Origin: a virus
Strand: one strand, 5' to 3'
IMG/VR virus record: IMGVR_UViG_3300049846_000758
Span: 1 to 42,735 of that record
Length of the DNA: 42,735 bases
Below are positions 1 to 42,735 of the stretch, piece by piece. Below the pieces are notes generated by a model. It searched no databases. It had not been told where the DNA came from and worked only from the letters and a program-made list of their open reading frames with translations. Made by a program: the position numbers and the translations under genes. Every line of letters begins with the position of its first letter. The stretch's first letter is position 1.

Positions 1-127
1 CGACGGCAGTTGGGTACGGGGCACAGGCCACAACAAATTACGCAACCGCAGTCGGCACTGGGGCCACGGCATCTGCGGACAACGCGATTGCTGTCGGAGA
101 AGGTGTAGTCACAAGTGGAAGTTTTGC
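1..127. repeat. Terminal direct repeat, left copy
   Basis: These 127 bases are identical to 42609-42735. An exact 127-base overlap is what a short-read de Bruijn assembler run at k=127 leaves on a circular contig, and the fibre frame reads correctly through the join. I infer a circular or circularly permuted genome, not a biological 127-bp terminal repeat. Confidence 0.95.
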
Positions 128-752
128 CGTAGGAATCGGGGATGGAGATACCGAGTCTAGTGCATACGGAACGGTTGCCATTGGACGGGCAGCCGTTGCA
201 TCTAATATCGGTGCGACCGCGCTGGGCTCGGGTGCTTCGGCTGGTTACACGAACTCGATGTCACTAGGCATCGGGGCCACCGCTACCGAGGCATACCAGA
301 TTCGGATCGGCACATCAGCGGAAACTCTGAGCGTGCCAGGTCTTATTACGTCCCCTGTGGCAACGAACTCGATCTGGCGCGGAACGAACACGCTGAACGG
401 CCGGCTGGACCTTGTGCCCAGATCTAACAGCGCGCTCGCCAACGGCTACAACAGCGACGTTGTGCTCGGGACCAACGTATATATCCGGCTGAGCGGCCCA
501 AGCGCGGCGTGGACCAACGTTGGATTTCGGGCGGCGGCCGCAGTGGATGGCACATTCCACATCGTGCAGGCGGACAACCCGGGGCTGAGCTTCACGATCC
601 TCGATAACTCGGGGCTCGATGCGACGGCTGCGAACCGCATCCTGACCGGCACCGGGGCGTTGAAAAACAGCACGAACAATCCGGTTGTTTTCAAGGTCAT
701 TTACGACGGATCTGCGAGCCGCTGGCGCCTGTTCGACTGGCCGCCTAACTGA
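1..752 (+). CDS. Tail fibre with YadA-like repeats, 3' part
   Basis: This is the C-terminal part of the fibre gene that begins at 41603; codons run in frame from base 3 and stop at TGA 750-752. Joined across the cut the gene has 586 codons (585 aa). The first ~110 residues here continue a run of ~14-residue repeats with cores such as TAVGYGAQAT, TAVGTGATAS and TALGSGASAG. These are the signature of the YadA/Hia head repeat, a trimeric left-handed beta-roll. The last ~130 residues are beta-rich (IWRGTNTLNG to WRLFDWPPN) and probably form the distal, receptor-facing tip. The gene sits just upstream of a small membrane protein and the tape measure. A trimeric host-binding fibre is an inference from the fold and position. 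Confidence 0.8.
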   Translation, partial: TAVGYGAQATTNYATAVGTGATASADNAIAVGEGVVTSGSFAVGIGDGDTESSAYGTVAIGRAAVASNIGATALGSGASAGYTNSMSLGIGATATEAYQIRIGTSAETLSVPGLITSPVATNSIWRGTNTLNGRLDLVPRSNSALANGYNSDVVLGTNVYIRLSGPSAAWTNVGFRAAAAVDGTFHIVQADNPGLSFTILDNSGLDATAANRILTGTGALKNSTNNPVVFKVIYDGSASRWRLFDWPPN

Positions 753-754
753 AA

Positions 755-898
755 ATGATCTCGCGCATTTTAATCTGGGGAATCGTTGCCGCCATCTGCA
801 TCGTGGCGACGTTGGGGGTGATGTCCTACGTGAGAGCGGTTGATGATTCAGCAACGAAGGTTCAGGCGTTCGATCGTTTCAATAGCAAGGTGCGCTGA
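755..898 (+). CDS. Small single-pass membrane protein
   Basis: A 47-aa frame starts two bases after the fibre stop and shares TGATG with the start of the tape-measure gene (TGA 896-898, ATG 898). Residues about 4-24 (ILIWGIVAAICIVATLGVM) form one hydrophobic segment, followed by a polar tail with the sequence DDSATKVQAF. It has one predicted membrane span and resembles no family I can name. The tight spacing argues that it is really translated. It could be a membrane-anchored accessory of fibre or tail assembly, or a lysis accessory; the sequence does not decide. Confidence 0.65.
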   Translation: MISRILIWGIVAAICIVATLGVMSYVRAVDDSATKVQAFDRFNSKVR

Positions 899-2259
899 TG
901 GCCGACTACAAAATCAGGATTATCACTGAGGCCGAAAAGGCTCAGTTGCAGGGCGTCGCCAAGGAGGTGGACAACACCACGGCGGCGACCAAGAAGCTGG
1001 ACGACGCACAGAAGAAGGCCGGCGATTCCACGAAGGGATTTGCGAAGGAGCACAAGGGGCTGTTGGACGGATTTAAGAAGCTCGGGCAGGAGGTGCCGCT
1101 CCTTGGCGCCGCGCTAAACGCGCTCAAGAATCCTTACACGGCGATCGCGTTTGCTGCGGGATTGGCAATCGTCAAGGTTCGTGAGTTCGCCGAGGTGGTA
1201 GAGGAGTCAGCTGCGAAGGCGCAGGGGCTCGACAGGTTCAACTCCATCGTGCGCGTGTTCAACACACTCAGCGCGGAGCAGCGGGCTAAACGAAGCGCGC
1301 TCGCGGAGAATCTGGAAGACATCGCCGGCAAGGCAAAGACGGCTGAATCGCGGTTGTCAGAAGTGAACGCGCAGATCGAACGCACGTTGAGACTCGAAGG
1401 AAACGAGGACACAGCTAACAAGGCCAATGAATTAGCGCGTATTGATGCGCAGGTGCAGGCCGGGACGCTGGACGAAGCGGGTGGCATTCGGGCAAAGGCT
1501 GGAGTTGAAGCGAAGTATTCGGCGCGCGCTACGGACCGTGAGAACAGGCGGGCTGCTGGGCTTGTCACAGCCACAGGAAACGCCAAGCGCGCGGCTGAGG
1601 AACGTGCGCTTGAGCTTCGTCGAAAGCTGCCTGGCCTTGAGGCTGCCGAATTTGCAGCGGCAGCCAAGCTTTCTCAGGCCCAAGCGCAGGAGGAGAATCT
1701 TACCGCAGGCGGTGTCTTCATAAACGGAAAGGCGATTCCATTGGCCGAGGCATTGCGGCAGCGCAATGAGCTTGTCCAGAAAGGTCCGCCGAAAGAATTT
1801 GGGTTATTATCCATGGGATTGGACCCCTCGGATGAAATTCGCCAAAAGCAGATCGCCTCGTTGGAAGCTGGAATCGGAAACTTCCGCCAGTCGTTGGATC
1901 TCCAGAAGTCGCTGACGAGAACCGCGCAATCCGAGTTTGACGTTGCCGCAGGTCGGGCGGCGTCAGCCCGTCAAGGAATCGGATCAAGCGAAGCCGCGTC
2001 GGCATCGCTCGGTTCCCAGTTCTTGAACCAAGCCGCAGGATTCAATGAGGAGTTGGCCAGCGGCCGGCGCGTGGCTGCGACAGATGCCAGCACGAGAGGC
2101 ATTGCGGCCGACACGGCGGCGTCTGCGGCAGCAATGCAAGAGGCCGCCAAGGCACAGAAGGAAGCGGCAGCGGCACTGCTTGAGGTGATGAGGTCGCTTG
2201 GCAAGGAGGCCGACAATCTGAGGAGCCGTTCGCGGTCTTCCGCAGCATCCGGGGAATGA
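898..2259 (+). CDS. Tape measure protein (short)
   Basis: A 453-aa, Ala/Glu/Lys/Arg-rich, mostly helical protein. The N-terminal ~70 residues are charged coiled-coil (KKLDDAQKKAGDSTKGFAKE), followed by a hydrophobic stretch at ~80-100 (NPYTAIAFAAGLAIVKV) and long coiled-coil to the end. Helical coil plus a central hydrophobic patch, placed between tail-tube and tail-tip genes, is the usual picture of a tape measure protein, which sets tail length and leaves the tail at DNA ejection. At the usual ~0.15 nm per residue it predicts a tail near 70 nm. ATG overlaps the preceding stop. No peptidoglycan hydrolase domain is visible in it. Function is inferred from composition and position. Confidence 0.7.
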   Translation: MADYKIRIITEAEKAQLQGVAKEVDNTTAATKKLDDAQKKAGDSTKGFAKEHKGLLDGFKKLGQEVPLLGAALNALKNPYTAIAFAAGLAIVKVREFAEVVEESAAKAQGLDRFNSIVRVFNTLSAEQRAKRSALAENLEDIAGKAKTAESRLSEVNAQIERTLRLEGNEDTANKANELARIDAQVQAGTLDEAGGIRAKAGVEAKYSARATDRENRRAAGLVTATGNAKRAAEERALELRRKLPGLEAAEFAAAAKLSQAQAQEENLTAGGVFINGKAIPLAEALRQRNELVQKGPPKEFGLLSMGLDPSDEIRQKQIASLEAGIGNFRQSLDLQKSLTRTAQSEFDVAAGRAASARQGIGSSEAASASLGSQFLNQAAGFNEELASGRRVAATDASTRGIAADTAASAAAMQEAAKAQKEAAAALLEVMRSLGKEADNLRSRSRSSAASGE

Positions 2260-2260
2260 T

Positions 2261-4135
2261 ATGGCGCGCCCAGTCTGGACACTTACGATCGGGAGCACTA
2301 CCAAGACGCTTGCAGAGTGGGGGTTGATGTCGCCAAGGCTATCCACGATGAACCTCGGGCGCGATGTGCTCACAGCCGAGACGGCCGCCGAGTTCGATTC
2401 TTCCGTCATCGCGCCCTACGGCACGACGGCGAAGCTTTACAGGGACGGCGTCAAATGGTTCGACGGCGAGTCCTTTGTCACGCCCCGGAGCGCCCGTGGG
2501 TCCATCGAACGGCAATCGCTGTCCTTTGTTGGGCCGTGGAACTTTCTGGAGCGGAACGTCTACAAGGCACCGTGGTTCCGGGCGGCGGACGGATCGACGA
2601 TCTACACGTCGCATCTCCTGTTCCCGCTTCAGTCCGTGGCGCAGCACATCACGGATGCATTGACCTACGCGATTGCGCGCGGGGCAAACATGCAGATCGG
2701 GACCATCACGGCGCCGATCGTTCCCCCGGCGTTCGAGGTTACGGACATAACGATTGCCGGTGCAATCATGCGCCTGTCGCACTATGCACCGGACTGCGTT
2801 GGGTGGTTCGACTACTCGACCGATCCGCCGACGTTCCACTTCAAGCCTCGCTCGGTGCTGACCACGGTTCAGTTGACGATGCCGACACCTGGGGAACCTT
2901 TCGGCAGCCGGCTGGAGATGATCGAGCCTGTGGCCCGGGAGGATTTGCAGGTCGAAAACGTCGCGCTGACGTTCGAGATCACGTCCCACGTGGACGGCGA
3001 GGAGGTGTTTGGGTTCTACCTCGACCACTACCCCCTGAGCACTACGGGCCTTGAGGACGGTTGCATGAGTGCGGTAATCAACCTTCAGGGGTTCAGCGCG
3101 ACTACGGTGCAGGGGACGGTCATCGCTGAGACGATCGATACATCATCATTGGATTGGTGGCAAAAAGCCGTGCCCGCCCTGAACGATTCTAGAATCCTCG
3201 GGCTTCGGTTCGCTGGAACTCCTAACCGTATCGGATACGACGGGGAGGACAGCCTACACCTTCCGCGACGGATTATTGACGGGCAGGTGGCTGAGTGGAT
3301 GGTGAACCCGGACGGATCGGACATCGACTGGCAAAAGGAGGTAATCACGTGCGAGTTCGAGATGCAGGTTCGGCTTGATGATGATCCCGTGCTTTCCGAT
3401 CGCAACGTGCGGGTGGCAAAGCAGAAATATCAGGTCGAGCTGACAGCTACGAATGCGCCGGCCGGCGAAACCAACTACAGCACGCTTGCGACATTTGAGG
3501 ACGGCGACGTGCAGCCCGTGGGCATGGCGCAGTATCTCTACAACTCGTTGAACCCGCTGCAATACGACGCGCAATTCGTGCAGCACAAATCGGATTGCGA
3601 CGGCGAGGTTTCGCTTGGGATGTGCGTCAGCCTGGAGAACTCATCGGAGCCAGCCTGGGCCACGATGAGGGCACTGGTGCAGCAAGTGTCCTTCGACATC
3701 GACCGGGGAGTGACAGAAATCGTCTGCGGGCCGGCGCGGCATCTGAGCATCGACCAGATCCTTGAGCTGCTCCGGGTCGGTCGCATACGCAGGCGGTGGA
3801 CGAACCCGAGCACGCAGACAGACGGCAGCATCAGCGCGCGCAACGTGGAGCTCGGAAAGGCGACGGCAAACAACAACGCGGTTCCAGCCACCCCGGAGTT
3901 CGAACGGTTCATTGTGAAGTCCACCGGGCGCGTCATCGACCTTCAGGCCAAGGCTGGATCGGAGAAGTTCGCGATCAACTTCGGGGATGGGCAGACACTC
4001 ACGATCGAGAAGACTGATGCGGCATGGCTGGTGCCATCGGCAGCAAATCGGCCGCTGGCGGTGCGCGAGGTGTGCGTGCGGGTTGCGGGGGTTGCGCGGA
4101 AGATGCTTGTGATCGGCTCCGTCCCATACGACTGA
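2261..4135 (+). CDS. Large tail-tip / baseplate hub-like protein
   Basis: 624 aa, starting one base after the tape-measure stop (TGATATGG). The first ~90 residues (PVWTLTIGSTTKTLAEWG) look like a small beta domain. The middle (~150-330) holds GWFDYSTDPPTFHFKPR and long beta-strand segments of the kind seen in hub proteins of siphophage tails. The last ~100 residues (from TQTDGSISARNVEL) are a separate beta-rich domain ending RKMLVIGSVPYD. Directly after the tape measure, phages normally encode distal tail, hub and central-fibre proteins, so a hub role is the best reading. I cannot assign a named family. Confidence 0.6.
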   Translation: MARPVWTLTIGSTTKTLAEWGLMSPRLSTMNLGRDVLTAETAAEFDSSVIAPYGTTAKLYRDGVKWFDGESFVTPRSARGSIERQSLSFVGPWNFLERNVYKAPWFRAADGSTIYTSHLLFPLQSVAQHITDALTYAIARGANMQIGTITAPIVPPAFEVTDITIAGAIMRLSHYAPDCVGWFDYSTDPPTFHFKPRSVLTTVQLTMPTPGEPFGSRLEMIEPVAREDLQVENVALTFEITSHVDGEEVFGFYLDHYPLSTTGLEDGCMSAVINLQGFSATTVQGTVIAETIDTSSLDWWQKAVPALNDSRILGLRFAGTPNRIGYDGEDSLHLPRRIIDGQVAEWMVNPDGSDIDWQKEVITCEFEMQVRLDDDPVLSDRNVRVAKQKYQVELTATNAPAGETNYSTLATFEDGDVQPVGMAQYLYNSLNPLQYDAQFVQHKSDCDGEVSLGMCVSLENSSEPAWATMRALVQQVSFDIDRGVTEIVCGPARHLSIDQILELLRVGRIRRRWTNPSTQTDGSISARNVELGKATANNNAVPATPEFERFIVKSTGRVIDLQAKAGSEKFAINFGDGQTLTIEKTDAAWLVPSAANRPLAVREVCVRVAGVARKMLVIGSVPYD

Positions 4136-4833
4136 TGAGCACATGCGCCGAGCTTCCTCAGTTGGGGTGCTGTGATGAGGAAACACCTCCGCACCTCTTG
4201 GGAATTTCAATCATATTCAACAGCACCGACAATGGTGGGCTCCCGATCAATCTGGACAGAAATCCTGGCATCATAGATTACCTCGCCCTTAAGTTGGCAC
4301 AGATGCCATTCCCCATTCCATTTGATGCGCCTGGAACTATATCCACTTTCGACGTCTACCGTTTGTTTTTTCGGGGTTTGGACAACGACATTTTTAATGG
4401 AGAGCGCTATGAGTTTTTCAGCCAATCCACGCAGCAGTTTGGAGATGTATTGATCGGTGGGGAGCAACGATTCGATTCTGCTCGCGGGGAGTTTTCTTGG
4501 GTGGCCGCACGGTCTGACTTTCTAGTGTTTTCGCGGCAGTTGGTGTCTTTTGAAATCCGGAAAGTCCAACTAACCTTGGGGCCGACCAGATTTCCGGTGT
4601 GTATTACCTCAACCGTGGATGGCGTAACAAATTGCGAAGCGCCTCGCGTCGTCTCTCAGCAGGCAAACGGCATTTGGGGCCACGATGGCAGGCACATCGA
4701 AATGGCCTGCATTTACCCCTCCATAGCCAGCATCGCTGGACGTAGTGGAGCGTGGCGTGGATTACGTCGTGCGGACATCCTGGAGACCCAAGACATAGCT
4801 CCGTGCTGCGACCTTTCAGCACTTCCCCCATGA
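4135..4833 (+). CDS. Tail-tip region protein of unknown function
   Basis: 232 aa from ATG 4135, which shares its A with the TGA of the hub-like gene (CTGATGAGC). The N-terminus is Cys-rich (MSTCAELPQLGCCDEETPP). The body is beta-rich with several aromatic strands (FDVYRLFFRG, RYEFFSQSTQQFGDVLIGG). In this position many phages carry a cell-wall peptidase or a tail-tip chaperone, but I see no NlpC/P60 Cys-His pattern. It overlaps the next gene by ATGA, so it belongs to the same tail operon. A structural tail-tip part is inferred from context only. Confidence 0.6.
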   Translation: MSTCAELPQLGCCDEETPPHLLGISIIFNSTDNGGLPINLDRNPGIIDYLALKLAQMPFPIPFDAPGTISTFDVYRLFFRGLDNDIFNGERYEFFSQSTQQFGDVLIGGEQRFDSARGEFSWVAARSDFLVFSRQLVSFEIRKVQLTLGPTRFPVCITSTVDGVTNCEAPRVVSQQANGIWGHDGRHIEMACIYPSIASIAGRSGAWRGLRRADILETQDIAPCCDLSALPP

Positions 4834-5195
4834 GGGTTAGATTGACCCACATTTACGCCGCGGTCACTGATCGTCCCGAAGGCTATTTGGAGGCAGTTCT
4901 TCAGGCCGGCCAAATCGAGGGGGAATGGCTGGTCCTATCTGACGATTCCTACATCGATCTGGCTCGACGTTTTCGGCCATCCATAGGAGCTCAAGCCGGA
5001 GGGGCTTTGCAGGCCGCTGGCAGGTGGCTTGCAGGAGGCATGCAAACCGTATCTGGGGAGGCGTTGGAGGCGCGGAAAAAGACCTGTTTGCCGTGCCCCG
5101 CTTGGGACCCGAAGGCAGCCCGATGCATCCAGTGCGGCTGCGGGTCAATTAAGTGGTACTTGGCGTCAGAATCTTGCCCGTTGGGATACTGGTAG
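4830..5195 (+). CDS. Small protein with C-terminal Cys cluster
   Basis: 121 aa from ATG 4830, overlapping the previous stop by ATGA. The C-terminal ~37 residues carry CLPCPAWD, RCIQCGCG and SCPLGYW, a pattern (C-x2-C, C-x2-C-x-C, CP-x-G-x-W) that I know from small metal-binding proteins at the end of phage tail operons. The N-terminal ~80 residues (THIYAAVTDRPEGYLEAVL) are unassigned. It probably binds zinc or iron; its role is unknown. It is the last gene before a terminator, so it marks the end of the tail transcription unit. Confidence 0.65.
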   Translation: MRVRLTHIYAAVTDRPEGYLEAVLQAGQIEGEWLVLSDDSYIDLARRFRPSIGAQAGGALQAAGRWLAGGMQTVSGEALEARKKTCLPCPAWDPKAARCIQCGCGSIKWYLASESCPLGYW

Positions 5196-5198
5196 GCC

Positions 5199-5220
5199 GT
5201 TGTTCCCACGTTGTTCCCAC
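5199..5220. repeat. 11-bp tandem repeat GTTGTTCCCAC x2
   Basis: Two perfect head-to-tail copies of GTTGTTCCCAC lie immediately after the stop codon at 5193-5195 and before the terminator hairpin. With only two copies the meaning is unclear. A protein-binding site at the operon boundary or a chance duplication are both possible. Confidence 0.6.
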
Positions 5221-5233
5221 TTGCGCAAGACGA

Positions 5234-5277
5234 CAGCCGCGGCGCGTTCCGCCGAGTTCTGCCGCAGGGCTGATTTT
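5234..5277 (+). terminator. Probable intrinsic terminator of the tail operon
   Basis: CAGCC-GCGGC (5234-5243) pairs with GCCGC-AG-GGCTG (5261-5272) with a two-base bulge, followed by ATTTTT (5273-5278). A smaller alternative hairpin, CGGCG-CGTTC-CGCCG, lies in the loop. A GC-rich stem followed by a U-run is the classical intrinsic terminator. Its place between the last tail gene and the early promoter fits termination of late transcription here. Confidence 0.6.
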
Positions 5278-5333
5278 TCAAGCAATTAGATTCATTTGAA
5301 ACTCAAATACTTGCGTTGGATTCGGATCTGGAA

Positions 5334-5375
5334 TGCAAAAAAGTATTTGCACTGTTTATGGATGTGGAATAGGGT
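5334..5375 (+). promoter_or_regulatory. Early promoter P1 with palindromic operator
   Basis: A perfect inverted repeat TGCAAA-N6-TTTGCA (5334-5351) overlaps a -35-like TTGCAC (5347-5352). After 17 bases comes a weak -10, TAGGGT (5370-5375). The same arrangement is found at 17340-17380. In addition CAAATACTT (5304-5312) is the exact inverted copy of AAGTATTTG (5341-5349), giving a possible second binding site upstream. The strict conservation of the palindrome at two promoters, against diverged spacers, suggests a regulator site. Which protein binds is unknown; no obvious repressor gene is present. Confidence 0.65.
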
Positions 5376-5387
5376 CTCTACATCGAA

Positions 5388-5402
5388 GGGGCCAGTAACC
5401 CC
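5388..5402 (+). promoter_or_regulatory. Leader hairpin GGGG-CCAGTAA-CCCC
   Basis: A short hairpin, stem GGGG/CCCC and 7-base loop CCAGTAA, begins 13 bases after the -10 of P1, so it would sit near the 5' end of the transcript. The element at 17397-17413 has the identical loop on a different stem (CCGGG/CCCGG). The conserved flank CATCRAAGG precedes both. Small hairpins in this position act as boxB/put-type antitermination sites or RNA-stability elements in known phages; which applies here is inference. Confidence 0.6.
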
Positions 5403-5431
5403 GGAGAGAGCAAAACGAAAGAACCAAAGAC

Positions 5432-6166
5432 ATGGCCACAAAGAAAACCCTGTATCACTCCGAGCTGTCCAAGCTCGGTCCGGTGACGATCGAGATCACT
5501 TCCGATCTCATGGAGTCAAAGTACAAGAAAGGCACCTACTTTGTAGGAGTCAAGCTAGACGGTGAAGAGCGCACGCTCAACATAGAGAACGATGAGTGCG
5601 GCGCGGCGCTTGACCAGCGCAAGGGGCAGGTGCTCACCATCGAGGCCACCGGCTCGCGGGAGTCGGCCGAGATCACCATTCTCGACACGCCGCCCGACGA
5701 ACCCGCAGCTCAGGCGCCCGCGCGCCCGGCCGCCCGACCGGCGCCGGTTGCCAGGCCTGCGGCAGCCCGGCCGGCAGCGGCACCGGCGAAGCAGCAGGCC
5801 GCGGCAGCACCGGCGCACAAGCCCGGCAGCACGGCGGCACTCATCCAGCTCGGCAACCTTGAAATCAAGGTGCAGTGCATGTGCGCAGCGGTGTCTGATG
5901 CGCTCATCGCCGGCCGGGACATCGTGCTTACGGATGCGCAGCTTGCCGGTATGGCTGGCCGCATGTTCATCGAGTCGGTGCGCGCCGGGCTGCATCACGG
6001 GATGCCGTCGGATCATCTCATCGACTGCACGCCGAAGGGTGGCAAAGCCCCGGCGCAGTCCTGCACGCCGAAGGGTGGCAAAGCCCCGGCGCAGTCCTGC
6101 ACGCCGAAGGGTGGCAAAGCCCCGGCGCAGTCCGAACCGTCCGACAACGACGGGGGTGCAAATTGA
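5432..6166 (+). CDS. First early gene; possible ssDNA-binding accessory protein
   Basis: 244 aa, first gene after P1. Three parts are visible. Residues 1-~88 form a compact domain (LGPVTIEITSD, GTYFVGVKLDGEERTL) that could be an OB-like fold. Residues ~90-133 are an Ala/Pro linker (ARPAARPAPVARPAAARPA). Residues ~135-195 are a helical segment (LTDAQLAGMAGRMFIESVRAG) similar to the C-terminal part of some phage single-strand-binding proteins. The tail holds three copies of a 12-residue repeat CTPKGGKAPAQS. It lies directly before a Rad50-like ATPase and a helicase, so a recombination or DNA-binding role is likely, but I do not recognise the family. No strong ribosome site is visible. Confidence 0.65.
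   Translation: MATKKTLYHSELSKLGPVTIEITSDLMESKYKKGTYFVGVKLDGEERTLNIENDECGAALDQRKGQVLTIEATGSRESAEITILDTPPDEPAAQAPARPAARPAPVARPAAARPAAAPAKQQAAAAPAHKPGSTAALIQLGNLEIKVQCMCAAVSDALIAGRDIVLTDAQLAGMAGRMFIESVRAGLHHGMPSDHLIDCTPKGGKAPAQSCTPKGGKAPAQSCTPKGGKAPAQSEPSDNDGGAN
6026..6133. repeat. Three perfect 36-bp tandem repeats in coding frame
   Basis: Units lie at 6026-6061, 6062-6097 and 6098-6133, begin TGCACGCCGAAGGGTGGCAA and are identical in all three copies. The unit is a multiple of three, so the gene gains the peptide CTPKGGKAPAQS three times and stays in frame. Perfect identity including third positions points to recent duplication, and copy number may vary between relatives. Confidence 0.95.
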
Positions 6167-7899
6167 AGCTGTCGTTCGGAAACGTGAAGGGCCGTAGCGG
6201 CGAATACCTGCTACCCGCCGTGTCGGTCGTGGTCGGCGAAAACTTTTCCGGAAAGTCGGCCATCCTGACGGCGCTGCGGTTGGCGCTCATCGGCTACGAC
6301 CCGGCCCTGGGCAAGGCGCCCGGTGCTACGTGGCAACTGTCCGGTGGTGCCGAGATGTCCGTTGCGCTATGGACGGACAAGGACACCCACTGCCGGCGCA
6401 CATGGAAGATGGCCAAGGGGTCGATTACGAAAGATGAGCAATGTTCCACGTGGAACATTCCGGCCGCACTGGTTGACGTTCGGGAGTTTCTCGGCATGCC
6501 GGCGAAGAAGCGGGCCGAATACATCCTCGGGCTGGTGCCGGTGGCTGAGGCCTCAGTGTCGCCTGCACGGCTGCGCGCCGAGATTCCGGTGGAGCATCTG
6601 ACTCCGGAAGTGACTGACTTCCTTGAGTTTTGGGAAGGAGACCGGCAGGAGCACGGCACGGCGGCCGGCCCGTGGCTGGCCAATCTTTGCGAGCAGGCGG
6701 CGGTAAAGGCGCGTGAGTCGGCTGCGGCAGCAAAGGAGGCTGAGTCGGCAATGCGCCAGTTCGTTGCGGATGTGCCGGTGCTCGGGGTAGCTGACCAGAC
6801 GGCCGAGATTGCGCGCATCGAATCCGAGATCGACCGGCTGACCCGGGAGGATGCCGCGCACCGTGCGGCCCAGGCGGCGATTACAAGCCTCGACCGCGAT
6901 CGGATGCTGCTCCAGACGTTGGAGCAGGAAATCGTCGCGCAGCGGGCAGCCTTGGCGGCGTACGCCGTATCCCCGAAGGAAGCGGCAGAGGCTGGCAAGC
7001 TTGCGGAACTTGGGGAGTCCCTTCGGGCCGCCCGCCAATCGCTGGAGCAGGCGCAGGCGCAGCGCAAGAAGCTCGGGCGCACCGGCAAGTGTCCGACGTG
7101 CGGTTGCGAGGCGGTGAAGCTCGGTGCGAAGCTGGACCGGGAGATCGCGAAGCACGGCGCGGCGGTGGCCGAGCTGGAGCCGAAGCTTGCGGCGGCGGAA
7201 GCTGGAGTGAGTCGATCGGTGGCGGCCGGGTCCATCGTCGCCAAGATCCGCGAACTGGAACCGCGCATTGCGGATCTCAAGGGCCGATCGATCGCCGTCC
7301 AAGCCTACGACGAGGCGGCGCACGCGGATGTATCCAAGGCGCTGAGCGATGAACAATACCGGCTGAGTAAGACCCGGGCGAATCATCACCAATGGGTCAA
7401 GGTGCAGGAGCGGCGCCGGTTGCAGGCCAAGATCGAAGCGTCGGCAACCTCAAACAAAGCCGAGGCCGCGACGTGGAACGGGGTTGCGAAGGCGCTGAAG
7501 CGGGTCCGGGACGCAGCGGTTGCGGCGGCGTTCGGGGACTTCGCGGATCGGATCGAGCAATTCACGACGGGGATCTTGCCGTGGCAACTACAGGTCCATG
7601 ACGGTGACCTGGGTTACTTCATTGACGGGACTTGGGTCAGCCATGAGGTTTTCTCCGGATCGGAAATGGCACTGGTCTACGCGGGGCTCGGGGTGGCTCT
7701 GGCTGGGGATGCTACGGTGAAGATCGTGATGATGGACGAGGTTCTCATCAGCCACGACAACAAGCGCAAGATCGCCGACCGGATGCTGGCCCTGGCAAAG
7801 CAAGGAGTCATCGACGCCTTCATTGTGGTTGATGTCACGGATTCTGGGTGGCCCAACTGGTGCAAGTTTATTCATGTCGAAAGCGAGGTGAAGCCATGA
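6163..7899 (+). CDS. Rad50/SbcC/gp46-like ATPase with zinc hook
   Basis: 578 aa. Walker A is GENFSGKS (~25-32). A long central coiled coil (~200-460) is interrupted by the hook motif CPTCGC (C310, C313). The ABC signature-like FSGSEMALVYAG (~495) is followed by Walker B VMMDE (D525/E526). This is the layout of Rad50/SbcC, and the length matches the short phage version (T4 gp46, about 560 aa). Such ATPases act with an Mre11/gp47 nuclease to resect DNA ends, but no Mre11-like gene is adjacent or elsewhere in the window. The start is TTG 6163, overlapping the previous TGA as TTGA, with GGGGGTG upstream. It is coupled by ATGA to a UvrD-like helicase. Confidence 0.9.
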   Translation: MKLSFGNVKGRSGEYLLPAVSVVVGENFSGKSAILTALRLALIGYDPALGKAPGATWQLSGGAEMSVALWTDKDTHCRRTWKMAKGSITKDEQCSTWNIPAALVDVREFLGMPAKKRAEYILGLVPVAEASVSPARLRAEIPVEHLTPEVTDFLEFWEGDRQEHGTAAGPWLANLCEQAAVKARESAAAAKEAESAMRQFVADVPVLGVADQTAEIARIESEIDRLTREDAAHRAAQAAITSLDRDRMLLQTLEQEIVAQRAALAAYAVSPKEAAEAGKLAELGESLRAARQSLEQAQAQRKKLGRTGKCPTCGCEAVKLGAKLDREIAKHGAAVAELEPKLAAAEAGVSRSVAAGSIVAKIRELEPRIADLKGRSIAVQAYDEAAHADVSKALSDEQYRLSKTRANHHQWVKVQERRRLQAKIEASATSNKAEAATWNGVAKALKRVRDAAVAAAFGDFADRIEQFTTGILPWQLQVHDGDLGYFIDGTWVSHEVFSGSEMALVYAGLGVALAGDATVKIVMMDEVLISHDNKRKIADRMLALAKQGVIDAFIVVDVTDSGWPNWCKFIHVESEVKP

Positions 7900-9437
7900 A
7901 CCTGAATCCTGAACAACTCGCTGCGGTCGAGTCCACGTCGGAACGCGTTGCCGTCATCGCTGGCCCAGGCTCTGGTAAGACACAGGTTATTGTTGAGCGT
8001 GTGCGGCGCATGCTCAACAAAGGCCGCAAGGTCGCAATTGTCACGCTCACGAATTCGGCGGCGGACGAGATCACCGAACGACTCGGGGACTCAGAGCCGT
8101 GGCACTGCGGCACCATCCACGGGCTGGCGCTGCGCATCGTGCGGATGGGCAATGCGAATGTCACGGTGCTGTCCGAATCGGACGCGGAGCAACTGGAGAC
8201 CGAAGCTTGCTCGCGGGTGGGCTACAAAGGCACGCGCAAAGCATTCGAGCATGCGAAGGCGTGCTTGCTGGAGACGGGATACATCACCGGGGAACGCGAT
8301 GCAGTGGCGGCGGTGCGGTCGTGGCTCGGGATGCAGATCGACGGCGGCGTGCTGACGTTCGACGGGCTGCTTCACTTCGCGGCCGAGATGCTGGCCAGCT
8401 GCGAGATTCCAAATCTCAACCTGGTTGTGGACGAGGGGCAGGACTGTGCCACGGCGGACTTCCGGATCTTCCGGCTGCTGCGGCCGGTGTCCACGTTCCT
8501 CGTCGGAGATCCAGACCAAGCGATCTTTGGGTTCCGTGGCGGGAACCATCTGGCATTTCTGCGAGCGACTGAGGGAGGAACGGTGCTAAAGTTGGAGCAG
8601 AACTACCGATGCCCGGGGGATGTTTGCGCGGCAGCAAACAGCCTGATCAAGTGGAACGATCAACGGATTCGGAAAATAGTAGTGCCGAACAAAGGATTGG
8701 GCTTGGTCACGACGGTGCATTGCCCCAGGTTTGCGCTGGAGGCTTTGTCGATTGCATCCAAGATCGAAGATTCCAGGGTGGCCGGCGAGTCGTGCGCAGT
8801 CATCTGCCGAACAAACATGATCGTGGATATGGTTCGGACCGCCATCGGGCTGCACGAGAAGCGCATCGAGTTGCCGAGCGACTGGACCAAGTGCCGGCAG
8901 TTGCTGTCGGTGATCGTGAACCGTAACAATGATTGGATTGCATCCATCGCGGCTCAGTCCTGCGGGCTGGGGGATTCCCGGGTGCTGCGAACCCGATCAG
9001 CATCATGCGGTGTTGCAGTGTGGAAAAGTGCATTCAGCCAACTTCCGGATCGTGGATGGCTTAACTGGGTGGCAACCCACGTCAGCCAAGAATCTATTCT
9101 CCGAATCCGCGATGTTCTTGGGGATGCTGCCTTGCTCGAACCGCTAACACCCGAGATGCTTGTCATGCTCGACGATGCCGAGGTGGACACCAGCGATTCA
9201 ATCGTCATGACAATCCACAAAGCCAAGGGCCGCGAATTCGATCGCGTCTGGATTCCGTGCTGCGACGTGGATCACTATTCAGGTGATGACGTGGAGGAAC
9301 TGCGCCGGTTGATCTTCGTCGCGGTGACGCGGACCAAGCAGCAACTGACTTTGAGCTGGTCTGATCAGAGGCCGAGCTACGGCGGGAAGTACATTGAAAC
9401 GTACGCGAGTCAGATGATTGAGGAGATGGGACTATGA
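7896..9437 (+). CDS. UvrD/Rep-family (SF1A) DNA helicase
   Basis: 513 aa from ATG 7896 (ATGA overlap with the ATPase stop). Helicase motifs appear in order: I AGPGSGKT (22-29), II DEGQD (179-183), III VGDPDQAIFGFRG, IV LEQNYRCP, V IVMTIHKAKGREFD and VI FVAVTRTKQQL. The family moves 3' to 5' on single strands in repair and replication. It is shorter than UvrD (about 720 aa) and has no nuclease domain. With the upstream Rad50-like ATPase it forms a likely recombination/end-processing pair. Confidence 0.93.
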   Translation: MNLNPEQLAAVESTSERVAVIAGPGSGKTQVIVERVRRMLNKGRKVAIVTLTNSAADEITERLGDSEPWHCGTIHGLALRIVRMGNANVTVLSESDAEQLETEACSRVGYKGTRKAFEHAKACLLETGYITGERDAVAAVRSWLGMQIDGGVLTFDGLLHFAAEMLASCEIPNLNLVVDEGQDCATADFRIFRLLRPVSTFLVGDPDQAIFGFRGGNHLAFLRATEGGTVLKLEQNYRCPGDVCAAANSLIKWNDQRIRKIVVPNKGLGLVTTVHCPRFALEALSIASKIEDSRVAGESCAVICRTNMIVDMVRTAIGLHEKRIELPSDWTKCRQLLSVIVNRNNDWIASIAAQSCGLGDSRVLRTRSASCGVAVWKSAFSQLPDRGWLNWVATHVSQESILRIRDVLGDAALLEPLTPEMLVMLDDAEVDTSDSIVMTIHKAKGREFDRVWIPCCDVDHYSGDDVEELRRLIFVAVTRTKQQLTLSWSDQRPSYGGKYIETYASQMIEEMGL

Positions 9438-10363
9438 GCGAGAAAACAAAAATTCAGTGGTGTGACCACACGTTCAACCCGTGGGTAGGCTGCACTAAAG
9501 TCAGCCCAGGATGCGCAAATTGCTACGCTGAGGCTCTGATGGACACCCGTTACGGCAAAGTAAAATGGGGTAAAAATCAGCCTCGCGTCAGGACAAGCGC
9601 GGCGAATTGGAGGCAGCCGATAAAGTGGAATAAATCTGGAGCTACTGGAAAGCTGCGCCGACAGCGCATTTTCTGCGCCTCTTTGTCCGACTGGCTCGAC
9701 GACGAGATTCCGATCGAGTTGCTCGCGGATTTGATGAATCTCATCTACGCCACGCCGAACCTAGACTGGCTGTTGCTGACAAAGAGGCCAGAAAACTTCG
9801 TTTCTAGGCTATCGGGTGTTCAGTTCGGGACCGAAAACGCCGATGGCAATTGGATCGACTGTTGGCTCAGTGGCGAACCCCCAAAGAACGTCTGGATCGG
9901 CACCAGTGTCGAGGACCAGGTCCGCGCGAATGAACGAATCCCGGAATTGCTGAAGATTCCGGCGTCGGTTCGGTTCTTGAGCGTGGAACCGATGCTGGGT
10001 CCGATTAACTTTAATTACTCCTGCCTTAACGGTGCTGATTCACTCACCGCGATGCCTGGCATCAATCTCGTAATCTTCGGCGGCGAGTCCGGCCCAGGCG
10101 CACGACCATGCAGTGTCGAATGGATCCGTGACGGCGTGCGCCAATGCCGCGCGGCAGGCGTGGCTCCGTTTGTGAAGCAACTCGGGGCCGATTGCCGCTG
10201 TGACAACGCGAACGAATTCGACTGGCCGGATGACGCGCAACTGGAAGCGGCGGGCGAGGCTTTCGCGTCGTGTCGCGTGCGTCTTAGAGACAAAAAAGGC
10301 GGCGACATGTCCGAGTGGCCCGAGGCCCTGCGCGTACGGGAGTTTCCGGAGGTGTCACGATGA
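9434..10363 (+). CDS. DUF5131 / phage Gp37-Gp68 family protein
   Basis: 309 aa, ATGA-coupled to the helicase. The N-terminus KIQWCDHTFNPWVGCTKVSP followed by GCANCYAE carries the C-x6-C-x2-C arrangement (C20, C27, C30) that defines the Gp37/Gp68 family (PF07505, DUF5131). These proteins resemble radical-SAM enzymes such as spore photoproduct lyase, with the three Cys proposed to hold an iron-sulfur cluster. LDWLLLTKRPENF, VWIGTSVEDQ and VRFLSVEPMLGPI are further family segments. A nucleic-acid-modifying or repair role is suspected, but the reaction is not established as far as I know. It sits among DNA repair and modification genes. Confidence 0.85.
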   Translation: MSEKTKIQWCDHTFNPWVGCTKVSPGCANCYAEALMDTRYGKVKWGKNQPRVRTSAANWRQPIKWNKSGATGKLRRQRIFCASLSDWLDDEIPIELLADLMNLIYATPNLDWLLLTKRPENFVSRLSGVQFGTENADGNWIDCWLSGEPPKNVWIGTSVEDQVRANERIPELLKIPASVRFLSVEPMLGPINFNYSCLNGADSLTAMPGINLVIFGGESGPGARPCSVEWIRDGVRQCRAAGVAPFVKQLGADCRCDNANEFDWPDDAQLEAAGEAFASCRVRLRDKKGGDMSEWPEALRVREFPEVSR

Positions 10364-10566
10364 GCGCATCACCGTGGAAAAGCCTAAAGCCAGCATCAGG
10401 CACGTGCCTGTGCGGGAACATTGCCAATGCGAGGAAAGGCAACGACTGGGTTTGCGATCGTTGCCGGCACCTGGAGGCGAAGCAGTATCACAAGTCCAAG
10501 GCGCATACGGCGGGCATGAAGCAAAGGCGAGTTTGCGACGCAATCAACGCGGAGGTGCCGGTATGA
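10360..10566 (+). CDS. Small zinc-finger-like protein
   Basis: 68 aa from ATG 10360 (ATGA overlap; GGAGGTG upstream as ribosome site). Two Cys pairs, CLCGN (~16-18) and CDRC (~32-35), could bind one zinc ion, followed by a basic stretch (HLEAKQYHKSKAHTAGMKQR). It is translated together with the DUF5131 protein and the MT-A70 methylase. It may be a DNA- or partner-binding accessory of one of them. The family is not recognised. Confidence 0.6.
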   Translation: MSASPWKSLKPASGTCLCGNIANARKGNDWVCDRCRHLEAKQYHKSKAHTAGMKQRRVCDAINAEVPV

Positions 10567-11159
10567 AGTTCGATCTCATCTACTGCGATCCGCCGTGGAC
10601 CTACAAAGATAAGTGTCATTCCGGTAAGCGCGGCGCGGGCTACAAGTATCCGTGCATGACGTTGGACGCCTTGACCAACTTGCCGGTCGAGAATGTTGCA
10701 TCCGAGAATTGCTTGCTCGCGATGTGGTGGGTTAACCCGATGCCGATGGATGCGATCACGGTAGCATCGATGTGGCAGTTCGAGATCAAGACCATGGCCG
10801 GGTTTACCTGGGTCAAGCGCACGAAGAATGGCAAGCGTCACTTCGGTATGGGCAACTGGACGCGGGCGAACACCGAGAGCGTCCTGTTCGCGGTGCGCGG
10901 CAAGCCGAAGCGTGTGGACGCAGGGATCTCGCAACTGGTCGAGTGCATCAAAGGCGCGCACTCCGCGAAGCCTGTTGAAGTTAGGTTGCGGTTGGAGCGG
11001 TTGATGGGGCCGGTGCGACGGTTGGAGATGTTCGCACGGGACACGGCTCCGGGTTGGACCAGCGTCGGGCACGCTGTCGATGGACGCGACATCTGCGAAG
11101 CGCTGGAGGAACTTTCGGTCAACCAAGAAATTGTCGTTGAGCAGATGCGCGGAACATGA
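10563..11159 (+). CDS. MT-A70-family N6-adenine methyltransferase
   Basis: 198 aa from ATG 10563, coupled by ATGA, with GGAGGTG as ribosome site. The catalytic motif DPPW lies at residues 9-12 (FDLIYCDPPWTYKDK). TLDALTNLPVENV, GFTWVKRTKNGK and ANTESVLFAVRGKP are typical MT-A70 segments; RLERLMGPVRRLEMFAR matches the family C-terminus. Phage members methylate adenine at N6 in DNA, usually protecting it from host restriction. No specificity subunit is seen. A 153-base gap follows and contains a long inverted repeat. Confidence 0.92.
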   Translation: MKFDLIYCDPPWTYKDKCHSGKRGAGYKYPCMTLDALTNLPVENVASENCLLAMWWVNPMPMDAITVASMWQFEIKTMAGFTWVKRTKNGKRHFGMGNWTRANTESVLFAVRGKPKRVDAGISQLVECIKGAHSAKPVEVRLRLERLMGPVRRLEMFARDTAPGWTSVGHAVDGRDICEALEELSVNQEIVVEQMRGT

Positions 11160-11222
11160 AACAGTAAATCCAATGCGGCTGGCGTCGCAGAGCACAAAGC
11201 AAATGAATCGGTTCAACCTTTT

Positions 11223-11298
11223 GAGTTGGTCGGGAAATGGGTTTTCTTGGCGCGCCGCCCGGTGTGTCTGCTTTGACCCACGCCAGCCCGACCAACTC
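11223..11298 (+). promoter_or_regulatory. 76-nt hairpin directly before a strong ribosome site
   Basis: GAGTTGGTCGGG (11223-11234) and CCCGACCAACTC (11287-11298) are a perfect 12-bp inverted repeat. Inside, TGGGT (11238-11242) can pair with ACCCA (11276-11280). An alternative pairing, TGGCG (11248-11252) with CGCCA (11281-11285), excludes it. The 3' arm is followed at once by AGGAGGGAGG (11299-11308) and ATG 11313. Such a stem beside a ribosome site could control translation of the nucleotidyltransferase gene. A short frame (ATG 11203) crosses it but shows no protein signature. No target-site duplication suggests a mobile element. Confidence 0.7.
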
Positions 11299-11312
11299 AG
11301 GAGGGAGGACAG

Positions 11313-11690
11313 ATGCTAGACACGGATATTTTGCGGCCATTGTGGACGCAGGCAGAAGCGATCGAGCTGTGCCGAGAGATTGAGCGAGGATGCCCGCAGT
11401 TTGGTTGCCACGTCGCTCTGACTGGCGGCCTACTTTACAAAGACGGACCCCGAAAGGACTGCGATATTGTCTTCTATCGGATTCGACAATTCCCAAAAAT
11501 TGACATGGACAATCTCCTGCCATGGCTGGAATCAAAGGAGATAATTTTCGAGGACGGATTCGGGTTTGTCCTAAAGTTCAGCTTCAAAGGAAAATCGATC
11601 GATGCGTTCTTCCCCGAAGAGCAAGGGGAATACCAGACTGATTCAGAGGCACCTGAGATCGTCGTTCAGGAAGGAGAGGCTATCCCGTGA
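11313..11690 (+). CDS. Nucleotidyltransferase-fold protein
   Basis: 125 aa. LTGGLLYKDGPRKDCDIVFY contains the GG...D-x-D core of the minimal nucleotidyltransferase fold (two metal-binding Asp, ~47 and ~49), and IDAFFPE near residue 97 supplies the likely third Asp. Phage proteins of this type are common beside replication genes; substrates are not known. It is preceded by the strong ribosome site AGGAGGGAGG and the 76-nt hairpin, and is coupled to the initiator gene through GTGA. Confidence 0.75.
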   Translation: MLDTDILRPLWTQAEAIELCREIERGCPQFGCHVALTGGLLYKDGPRKDCDIVFYRIRQFPKIDMDNLLPWLESKEIIFEDGFGFVLKFSFKGKSIDAFFPEEQGEYQTDSEAPEIVVQEGEAIP

Positions 11691-12670
11691 GGCTTTCAGA
11701 ATTTCTAATGGACATCGGGCAGCCATTTGCCTACTACCCGCAGATCGCAAAGCTCTGCGGCGGAGTCAAAGAAGGGATTTTCCTATGCCGGATCATCTGG
11801 TGGCAGAGGGACCCCGGGGAATGGGTCACCAAAACGATGGAGGAGATTGCAGATGCAACCGGGCTTTCCCTCAAGGAACAGCGGTCGGCCCGGTTGGAAC
11901 TCAAGGTGCTCGGGATTCTCAAGGAGATGGAGGACCGGCTGGCGCACGAATTGAGCTACCGGATCGACTTCGAGGCGCTTGACGCTTTGTGGGACGGAGC
12001 TGGAATTTCCCGAAGTGCCCAAACGGCATTCCGGGGAGTGCCCAAACGGCATTCCGGGGAGTGCCCAAACGGCATTCCGTCTATTGGGAAAGACGGTACT
12101 AAAGACAGTACCAAAGAAACACCGGCCGAGCCGGTGCTGGCTTTGGATCGGCCGAAAGCTCAGGTGCAAGTTGCCCGAAGGCCGGACACGCTCATTGACG
12201 TGGATGTCATTCCGCGCAAGCCCAAGGCGGTGCCCGAGGTTCCGATCGTCATGCCGGCCGTCTTGGCAGCGAGCCCTGAGTTCTTTGCGAAATGGGATAA
12301 GTGGCAGACGGCCCGGCGTGCAATGCGTAAGCCAAAGAATTGGTCGGTGCTTTTCCAGGAGCAGCTTGACTGGCTTTCAAAGTATTCGCCGGAGGTTGCG
12401 ACGCAGATCCTGAGCAACTCGATCATGAACGGCTGGCAAGGATTGTTCGAGCCGAAGAACGGTCACGCGGCGAACGGTGGCAACGGAAAGGTTCCGGCCT
12501 GGCAGGAGCGCAAGGAGTGGCAAGAGCAACTGAAGCGAGCGGAGGACGAGATCAAAACGCTGATGAGCGGCGATAGCCACGCGGACCTGGACTTCGTGGA
12601 GAAGGCGACGCTGAAGCGAGCGCGAGCCGTGCGTGATGAGATGCGGCAGAAACTGGGTTATAAGATATGA
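11687..12670 (+). CDS. Phage replication initiator (lambda O-like)
   Basis: 327 aa from GTG 11687 (GTGA overlap). Residues ~1-100 are a winged-helix domain of the phage replication-initiation type (YYPQIAKLCGGVKEGIFLCR, EWVTKTMEEIADATGLSLKE). Residues ~105-170 are a linker that encodes the iterons. The C-terminal region holds WSVLFQEQLDWLSKY and NSIMNGWQGLF, a motif shared by O/DnaD-like phage replication proteins that recruit the helicase loader. As in lambda O, the origin appears to lie within the gene. No DnaB or DnaC homologue is visible, so the host helicase is probably used. Confidence 0.85.
   Translation: MRLSEFLMDIGQPFAYYPQIAKLCGGVKEGIFLCRIIWWQRDPGEWVTKTMEEIADATGLSLKEQRSARLELKVLGILKEMEDRLAHELSYRIDFEALDALWDGAGISRSAQTAFRGVPKRHSGECPNGIPSIGKDGTKDSTKETPAEPVLALDRPKAQVQVARRPDTLIDVDVIPRKPKAVPEVPIVMPAVLAASPEFFAKWDKWQTARRAMRKPKNWSVLFQEQLDWLSKYSPEVATQILSNSIMNGWQGLFEPKNGHAANGGNGKVPAWQERKEWQEQLKRAEDEIKTLMSGDSHADLDFVEKATLKRARAVRDEMRQKLGYKI
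12014..12136. other. Probable origin: three iterons plus three inverted repeats
   Basis: AGTGCCCAAACGGCATTCCG is repeated three times with 23-bp spacing (12014-12036, 12037-12059, 12060-12079). Each unit contains the dyad TGCC-N5-GGCA. Because 23 is not a multiple of three, the protein reads the repeat in three frames (SAQTAFRG, VPKRHSG, ECPNGIPS), so the DNA and not the peptide is conserved. Next come perfect inverted repeats CCGTCT/AGACGG (12077-12096), GGTACT/AGTACC (12095-12112) and CACCGGC/GCCGGTG (12120-12136), in locally AT-richer DNA. This matches the lambda plan of iterons inside the initiator gene. Confidence 0.8.
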
Positions 12671-13044
12671 GCAACTGGGAATTGTTGAATCAAAGGCGGG
12701 TTGTGAAAGGTCCTTACGCTTCGGATCCATCATACGGCTTTAACGGTTTTTTTCTATTGTGGATCGGAAACAGACGAGTCAAAGTGATGGCTAGTGATGG
12801 GGGTGGGTGGCAGCATGTAAGCGTTAGCTTAGAGGATCGGCCAAACGTATGTCCTGGTTGGGATGTAATGTGTGCGGTTAAAGATTTGTTTTGGGAACCT
12901 GAAGATTGCGTGATTCAATTGCACCCACCAAAGAGCGAATACGTGAACTTCCACCCTGGTTGCCTACACCTTTGGAGGTGCACAGACGGAAGAGAACAGC
13001 CTGTGCCGCCGTCAATCATGGTCGGCCCGAAAGGAACGAAGTGA
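12667..13044 (+). CDS. DUF7694-type small phage protein
   Basis: 125 aa, ATGA-coupled to the initiator. The segments GWQHVSVSLEDRPNVCPGWD, MCAVKDLFWEPEDCVIQLHP and YVNFHPGCLHLWRC follow the conserved order I associate with the DUF7694 domain found in many phage early regions. It is soluble and has no known catalytic motif. Function is unknown. Its place among replication genes suggests an early DNA-related or host-directed role. Confidence 0.7.
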   Translation: MSNWELLNQRRVVKGPYASDPSYGFNGFFLLWIGNRRVKVMASDGGGWQHVSVSLEDRPNVCPGWDVMCAVKDLFWEPEDCVIQLHPPKSEYVNFHPGCLHLWRCTDGREQPVPPSIMVGPKGTK

Positions 13045-13511
13045 CCACCGAACAGAACCCGCGCCCGACGATCGTGCATGAGGCGCAGTGCAAGCAGTGC
13101 GGAAAAAAGATCGAGCTACAACAAGACTCTGAGTGTCCGGCGTTGCGCGTGCCGGCATGGATTGGGATCGCGGTGTGCGATCGTTGCGGGAAGTACCGGG
13201 AGCAGTTGCGGGCCATCGACGACAATATTGCCAGCGTTTCAACCAAGTGGGCTGTCGCAAGTGGGTCCCGAGATCCAAGTGCAGCGAGAGCGGAGTGCAG
13301 CGCGCATTTGACAAAGTTGACGCAATCGTTGATCCGGTTGCTGATGCAACGGTGGGGGACGAACGACACTTGGTCAATCGAGTTGGTTGATCTGCTGCTC
13401 GACGCTCCGGAGAAGACAAGAATCGCTGTGCGCACGATGGCCCGAGAACATCAGATCGCCAGGGAACGTGCGGACCGTGAGGCAACGAAGCAAGGGAGAC
13501 TGACCCTGTGA
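13041..13511 (+). CDS. Early protein with zinc-ribbon-like Cys pairs
   Basis: 156 aa from GTG 13041, which overlaps the previous TGA as GTGA. Two Cys pairs, CKQCGK (~17-20) and CDRCGK (~46-49), suggest a treble-clef or zinc-ribbon domain. The remainder is helical and charged (IRLLMQRWGTNDTWSIELVD, REHQIARERADREATKQGR). I do not recognise a family. It is coupled on both sides to other small early genes. Confidence 0.6.
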   Translation: MTTEQNPRPTIVHEAQCKQCGKKIELQQDSECPALRVPAWIGIAVCDRCGKYREQLRAIDDNIASVSTKWAVASGSRDPSAARAECSAHLTKLTQSLIRLLMQRWGTNDTWSIELVDLLLDAPEKTRIAVRTMAREHQIARERADREATKQGRLTL

Positions 13512-13714
13512 GAGCGCTGGAATTTGCGATGGCATACGACGCTTGGCTTCGGCGATCCGCTCCGTCGGTGACTGAGCCATCGGAGCCGAAGGCCAGCGAC
13601 TACGGGATCGCTGAGGATATGGCTGAATCGTTGCGTTGGCATGTGCACAGGGCTTGGCATGCGCAGGTGATGGCTAAGGTTAGATCGAGGGTTTCATTGC
13701 AAAAAACAAGTTGA
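13508..13714 (+). CDS. Small early protein, unknown
   Basis: 68 aa from GTG 13508 (GTGA overlap). The sequence includes LEFAMAYDAWLRRSAP and AESLRWHVHRAWHAQVMAKV, mostly helical with Trp and His. No family is recognised. It is the last gene before a 66-base gap that holds a promoter-like sequence, so it may end one segment of the early operon. Confidence 0.5.
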   Translation: MRALEFAMAYDAWLRRSAPSVTEPSEPKASDYGIAEDMAESLRWHVHRAWHAQVMAKVRSRVSLQKTS

Positions 13715-13739
13715 CCAGAATCAGCGCAACGGCTTATTT
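13698..13739 (+). promoter_or_regulatory. Possible internal promoter P3 with operator half-site
   Basis: TGCAAA (13698-13703) lies at exactly the same distance from the -35-like TTGACC (13711-13716) as in P1 and P2. The right arm of the palindrome is degraded (GTTGAC against TTTGCA). After 17 bases comes a weak -10, TTATTT (13734-13739). ATG of the next gene is at 13781. The CCAGTAA hairpin is absent. The -35 is close to consensus but the -10 is poor, so this is moderate evidence. Confidence 0.45.
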
Positions 13740-13780
13740 GGTCTTGTCGGTCAAAACATCAAACCAAACAAAGAACCATT

Positions 13781-14176
13781 ATGGGTGGAATAACCAGAAA
13801 GAAATTGGCCAAGCCGGAAGTGACCCGGCCCAACGTGCAGCGTGCAATCCTCAAAGGGGTGGAGACGCTATACCAGAAACACGGCGGCGAGATCGCCGAG
13901 ATTCAGGCCGAGTCGGAGCAGAATATGATCAACGTCGCTTTCTCGGTGAAGATTGATTGCTCCGAAGCCGAGCCGATTGTAAAGGTTGGCATCCGCATCC
14001 CGAGCACGATCACCGATAGCATGACGGCACGGCTTGAGGACGAGAATCAAGGCGGGTTCGAGTTCCTGGCCGAGGTGGATGAGGTGGATGGGGAGGCTGA
14101 GAACCCGAAGCGGTCGCACAAAAATAAAAAGGCCGACGTGGAATCGGAAGTTGAGGTCGCTGCCGGCGCGGAGTAG
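13781..14176 (+). CDS. Conserved early protein next to SSB
   Basis: 131 aa. The middle (INVAFSVKIDCSEAEPIVKV, GIRIPSTITDSM) is a beta-rich segment of a kind I know from small phage proteins encoded just before single-strand-binding proteins. The C-terminal ~30 residues are charged and disordered (KRSHKNKKADVESEVEV). Function is unknown; a DNA-metabolism accessory is suggested by the neighbour. It starts at the first ATG after P3. Confidence 0.6.
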   Translation: MGGITRKKLAKPEVTRPNVQRAILKGVETLYQKHGGEIAEIQAESEQNMINVAFSVKIDCSEAEPIVKVGIRIPSTITDSMTARLEDENQGGFEFLAEVDEVDGEAENPKRSHKNKKADVESEVEVAAGAE

Positions 14177-14182
14177 CTGATC

Positions 14183-14641
14183 ATGAATACCGTCCATCTC
14201 ATGGGATACCTGAGCCGCGACATCGAGCTGCGGTTTGCGCAGAGCGGCGCGGCGGTCGGCAACACGGCGATCGCGGTCAACCGGAGATGGACGGATTCAT
14301 CCACCGGAGAAAAGAAAGAGGAAGTTTCCTTCGTGGATCTCACGTTCTTCGGGAAGCTGGCCGAGACGGCAAACGAATATCTGAAGAAGGGCAGCCCGAT
14401 CGTCATCGTCGGCCGGCTGAAGCAAGACAACTGGGAGGACAAGGCCACGGGGAAGCCCCGGAGCAAGCTTGGCGTCATCGTGGAGTCGATGCACTTCGTG
14501 CCCAGAGGCAAGGACGACGCGCAGGAAGCCGGGCCGCGCAGCAAATCGCCCGTGCGCGGGAAGCCGGCGCCGAAGATTGATGCGGAGACGGTGGCCGAGG
14601 TGGCGGCTGGGTTTGACAAGGACGATGACGTGCCGTTCTGA
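14183..14641 (+). CDS. ssb: Single-stranded DNA-binding protein (SSB)
   Basis: 152 aa. The OB-fold domain of bacterial SSB is clear: MNTVHLMGYLSRDIELRF, VGNTAIAVNRRW, SFVDLTFFGKLAET and GSPIVIVGRLKQDNWED (residues 1-~110). A flexible basic linker follows and then the acidic tip DDDVPF, equivalent to the host-factor-binding tail DDDIPF of SSB. It coats single-stranded DNA during replication and can recruit host repair proteins through the tip. It is coupled to the next gene by TGATG. Confidence 0.95.
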   Translation: MNTVHLMGYLSRDIELRFAQSGAAVGNTAIAVNRRWTDSSTGEKKEEVSFVDLTFFGKLAETANEYLKKGSPIVIVGRLKQDNWEDKATGKPRSKLGVIVESMHFVPRGKDDAQEAGPRSKSPVRGKPAPKIDAETVAEVAAGFDKDDDVPF

Positions 14642-14964
14642 TGAGCATGATTCACCATCTCACCATGCCTGGCATCCCGATCGACCGCATCACGCCGGAC
14701 GTAGAGGCGATCGACGGTGAGCACGGGCGATTCCTGGTGCGGTCCAGGAGTAGCGAAAAAAAGTATTTGGTTGACCTGTTCGAGAACGGGTTCGTCGGCA
14801 AATGCAGCTGCGCGCACTTCGAGTTCCGGATACAGCCGGACATCGACCGCGGGATCAACGTGAACGGAAACCAATTCTGCTACCACATCAAGCGCGCCGA
14901 GCGGTGCTTCATTGAGACGATGAAGCGGGCGCTGTGGGCCACGGGGAACAACCGAAAGAAATGA
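14641..14964 (+). CDS. SWIM-type zinc-finger-like protein
   Basis: 107 aa. CSCAHFEF (~60-64) and the later CYHIKRA (~80-82) give the spacing C-x-C-xn-C-x-H of the SWIM zinc finger, found in SWI2/SNF2-associated and other DNA- or protein-binding proteins. The upstream half (DGEHGRFLVRSRSSEKKYLV) is the strand-rich part typical of SWIM domains. Interestingly the genome also encodes a SNF2 helicase. It overlaps the methylase gene by ATGA. Confidence 0.65.
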   Translation: MSMIHHLTMPGIPIDRITPDVEAIDGEHGRFLVRSRSSEKKYLVDLFENGFVGKCSCAHFEFRIQPDIDRGINVNGNQFCYHIKRAERCFIETMKRALWATGNNRKK

Positions 14965-15878
14965 ATGAGCTGGCACTTTTCGCGGGCGCTGGTGGAGGAA
15001 TACTCGGCGGGAAGCTGCTCGGCTGGCGCTGCGTTTGTGCGGTCGAAATTGACCCGTATGCAGCAAGCGGGCTCGCGGCGCGGCAAAACGACGGCTGCAT
15101 TCCGGCTTTCCCGATTTGGGACGACGTTGCCACGTTCGATGGAAAACCTTGGCGGGGCTGTGTTGACGTGGTTTCGGGGGGCTTCCCGTGCCAGGACATC
15201 AGCGCAGCCGGAAAAGGAGCCGGAATCACCGGAGAACGATCTGGACTCTGGCGCGAAATGGCGCGCATTATTGGTGAAGTTCGACCGCGATTCGTCTTTG
15301 TGGAAAACAGTCCATTGCTTGTTTCCCGAGGACTTGCCCGAGCGCTCGGTGATCTTGCCGCGATGGGGTATGATGCGCGATGGGGAATTGTGGGAGCGCA
15401 TCACGCCGGCGCTCCACACAAGCGGGACCGGATCTGGGTTCTGGCCTACGCCAAAAAGCGCTCCAGCTGGTCCAGACTTTTCCAAACTGTCCCGGAGCAG
15501 CACTGGAATGAGCCTGCCGACTGCCGTGCAGATGTTCCAAACGCCAACTGTTCAGGACGCCAACGGACGGGACAGACACAACCAAAGGGACGGATCGACG
15601 CGGCCGAGCCTGCTGGGGCAGGTCAGGATGTGGCCCACTCCAGTTTCCTGCATGAGCAAAGGCAGCAGCCCAGCCTCTCTAACCAGGAAATGCGGCAAGG
15701 ACAGGTCAAAGGACCGGCTCGATCATGCAGTGATGAAGTCCGATGGTGGGCAACTGAACCCAGACTGGGTCGAGTGGCTCATGGGGTGGCCAATCGGGTG
15801 GACCGCCTTAGAGCCATTGGTAACGGACAAGTTCCAGCAGTGGTCAGGCTCGCATGGGAAACGCTGATCAAATCATGA
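14961..15878 (+). CDS. DNA cytosine-C5 methyltransferase
   Basis: 305 aa from ATG 14961 (ATGA overlap). C5-methylase motifs occur in order: I LFAGAGGGILGG, II/III VCAVEIDPYAAS, IV GGFPCQDIS with catalytic C77, VI FVENS, VIII HKRDRIWVLA, a variable target-recognition region (~175-260) and IX-X RLRAIGNGQVPAVV. All catalytic elements are present. It transfers a methyl group from S-adenosylmethionine to C5 of cytosine, probably as protection from restriction. Nearly the whole gene is also open in the +1 frame (see 14965), and the two start codons form ATGAATG. Confidence 0.93.
   Translation: MNELALFAGAGGGILGGKLLGWRCVCAVEIDPYAASGLAARQNDGCIPAFPIWDDVATFDGKPWRGCVDVVSGGFPCQDISAAGKGAGITGERSGLWREMARIIGEVRPRFVFVENSPLLVSRGLARALGDLAAMGYDARWGIVGAHHAGAPHKRDRIWVLAYAKKRSSWSRLFQTVPEQHWNEPADCRADVPNANCSGRQRTGQTQPKGRIDAAEPAGAGQDVAHSSFLHEQRQQPSLSNQEMRQGQVKGPARSCSDEVRWWATEPRLGRVAHGVANRVDRLRAIGNGQVPAVVRLAWETLIKS
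14965..15867 (+). CDS. Overlapping long frame inside the cytosine methylase
   Basis: 300 aa in the +1 frame relative to the methylase, starting four bases later at the second ATG of ATGAATG. It contains LVKFDRDSSLWKTVHCLF, LPRWGMMRDGELWERITPAL, three TPxxxD/WPTP segments (FWPTPKSAPA, QTPTVQDANG, MWPTPVSCMS) and the C-terminus LNPDWVEWLMGWPIGWTALE. I recall that pattern from a widespread set of phage proteins, but I cannot run a search. The same bases give methylase motifs IX-X in the other frame. It may be a true overprinted gene or a widely annotated shadow. Open length alone does not prove it, since antisense shadows here exceed 300 codons. Confidence 0.45.
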   Translation: MSWHFSRALVEEYSAGSCSAGAAFVRSKLTRMQQAGSRRGKTTAAFRLSRFGTTLPRSMENLGGAVLTWFRGASRARTSAQPEKEPESPENDLDSGAKWRALLVKFDRDSSLWKTVHCLFPEDLPERSVILPRWGMMRDGELWERITPALHTSGTGSGFWPTPKSAPAGPDFSKLSRSSTGMSLPTAVQMFQTPTVQDANGRDRHNQRDGSTRPSLLGQVRMWPTPVSCMSKGSSPASLTRKCGKDRSKDRLDHAVMKSDGGQLNPDWVEWLMGWPIGWTALEPLVTDKFQQWSGSHGKR

Positions 15879-16231
15879 AACGCCGCACGACACCGCGCCC
15901 GAAGGCGCTTTGGGTCCAGATCCGAGACGCAGGCAAGCCACCACAGAAGCATCAGCGCAAGCGCGTGCGACAGGTGTCCGCTGCTCAACGCGAGAGGCTT
16001 TGGGAATACCAGGGAGCCAAACGGCTGTTTTTGATGGGGCGAACGAGGTGCGAGCGGTGCAAATGCGTCGAGGAGCTGGAGTTGCACCACAAACGCGGCC
16101 GGCTGGGATCACTGCTGCCAGATCACCGATACTTTGCCGCGCTGTGCGGCAAGTGCCACCGCTGGGTGCATGAGCATCCGGCCGAGGCCCGGGCGGCGGG
16201 GTGGCTGGAGCAATGGGGGAAAAGTGAATGA
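15875..16231 (+). CDS. HNH-like nuclease-domain protein
   Basis: 118 aa from ATG 15875 (ATGA overlap). Basic N-terminus, then CERCKCVEELELHHKRGRLG and ALCGKCHRWVHEHP: two Cys pairs, LHH and CxxCHxxVHxxP in the order of a zinc-bound HNH fold. The His-His pair and the final His are in place, although the central Asn is not obvious. It could nick or cut DNA during recombination or packaging, or act structurally. It lies between the methylase and the RusA region. Confidence 0.7.
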   Translation: MKRRTTPRPKALWVQIRDAGKPPQKHQRKRVRQVSAAQRERLWEYQGAKRLFLMGRTRCERCKCVEELELHHKRGRLGSLLPDHRYFAALCGKCHRWVHEHPAEARAAGWLEQWGKSE

Positions 16232-16476
16232 ACGAAAAACCAAATGACGGCGGCGCGGCGTTTCCGTCTGGCCCTATGGGCGGAGAATTTCATGGAGAAG
16301 ATGGATACGTATGTCATCAATGGCCGGGGACGTGCGGCATGTCCCTGCGCGAATACTTTGCGGCGTCGTCGATGCAGGGCTTACGGGCTTCGCTCGGATA
16401 CCAGTGGGAGTCAGATATGGTTGCGAAGATGGCACTCGCCGATGCCGATGCGCTGCTTAAAGCGATGGGGAAATGA
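16228..16476 (+). CDS. Small conserved phage protein
   Basis: 82 aa from ATG 16228 (ATGA overlap). GGAAFPSGPMGG at the start, then GMSLREYFAASSMQGLRAS and a helical end (MVAKMALADADALLKAM). This order (G-x-A-FP, GMSLRxYFAA) is familiar from small early phage proteins of unknown function. It is soluble and has no catalytic motif. Confidence 0.7.
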   Translation: MNEKPNDGGAAFPSGPMGGEFHGEDGYVCHQWPGTCGMSLREYFAASSMQGLRASLGYQWESDMVAKMALADADALLKAMGK

Positions 16477-16868
16477 ATGACATCGCCAAACGAGCCATCG
16501 CAAATGCCGGCGCCGCCGTGCGCCGACTCAATCCGCACTTATTCCCGGGAGCCGGACCTGCGGCTGGTGCTCAACGGCTACGTGCCGATGAGCCACAACA
16601 GAGCCAGGGGCGCGCATTGGTCAGTGATGCACCGGGAGAAGATGCGGGCCGCAAAATTCCTTCGGGCCGCTATCGAATCCGATTTGTCGTCTATTCAACT
16701 CGGCCTTGCGACTGGGACAACTATCGAACGAAGGCTTTACAGGACTGCGTTGTCGCTGCTGGATTTATTCCAGACGATGGGTGGCGGACGCTCGAAGGCG
16801 AAGTCGTGACACGCAAGGCGAAGACAAAGATTGAAGAACGAACGGTGATTGAGATTTGGAAACTATGA
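16473..16868 (+). CDS. RusA-like resolvase, frame carrying the C-terminal half
   Basis: 131 aa from ATG 16473 (ATGA overlap). From about residue 68 it reads YRIRFVVYSTRPCDWDNYRT, then KALQDCVVAAGFIPDDGW and a basic end with IEERTVIEIWKL. DWDN and DD match the acidic metal-binding residues of RusA, the Holliday-junction resolvase of phages. The first ~65 residues do not resemble RusA. The proper N-terminal half (GYVPMSHNRARGAHWS) lies in the +1 frame beginning at 16477. A single gene is therefore split. A -1 frameshift, a one-base loss in the AAAA run at 16653-16656, or a pseudogene are the options. Confidence 0.65.
   Translation: MNDIAKRAIANAGAAVRRLNPHLFPGAGPAAGAQRLRADEPQQSQGRALVSDAPGEDAGRKIPSGRYRIRFVVYSTRPCDWDNYRTKALQDCVVAAGFIPDDGWRTLEGEVVTRKAKTKIEERTVIEIWKL
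16477..16809 (+). CDS. RusA-like resolvase, frame carrying the N-terminal half
   Basis: 110 aa from ATG 16477, the second ATG of ATGAATG. Residues ~29-65 (LRLVLNGYVPMSHNRARGAH, HREKMRAAKFLRAAI) match the start of RusA, where the first strand and the basic loop that contacts the junction lie. After ~residue 66 the similarity ends and the text becomes Ser/Thr/Leu-rich with no acidic catalytic residues. Moving to the -1 frame, for example at GCA-AAA-TTC (16651-16659), would join it to the catalytic half. The two together make about 130 aa, close to RusA at 120. Confidence 0.5.
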   Translation: MTSPNEPSQMPAPPCADSIRTYSREPDLRLVLNGYVPMSHNRARGAHWSVMHREKMRAAKFLRAAIESDLSSIQLGLATGTTIERRLYRTALSLLDLFQTMGGGRSKAKS

Positions 16869-17071
16869 GAACAACTAAAGAACAACTGGCCGGACAAATG
16901 TACGACGCTTACTGTGCAGCGGTTGGTGGCTTGGCGTTTAACGGATGCAAGTTGCCTTCGTGGAAAGAATTCGCTGCGGACCCTAACAAAGTCAAGCAGG
17001 CCGATGGATGGCGGACAGCAGCTCAAGCCGCGATCGATGAAATCGCAAATGACCCGGGGGCATGGGAATGA
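16865..17071 (+). CDS. Small conserved phage protein
   Basis: 68 aa from ATG 16865 (ATGA overlap). The sequence AYCAAVGGLAFNGCKLPSWK followed by EFAADPNKVKQADGWRTAA is a conserved phage pattern (VGG-x-AFNG-x2-LP-x-W, KQ-x2-W) that I recognise but cannot link to a function. It is helical and soluble, and sits in a row of short coupled genes. Confidence 0.7.
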   Translation: MRTTKEQLAGQMYDAYCAAVGGLAFNGCKLPSWKEFAADPNKVKQADGWRTAAQAAIDEIANDPGAWE

Positions 17072-17349
17072 TCAAGCGAACGAAGAACACGGTGGCACAG
17101 AAGCGGTGGCAAGATGCGATTGAGCCGGTGTGCGACTTCGCGGACGCGAACCGTGGCTTCCGCGCCGCGCTCGAAAAGCGGCTGGGCAAGCGGTTCCGGA
17201 GTCGGGAAAAGAACTGGCGCGTGATGCTGGACCTGTGGCTCACGCGCAACCCGGATCGCAGGCGCGAGCCGCTGGCCGGAACGGGCATTGTGGTGCTGGA
17301 AGAGGCCGAAAAGCTCATGGCAAACTGGCCTGAAAATAATGCAAAATAG
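17068..17349 (+). CDS. Small basic protein, unknown
   Basis: 93 aa from ATG 17068 (ATGA overlap; ATG 17062 is an alternative). Very basic and helical: EKRLGKRFRSREKNWRVMLD and LWLTRNPDRRREPLAG. It may bind nucleic acid. No family is recognised. Its 3' end overlaps the operator of P2, so it is the last gene of the first early operon unless transcription reads through. Confidence 0.6.
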   Translation: MIKRTKNTVAQKRWQDAIEPVCDFADANRGFRAALEKRLGKRFRSREKNWRVMLDLWLTRNPDRRREPLAGTGIVVLEEAEKLMANWPENNAK

Positions 17350-17380
17350 TGTTTGCATTCCTGCGGAGTTTGGGTAGATT
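17340..17380 (+). promoter_or_regulatory. Second promoter P2 with the same palindromic operator
   Basis: A perfect TGCAAA-N6-TTTGCA (17340-17357) overlaps a -35-like TTGCAT (17353-17358). A 16-base spacer leads to -10 TAGATT (17375-17380). The layout copies P1 base for base in the palindrome, while the spacers differ. It lies over the last codons of the preceding gene and drives 17436 onward. Confidence 0.7.
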
Positions 17381-17396
17381 GAACGCATCAAAGGCA

Positions 17397-17413
17397 CCGG
17401 GCCAGTAACCCGG
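17397..17413 (+). promoter_or_regulatory. Leader hairpin CCGGG-CCAGTAA-CCCGG
   Basis: This hairpin has the same 7-base loop CCAGTAA as the P1 leader. The stem is CCGGG/CCCGG here against GGGG/CCCC there, so the arms changed together while pairing was kept. CATCAAAGG precedes it, as CATCGAAGG does at P1. AGGA before ATG 17436 is the ribosome site, 15 bases downstream. The shared loop on different stems supports a real RNA element. Confidence 0.65.
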
Positions 17414-17435
17414 GGCCGAACGAAACAGGAACAGT

Positions 17436-17729
17436 ATGACGACCGAACGAATGAGCGAGGAAAAGTTTCTGACTGGGGTGGATCAATTCTGCAACGCGGT
17501 CATGCACGGGGTTGCCAAAATGCTCAAGAGCACCAGCCGCAAGATTGATTACTCAAAGGTTTGCGCGATCATGAAGGAAGAGGTTGGCAAGTTTTTCTCC
17601 ACTTCGGATCACACCTACGACTCGGAGCGGATTTGCGTTTTGAAAGGCAGCCTGAACGATGGTGTCATCGTGGCAGCCGTGATAGTCAACTGCGTCGATC
17701 GGGCAATTGCTGAAGGGGCTCTGCAATGA
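17436..17729 (+). CDS. First gene of second early operon, unknown
   Basis: 97 aa with AGGA seven bases before ATG 17436. The text is mixed helix and strand (MSEEKFLTGVDQFCNAVMHG, IVAAVIVNCVDRAIAEGAL). No family is recognised. As the first gene behind P2 and its hairpin it could be a regulator or a host-directed early protein, but no DNA-binding motif is evident. Confidence 0.6.
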   Translation: MTTERMSEEKFLTGVDQFCNAVMHGVAKMLKSTSRKIDYSKVCAIMKEEVGKFFSTSDHTYDSERICVLKGSLNDGVIVAAVIVNCVDRAIAEGALQ

Positions 17730-18139
17730 GTATCACCCTCTGCCTCTCCTGCGGCCAGCCCATGGCCCCCGGCGCCGAGCGGCCGCCGAGCATGGGCAAC
17801 TCGAACCAGTGCGTGCCATGCGCGACTGGCATATCACTTCCGGCCGAAGGATCGGCTGCGTATCGGGCCACGGACGGCCCAACTCCTGCCGAGTGCGGCG
17901 AGGCTCTTCGAGTGTGGCGGGACTGCCACGGGGCTGACGTGCGAGCGGTAGGAGACACTTTGCCACCGGTTACTGTGCCCAGGACTCATCCCCCTGCGGA
18001 GTCGGGACCGGCAACGACCGAGGCCGGTGGCAATCCCACTCCTGAGCGGGCTGGATACGCCCGCACACCGGGCGCCCAGGGCTCTGCCTCCGAGGCATCT
18101 GCTGGCGCCCACCCTTTCCCGCGCGGGAGGTGGACATGA
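17726..18139 (+). CDS. Protein with N-terminal zinc ribbon and disordered tail
   Basis: 137 aa from ATG 17726 (ATGA overlap). CLSCGQ (~6-9) and CVPC (~29-32) form a zinc-ribbon pattern. Residues from ~75 are rich in Pro, Gly, Ala, Thr and Ser (TVPRTHPPAESGPATTEAGG) and probably unstructured. It is coupled to the SNF2 helicase and could be a small partner. The family is not recognised. Confidence 0.55.
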   Translation: MSITLCLSCGQPMAPGAERPPSMGNSNQCVPCATGISLPAEGSAAYRATDGPTPAECGEALRVWRDCHGADVRAVGDTLPPVTVPRTHPPAESGPATTEAGGNPTPERAGYARTPGAQGSASEASAGAHPFPRGRWT

Positions 18140-20160
18140 GCACCATGCAGCCGCCCTCCGCTCCCGTGGTGCTGGCCATTGAGGATCTGCTTGCGTGGGG
18201 CAAGCCGACCCAGGTTCAGACCAAGGCCGGCCCGCGCATGGTCCGCAAGGCCGCACCGACCGAGGGCTTTTGGTCCGCGTGGAGGGCAGCCAAGGAACAG
18301 CTTCGGGCGGCCGGGGTGTCAGTCACGCAGTATCAGGGCCAGTGGCAGGTGGCTTGGTGGATCCCGATCGACCCGGAGCAACTGGCTCGTGAGCAGGCTG
18401 CCCGCGAGACCGCGCAGGCGCTGACCCGGGCGACGGACGCCGAAGTGGACGTGCCCCGGCCGGAGGGTCTGGAATATCGGGGTTACCAGAAGGCTGGCGT
18501 GGCGTTCGGGGCCGCGTGCTGGAAGGCCGGACGGGGTGTGCTCATCGCGGATGAAATGGGGCTCGGAAAAACAATCCAGGTGATCGGGCTCATCAACTCC
18601 ACACCGGAGATCAAGCGCGTGATCATCGTGTGCCCGAACACGCTCAAAGGAAACTGGAGCCGGGAGTTGCGGAAGTGGCTCACGCGCCCGTTGCGGATCG
18701 GGGTCCAGAAGGCCGGCGTGCCGTGGCTCGGTGACGTGGTGGACATCGTGATCGTAAACTACGACATCGTGCACAAGTATCCCGAGGCGCAGATCCCTTG
18801 CTGGGACCTGCGAGTGATGGACGAAGCGCACTACTGCAAAAACCCGAAGGCGCGCCGGACTAAGGCGACGCTGAGCACGCGGGCTTGGCGTAAGGTATCG
18901 TTGACCGGGACGCCGATCGAGAACCGGCCGGTCGAGCTGTGGCCAATCATAAGCGACCTGGACCCGGCATCATGGGACCCGAAGAAAGGCTTTTTTCGAT
19001 TTGCGAAGACCTACTGTGACGCGAAGAACAACGGCTTCGGCTGGGACTTCTCCGGGCACAGCAAGGAGCAGGAGCTACAGCACAAGCTGCGCAGCACCAT
19101 CATGGTGCGCCGGCTTAAGTCGGACGTGCTTACGGAGCTGCCGCCGAAGCGCCGGCAGATCATTGAGATCGAAGCATCCGGGAATTTCAAGGCCGCCGAG
19201 GCATCAGCGCGGGACGCAACGGAGCGGCTCGATGAACTGCGTGCGCGGGTGGAGTTGGCCCGGGCAAGCGACCGGCGCGAGGACTACGAGGCAGCCGTGC
19301 AGGAGCTTGAGGCGGGTGCTGGGGCTGCGTTCGCGGAGATGAGCAAGCTGCGTTACGAGCTGGGTATGGCCAAGCTTCCCGAGGCAATCGCGTTCATCGA
19401 GGACGCGCTGGAGTCGAGCAAGGTAATCGTGTTCGGGCATCACATCGACGTTGTTCAGGCGCTCAAGGCGAAGTTCCCGCAGGCGGCGGTGATCACTGGG
19501 GACACGCCTGGTGACCGACGCATGGCCGAGGTGGACCGCTTCCAGTCAGACCCGAGGTGCAATGTGTTCATCGGGAACAACGCGGCTGCGGAGGGGATCA
19601 CGCTCACGGCCGGGAGCCACGTGATCTTCGTGGAAGGCGACTGGGTGCCGGGCAAGCTGGCGCAGAAAGAGGACCGCGCTCACCGCATCGGGCAGCGGGA
19701 CTCGGTGCTTGTGACGTACCTGGTCGTGGACGGGACGATTGACGCGGACATGATCAAGGCCAACGTCGAGAAGCTCGGCGTCATTGATGCGGTGCTGGAC
19801 AAGGTGACGGACTACAAGGAGCAGGCTGCGGCACCATCGGCAGGCGATGCGACGTCGGTGCGGGCCGCCCGGGTCACGTTCGAGACGCTGGCCAAGGAGG
19901 CGATCGGCATGAGCCCAGAAGCGTGCGCGCTGGCGCTGGAGGGCATGCAGCGGTTGGCCGGCGTGTGCGACGGGGCCGCGAAGCGCGACATGGCGGGGTT
20001 CTCCGGGGTGGATGCGCGCATCGGGCACAGCTTTGCGGGGCAGGCGCGGCTCAGTCCGAAACAGGCCGTGCTGGCGGTGCGGTTGTGCCGGAAATACAAG
20101 CGCCAGTTGGGTGAGGAATTTGTGGCGCGGCTGGAGGCGTGCCGAGGAAAGTTGTCTTGA
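18136..20160 (+). CDS. SNF2-family DNA helicase/translocase
   Basis: 674 aa from ATG 18136 (ATGA overlap, GGAGGT upstream). Motif I ADEMGLGKT (138-146), II DEAH (229-232), III SLTGTPIENRP, IV VIVFGHHIDVV, V NNAAAEGITLTAGSHVIF, VI QKEDRAHRIGQRDSV. The order and texts are those of SNF2 proteins close to SMARCAL1/HepA. The first ~110 residues are phage-specific (SVTQYQGQWQVAWW), and the last ~110 form a small extra domain. In phages these proteins remodel or anneal DNA at forks. There is no nuclease domain. Confidence 0.93.
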   Translation: MSTMQPPSAPVVLAIEDLLAWGKPTQVQTKAGPRMVRKAAPTEGFWSAWRAAKEQLRAAGVSVTQYQGQWQVAWWIPIDPEQLAREQAARETAQALTRATDAEVDVPRPEGLEYRGYQKAGVAFGAACWKAGRGVLIADEMGLGKTIQVIGLINSTPEIKRVIIVCPNTLKGNWSRELRKWLTRPLRIGVQKAGVPWLGDVVDIVIVNYDIVHKYPEAQIPCWDLRVMDEAHYCKNPKARRTKATLSTRAWRKVSLTGTPIENRPVELWPIISDLDPASWDPKKGFFRFAKTYCDAKNNGFGWDFSGHSKEQELQHKLRSTIMVRRLKSDVLTELPPKRRQIIEIEASGNFKAAEASARDATERLDELRARVELARASDRREDYEAAVQELEAGAGAAFAEMSKLRYELGMAKLPEAIAFIEDALESSKVIVFGHHIDVVQALKAKFPQAAVITGDTPGDRRMAEVDRFQSDPRCNVFIGNNAAAEGITLTAGSHVIFVEGDWVPGKLAQKEDRAHRIGQRDSVLVTYLVVDGTIDADMIKANVEKLGVIDAVLDKVTDYKEQAAAPSAGDATSVRAARVTFETLAKEAIGMSPEACALALEGMQRLAGVCDGAAKRDMAGFSGVDARIGHSFAGQARLSPKQAVLAVRLCRKYKRQLGEEFVARLEACRGKLS

Positions 20161-20555
20161 CCACTGAATCCCAACGCATCGCCATTGCCGAGTTTTGCGG
20201 CGCAGTTTGGAAGCGCCAATCATTCAGCCCGTGGTATCCTGACGATGAGTCAAGGAACGTCTATTTCAGGAGATTGTATTTCATCGAACCGGGAGACATC
20301 CGGGGGCCTGCTACACTTCAAGACGCGTTTGGATGCGAGGTTGTAGCAGATGATCATTCGCACCTCCCCTCCTACCTCACCGACCTGAACGCGATGCGAT
20401 GCGCTCTGGATCGGCTGAACCGGCAGCAACGTGTCGACTTCATGAACACACTGCGAAAGATCGAGAAAGGTCCTACATCTGACTTTGATTGCATCATGTC
20501 GGACAGGTGGCCTGAGGCCCTTCTTCGCACGATCGGAAAGTGGGTTGAAGAATGA
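20157..20555 (+). CDS. Phage ABA-sandwich-like protein
   Basis: 132 aa from TTG 20157 (TTGA overlap; AGGAAA lies upstream; GTG 20139 is an alternative start). SYLTDLNAMRCALDRLNRQQ and EALLRTIGKWVEE follow the conserved L-x-DLNAM ... EA-x-L-R-T-x-G-K-W pattern of small phage proteins, placed by some databases in the phage ABA sandwich family. Function is unknown. It is coupled to a small membrane protein. Confidence 0.65.
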   Translation: MTTESQRIAIAEFCGAVWKRQSFSPWYPDDESRNVYFRRLYFIEPGDIRGPATLQDAFGCEVVADDHSHLPSYLTDLNAMRCALDRLNRQQRVDFMNTLRKIEKGPTSDFDCIMSDRWPEALLRTIGKWVEE

Positions 20556-20758
20556 TTTCCATTGCCATGAACACATTCATGATTGCGATTGTCATCGTGG
20601 TGCCGTTTGGTGTCGCGTGCGTCGCGTTCTATTGCTGGGGCTACAGTGAAGGAATCATCCAAGCTTCCGCCAAGCTGCTCGGCGGCACTCGGTTGGATGC
20701 TGACGAACTGAACGAGGAAACTAACGATAACACCGATGATACAAATCAGATCAACTAA
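20552..20758 (+). CDS. Small membrane protein with acidic tail
   Basis: 68 aa from ATG 20552 (ATGA overlap). Residues ~8-30 (FMIAIVIVVPFGVACVAFYC) form one membrane span. The tail is acidic and Asn-rich (DADELNEETNDNTDDTNQIN) and probably cytoplasmic. Possible roles are holin-like, superinfection or host-envelope functions. The sequence does not decide. Confidence 0.65.
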   Translation: MISIAMNTFMIAIVIVVPFGVACVAFYCWGYSEGIIQASAKLLGGTRLDADELNEETNDNTDDTNQIN

Positions 20759-20900
20759 ATACCTGGTCGGCGAAGAGCCAGCCACTATCGGCAAAGGGAA
20801 CGTGCGCCAGAATCTTAAGCGCATGACCGAGTGGCTTCACAAGCGGGGCCAGCCGAATGGATTCCGCCGGCGCCGAGCTCATCCCGTGCCAAAGGCGTGA
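20736..20900 (+). CDS. Short basic ORF before the head genes
   Basis: 54 aa from ATG 20736, overlapping the previous gene by 23 bases and ending one base before the ATG of the head protein. Sequence starts MIQIRSTKYLVGEEPATIGK and ends in a very basic stretch GFRRRRAHPVPKA. No good ribosome site is visible. It fills the gap exactly, which speaks for it. Its basic character suggests nucleic-acid binding. Confidence 0.5.
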   Translation: MIQIRSTKYLVGEEPATIGKGNVRQNLKRMTEWLHKRGQPNGFRRRRAHPVPKA

Positions 20901-20901
20901 T

Positions 20902-21636
20902 ATGGCAAACCTGTTCGTCGAAGCCATCGTCAAGCAACTGGCCCGAACCATTGCGCCGTCCCCGAGAACGGCTGAGCAGTGGGCCGAGGTTCCGGTGGCC
21001 ATCCGGGAGCGAAGCCTGTTCAGCGCACGGGTCACGAACACGCGGCATCTCCAGACGCTCAAGGACAAGATCGACATGATACTGGCCCCGCGCACGGAGC
21101 AAAACGAGGACGGGACTTTGGCAACTCGGGGCATGGACATCGCCACCGCCAGAAGGGACTTGAAGGACCTGCTGACGGCGCTGAACTACGACCCAGGCGC
21201 GGACGAGGGCACGATTAAGGACCTTGGAAGTGACCAGCGGATCGAGCTGCAACTGAAGCAGAACGTGGAGAGCGCCCAGGGCTTCGGGCAGTTCGTGCAG
21301 GGCACAGAGCCTGGGGCCATCGACGCGTTCCCGGCGCAGGAGTTGTTCCGGGCCGAGGACCGGATGGAGCCGCGTGACTGGGAGCAGCGTTGGCAGGATG
21401 CAGGGGGACAGATATTTGGCGGCCGGATGATCGCGATGAAGTCGTCGCCGATCTGGGAGGCGATCTCAGCGTTCGGAGTGGCCTGGCCGCCGTTCGACTA
21501 TAATTCCGGCATGTGGGTTCGCGACGTGGACCGCGACGAGGCGATCGCGCTTGGGCTGATGCACGAGCAGGAGCAGGTTGCGGTGCCGCAATCGAGCTTC
21601 AAGCTCACCGGGGTCGAGGAGCCCGAGCTGGAATGA
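20902..21636 (+). CDS. Mu gpF-like minor head protein
   Basis: 244 aa from ATG 20902, in the junction TGATATGG. The C-terminal half (RMIAMKSSPIWEAISAFGVA, PPFDYNSGMWVRDVDRDEA) is the signature of phage minor head/head morphogenesis proteins, where the PPFD-x-x-SGM motif recurs. It binds at the portal side of the capsid in known phages. Oddly it precedes the ParB-methylase and terminase genes, while usually it follows the portal. The start overlaps nothing and AAAGG lies eight bases before. Confidence 0.7.
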   Translation: MANLFVEAIVKQLARTIAPSPRTAEQWAEVPVAIRERSLFSARVTNTRHLQTLKDKIDMILAPRTEQNEDGTLATRGMDIATARRDLKDLLTALNYDPGADEGTIKDLGSDQRIELQLKQNVESAQGFGQFVQGTEPGAIDAFPAQELFRAEDRMEPRDWEQRWQDAGGQIFGGRMIAMKSSPIWEAISAFGVAWPPFDYNSGMWVRDVDRDEAIALGLMHEQEQVAVPQSSFKLTGVEEPELE

Positions 21637-21725
21637 ATTTCCTCCAGCCATGACAGCCCGCCGAAAAACTCCGTAAGGCATAGCGGACCAGCGGGACCTT
21701 GGCTGGGGGCACAACTGAACCAACG

Positions 21726-23051
21726 ATGAGCAAAACAAAAGGACTCGCGGACCTGAACCCGCGCACGGTAAACCCGAGGACCATGACGGACGACGACCGG
21801 GCGCGCCTGGGCAAGACCCTGCGCGAATTCGGCGACTTGGGTGGCGTGGTCATGAACACCAAGTCGGGCCAGCTCGTGGGCGGTCACCAGCGCGTAAACG
21901 ACTTCCGGAGCGATCCGGAAGCCAAGGTGGTCATCGAGCGCAAGCTGCAGAAGCCGGACGCCACCGGAAGCACGGCTTTCGGCTACGTCGAGGCGCACGG
22001 CACACGCTACAGCTACCGGGAGGTGAGCTGGCCCACGAGCAAGGAGGCTGCGGCGAACCTGGCCGCCAACCGGGTGCATGGGGACTTCGACATGGGGCAG
22101 GTGGCCGAGATGCTGGGCGAGTTCGATGCGGGGTTTGACTTCGACCTGACGGGGTTCGACCCGGGCGAAGTGGCGGGGATGCTGCACGATGAGACGGAAT
22201 CGGTAGACGTGGAGCCGAAGATCGATCATGCAGATGATCTACGGAAGAAGTGGGGCGTGAAACTGGGGCAGGTGTGGAAGCTCGGAGCGCATCGGTTGAT
22301 GTGCGGGGATAGCAGCATCAAGGAGACGGTTCAGGCCCTGCTTGGTGCCGATCGGGCAACGCTGGTGTTTACGGACCCGCCCTATGGAGTGAGCATCGCC
22401 GCGAAGAACCGGATGCTCAACACGTTCGACACGTTCGACAAGTCCGGCAAGAACAGCAGCAACCGAAACGCGAAGGATATCGTCGATGACGCGATTTCAC
22501 CGGATGCCCTCAAGGCAAAACTGCTGCCGGTATTCGTCAACGTCAGAACGCTGGTCATGGCCGAAGACTGCGCCGTGCTTATGACCGCTCCCCAAAACGG
22601 AGAGCTTGGCATGATGATGATGATGATGATGATGGATGCTGGGCTTCCGATTCGGCATTGCCTAATCTGGAAGAAGAACGCGCCAACGTTCTCAATGGGC
22701 CGGCTGGATTACGACTACGCCCACGAGCCGATCTTGTTCACATGGGGCAAGCGCCACAAGAGGCGGATGCTCGGTGAGCACCGCTCCAGCGTCTGGGAGA
22801 TAGACAAGCCGACGGCATCCAAGCATCACCCGACCATGAAGCCCGTGGCATTGGTCGTGAACGCCATCATGAACCACACGGATAAGGCAGACATTGTCTT
22901 CGACTCATACTCTGGCAGCGGAACTACGCTCATCGCATGCGAGCAGACCGGCCGCCAGTGCCGTGCCATCGAGATTGATCCTGGCTACGTAGCGGTAGCA
23001 ATCCAGCGGTGGGTCGATGTCACTGGTGGCAAGCCCGAGCTCGTGACTTGA
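21726..23051 (+). CDS. ParB-like domain fused to beta-class DNA methyltransferase
   Basis: 441 aa from ATG 21726. Residues 1-~145 are a ParB/Srx-type domain (LNPRTVNPRTMTDDDRARLG, GGHQRVNDF). The methylase follows with DPPY (217-220), a target region (~230-340) and then the SAM site DSYSGSGTTLIACEQ (393-). DPPY before the glycine motif is the beta class, which methylates adenine N6 or cytosine N4. ParB-methylase fusions of this type are common in phages beside terminase genes. An (ATG)8 run encodes eight Met in a row at 296-303. An 89-base gap precedes it, with no clear promoter. Confidence 0.92.
   Translation: MSKTKGLADLNPRTVNPRTMTDDDRARLGKTLREFGDLGGVVMNTKSGQLVGGHQRVNDFRSDPEAKVVIERKLQKPDATGSTAFGYVEAHGTRYSYREVSWPTSKEAAANLAANRVHGDFDMGQVAEMLGEFDAGFDFDLTGFDPGEVAGMLHDETESVDVEPKIDHADDLRKKWGVKLGQVWKLGAHRLMCGDSSIKETVQALLGADRATLVFTDPPYGVSIAAKNRMLNTFDTFDKSGKNSSNRNAKDIVDDAISPDALKAKLLPVFVNVRTLVMAEDCAVLMTAPQNGELGMMMMMMMMDAGLPIRHCLIWKKNAPTFSMGRLDYDYAHEPILFTWGKRHKRRMLGEHRSSVWEIDKPTASKHHPTMKPVALVVNAIMNHTDKADIVFDSYSGSGTTLIACEQTGRQCRAIEIDPGYVAVAIQRWVDVTGGKPELVT
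22611..22634. repeat. (ATG)8 microsatellite, eight Met codons
   Basis: Eight perfect ATG triplets give a Met8 run inside the methylase, in place of the usual short helix before the second strand group. The tract is in frame and slippage would change length by single Met residues without breaking the frame. Confidence 0.95.
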
Positions 23052-23062
23052 CAGGAGCCTTG

Positions 23063-23296
23063 ATGCCTCAGGCCGGAAAGTCCGGAAAGTCCGGAAAGTC
23101 CGGAAAGGTGGTTTCCGGACTCAGTCCGGAAAGTCCGCTCCCCTATAGGGGGACGGACTCCGGACGGACTGAACCGCACGACGAGTCCGGACGAGTTTCC
23201 GGACTGAACAACATGACCTTCGCCGCCATCTCCCGCCGTTGGGACCAAGCCGACGCCGAACGCCTCGCCGCCGACCGCGCTCGCGCCGCGACTTGA
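23063..23296 (+). CDS. Small ORF crossing the TCCGGA repeat cluster
   Basis: 77 aa from ATG 23063 with AGGAG six bases upstream. The first 15 residues contain GKSGKSGKSGK, produced by the 9-bp DNA repeat. The last ~30 (FAAISRRWDQADAERLAADR) look like a normal helical protein. The good ribosome site supports translation. The composition of the first half follows the DNA repeat, so the coding role there may be secondary. No family is recognised. Confidence 0.55.
   Translation: MPQAGKSGKSGKSGKVVSGLSPESPLPYRGTDSGRTEPHDESGRVSGLNNMTFAAISRRWDQADAERLAADRARAAT
23072..23203. repeat. TCCGGA repeat and palindrome cluster, possible packaging site
   Basis: A 9-bp unit (T/G)CCGGAAAG is repeated four times (23072-23107). 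A perfect 10-bp-arm palindrome follows (TTTCCGGACT 23112-23121 and AGTCCGGAAA 23123-23132), then CCCCTATAGGGG (23140-23151) and further TCCGGA copies. TCCGGA occurs eight times in about 125 bp. It lies 255 bases before the small terminase gene. Terminases of known phages bind repeated sites near their own gene, so a pac or cos region is a reasonable inference. Confidence 0.7.
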
Positions 23297-23309
23297 CACG
23301 GAAGCTGTG

Positions 23310-23408
23310 ATGCATCATTGCTTCCTCGTGACAGCAACTTCGCAACCCGGAGCCAACCGGGGCAATCCTTCGGCCAGAGGGATGGAATACGCGCATCCCA
23401 GCCGCTAA
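23310..23408 (+). CDS. Possible 32-aa leader ORF before the terminase
   Basis: ATG 23310 with GGAAG eight bases upstream reads 32 codons (MHHCFLVTATSQPGANRGNP) to TAA 23406-23408. The junction TTGACACGGAAGCTGTGATGC repeats the layout before 23063 (TTGACAGGAGCCTTGATGC). It overlaps in another frame an open stretch (23332-23457) that leads into the terminase small subunit without a start codon. It may be a short leader gene or the true start of a frameshifted terminase gene. Confidence 0.35.
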   Translation: MHHCFLVTATSQPGANRGNPSARGMEYAHPSR

Positions 23409-23457
23409 ACCCGTCCCCAAGAAAACCGGCCCAGGCCCGCGCCCCACTCGTGAAGAG

Positions 23458-23928
23458 ATGCAGGAGCGCACGGACTTCGTCGTGGATTGCCTTGGAAACT
23501 GTCTGCTCAAGTCGCAGATCAATCGAGCTTTCCGCAACAAGTTCGACCCGGATGCATCTCCGGCGACCATCGCGGACTATGTGTCTCGCGCGCGTAAGCA
23601 GATGGCTGAGAGCCTGTCCCGCACGCGGCAGGAGCACGCCGAGAAGGTCCTGGCCTCATTGGAGGCCATTGTGCGCAACCCCAAGACCCCGCAACAGGCC
23701 AAGGTCCGGGCGCTGGAGGTAGTGGCCCGGCTGGTCGGGGCCGAGGAAGCGCGGCAGTTCGTTGTGCGGCACGAGGATGGCGCCGAGCGCAAGGAGGACA
23801 TCGACCGGAGGATTGACGCGGTGTTTGGCATCGTGAGGCGACCTGTGCCGGCCACGAACGGCAACGGGCATCCGGATGCCATCGTAGCCAACGGGGTGGA
23901 TACCGAGGCGCAGGAGGCCACGGCGTGA
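23458..23928 (+). CDS. terS: Terminase small subunit
   Basis: 156 aa from ATG 23458. Residues ~15-50 (CLLKSQINRAFRNKFDPDAS, IADYVSRARKQMAESL) are a helix-turn-helix of the small terminase type, followed by a helical oligomerisation region and a disordered end. It recognises the packaging site and regulates the large subunit. The ATG has no good ribosome site. The frame is open upstream to 23332 with plausible codons (VPKKTGPGPRPTREEM) but without ATG, GTG or TTG, so the true start is uncertain. It overlaps the large subunit by GTGA. Confidence 0.75.
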   Translation: MQERTDFVVDCLGNCLLKSQINRAFRNKFDPDASPATIADYVSRARKQMAESLSRTRQEHAEKVLASLEAIVRNPKTPQQAKVRALEVVARLVGAEEARQFVVRHEDGAERKEDIDRRIDAVFGIVRRPVPATNGNGHPDAIVANGVDTEAQEATA

Positions 23929-25340
23929 AGCTCGCTGTATCAACGCCACGGGACCTGCTGTTGCCCTATCAGGAGCGGTGGGTGTCGGACTCGTCACGGT
24001 TCAAGATCGGGCTGTGGTCCAGGCAGGTGGGAAAGGACTTTTGTAGCGGGGAGGAGGGAATCCGCGATTGCATCACTGCAGGGCGCCGTGGGGAAAAAAT
24101 CAACTGGCTGATCGTTAGCCCGTCGGAGCGGCAGTCCATCGAGGCGCTGAGCAAGTGGAAGGAGTGGGCCGAGGCCTACAAGCTGGCGATCGAGGAGCAG
24201 ACCGAGGAACGGGAGCATGGCAGCGAGTCGATACTGAAAAGCGCCAGCATCGATTTTGCCAGCGGCTGCCGGGTGATCGCTGTGCCTGGAAACCCGGACA
24301 CCGTGCGGGGCTACTCAGCGAACCTCCTCCTGACCGAGTTCGCGTTTTTCGAAAATCCGGAGCTGACTTGGCGCGCCTTGGTGCCGTCCATCACCAACCC
24401 GATCCGCGGCAAGAAAAAGATCCGCGTAATCAGCAGCGCGAACGGAATCGGGAACAAGTTCCATGATCTTTGGGTCAAGAACCACGGGGTGACCGATGCC
24501 AATTGGTCCGCGCATTTCGTGACCATCCACGATGCGATTGCAGATGGGCTCCAGGTGGACGCCAAGGAGCTGCGGGACAGCATCGACGACCCGGAAGGAT
24601 GGGCGCAGGAATATGAGTGCGAGTTCATCGACGCCAGCGGCGTATTGCTGACCTACGCGATTATCGCTTGCTGCGAGAGCCATGACGCGACTCTGTCCGT
24701 CCCGGCCGATTACTGGGAAGTCAGCGAAGGGCCGCCCGTGGATTTGGGCATCGACTTCGCGCGGCGCAAGCATCTCAGCGTTTGCTGGGCCATCGAAAGC
24801 CCGACGCCGAACTTGAGGTTGACCCGTGAGGTTCTGGCCATGCGGGACGTGAGCACCCCGGATCAGCTGGACATCCTTCGGACCAGGATTCGCCGGGCGC
24901 GGCGGGTGTGCCTGGACTACACCGGGGCCGGGATCGGGCTCGGTGATATGGCCGTGAAGGAATTTGGGGAGTACAAGCCAGCGCAACACAAGTTCGGGAA
25001 GATCGAGCTGTGCCAGGCATCGCAACCGTTCAACAACGAGATGTATTCCAAGCTTCGGGCGAGCATGGAGCATCGGAGCCCGCTGATTCCGGTGGACAGG
25101 GTCATTCGGGAGGACCTACACTCGGTCTATCGGCATGCGACGCAGACCGGAGTCAGCTACAGGGCGCCACACGCATCGGATGGGGATTACGGACACGCGG
25201 ATCGGTGCTACGCGCTCGGGCTCGCCAACCGGGCCAGTACGCTGACGATGGGGCACTGTGAGCCGGACCGAATTCGGATCGGTGGCGGCGGCCTGTTCAA
25301 GCGGAATTTCAGACCCCGGCGGCTCATGGCAACACGATGA
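23925..25340 (+). CDS. terL: Terminase large subunit, Mu gp28-like
   Basis: 471 aa from GTG 23925. The ATPase part has a Walker A-like SRQVGKDF (~32-39) and ANLLLTEFAFF as Walker B, where the usual Asp before the Glu is Thr. The family segment ITNPIRGKKKIRVISSANG follows. The nuclease part holds DLGIDFARRKHLSV, VCLDYTGAGIG and GDYGHADRC, giving the three Asp of an RNase-H fold. It packages DNA into the capsid through the portal. The portal gene follows in ATGA overlap. Confidence 0.92.
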   Translation: MKLAVSTPRDLLLPYQERWVSDSSRFKIGLWSRQVGKDFCSGEEGIRDCITAGRRGEKINWLIVSPSERQSIEALSKWKEWAEAYKLAIEEQTEEREHGSESILKSASIDFASGCRVIAVPGNPDTVRGYSANLLLTEFAFFENPELTWRALVPSITNPIRGKKKIRVISSANGIGNKFHDLWVKNHGVTDANWSAHFVTIHDAIADGLQVDAKELRDSIDDPEGWAQEYECEFIDASGVLLTYAIIACCESHDATLSVPADYWEVSEGPPVDLGIDFARRKHLSVCWAIESPTPNLRLTREVLAMRDVSTPDQLDILRTRIRRARRVCLDYTGAGIGLGDMAVKEFGEYKPAQHKFGKIELCQASQPFNNEMYSKLRASMEHRSPLIPVDRVIREDLHSVYRHATQTGVSYRAPHASDGDYGHADRCYALGLANRASTLTMGHCEPDRIRIGGGGLFKRNFRPRRLMATR

Positions 25341-27124
25341 ACGGACTTACCACACTCGCAATCAGTAGGCTTACGGGCCGCCCGGTGGCAGCGTCATCGG
25401 CAGTGGCTGTGCAGGTGCCCATGCCAATGGCTGCGATGGCCCCGGTGCCGGACAGCCTTCAGCAGATCATCCGGCCATCGGCACAATCCCGGTGGATTCT
25501 GCCACAGTTGTCGGCCATCACCCCGACCTACATTGAGAGCGCGTTGCGCGGTGCGTTTGTTGGCGGGAACGTCCAGAGCTGGGAGCTGTTCGACCTGATG
25601 GAGGACACCTGGCCACGTCTTGCGAAGAACCTGAACGAGATCAAGAACGCTGTGGTAGCGATGGATTGGCACTTGGAATCTTGGCATGAAGATGGCGAAG
25701 CGTGTTCTCCAGCAGCGGCGGAACGCTGTGCGCTGGTGAGTAATGCGGTGTGGCGAATGAAGCCGAAGCCGGACTTGGATGAGAACAACTTCGGGCAGAC
25801 CGTCTACGACTTGGCGGATGCTTTCGGCAAGGGTTGCTCCGTGCTGGAGGTGCTTTGGGAGATCCGACACGACCGGAATCTTGGGGATATTACTGTCCCG
25901 AGGGCAACGCAGTGGGTGCATCCGGTCAACTACGCATGGACGCAGGAAGGCCGGCTCGGGCTACGGACTGAGGTCATGGGCACGGACGCCGGACGATACT
26001 CGCTGCGGACGACGAGTTACACGCCTGGGCGCATGGCCATAGAGCCGTTCCCGGAGGACCAGTTCCTCATCAGCATCCAGAAAGCTCGGACAGGCCCGGC
26101 GCTGACCGCTGGCAGGCTGCGAGCGCTTGCATGGTGGTGGTGCGCGGCGAACTTCTCGGCGGACTGGTTGATGAACTTGGCCCAGGTGTTCGGGCTCCCT
26201 GTCCGTTGGGCCAATTACCCGACAGGGGCGGCGCAATCCACCGTGAACGCGATCTCGGACATGCTTGAGAACATGGGCAGCGCCGGGTGGGCCGCGTTCC
26301 CCGAGGGCACCAACCTCACGCTACACACGCCAGGAAGCTTGGGCACGATGTCCCCGCAGGCCGATTTGCTCGACCGCGCGGACACCAATTGCGACCTGTT
26401 GATCCTCGGCCAGACGCTCACGAGCGAAATGCCGCAGACAGGTTCGTTTGCTGCGGCAAAGGTTCACGAGGGCGTCAAGGGAGAGGTCATTCAGGCGCTG
26501 GCCAACTCCGTTGCTGGAGTGCTCAACGATCAGCTTATCCCGTCCATCTTGCGCCTGAACTACGGTGACGAGGAAGAGTGTCCGAGGTTCGAGCCGAAGG
26601 AGAAGTTGATCGAGGATATGAAGGCGAACGCGGACCGTGACGCTATCCTCCTGGCAGCCGGTGTCCAGATGCCCAAGGCATGGTTCTATGAGCGGCACGA
26701 GATTCCGATTCCTCAACCGGGCGAGGAAGTGATCGAGAAGTCGGCGCCTATGGCCAATCCATACGGGCAGCCCGGGCAGCAATCGCAGCAAGATTCGATG
26801 GACCAACAGGAGCCTTCGGACACAGGCGACACGGAAGACCAGGCTGACGACTCGGAAGACATGGCGGCAAAGGAATCCAGGACGAACAAGGTCACGAGCG
26901 ACGCGCTGCGTTTGGTGTCGGCCATTGCGGACGACATGAAGCCTTTGCGCGACCGCATCGAGCGAATCTTGAGCATCCAGAACCCGGACATCCTCAACGC
27001 AAAGCTCGCGGAATTCCAAAAGGAACTGCCCCAGATTCTGAAGGACATCAACCAAGACCCGAACTCTGCCAAGGTGCTTGAGGGGCTTATGCACCGCGCG
27101 TTCTTGAAAGGACTGAAGACATGA
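25337..27124 (+). CDS. Portal protein, DUF935 (Mu gp29-like)
   Basis: 595 aa from ATG 25337 (ATGA overlap). QLSAITPTYIESALRGAFVG, WPRLAKNLNEIKNAVVAMDW and FAAAKVHEGVKGEVIQALAN are DUF935 segments. In Mu the protein forms the dodecameric portal ring. After ~480 comes a Gln/Asp/Glu-rich linker (GQQSQQDSMDQQEPSDTGD), then a helical tail to residue 595. It is coupled to the protease-capsid fusion by ATGA. Confidence 0.92.
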   Translation: MNGLTTLAISRLTGRPVAASSAVAVQVPMPMAAMAPVPDSLQQIIRPSAQSRWILPQLSAITPTYIESALRGAFVGGNVQSWELFDLMEDTWPRLAKNLNEIKNAVVAMDWHLESWHEDGEACSPAAAERCALVSNAVWRMKPKPDLDENNFGQTVYDLADAFGKGCSVLEVLWEIRHDRNLGDITVPRATQWVHPVNYAWTQEGRLGLRTEVMGTDAGRYSLRTTSYTPGRMAIEPFPEDQFLISIQKARTGPALTAGRLRALAWWWCAANFSADWLMNLAQVFGLPVRWANYPTGAAQSTVNAISDMLENMGSAGWAAFPEGTNLTLHTPGSLGTMSPQADLLDRADTNCDLLILGQTLTSEMPQTGSFAAAKVHEGVKGEVIQALANSVAGVLNDQLIPSILRLNYGDEEECPRFEPKEKLIEDMKANADRDAILLAAGVQMPKAWFYERHEIPIPQPGEEVIEKSAPMANPYGQPGQQSQQDSMDQQEPSDTGDTEDQADDSEDMAAKESRTNKVTSDALRLVSAIADDMKPLRDRIERILSIQNPDILNAKLAEFQKELPQILKDINQDPNSAKVLEGLMHRAFLKGLKT

Positions 27125-29202
27125 TCACTGCAAAGGCCACAGCGTTGTCCGAACCTGAAGCGCTACACGGCGGTGCGACGGATGCCCCGGATTCGGCAGT
27201 CGGCGAGTTTATGTATATGGGCGGCGGGTCGCACACGATCAACGCGAGCAAAGGCCAGCCCGGGGCGCACCGGAAGTCCGTAACGGTGAATGTGCAGGTT
27301 GACCGTAGCACCGCCGATGCCCTGCAACAGCAGCTCAATGCCATCAATGCGAGGACTGGGGATCGCGCATACTTCGACTTCAACCACGAGGATCGGGACG
27401 CGAGCTTTTGGCCGACTAAGTTTTCGTGGCGAGACCAGCCGAAGCCCGGGGTATACGTCGCGGGTGAGTGGAGCGAGCGCGGGCGTGCCGCCATCAACGG
27501 CCGAGCGTATCGCAGCTTCTCCCCGGTGTTCCACGTGGATGATGACTCGAAGTCCCCGGCCCGCATCATTGCGAATGCGGATGCCCGCCCGAATATGGGT
27601 GGCCTGGTGAACAACCCAGCGTTCAAGAACAATTTGCCCTTGTGGGCGAAGCAGGCTGGAGCAAACCAGCCAACCAACAAAACACACATGAAAAAAAGTC
27701 CTGAAGAGTTGGCCAAGCTCCAAGCCACGAAAGCGAATCTGGAGCAGGAAATCCGTGCGGCTGAGGGTCTGACCTCGCTGACACCCGAAGAGTGCGAAGC
27801 CGTCGCCGCCAAACAGACAGAGCTTGCGAGCGTCGTTCGCGAGCTGGAACTGCAAGCAGTGCTCGCGAAGAACGAGACGCTGGAACAGGCGATGTTCAGC
27901 CAGCGCAAGACCGAAGCCGAATCCGCCGTCAAGGCCGCTGTCGCCCGTGGCGCCATTCCGGCCAAAAACGATGCGCTGATTGCGACATGGACCAAGAAGT
28001 GCATCGAAGACCCTGAAAACCTGACATTGCTGGCCGCGATGCACGGGGCGCGGGTTCTGCCTGGTGCCGTGGCCACGGCTGTTCAGCGCCCGATCCTGAG
28101 CATTGGTTCGGCAAGCATCAGCCGGGAAAGCAACCACAACGTGCTGGCGAAGATGAGCGACCTGGTAAAGAGCCAGAACCGCGGCATCTCGTACCACGAG
28201 AGGCCGAAGCTAGCGAGGGAAGTTGCGGAGATTTACGCCAAGGAGATCCTGCCCCGCCTGAGGGAAGGGGACGAAATTCCGATCAACGCGGCTGATACCT
28301 ACGTATCAACCCTAGTTTCAATCCGCACTCTTGAGCTTCTGACGCTCAACTTCCCGATCCTTCAAAGCATCTGGACGGACATGAGTGATCAGGTCGTGAA
28401 CTACGGCGATACGCTCATCACACGAACGGTTGGTATTCCCGCGGTGCAGACCTACAATACCAGCACAGGATGGCCGACGAACAGCACGGCGGCCACGACG
28501 GACGTGCCCATCACATACGACCAGTTCAAGGGTGTCCCGATCCAGTTCCAGTCGCATGTCATCGGCTCAACGGTCCGGCGACTGTTCGATGAGGTGTCCC
28601 CGGCCCAAGCCTACGCGCTTGGCAAGGATATCGTGGATTACGTCTACGGTCTTATTACGTCAGCATACACGAACACGAACACTGCGGTCGGGCTCGGTAC
28701 GTTCGGGCGCAGCACGGTGATCGACGTTGGCGGCATCCTGGACGACGCGGCGAACCCGGAAATGGGGCGGTTTCTCATCCTGGCCAGGCCTTACTACTCG
28801 GCGCTTTCCAAGGACAACGCGATCATTCAGCTCGCGACATTCCAGAAAGCGGAACTCATCACGCAGGGGATGAGCCCGACGACGATGCAGGACGTGGAAG
28901 GCTTCCGGGTAATCAAGGCCGTGAACCTTCCCGCGACGGCCATCGGCGGCAAGACCCTGAAGGGATTCGCCGGCACCAAGTCCTCTCTGGTCTTGGGCAC
29001 GCGGCTCTCTGCGGACTACGTCAATGCGCTTCCTGGCGCTTCCAATGGCACTTTGCAGGTCGTCACGACGCCTGGCGGGTTCAGCGCGAACCTGGTCCAG
29101 TACGTGAACCACGGAACGGCTGCTGCGGTGCAGCGGTTGGAGATCATGTACGGCGCGAGTCGTGGCCAGGTTGCCGCTGGTGCTACCATTACGGACGTGT
29201 AA
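27121..29202 (+). CDS. Fused prohead protease, scaffold and major capsid protein
   Basis: 693 aa. Residues ~50-185 resemble Mu I-type prohead protease (RAYFDFNHED with H89, GVYVAGEWSERGRAAI, YRSFSPVF, GGLVNNPAF). Residues ~190-300 are helical and charged like a scaffold. The rest (~330-693: YVSTLVSIRTLELLTLNFPI, GRFLILARPYYSALSKDNAI) is the shell protein. Usually these are two or three genes. The internal ATG 27688 begins MKKSPEELAKLQATKANLEQ, just where a scaffold should start, and could give a shorter product as Nu3 does in lambda C. It has no clear ribosome site. Confidence 0.8.
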   Translation: MITAKATALSEPEALHGGATDAPDSAVGEFMYMGGGSHTINASKGQPGAHRKSVTVNVQVDRSTADALQQQLNAINARTGDRAYFDFNHEDRDASFWPTKFSWRDQPKPGVYVAGEWSERGRAAINGRAYRSFSPVFHVDDDSKSPARIIANADARPNMGGLVNNPAFKNNLPLWAKQAGANQPTNKTHMKKSPEELAKLQATKANLEQEIRAAEGLTSLTPEECEAVAAKQTELASVVRELELQAVLAKNETLEQAMFSQRKTEAESAVKAAVARGAIPAKNDALIATWTKKCIEDPENLTLLAAMHGARVLPGAVATAVQRPILSIGSASISRESNHNVLAKMSDLVKSQNRGISYHERPKLAREVAEIYAKEILPRLREGDEIPINAADTYVSTLVSIRTLELLTLNFPILQSIWTDMSDQVVNYGDTLITRTVGIPAVQTYNTSTGWPTNSTAATTDVPITYDQFKGVPIQFQSHVIGSTVRRLFDEVSPAQAYALGKDIVDYVYGLITSAYTNTNTAVGLGTFGRSTVIDVGGILDDAANPEMGRFLILARPYYSALSKDNAIIQLATFQKAELITQGMSPTTMQDVEGFRVIKAVNLPATAIGGKTLKGFAGTKSSLVLGTRLSADYVNALPGASNGTLQVVTTPGGFSANLVQYVNHGTAAAVQRLEIMYGASRGQVAAGATITDV

Positions 29203-29238
29203 TCAATGAGACTGAAAACTGAACAATCAAATCGAACA

Positions 29239-29757
29239 ATGAACACGATCAAGAAGCTCATTAACTCGTTGCGCCACCTCCTGGCGTTCGCGGCCTGCAT
29301 CTTTGCGCTGGCCGGTCCTCCCGCGGCGAATGCCGCGGACTACGCGGTGCAGGGAACGTTTTTCAACTTCCCGATTACCAGCATTGCAAACGGGGTTGTG
29401 TCCAACGCCAATGCGACAATCGACGTGACCCAGTTCACGGAATTCGCGCTGGACGTGAAGACCGTTTCCGCAGTGGCTGTGTCTGGAGCAAGTCCGCTGA
29501 TCATCAAGTGGCGCACGTCTCTCAACGGGACGGACTTCAACACCAGCACCAACGATGCCCCAGGACATGCTCAAGGCTGGTTTGCTGTGCCGATGTCCAC
29601 AGGTGGATCGCTGAGCAACTACTGGACAACCAATATCACCGTGAACGGAATTGGTTACTGGCAGTTGCAGTTGATGACAAACAACACCGGCCAGACGCTG
29701 ACCAATGTTGTGATCCGCGGGTACGTGAAACCGAAGCGGACTAATAGCGACTTCTGA
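29239..29757 (+). CDS. Exported protein after the capsid gene
   Basis: 172 aa from ATG 29239 (ATG 29206 would add 11 residues before the signal peptide). KKLINSLRH, then hydrophobic LLAFAACIFALAG and ANA-AD give a clean Sec signal peptide with cleavage near residue 33. The mature part is beta-rich with Asn and Thr (QTLTNVVIRGYVKPKR). Its position directly after the capsid gene is that of a decoration protein, but an export signal is not expected there. The role is open. It is followed by a strong terminator. Confidence 0.7.
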   Translation: MNTIKKLINSLRHLLAFAACIFALAGPPAANAADYAVQGTFFNFPITSIANGVVSNANATIDVTQFTEFALDVKTVSAVAVSGASPLIIKWRTSLNGTDFNTSTNDAPGHAQGWFAVPMSTGGSLSNYWTTNITVNGIGYWQLQLMTNNTGQTLTNVVIRGYVKPKRTNSDF

Positions 29758-29772
29758 TCCATTGGTGACAAT

Positions 29773-29806
29773 GGGGTCGGCGCACCAACAGCGCCGGCCC
29801 CTTTAT
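29773..29806 (+). terminator. Intrinsic terminator after the capsid operon
   Basis: GGGGTCGGCGC (29773-29783) pairs with GCGCCGGCCCC (29791-29801) over 11 base pairs with one G-U pair and loop ACCAACA, followed by TTTAT. It would stop part of the transcripts after the capsid and exported-protein genes, giving those more product than the downstream connector genes. Confidence 0.85.
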
Positions 29807-29830
29807 CGATTTCAAATCAAATCCAACTTT

Positions 29831-30232
29831 ATGGCCAAAGAACCAAAGAAGCACGAACAGCCGGATCTGGACGACGCGGAGCAGAGGGCGAACGAGCGGC
29901 GCGCACAGGAAGCCAAGCTGCGCGAAGCGGAAGCCGAAGCTGAGGTAAACAAGCAGATCGCGGAAGGCCGGGCCGTGATCGAAAAGGAGAAGTCCGACGC
30001 AGCACTAAGGGCCAAGGTCATTTCGATCCGGGAAGAACTTGTGGTCAAAGCAGCGATGTCTGAGACCAAGCTTGTCAGGCTCAAGCAACTGGTGAATGCA
30101 ATTACGACCGCTGTCGGGGACATCCATGGTGCTATCATCACGGCGAACGACGTTGCAAAGCACGACCCTGCACGTGCTTTGGCCGGCATCGAGCGCGCCA
30201 GGGCGGCATTCGAATCGCTGAAGGTCGATTAA
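29831..30232 (+). CDS. Coiled-coil protein in the connector region
   Basis: 133 aa from ATG 29831. The first ~60 residues are a charged coiled coil (EQRANERRAQEAKLREAEAE), then helices to the end (ALAGIERARAAFESLKVD). No family is recognised. Between terminator and connector genes it could be a head accessory or a chaperone. Confidence 0.65.
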   Translation: MAKEPKKHEQPDLDDAEQRANERRAQEAKLREAEAEAEVNKQIAEGRAVIEKEKSDAALRAKVISIREELVVKAAMSETKLVRLKQLVNAITTAVGDIHGAIITANDVAKHDPARALAGIERARAAFESLKVD

Positions 30233-30236
30233 CATC

Positions 30237-30689
30237 ATGTCTTACGTCGCCTGGGTCACGCTGTCCGCAACGGATGTCATCACGGAGGGGTTCAACCCCA
30301 CCGAGCGGACGGCCGTGACGGCTGCGGCTGGGGCTGATGACCTGGCGGCGATCGTGTCATCGGCAATCGCGGAGTGGCGAGGTGTCATTGCAGCGGCTGG
30401 CTACGAGCTGGACGCCACAGAGACGAAGATCCCTCCGTCGTGCCGGCGGTACATCGTTTCACAGGTGCGGTGGCAGCTCTTGCTCAAGCTCTCGAAGCTG
30501 ACGCAGCTTCAGACGGAGGAAAGGAAGGCCGCTGCGGACCAGGCCGAAGAAACGCTTAACCTAATTGCTGAGGGCAAAAGGGCTATCGAAGATCCGACTG
30601 ATGATGCCTCGGACGTGGACGGCGGTGGCACTTGGGGCAGCAAGACGCAGGTGGCCGGCAGACTGGACGGAGGGGACGCAACGGCATGA
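30237..30689 (+). CDS. Head-tail connector, Mu gp36-like
   Basis: 150 aa. EWRGVIAAAGYELDATETKI and PPSCRRYIVSQVRWQLLLKL are of the helical DUF1320/gp36 type, small proteins that form a ring below the portal. The Asp/Gly-rich C-terminus is disordered. The next gene overlaps by ATGA. The assignment rests on weak similarity and position. Confidence 0.6.
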   Translation: MSYVAWVTLSATDVITEGFNPTERTAVTAAAGADDLAAIVSSAIAEWRGVIAAAGYELDATETKIPPSCRRYIVSQVRWQLLLKLSKLTQLQTEERKAAADQAEETLNLIAEGKRAIEDPTDDASDVDGGGTWGSKTQVAGRLDGGDATA

Positions 30690-31318
30690 GCTACACCATT
30701 AAAGTGAAGGACGACGCGAGCCCGATGCTCAAGAAACTGGGCGAGGTCCTGGTTTCTCAGGAGTTTCGCAACGCGCTGGGCCGTGGAGCCTCCAACGCGG
30801 TCCAGGCGTTTCTGTTCAAGCTGAACTCGACACGACCGAACCAGATGGGCGGCAAGCGAACGAACTTCTGGTCAGCGAGCGCAAAAAGTACCAACTACAA
30901 GGCCGACGGCAACCAGATCACGATCAACATATCAAAGCTTGGATACCTTCAGCGGGTCAAAGGAGGCGAGATTAAGGCGCGCAACACAAAGTATCTCACG
31001 ATCCCTGCCACGCCGGAAGCTTACGGGAAGCGGGCCGGTGAGTTTTCTAATCTCCGTTTTGGTTTCGGGGAGAACAAGTACGGAAACCTGATGCCGGCGC
31101 TGATAAAGCAATCGGCCACTCGTTCAAGGACCGGGAATGCGATCAAAGGAAAGGGCGCCGCTGCCGCACAAGCCAATATTGGCAACGTGATGTTTTGGCT
31201 CACGCCTCGCGTGTTCCAACGGGCCGACCCTACGGTTGAGCCGACTGAGGAGACCGTTGTGGCTGGGGCCATGCGTGGCGCTGACCAGTATCTGCGCAGC
31301 CGAAAGGATCTCAAGTGA
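30686..31318 (+). CDS. Tail-completion / virion morphogenesis-like protein
   Basis: 210 aa from ATG 30686 (ATGA overlap). RTNFWSASAKSTNYKADGNQ, KARNTKYLTIPATPEAYGKR and FWLTPRVFQRADPTVEPTEE match a phage family I know as tail-completion or virion-morphogenesis proteins near the neck. It probably joins head and tail. It is coupled to the tail-terminator-like gene by GTGA. Confidence 0.65.
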   Translation: MSYTIKVKDDASPMLKKLGEVLVSQEFRNALGRGASNAVQAFLFKLNSTRPNQMGGKRTNFWSASAKSTNYKADGNQITINISKLGYLQRVKGGEIKARNTKYLTIPATPEAYGKRAGEFSNLRFGFGENKYGNLMPALIKQSATRSRTGNAIKGKGAAAAQANIGNVMFWLTPRVFQRADPTVEPTEETVVAGAMRGADQYLRSRKDLK

Positions 31319-32109
31319 GCTTTCGCGAAGATGTATTCAGCGATCTTCAGAACGATCTATGCTGCCCGTTGCTGGCGGACGAGTACTTCGCGGACATCAA
31401 CGTGTTCGACTACCGAAAGGAGGAGATCGGAAACCTGATCGAGATGTCGCTGAGCATGTCCACCGAGAAGGCGGGTAAAATCGGGGCCTGCGTTGTGGTC
31501 ATGCCGCTGGTCATCATCGACGACTTTCGGGACGGGGACTCTCGCCACCCGAGGCGGATCACAGTGACTTACTTGGTCCTTGAGAATCCGCTTTTCAACA
31601 ATGGCACGAACGGGACGCGAAAGTCCGCTTTGAGCATATGCTCGCGCCTTGGGCACGTGCTAAAGAACTACGTGCTGGGCGGTCTTGCAACGGGCCTTGT
31701 GCCTGGGGATGGTTCCTACATTCAGCCTGCGGAGAACCCGCTGGCTCCGATTGCGTACGAGGTGACCTTTACGTGTTACGAGAACGTGGATCAGAACTTC
31801 GTGAAGTGCGCGATGCCGGAATTCGACTACGACAGCGTTACGGGCATCCTGACTCTGAGCAGCGCGACACCGGACGCCACGATCTATTACACTCTGGACG
31901 GTGGGTATCCGCATCCGACGAATCCGAACGGGTTCACGGTGATGACCTATTCCGGGCCGATCACCATTGAGGGCGAGGTGCTCGTGCGCGCGGGAGCGTT
32001 CAAGGAGGATTACCTCCCGAGCAACATCAGCGCGGCCCGGTTCGACCGCATCAGCGACCAGCTAGGCGGCAGCTTGGCGGATGAAGGCGGAGGAGAATTG
32101 ACACAATGA
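31315..32109 (+). CDS. Tail-terminator-like protein with chitobiase C-terminal domain
   Basis: 264 aa from GTG 31315 (GTGA overlap). Residues 1-~165 occupy the position of a tail terminator. Residues ~185-245 (GILTLSSATPDATIYYTLDG, YSGPITIEGEVLVRAGAFKE) are the CHB_HEX_C_1 domain, a small Ig-like fold that follows chitobiases and other secreted enzymes and is often present in environmental bacteria. On a tail protein it may decorate the tail outside or bind sugar. The next gene overlaps by ATGA. Confidence 0.65.
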   Translation: MSFREDVFSDLQNDLCCPLLADEYFADINVFDYRKEEIGNLIEMSLSMSTEKAGKIGACVVVMPLVIIDDFRDGDSRHPRRITVTYLVLENPLFNNGTNGTRKSALSICSRLGHVLKNYVLGGLATGLVPGDGSYIQPAENPLAPIAYEVTFTCYENVDQNFVKCAMPEFDYDSVTGILTLSSATPDATIYYTLDGGYPHPTNPNGFTVMTYSGPITIEGEVLVRAGAFKEDYLPSNISAARFDRISDQLGGSLADEGGGELTQ

Positions 32110-35100
32110 AGACCAGACTTTTGTTCACGCTCTCGGCTTTACTCGGATGGACCGCGTTGGCCCAGAACCCGACACCGATCGCGAACCTGTCACGGACGAA
32201 CCTGGCGACAGGGACCAACCTGATGGCGGTGGTGACCCATCCTGGGGCCACAAATGGGACGCGGGGGATCACTCTTTCCAACCTGCTGCACTCGCTGACC
32301 AACCTGAGCACGTGGCCAATTTCAGGCAGTGCCGCATCCGTCACGAACGCCATCGGCACTGTGAAAACAAACGGAGTGACGGTCGGCAGCGCGAGCACGG
32401 CGACGAGCCTGGACTTCGTGACTGGGTCCAACACCGTCATCCGCATGACGAACGCGGCGGGCGCTGTGACAGTGGAGATCAATGCCTCTGCAACAGGCGG
32501 CGGCGCTTCATCGAATTATACGACGCTTGCATCTGGGTCGATGACCGTGGGCACAGTCATCGCGTCGAATGCTGTGCGAACCGGCCAGATCGATGTTTCA
32601 ACGAATGCTAACGCGAGCAATTTGCGCGCAACGAATTCGGCAACGTTCGATGGCACAGCGTTTTTCCCGTCCGGGGCATCGCTTATAAATTCCAATTCCG
32701 GGTTCCGTCGGCGCGTTGCGCTTTGGACATCGACCCAGGCTCTTGGCGCAGCGGTAAACGTCGACGATTCGGAGATAGAGCAACTCGACGGCATTTCGCT
32801 TACCGCTACAGTTCAACAGCAGTTCAATGATGGTGTCACGTCCAGGACCGCGTTGACGAACTACATTGCTGGCGTGTCCAACTACACTGACATTGCATCG
32901 TCAAACCGGGTCCGAATAGTGGCCGGCACTGGAGGCATAACGGTATCGCAAGCCGGCGCGTCAGGTGTTCAGACGTTTACAGTCAACGATGATGATGTCG
33001 GTGCAACTAACATCCAAACCTTGGCGGCGGGTTCAATCACGACCGGAGTCATAATCGCGACGAATGAACCAGGCTTTACAGGTGATGCAGTATATTGGGA
33101 GGACTTTTCGTTTCCGAACACAACGCTTGCTGGAATGACAGGCCGGAAACCGAAAAAAGGAATTGTCACCTACATGATCAGTGGCGTGGCATCGAACAAT
33201 ATCATGATCACCAATGGTGTCATGAAGTTCCCTTCTGGATTGGCAGTTGATCAAAACGCCGGATATTTGACGATCACCAATACCGGCGCGCTGTATGCAC
33301 TGCCAAATGCCGTTTGGATGAAATTGCGAATGACGAATAACACGGCGTTTGCCGGAAATTTTACCGACGTCCCTGCGATCGTGTGGGAACCAGATCACAA
33401 TATTGACGGCAACAGCCTGCATTTTTATTGCTCAACCGGAAGACTCGTGGGGCAAAGCGGCGGTGTCACGTTTCTCAATGAGCCGGTGTCTTTGCCGCTT
33501 GGATCGGAATTCCTATATGGTGTCACCATCGTCAGTAACACGGCATATATTCAATGGGGACAGGAAACTTACATCGGCACGCATTCAAGCATCTCCGCGC
33601 AATTCGGCACATGCAAAACTGTCACCTGGGAATTGCTCGGTTCTGGGACGAATCAGTATCAAATCGAAATCACGGAAGCCGGTGCGGGGCATGCCCACCC
33701 GGCGATCCATCAGCTTGCGGGACGCGCGCTGACAATCGGAACCAATGGAACGATTACGACAGCGCAGATCTCCGGGACGAATTTTGTCGGCACGCTGGCA
33801 TTGCCGAATGTTACAACGAATCGATTACTCCTAACCGGCGGCGGGTCGAATGTTCAGGCGGCAGCCGTCGGGCCAGGCCTGAGTGTATCGGCTGGTGCGT
33901 TGCTGTTGTCGCAAACTCTGACGAACATTGCCGGCACCGGAGCTCTTACAAATCTGTATTCTCCGACATTAAGCAATGCGACGATCAAGCCCCTTGTCAT
34001 TGGTGTCGGCACGGCGGCCGGCGCGACAAACACGACGGGACAGATTCGCGGCATCGCGGCAGGAGCGAACATCACGCTTTCGGAAAATGGCAGCAATGTT
34101 GTCATCACGGCGGCCGGCGCATCGGCAACGTTGTTCTCGGCTGGGAATACCAACGCGACAGACTTGGCCATCGTCCACGAGGGAACGAATACAACGGGCG
34201 GGATCAAAACTATTCGCGCAGGGTCAAACGTCACGATCACGGAAAGCGGCGGAACCAACCTTGTCATTTCGTCAACCGGTGGCGGCGGAGCGTCAAACTA
34301 CACGACGATTGCGGCCGGATCCCTGACGGTTGACCGAGTCACCATGACCAACGGGTTCAGATTCATTGCAACGAATCTCGCAGTTGCCGGGACCAACCTC
34401 GTTGCCGACGGCGCGGCATCATCGTATTTCACCAACATGATCGCGAGCTCTGGAGGGCTGGGGTTGACCAACATCGTGTTCACCAACCTTCTGGACGGGC
34501 AGACGATCACGGCCGATATCTGGACGACGAACGGAACCGATGTTCAAATCTGCACAGCGCCCGGAATCATCGCGCCCAGCGCATGGTATTTCGATGGTGC
34601 GATTGCGACGGTGAATAGCAACGGGTTCTCGCGAATTCAGGTCTCGCGTTTTGGTGGGCTGACAAACATCTCCGTGCAGACTCCGACGATGGGGCTGGCG
34701 AACAACGGCGTTGTTCTGTTTATCACGAATTTTGCGGCCCGGACGATCCTTGTAACGCTCGATCCGAAGCTGACGAATCTCGTCAGCCAAAACCATTCGT
34801 TTACCAACTTGACCATTCAGAATCTCGCCGGCACCGGAGCCGTCACCAATCTGTTTTCTCCGACGTTGAGCAACGGCACCATCATTCCGCTCGTGGTCGG
34901 CTCTGGAACGGCGTCGGGCGCGACGAATACAACGGGCCAAATTCGCGGTCTTGCGGCCGGGGCGAACATCACACTGACGCCAAACGGCTCCAACGTCGTC
35001 ATCGCATCGACTGGCGGAAGTCAAACCCCATGGACATCTGACATCGACGCCGCGCGGTTCAAGCTGACGAATGAAGTGTTCAAGCCAGTCAACGTGCGAT

Positions 35101-36596
35101 GGTTCGGTGCGCTTGGAGACGATTCGACTGATGACACCGTGGCGTTTAACGCGGCGTTTACCGCCGCCGGGTCAACAAATGTCGTCTACGTGCCTTCCGG
35201 AAAGTATCGTGTCGGCCCTTTGATTTACAACGGCCCAGGGCTTTACGGCGACGGCATGACTTCGGAGATCAAGCAGAAGTATTTCACCAATGGAACGGTT
35301 TTGCTGACAGCCACCAACACCGGAACAATGGTTGCGAACATTTCCCTTGTTGGTTCCAACTCGACAACGACATGGGCAAACGGCACAGCGACCGCAACGT
35401 ATACCGGTGCGGTTGTCACGGCGATGGGTCCGGCCGAAATCATCAACGTATCAGTCGCCGGATTTCATCTCGGTATGCGAGTCACGGGGCTAAACGATCC
35501 CGCGTCTCGTGCTGGGCTAGGTCGTATCGACGGTGCCGCAATTACGAACTGCACGACCGGAATCCAGTTTGGGGCGGACGACAATTCGGCGGAGTACGTC
35601 CTTCTGACAGGGTCACAAATCCGAGACTGCCAGTTTGGTATCAACAACTGGAACGGCGGGAACATCTTCATTTTGGACAATCTCATTGTTGATTGCGACA
35701 GTTGGGGTTATATCCAGACAGCGACGAGTAGCACGGAGAAGGGCAATTCCACAATTCGAGGCAACGTTTTCAACCACTGCTCCGGAGTGAGATTTGAGAA
35801 ATGGTCAACAGCCGTGTTCGAAAACAACACGATGCAAGCCACCGCCAATGCGCAGTTCAACTCATGCACAAACGTCACATTCAGATACAATACTTTCTCA
35901 GGTAACGTGTTTTTCAATTTCTCGTCCGTGCGTGGAATCAACGTGACTGGAAACAGGACAACGAGCGGAACCTACACATTCACGGGATTCACCGGGTTCG
36001 ATCAAGTGTGGGTCAGTGAGAATTTGACGAATGGTATTCCAGACCGCCAATTGCAACCCCCGATCGAAGTCGGAGCCGGCGGAGCGGCATTCGTGGGAAC
36101 CAATGCGACTGTCGGCGGCGTGATTTACAAAGCCGTTCAGATTCCAGCTTACACCAATCTCAACACAACGATTGGCACGTTCACGAATTGCTTCCAATAC
36201 ATCGTGCCTGGCAACACGCTCACAAATAACGGCGACTCAATTATCACGACGTGGCGCGGGACAATGCTGGCGGGAACCAACTCGCTGAAGTTGTGGCACG
36301 GCTTCGACAACGTAATGCAGACCGGAAGCTTCACCAATGGATTTTCGGCATGGGAGGCCGGGATGCAAATCACGCGCACTGGAAACAACGCGGCAGAAGC
36401 GTATGGATGGTTTGACTATGGCCAAATTCAAGGCAGTACAACCGTCGGAACACGCGCCGGCTATCAAACGAACTGGAGCCTTACGCTTGCCACTAACGGC
36501 GCTCCGGCGACGAACGTGTTGCAAATTGGCAGCAATCGAGCGGGATGTTTTTCGAATAATTTCATGCGCGTGTTTTACGAACCCGCCAGCAAATGA
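32106..36596 (+). CDS. Giant exported tailspike-like protein with beta-helix
   Basis: 1496 aa. MKTRLLFTLSALLGWTALA is a Sec signal peptide (cleavage ALA-QN). Up to ~970 the protein is Asn/Thr/Gly-rich beta repeats (NYTTLASGSMTVGTVIASN, two 64-residue copies of TNTTGQIRGIAAGANITL). At ~985 starts VNVRWFGALGDDSTDDTVAF with YVPSGKYRVGP, the opening of a Pectate_lyase_3 right-handed beta-helix as in phage tailspikes. The end (~1380-1496) may fold as a lectin-like tip. It probably binds or cuts surface polysaccharide. The export signal is odd for a virion protein. Confidence 0.8.
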   Translation: MKTRLLFTLSALLGWTALAQNPTPIANLSRTNLATGTNLMAVVTHPGATNGTRGITLSNLLHSLTNLSTWPISGSAASVTNAIGTVKTNGVTVGSASTATSLDFVTGSNTVIRMTNAAGAVTVEINASATGGGASSNYTTLASGSMTVGTVIASNAVRTGQIDVSTNANASNLRATNSATFDGTAFFPSGASLINSNSGFRRRVALWTSTQALGAAVNVDDSEIEQLDGISLTATVQQQFNDGVTSRTALTNYIAGVSNYTDIASSNRVRIVAGTGGITVSQAGASGVQTFTVNDDDVGATNIQTLAAGSITTGVIIATNEPGFTGDAVYWEDFSFPNTTLAGMTGRKPKKGIVTYMISGVASNNIMITNGVMKFPSGLAVDQNAGYLTITNTGALYALPNAVWMKLRMTNNTAFAGNFTDVPAIVWEPDHNIDGNSLHFYCSTGRLVGQSGGVTFLNEPVSLPLGSEFLYGVTIVSNTAYIQWGQETYIGTHSSISAQFGTCKTVTWELLGSGTNQYQIEITEAGAGHAHPAIHQLAGRALTIGTNGTITTAQISGTNFVGTLALPNVTTNRLLLTGGGSNVQAAAVGPGLSVSAGALLLSQTLTNIAGTGALTNLYSPTLSNATIKPLVIGVGTAAGATNTTGQIRGIAAGANITLSENGSNVVITAAGASATLFSAGNTNATDLAIVHEGTNTTGGIKTIRAGSNVTITESGGTNLVISSTGGGGASNYTTIAAGSLTVDRVTMTNGFRFIATNLAVAGTNLVADGAASSYFTNMIASSGGLGLTNIVFTNLLDGQTITADIWTTNGTDVQICTAPGIIAPSAWYFDGAIATVNSNGFSRIQVSRFGGLTNISVQTPTMGLANNGVVLFITNFAARTILVTLDPKLTNLVSQNHSFTNLTIQNLAGTGAVTNLFSPTLSNGTIIPLVVGSGTASGATNTTGQIRGLAAGANITLTPNGSNVVIASTGGSQTPWTSDIDAARFKLTNEVFKPVNVRWFGALGDDSTDDTVAFNAAFTAAGSTNVVYVPSGKYRVGPLIYNGPGLYGDGMTSEIKQKYFTNGTVLLTATNTGTMVANISLVGSNSTTTWANGTATATYTGAVVTAMGPAEIINVSVAGFHLGMRVTGLNDPASRAGLGRIDGAAITNCTTGIQFGADDNSAEYVLLTGSQIRDCQFGINNWNGGNIFILDNLIVDCDSWGYIQTATSSTEKGNSTIRGNVFNHCSGVRFEKWSTAVFENNTMQATANAQFNSCTNVTFRYNTFSGNVFFNFSSVRGINVTGNRTTSGTYTFTGFTGFDQVWVSENLTNGIPDRQLQPPIEVGAGGAAFVGTNATVGGVIYKAVQIPAYTNLNTTIGTFTNCFQYIVPGNTLTNNGDSIITTWRGTMLAGTNSLKLWHGFDNVMQTGSFTNGFSAWEAGMQITRTGNNAAEAYGWFDYGQIQGSTTVGTRAGYQTNWSLTLATNGAPATNVLQIGSNRAGCFSNNFMRVFYEPASK
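33927..35015. repeat. Two 192-bp direct repeats in the tailspike gene
   Basis: 33927-34118 and 34824-35015 are both 192 bases and encode two copies of a 64-residue module (AGTGALTNLYSPTLSNATIK against AGTGAVTNLFSPTLSNGTII). The codons have diverged clearly, so the duplication is not recent. A third, shorter related segment lies at about 34138-34281. Confidence 0.85.
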
Positions 36597-38575
36597 TTCG
36601 GGCAATACTATTCCTCTTGCTGGCGCTGTCAGCGTGGGCTGCAACCCCGTTGCCGGACTCGCGGATTTTCCCGTGGATTCCCGGGAGCACCGTCGGAGTC
36701 AGTAATGGCATCCCGTCGGGCACATGGCCAATCTGGACAAATGTAATCGCGGCCGGCGCTGACAACACTGGCGCCTCGGACTGCAAGGCGCTGTTCGAGA
36801 CGCTGCTGAACACGTGCCCAGCTCAAAAGGTCATTTACGTTCCGGAAGGTATCTACTCCGTGAGTGGTCGCATCAACAAAAACGCGACGACCAACTACGT
36901 GTGTTTCCGGGGCGCTGGATGGGACAAGACGATCATCATCGCCACCAACGGGTTCATGCAAATGGATTCGCAATCGTTCAGCTACACGAACGTCCGGACG
37001 AATCTTTCAAAAGGCCAGACAAACATTGCTGTTGACCCGTCGGCGAATTTTTCGACATACGTCGGCAAGACTGCCTCTGTCTCGTGCAACAATCGGCGCA
37101 CGGACCTGGACCTGATGCACGTATACTACACCGATCGCATTCTGGAGCAGCACGTTCAGATCAGGGCCGTGAGCCAGAACACCAACATCACCATTTGGCC
37201 GCCGCTCGCGATTGATTTCCCGGACGGATTCGAGACCAAGGTTGGCGTCCAAACCTTGGACCAGTCTGAATTCATCGGGTGGGAAGGGTTCCACTACACG
37301 GCCACGAATTTTTTGACGCGCACGCCGCCGGCATCACAGAACGGAATGGCTGTTTATGGAGGAAGAAATTGGTGGTGGCACAGCGTGAAAATCTCCGAGG
37401 TGAACGGGTTCCCGATCAACTCGATTCGCGGCCTGTTTCATCAGGTCATGAGCTGCGTGTTTCAGCAATCGGTTGCCGGCGCGAACACGGCAGTGATCAA
37501 CGTCACTGGAGATTCGGGATGGCTGATCGAAAACTGCTACTCGATCGGCGGCAGTCCATTCGCGGAAATGAATCAGTGCGTGGGCTCTGTCATCGCATAC
37601 AACTACGCCACGAATGCCGTGAGCAATGACCAGATGGTCGGCAACCCGTTTGACCACCACGTTCCGCATTCGTGCTTCAACCTGTGGGAGGGAAATTTCG
37701 GTTCAATGTTTCAGTCCGATTCCTATTTCGGATCGTCATCCGACAATACGCTCCATCGAAATCGCTTCACCGGCCACGACCTAATCAAGACAGGCGGATC
37801 ATCAATTGCGCGATGCGTGGACCTTGGGAGATGGTCGCAACGATACAACATGGAGGGGAATTATCTCGGAGACCTGACGCGGAGCGCGTCGTGGCTCTAC
37901 ACGGTCACGAATCAGTATTACGGCGGCTCGTCCAACGTCATTTACCGGTTTGGTTTTCCGTATCCCGGCAACACGTCCTACGGAGTCGTCGGCACGGCGT
38001 TCAAGACACCGGAAACCGATTTCAGATTCCCGGGCGGCACGCGGCTCGGCGGAACCATCACGTCAGCGACTGGCAGCGGAACGACAGTGAGCGGCGATTT
38101 CTCGGCTGTGCAGGACGGGGATTGGCTGGTGTTGCGGTCAGAGTCTAACACGAATTTTTATTACCCGCTGATCACGGGATACCCAGTCCTGCTGGCCAGT
38201 GGCGCGGGCTCGGGCTCAAGTCTCACGTTCAACCAATCGATCAACTACACGAACGGTCACACGGTATGGCGCATCGGGCCGGACGCGTTCCCGGCATTGA
38301 CACTCAACTACACCAACGGATTTTTGATTCGCGGCAATTACGACGTGGCCAACGGCGCGCAGATCAACGCAGCTGAATATTTCGAGACGAACTCCTATTA
38401 CCTGCCGAACGGCGGGGCGAGGCCCGACTGGTGGATTGATGCGAACGGCAACGCGTTGACGTGGCCGCCGGTGAATCCGTCAACACCGTCGGTTGGAGAC
38501 TGGGCCGCGCGATTTCGGGGTGAGCGGGAATTCAGACCGCAACGCGTTAGGGGAATAAGACTGAGACTCAAATGA
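36593..38575 (+). CDS. Second exported beta-helix protein
   Basis: 660 aa from ATG 36593 (ATGA overlap). MIRAILFLLLALSAWAATP is a Sec signal peptide (cleavage AWA-AT). DNTGASDCKALFETLL and VIYVPEGIYSVSGRINKNAT, YVCFRGAGWDKTIII are the start of a Pectate_lyase_3-type beta-helix, and NCYSIGGSPFAEMNQCVGSV is helix turns. The catalytic residues are not evident. It probably works on the same surface polymer as its neighbour, as spike or depolymerase. Confidence 0.75.
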   Translation: MIRAILFLLLALSAWAATPLPDSRIFPWIPGSTVGVSNGIPSGTWPIWTNVIAAGADNTGASDCKALFETLLNTCPAQKVIYVPEGIYSVSGRINKNATTNYVCFRGAGWDKTIIIATNGFMQMDSQSFSYTNVRTNLSKGQTNIAVDPSANFSTYVGKTASVSCNNRRTDLDLMHVYYTDRILEQHVQIRAVSQNTNITIWPPLAIDFPDGFETKVGVQTLDQSEFIGWEGFHYTATNFLTRTPPASQNGMAVYGGRNWWWHSVKISEVNGFPINSIRGLFHQVMSCVFQQSVAGANTAVINVTGDSGWLIENCYSIGGSPFAEMNQCVGSVIAYNYATNAVSNDQMVGNPFDHHVPHSCFNLWEGNFGSMFQSDSYFGSSSDNTLHRNRFTGHDLIKTGGSSIARCVDLGRWSQRYNMEGNYLGDLTRSASWLYTVTNQYYGGSSNVIYRFGFPYPGNTSYGVVGTAFKTPETDFRFPGGTRLGGTITSATGSGTTVSGDFSAVQDGDWLVLRSESNTNFYYPLITGYPVLLASGAGSGSSLTFNQSINYTNGHTVWRIGPDAFPALTLNYTNGFLIRGNYDVANGAQINAAEYFETNSYYLPNGGARPDWWIDANGNALTWPPVNPSTPSVGDWAARFRGEREFRPQRVRGIRLRLK

Positions 38576-38742
38576 ACAATATCACACTGGAGCATGCATT
38601 GATTGCTGGAGTTGCCGCGCTAGCATCCGTCGTCGGAGTTCTGTGGAAAATGGTCGTTTCTGAACTGAAACGCATTCGCGAAAAACTCGACGAGTGTGAA
38701 CATGACCGCGAAAAGCTTTGGGCGGAGATTGCCAAACGATGA
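38572..38742 (+). CDS. Small membrane-anchored coiled-coil protein, lysis accessory
   Basis: 56 aa from ATG 38572 (ATGA overlap). Residues ~8-29 form a span (ALIAGVAALASVVGVLWKMV), then a coiled coil of charged residues (SELKRIREKLDECEHDREKL). The plan is that of XhlA-type lysis accessory proteins. Its place just before a holin-like gene supports that. Confidence 0.6.
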   Translation: MNNITLEHALIAGVAALASVVGVLWKMVVSELKRIREKLDECEHDREKLWAEIAKR

Positions 38743-38763
38743 AGTCCTTGAGAAAGTAAAACC

Positions 38764-39039
38764 ATGAGCGACACCAGCACCGAAAGGCCGGCGAACGGGG
38801 ACCAGTCCAACGTGTTTGGGGTCAGCGTCCGCGCCCTGATTGTATTTTTTTCCGTAATCGGGGTCGTGGCGTGCCACCTCATCGTCACGCTTGCGGTCGT
38901 TTACCACGCCGTGAGGTCCGGTGACTTCTCGCTGGTTGGAAGCCTGACTACCATTTCCGAGCCATACTACTCGGTTGTTGCCGTGGGAATTGGGTTCTAC
39001 CTCGGCAGCAAATCAACACCACCGAACCCAAAACCATGA
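38764..39039 (+). CDS. Holin-like protein, two membrane spans
   Basis: 91 aa. Spans at ~24-49 (ALIVFFSVIGVVACHLIVTL) and ~67-83 (YYSVVAVGIGFYLG) with a short Ser/Pro/Lys tail. A two-span small protein beside an XhlA-like gene is the usual holin. No endolysin gene is next to it. The following gene overlaps by ATGA. Confidence 0.6.
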   Translation: MSDTSTERPANGDQSNVFGVSVRALIVFFSVIGVVACHLIVTLAVVYHAVRSGDFSLVGSLTTISEPYYSVVAVGIGFYLGSKSTPPNPKP

Positions 39040-39509
39040 CCATGAAAACAATCATTACTGCAATCAACTGCTACCTGTTCACGCTGTTTGCCTGTCTCGC
39101 TGGAAATCTAAGCGTTGAGACGATAGGTGCGATACGTCACCCGAACTTTGACAACCCGGTTTGGGGCGCTGGTATTGATCTCGGATACAAGCTCAACTCG
39201 TTCGTCACGCTTCACGGCCGCGCAATCGGCTACGAAACGGATTCCTGGCGCGGTGGCGCTGTGGATGAGGGAAGCATTTATGCCTCAGCAATGCTTTTCT
39301 CCAGTGCGAACCAAGGGCTAAAGCTGGCGGCAACCGCTGGTGGACACCGCGACTTTCACGCGGACGATTGGGGCTTCGGAGTTGGGCTGAGACCGTCTTT
39401 GACGATCATCAAGAACCGGCTGGACCTGTTCGGCGCGTCCGAGTTGCGGGCGTGGTTCAACCATGACAAGGATCTCCTCACCACGTTTGGTCTATCACTG
39501 AAATTCTGA
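39036..39509 (+). CDS. Exported outer-membrane beta-barrel-like protein
   Basis: 157 aa from ATG 39036 (ATG 39042 possible). MKTIITAINCYLFTLFACLA is a signal peptide, followed by alternating strands (WGAGIDLGYKLNSFVTLHGR, WGFGVGLRPSLTIIKNRLDL) and the end TTFGLSLKF. A C-terminal Phe after an alternating strand is the recognition signal of the BAM outer-membrane assembly machine. Six to eight strands fit a small barrel, like the Ail/Lom group in size. It may change the surface of the infected cell, for example exclude other phages or alter adhesion. Confidence 0.65.
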   Translation: MTMKTIITAINCYLFTLFACLAGNLSVETIGAIRHPNFDNPVWGAGIDLGYKLNSFVTLHGRAIGYETDSWRGGAVDEGSIYASAMLFSSANQGLKLAATAGGHRDFHADDWGFGVGLRPSLTIIKNRLDLFGASELRAWFNHDKDLLTTFGLSLKF

Positions 39510-39525
39510 TCACAATCGAAAATTT

Positions 39526-40461
39526 ATGATCGCACGTTCTTCTCTTATCGTTGGCCCGGCTCGGGTTGTCCGTGGCGCGGGTACTGTCCACGTCCGGGAG
39601 CCGTTCACCGTCGATTTGGTGAAGAACACCTTTCCGATCACGCTGGAAGGATACGGCCAGATTGACTCCCGTGATGAGGACATGATCGCCACATGCTCCT
39701 TCACACCTGACGGCCGATGGAATGCGGCAACCCGCGCGTTCCTTTGGCCGTATTTGAACCCGACGATCGGATCTGACCCGTTCACGGCTTCGGATGTTCC
39801 GACTGTGATTCATGAACTCAACTCGCATCTGCACACCATTGTTGCGAGTGCAGTAACCCAGATGCCGAGCATCACGTTGAGTTCAGTTGCACCGATGATT
39901 GGTCAGGCTACGATCACCGGCATTCGTGGAACTGGTAAAGACTGGAACGATGCGGACGGAATCTACACGGCGGCGGCGACTGGTGGCACGTTCACCGACA
40001 CGGCTTTCGTTGCTTCGGACATCAAGACCCAAGATTACACAGGGGCATTTGGAAGCGTCACCGGGTTGACAAGCATCAAGACCGAATCGGGATGGACGAT
40101 CGACTTTGAAACCGGGATCGAATTCATCAAGGTTGACGAGGTTGGTACATGTAAGGCGACGCTCACGAGCGTTGGGGTTTTGGCGCGCTGCACTCCGTTG
40201 GGGTTGACGCTCGCCAATGTTCTGGCTGCTCTGGACTTCCAGGAGACTGGCAGCGCCAGGGGCAAGAGTGGCAACGCGCTCGGAGCGGACCTTGTGATCA
40301 CGGGTGCCGATGCTTCAACGATCGTGACCTTGAAGTCGGCAAAGCTTGTTCGAGGGGGGTTCCGGTTTGGTTCGCGAATCTTGCGCGATGGTGAACTCGG
40401 CTGGGTGGCAACACGCAATTTCAGCTCTGGAACGGCTGGGGCTCTTTGCACGCTCGCTTGA
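39526..40461 (+). CDS. Major tail tube protein (putative)
   Basis: 311 aa from ATG 39526. EGYGQIDSRDEDMIATCSFT, WNAATRAFLWPYLNPTIGSD and the overall beta content are of a phage tail-tube type. It is the first of a run of tail genes that leads through the fibre to the tape measure. No sheath gene is found, so the tail is probably non-contractile. It overlaps the next gene by TGATG. Confidence 0.65.
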   Translation: MIARSSLIVGPARVVRGAGTVHVREPFTVDLVKNTFPITLEGYGQIDSRDEDMIATCSFTPDGRWNAATRAFLWPYLNPTIGSDPFTASDVPTVIHELNSHLHTIVASAVTQMPSITLSSVAPMIGQATITGIRGTGKDWNDADGIYTAAATGGTFTDTAFVASDIKTQDYTGAFGSVTGLTSIKTESGWTIDFETGIEFIKVDEVGTCKATLTSVGVLARCTPLGLTLANVLAALDFQETGSARGKSGNALGADLVITGADASTIVTLKSAKLVRGGFRFGSRILRDGELGWVATRNFSSGTAGALCTLA

Positions 40462-40910
40462 TGAAGCTGACATGGCAACCGATCGACAACACGGGCGCCA
40501 CCGACGGCGCACCAGTCGTGATTGCCGACACGGTTCCGACGCGAGGGGCCGGTTCCAAGATTGTGTTATCGTCGTCGTTCAGTCATCAGCGCGCCTCGGA
40601 GGCCGTGCAGTATCCACGTGCAGAGAGCGCGGAATTCTTCGATCGCGGGAACCAGTCCACGGTGTTCTCGGCGCTCGTTCTCTACGAGTTCTCGACGTTG
40701 TCGGCCTGTGCGCAGTTCATCGCGCGTCTTGGAAACACGCTCGGTGGCCGTGGAAACCTGACGCTGAGCTACCCAGGCGGCGGGTCGGACACGATCCCGA
40801 GGTGCGTGTGGCAGGCAATCCCGGTGCAGCCGAAGATCGGGATCGTGGTGTCGGTGACTTATACGTTCACTGGTGGGCAGGTGTACGGTGGCACACTTCC
40901 GACTGATTGA
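40461..40910 (+). CDS. Tail assembly protein, unknown
   Basis: 149 aa from ATG 40461 (TGATG overlap). Beta-rich: GAGSKIVLSSSFSHQRASEA and PKIGIVVSVTYTFTGGQVYG. Position after the tube protein suggests a tail-structure or chaperone role. No family is recognised. Confidence 0.55.
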   Translation: MKLTWQPIDNTGATDGAPVVIADTVPTRGAGSKIVLSSSFSHQRASEAVQYPRAESAEFFDRGNQSTVFSALVLYEFSTLSACAQFIARLGNTLGGRGNLTLSYPGGGSDTIPRCVWQAIPVQPKIGIVVSVTYTFTGGQVYGGTLPTD

Positions 40911-40913
40911 CAT

Positions 40914-41600
40914 ATGGCATTCCGAATCGACAATTGCAGCCGTATACGGGTCATTCTGGACCTATCCGCAAAGACCGGACCTCTCACTGATGCTCTGTGC
41001 GGTGACGCTCCTCGGTTCGCGCGCGGTGGCGCGTTGCGGTTCGAGTTTCTTCTGGTTCACGGCCCGTCAGCGGAGCTTGCCGACCCTTCGCTTATTGCTG
41101 CCGCACGGCTGCGAGTGTTGTCCTCAGAGGACCCGGACTCAGCAATCGGCATCGACAAGACGATCGGTCCGTCGTACATCAACGCCGGAGTTACGGCAGC
41201 GCAGTGGGCATCCGGTGAGCCGGAGATGTGTCACTTAAGATTTGAGCTTACGTCCTCAGAGACTGCGGAAGGAGTCTTCGCTGGCACCTTGGCCGATGCT
41301 GACGCGGATCATTGGTTCCTCCTCACCCACGGCTCTGGGGACGCCTTTTTGTTTGCCAGCAAGGTGAAGTCCTTTGACGCTGGCTACACGGCCAGCGGAA
41401 CGCCACCACTGAGCGGCACAGCGGCGAGCATCGAGCAGGTCCGGGCCTATCTCGATGCGGCCCTGGCGCAATACGTCAAGTTCGTCGGGAACCCGCCTGG
41501 GCGAAAGCTGGAGCTGACTTCGGGCGTAGGTGGCAAAGTGGTTCAGCTCGGCGCGGACGACGAGGGCAACTTCAGCACCGGCACGCAGCCAACAGATTGA
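40914..41600 (+). CDS. Baseplate/fibre-associated protein
   Basis: 228 aa. The N-terminal ~75 residues (VILDLSAKTGPLTDAL, RFARGGALRFEFLLVHG) are close to the Ig-like N-terminal domains found in receptor-binding-protein holders such as BppU. The C-terminal part has a helix (IEQVRAYLDAALAQYVKF) and a short beta end. It lies directly before the YadA-like fibre and may attach it to the tail. Confidence 0.6.
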   Translation: MAFRIDNCSRIRVILDLSAKTGPLTDALCGDAPRFARGGALRFEFLLVHGPSAELADPSLIAAARLRVLSSEDPDSAIGIDKTIGPSYINAGVTAAQWASGEPEMCHLRFELTSSETAEGVFAGTLADADADHWFLLTHGSGDAFLFASKVKSFDAGYTASGTPPLSGTAASIEQVRAYLDAALAQYVKFVGNPPGRKLELTSGVGGKVVQLGADDEGNFSTGTQPTD

Positions 41601-41602
41601 TT

Positions 41603-42735
41603 ATGAAAACGGCCGTCTCATTCTTCATCCGATTCGCTCTGGCTCTGTTGCTTTGGTATGGAATCGGTCATGCAATCGCGGCGACGCAGATCGTCGGCTA
41701 CGTCACGATCACCAACACGCCGGCCGGGCTCACGAGCAACATCGTTGTCAATATCGGGGCAGCGGACACGCGCAATTGGACGAACTCAACGGCAGGAGCC
41801 CCGAGCACGAGTATTCAGATCACAAACAGCACATCGGCCAGTGCAACGAACCTGGTGGCCCATCTGACCGCGTATCCGGTTTACTCGGCAGGCGCCGGAA
41901 CTCCGCAGTTGCTGGCCACGCTGAACAGCACGAACACGAGCGTTGTTAACCTCTACGCGCCGGACAATACCAACATGACGGTTAGCTTCGGAGGGCTCTG
42001 GGCGAGGGTGGTCTACGTGACGAACACCTACGCGGACGGTGTCCCGATCTTGAACCGAACGAACTCGATGAGCAGCACGGCGCGGACGAACGCGGAGAAC
42101 GCAATCGTCAACCTGCTGGCGGTGAACCGGGCAACGAACCAGGTGCCGCTGGCGTCTGGGTTCCTCGCGAAGTACACGGACACGAACACCGCGCAGACAC
42201 TGGGGAACAAAACGCTGATTGGTCCGGTGGTGATCGGGGGGAGGTGGACGACGATCACGAACTTGACCGGGACCAATGTGGCGCTGACGAATGTCACTCT
42301 TCGGCTGGTGACTGCGAGCGGTGTGACAATTACTGAGGGCACGTACAGCGGAACGATCGCCAGCCTGACGAACGGATCGATCTTCTCCAACTTCCTTGCT
42401 TACGCGCGTCTGTCGAACCCTTTAGCAACGAACCTTGTGAACTACGGGAACGCGTTTCGGTCCGAAGGAACGGGTGGAAACTCGTTTCAGGTGGGATCGA
42501 ATGCGCAGGCGCTTGGGTCGCTTGGGATTGCCGTCGGAAACGGAGCCGTTTCTGGTTCAGCGAATGCGTCAGCTTTTGGCAATTCTACATTGGCAACAAA
42601 CATCAACACGACGGCAGTTGGGTACGGGGCACAGGCCACAACAAATTACGCAACCGCAGTCGGCACTGGGGCCACGGCATCTGCGGACAACGCGATTGCT
42701 GTCGGAGAAGGTGTAGTCACAAGTGGAAGTTTTGC
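41603..42735 (+). CDS. Tail fibre with signal peptide, 5' part (continues at base 1)
   Basis: First 377 codons of the fibre. MKTAVSFFIRFALALLLWYG to AIA-AT is a Sec signal peptide with cleavage near residue 27. Residues 30-190 are Asn/Thr-rich beta. TLGNKTLIGPVVIGG (~195) is a phage-fibre repeat motif. The YadA-like repeats start at ~293 (QVGSNAQALGSLGIAVG). The final 127 bases repeat the window start. Trimeric autotransporters also carry a signal peptide and the same head repeats, so the fibre looks like an adhesin head on a phage fibre; the C-terminal membrane anchor of such adhesins is not seen. Confidence 0.8.
   Translation, partial: MKTAVSFFIRFALALLLWYGIGHAIAATQIVGYVTITNTPAGLTSNIVVNIGAADTRNWTNSTAGAPSTSIQITNSTSASATNLVAHLTAYPVYSAGAGTPQLLATLNSTNTSVVNLYAPDNTNMTVSFGGLWARVVYVTNTYADGVPILNRTNSMSSTARTNAENAIVNLLAVNRATNQVPLASGFLAKYTDTNTAQTLGNKTLIGPVVIGGRWTTITNLTGTNVALTNVTLRLVTASGVTITEGTYSGTIASLTNGSIFSNFLAYARLSNPLATNLVNYGNAFRSEGTGGNSFQVGSNAQALGSLGIAVGNGAVSGSANASAFGNSTLATNINTTAVGYGAQATTNYATAVGTGATASADNAIAVGEGVVTSGSF
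42609..42735. repeat. Terminal direct repeat, right copy
   Basis: This stretch is identical to 1-127 and should be counted once in the circular genome. The fibre frame passes through it without change. Confidence 0.95.

Follow-up and report, generated by a model that had tools for sequence, protein, structure and literature searches.

Two loci of one phage genome, and three of a second phage, were found to carry the same compound element: a promoter, a hairpin of variable stem and nearly constant loop just after the predicted transcription start, and a short A-rich leader running into a start codon. Tentatively, and at a little under an even chance, we regard it as a 5′-terminal mRNA tag of operator-controlled phage promoters, whose loop would be read and which would act on 5′-end protection and/or translation. 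The first genome, called the window here, spans an entire IMG/VR record (42,735 bp) and has nearly every gene on the + strand.

At site 1 of the window (all features on the + strand), an exact operator-like palindrome, TGCAAA-AAAGTA-TTTGCA (5334–5351), overlapped the −35 box TTGCAC (5347–5352), in a layout common to five sites of the two phages. The −10 box TAGGGT (5370–5375, spacer 17) matched the consensus weakly and was missed by a simple promoter scan. The predicted +1, the A of CATCGAAGG at 5382, was the seventh base after the −10, the same place as in all five sites. A hairpin (5383–5407) followed, with a nine-position stem (5383–5391/5399–5407) containing purine mismatches and the loop CCAGUAA (5392–5398), and an A-rich leader (5408–5431) reached the start codon. 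CTCT/AGAG was considered as an outer stem extending this hairpin and was rejected, being upstream of the predicted +1.

At site 2 (also + strand), the palindrome TGCAAA-ATAGTG-TTTGCA (17340–17357) was again exact and covered the stop of the preceding gene (17062–17349). The −35 TTGCAT (17353–17358) and −10 TAGATT (17375–17380, spacer 16) had the five-site layout, and +1 was predicted at the A of CATCAAAGG (17387). The hairpin GGC-A-CCGGG/CCCGG-G-GCC (17393–17417) had 8 of 9 positions paired, one A/G mismatch and the loop CCAGUAA (17402–17408), with an A-rich leader (17418–17435) reaching the start codon. Reading the two sites thus confirmed the palindrome TGCAAA-N6-TTTGCA, its position over the −35, the CATCRAAGG leader and the CCAGTAA loop, all of which had been reported in a first-pass annotation.

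The exact TGCAAA-N6-TTTGCA form occurred twice in the window, with none expected from 100 dinucleotide shuffles. CCAGTAA by itself was not rare (four in the window versus a mean of 1.26 in shuffles), and the site 1 hairpin by itself was not unusually stable (z −0.81). The non-random part is the combination of palindrome, promoter, leader and hairpin, not CCAGTAA by itself.

The first-pass annotation had also taken the differing stems of the two sites as compensatory change in an RNA. The window hairpins have a 13-mer, GGGCCAGTAACCC, in common; between them one pair has been replaced on both sides (G-C to C-G) and another has been gained, so that compensation is present as a single event and is weak evidence for an RNA structure within the window. 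The helix as first described does pair but was drawn too short, belonging to a continuous nine-position stem that extends to 5407 and 17417. That one doubly changed pair and the identical 13-mer core would also suit a recent duplication of the cassette inside the window, the stems having come to differ by chance; three sites of the second phage, with unrelated stems but the same loop and layout, contradict this and leave it extremely improbable.

The second phage (L097, also G040; IMGVR_UViG_3300012200_000007, 51.8 kb) was recovered by scanning IMG/VR with AAGG-N0-8-GGCCAGTAACC; among the matches listed, it was the one that also had window-like early genes. It is largely different from the window phage. 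Genes common to both included one for a DUF7694 protein (51% identity) and a relative of the gene adjoining site 2 (32%), and its portal and helicase belong to families other than those of the window. A covariance model built from four sites, a search of the kind proposed in the first-pass annotation, detected a third cassette in this phage, with the loop UCAGUAA. Loop starts were at 2389, 37554 and 50344 (reverse-complement coordinates), and all three cassettes showed TTG-16-TAnATT, a predicted +1 A, a hairpin 2–5 nt downstream and AACAAAACAAAATG. Conservation of loop and palindrome in relatives, on which the earlier reading had been made to depend, was thus found for the loop, but the exact palindrome was absent from the second phage. 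A direct repeat of ~37 bp (AAAAAATAGTTTCA...TTGTTGCGCCG; L097:1481–1680, − strand) preceded and overlapped the −35 in one of its cassettes and a related palindrome, TGTTTCCGAAAACA, lay ahead of another, so the second phage seems to have an operator of its own.

Other features were seen around the second-phage cassettes. The gene behind one of them (L162:9155–9413, − strand) matched SymE_toxin (PF08845, 6.8e-10). The third cassette (L160:14233–14260, − strand) was followed by a five-codon ORF (MKGRQ), possibly a coupled leader peptide, whose stop overlapped the next start (ATGA). An extra CCAGTAA hairpin (CCGGCTGCG/CGCAACCGG, 8 of 9 pairs; L162:7913–7940, + strand) lay between predicted genes, on the strand opposite to the phage genes, and had neither the promoter layout nor an A-rich leader.

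Anatomy and spacing recurred across the five cassettes: TTG-16/17-TAnnnT, a predicted +1 A, 1–6 nt to a nine-position stem and 14–24 nt from stem to ATG. The promoter layout was found in 5/5 sites versus 0.5% of random positions in both genomes, a chance rate to be read with caution, since these five sites had themselves served to define the layout. Paired cells made up 82.2% of the five-site stem, and both sides had changed in seven of the nine pairs. The covariation score was 0.733 against 0.174 in shuffles, a value reached by 0/500 of them, and sliding the stem register gave at most 0.156. The closing pair was G-C in all five, the first mismatch counted from the loop was always A/G (5′ A, 3′ G) after 2–5 pairs, and the loop, YCAGUAA, showed a single change, C to U at its first base. 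The sites had been found partly via the loop and not via their stems (the third L097 cassette via the model, which includes the stem), so loop conservation partly reflects the choice of matches and stem pairing does not. With the three second-phage sites added, the structural claim of the first-pass annotation gained strong covariation, and the promoter layout likewise supported its placing of the hairpins at the predicted starts of two transcripts. From these sequences we infer the start sites, use of the operator and action at the RNA level.

Covariation would equally suit a DNA hairpin, and the upstream palindromes are clearly of the DNA operator type, so the downstream inverted repeat might itself be a second operator or DNA hairpin rather than RNA; the extra second-phage copy on the opposite strand, lacking the promoter layout, points the same way. 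Protein-binding half-sites would be conserved, though, whereas these arms vary around a fixed spacer, and in 5/5 sites the hairpin stands in sense orientation just after the predicted +1 and before a start codon. Because the arms vary around a fixed loop, with a predicted start 1–6 nt before and a start codon 14–24 nt after, a 5′-terminal mRNA element fits better than a DNA site, which we consider very unlikely.

A cassette of the same anatomy was found in three genomes (L005, L006 and L007) whose SNF2 helicase is 40% identical to that of the window. Its eight copies comprised TGCAA-N4-TTGCA over a TTGCAC-like −35, at a position equivalent to the window operator, GACACGG, a GATAAT-like −10 (in some copies TACTAT or TAAGAT) and, at the predicted +1, a G+C-rich hairpin whose pentaloop was ACAAC, ACGTC, ATGTC or ATGTG. 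In six distinct sequences 40/42 stem cells were paired, which 0/5000 shuffles reached. In each genome the SNF2 gene was immediately preceded by one such cassette; window site 2 occupies the equivalent place, but with two small genes in between. The operator half-sites (TGCAA) are alike, but the loops differ (CCAGUAA versus a pentaloop), so this element shares the anatomy and is not of the same family. Another promoter type, with TGCAAA-type half-sites, GACACGG, CATAAT and the leader CCGGCCCCTACTTATTRAGGG, was seen at L005:9816 and L424:4053 (− strand), without the pentaloop hairpin. In L003, the nearest early-region relative (36% identity for the first gene of site 1, 46% for SNF2), the promoter orthologous to site 1 had the palindrome ACCAAAA-CTT-TTTTGGT and the promoter layout but no hairpin in its leader, suggesting that the hairpin is an optional module.

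A hairpin kept at the same place with a different loop, as in the SNF2 relatives, is what a passive 5′-end stabiliser would give: any hairpin would serve, and the common loop would come from copying of the cassette between phages, not from recognition. Hairpins at 5′ ends do impede 5′-end conversion by RppH (PMC3997798). Against this reading, seven of nine stem pairs changed versus one change in the 7-nt loop, which copying without selection on the loop would not yield, although the search itself favoured matches carrying YCAGUAA. On this balance we hold passive stabilisation to be unlikely.

Site 1 opens a replication and DNA-metabolism block. Its first gene (5432–6166, + strand) encodes 244 aa with no assigned function and contains a 36-bp repeat in three perfect copies at its 3′ end (6025–6133); the block includes SbcC-like, helicase, DUF5131, MT-A70, replication O-like, SSB and methyltransferase genes. 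Within the O-like replication-initiation gene (11687–12670), three perfect 23-bp tandem repeats (AGTGCCCAAACGGCATTCCGGGG, 12014–12079) are placed like the origin iterons of lambda. Site 2 lies in a gap of ~90 bases and is followed (17436–20160, + strand) by genes for 97 aa, 137 aa and an SNF2-family helicase (18130–20160), then ParB/methyltransferase and, later on the same strand, terminase, portal and head genes. As one block concerns replication and the other runs from helicase to structural genes, calling both transcripts "early", as had been done, is not justified, and it is not clear that site 2 heads an early transcript.

A small number of copies per phage, all at predicted transcript starts of long one-strand operons, would also be expected of an antitermination site, in which the hairpin would load onto RNA polymerase as it is transcribed, alone or via an N-like protein, so that long operons are read through. 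An antitermination site has no need of a start codon next to it, yet these hairpins always stand immediately before one. Intrinsic-terminator-like sites were no commoner than in shuffles (17 versus 18.5, and 8 versus 20.3), so the sequence gives no sign of a need to overcome termination. Together with the comparisons made below, this renders antitermination somewhat unlikely.

The 5′-terminal tag would work as follows. A palindromic operator would control a sigma-70-type promoter through its −35, and transcription would start 1–6 nt ahead of the hairpin, which is followed by a short unstructured A-rich leader leading straight into the start codon. Acting as RNA, the hairpin would present the YCAGUAA loop, closed by G-C and with the A/G mismatch after 2–5 pairs, as the recognised part, the stem needing only to pair. 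Most probably the loop would be read, at mRNA 5′ ends, by an RNA-binding factor of the phage or the host, and the tag would protect the 5′ end and/or govern translation of the gene that comes first after it. Bacterial mRNAs are known to be stabilised by hairpins at or close to their 5′ ends (PMC3997798). Since a conserved loop calls for a reader, a loop-recognising factor acting on stability or translation is favoured; the factor, and the choice of stability or translation over antitermination, are our guess. The like anatomy of the cassettes in the three SNF2 relatives also speaks for the tag. On the other side, a fixed loop would be superfluous in a pure stabiliser, the loop-bearing set comes from two phages only and was partly found via the loop, the L003 promoter orthologous to site 1 has no hairpin, and the site 1 hairpin has no unusual stability of its own. 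Pairing of the loop to rRNA was rejected, as the third second-phage loop, UCAGUAA, would not fit.

Relatives of the window portal in named genomes were nearly all from Verrucomicrobia, including Chthoniobacter flavus, and the portal of the second phage had 39–42% relatives in genomes of the same class, so the window phage probably infects Verrucomicrobia. DUF7694 was rejected as a host marker because Pseudomonas phages have it at 56% identity. In 384 genomes of the host class, the covariance model (19 candidates per genome scored) gave 11 weak matches, a chance level, and the ten of these that were read had neither promoter layout nor A-rich leader; the leader pattern matched in five of the 384 genomes, no more than a control pattern. 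Both searches were lossy, and at these chance levels the element looks phage-borne. The parts read of genomes with 39–42% relatives of the second-phage portal contained no cassette.

In IMG/VR, pattern scans of which may leave out the window's own record, the exact full-cassette pattern gave no match. Looser CCAGTAACC patterns gave mostly coding sequence or chance matches, and among those listed only the 51.8-kb record passed the stem, promoter and leader checks. A complete scan with a form fitting four of the five sites gave 69 matches, of which only the second-phage sites passed the same checks. A de novo scan of other relatives for repeated promoter-hairpin loops returned only the families already named here. 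INPHARED held no similar cassette, and neither the window nor L006 had a near relative there. Rfam 15 gave no match for the window at gathering score, nor at E up to 5 for both sites and L005–L007.

The control of transcription in Verrucomicrobia phages is little known, and a portable promoter-operator-hairpin unit, fixed in its loop and free in its stem, provides a concrete handle on it: the loop predicts an RNA-binding factor and the operator a repressor or activator, and the cassette lends itself to reporter testing. These cassettes may belong to an undescribed phage RNA tag system, in which hairpins under operator-controlled promoters mark the extreme 5′ ends of mRNAs and a dedicated phage or host factor reads lineage-specific loops (YCAGUAA here, AYRWC-like pentaloops in the SNF2-helicase relatives); we think this possible, with more doubt than belief. 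If lineages do use different loops at the same position, this would parallel boxB/N diversification in an unrelated group.

In lambdoid nut sites, the boxB hairpin lies downstream of early promoters and has a conserved loop on a changeable stem, with loops that differ between phages. The cassettes follow a similar logic of conserved loop and free stem, which speaks for antitermination. The likeness to boxB/nut proposed in the first-pass annotation went no further: no boxA-like site with fewer than three mismatches was found near any of the five hairpins (best match 3–4 mismatches of 9), and the loop is a 7-nt YCAGUAA, not a GNRA-like boxB loop. When most of the window proteins were searched against Pfam and PHROGs, none was named as an N-like arginine-rich antiterminator, a weak absence given that N proteins diverge fast.

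Also like the cassettes, putL and putR of HK022 are cis-acting RNA structures of similar sequence, two per genome, downstream of two early promoters (PMC9378689), a parallel again in favour of antitermination. The likeness to put did not hold in detail. The put RNA has ~70 nt, two stem-loops, a triplex and a contact with the zinc-binding domain of RNA polymerase (PMC9378689), whereas here a single hairpin of 25 nt, its loop 7 nt long, stands next to a start codon and is followed by an unstructured A-rich leader.

Stabilising hairpins of the ompA type begin only a few nt from the mRNA 5′ end, as the hairpins here would if transcription starts at the predicted +1 (1–6 nt away in 5/5 sites). Hairpins of that type are not known to have a conserved loop common to different transcripts, whereas no part of the present element is more conserved than its loop. 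Among phages, the closest parallel in descriptive terms is SAS/ESAS of cluster K mycobacteriophages, a repeated leader motif (GGG-ATAGGAG-CCC) without an assigned function; it directly precedes several genes of a single phage, and an inverted repeat lies upstream of about half the copies (PMC3203893). The SAS/ESAS signature GGGATAGGAGCCC directly upstream of the start codon was not found at the window sites, which differ from it in sequence and position. Common to both systems are a short repeated leader motif and an upstream inverted repeat; SAS stands at the translation start itself, whereas the hairpin described here stands at the predicted 5′ end of the transcript, 14–24 nt before the start codon.
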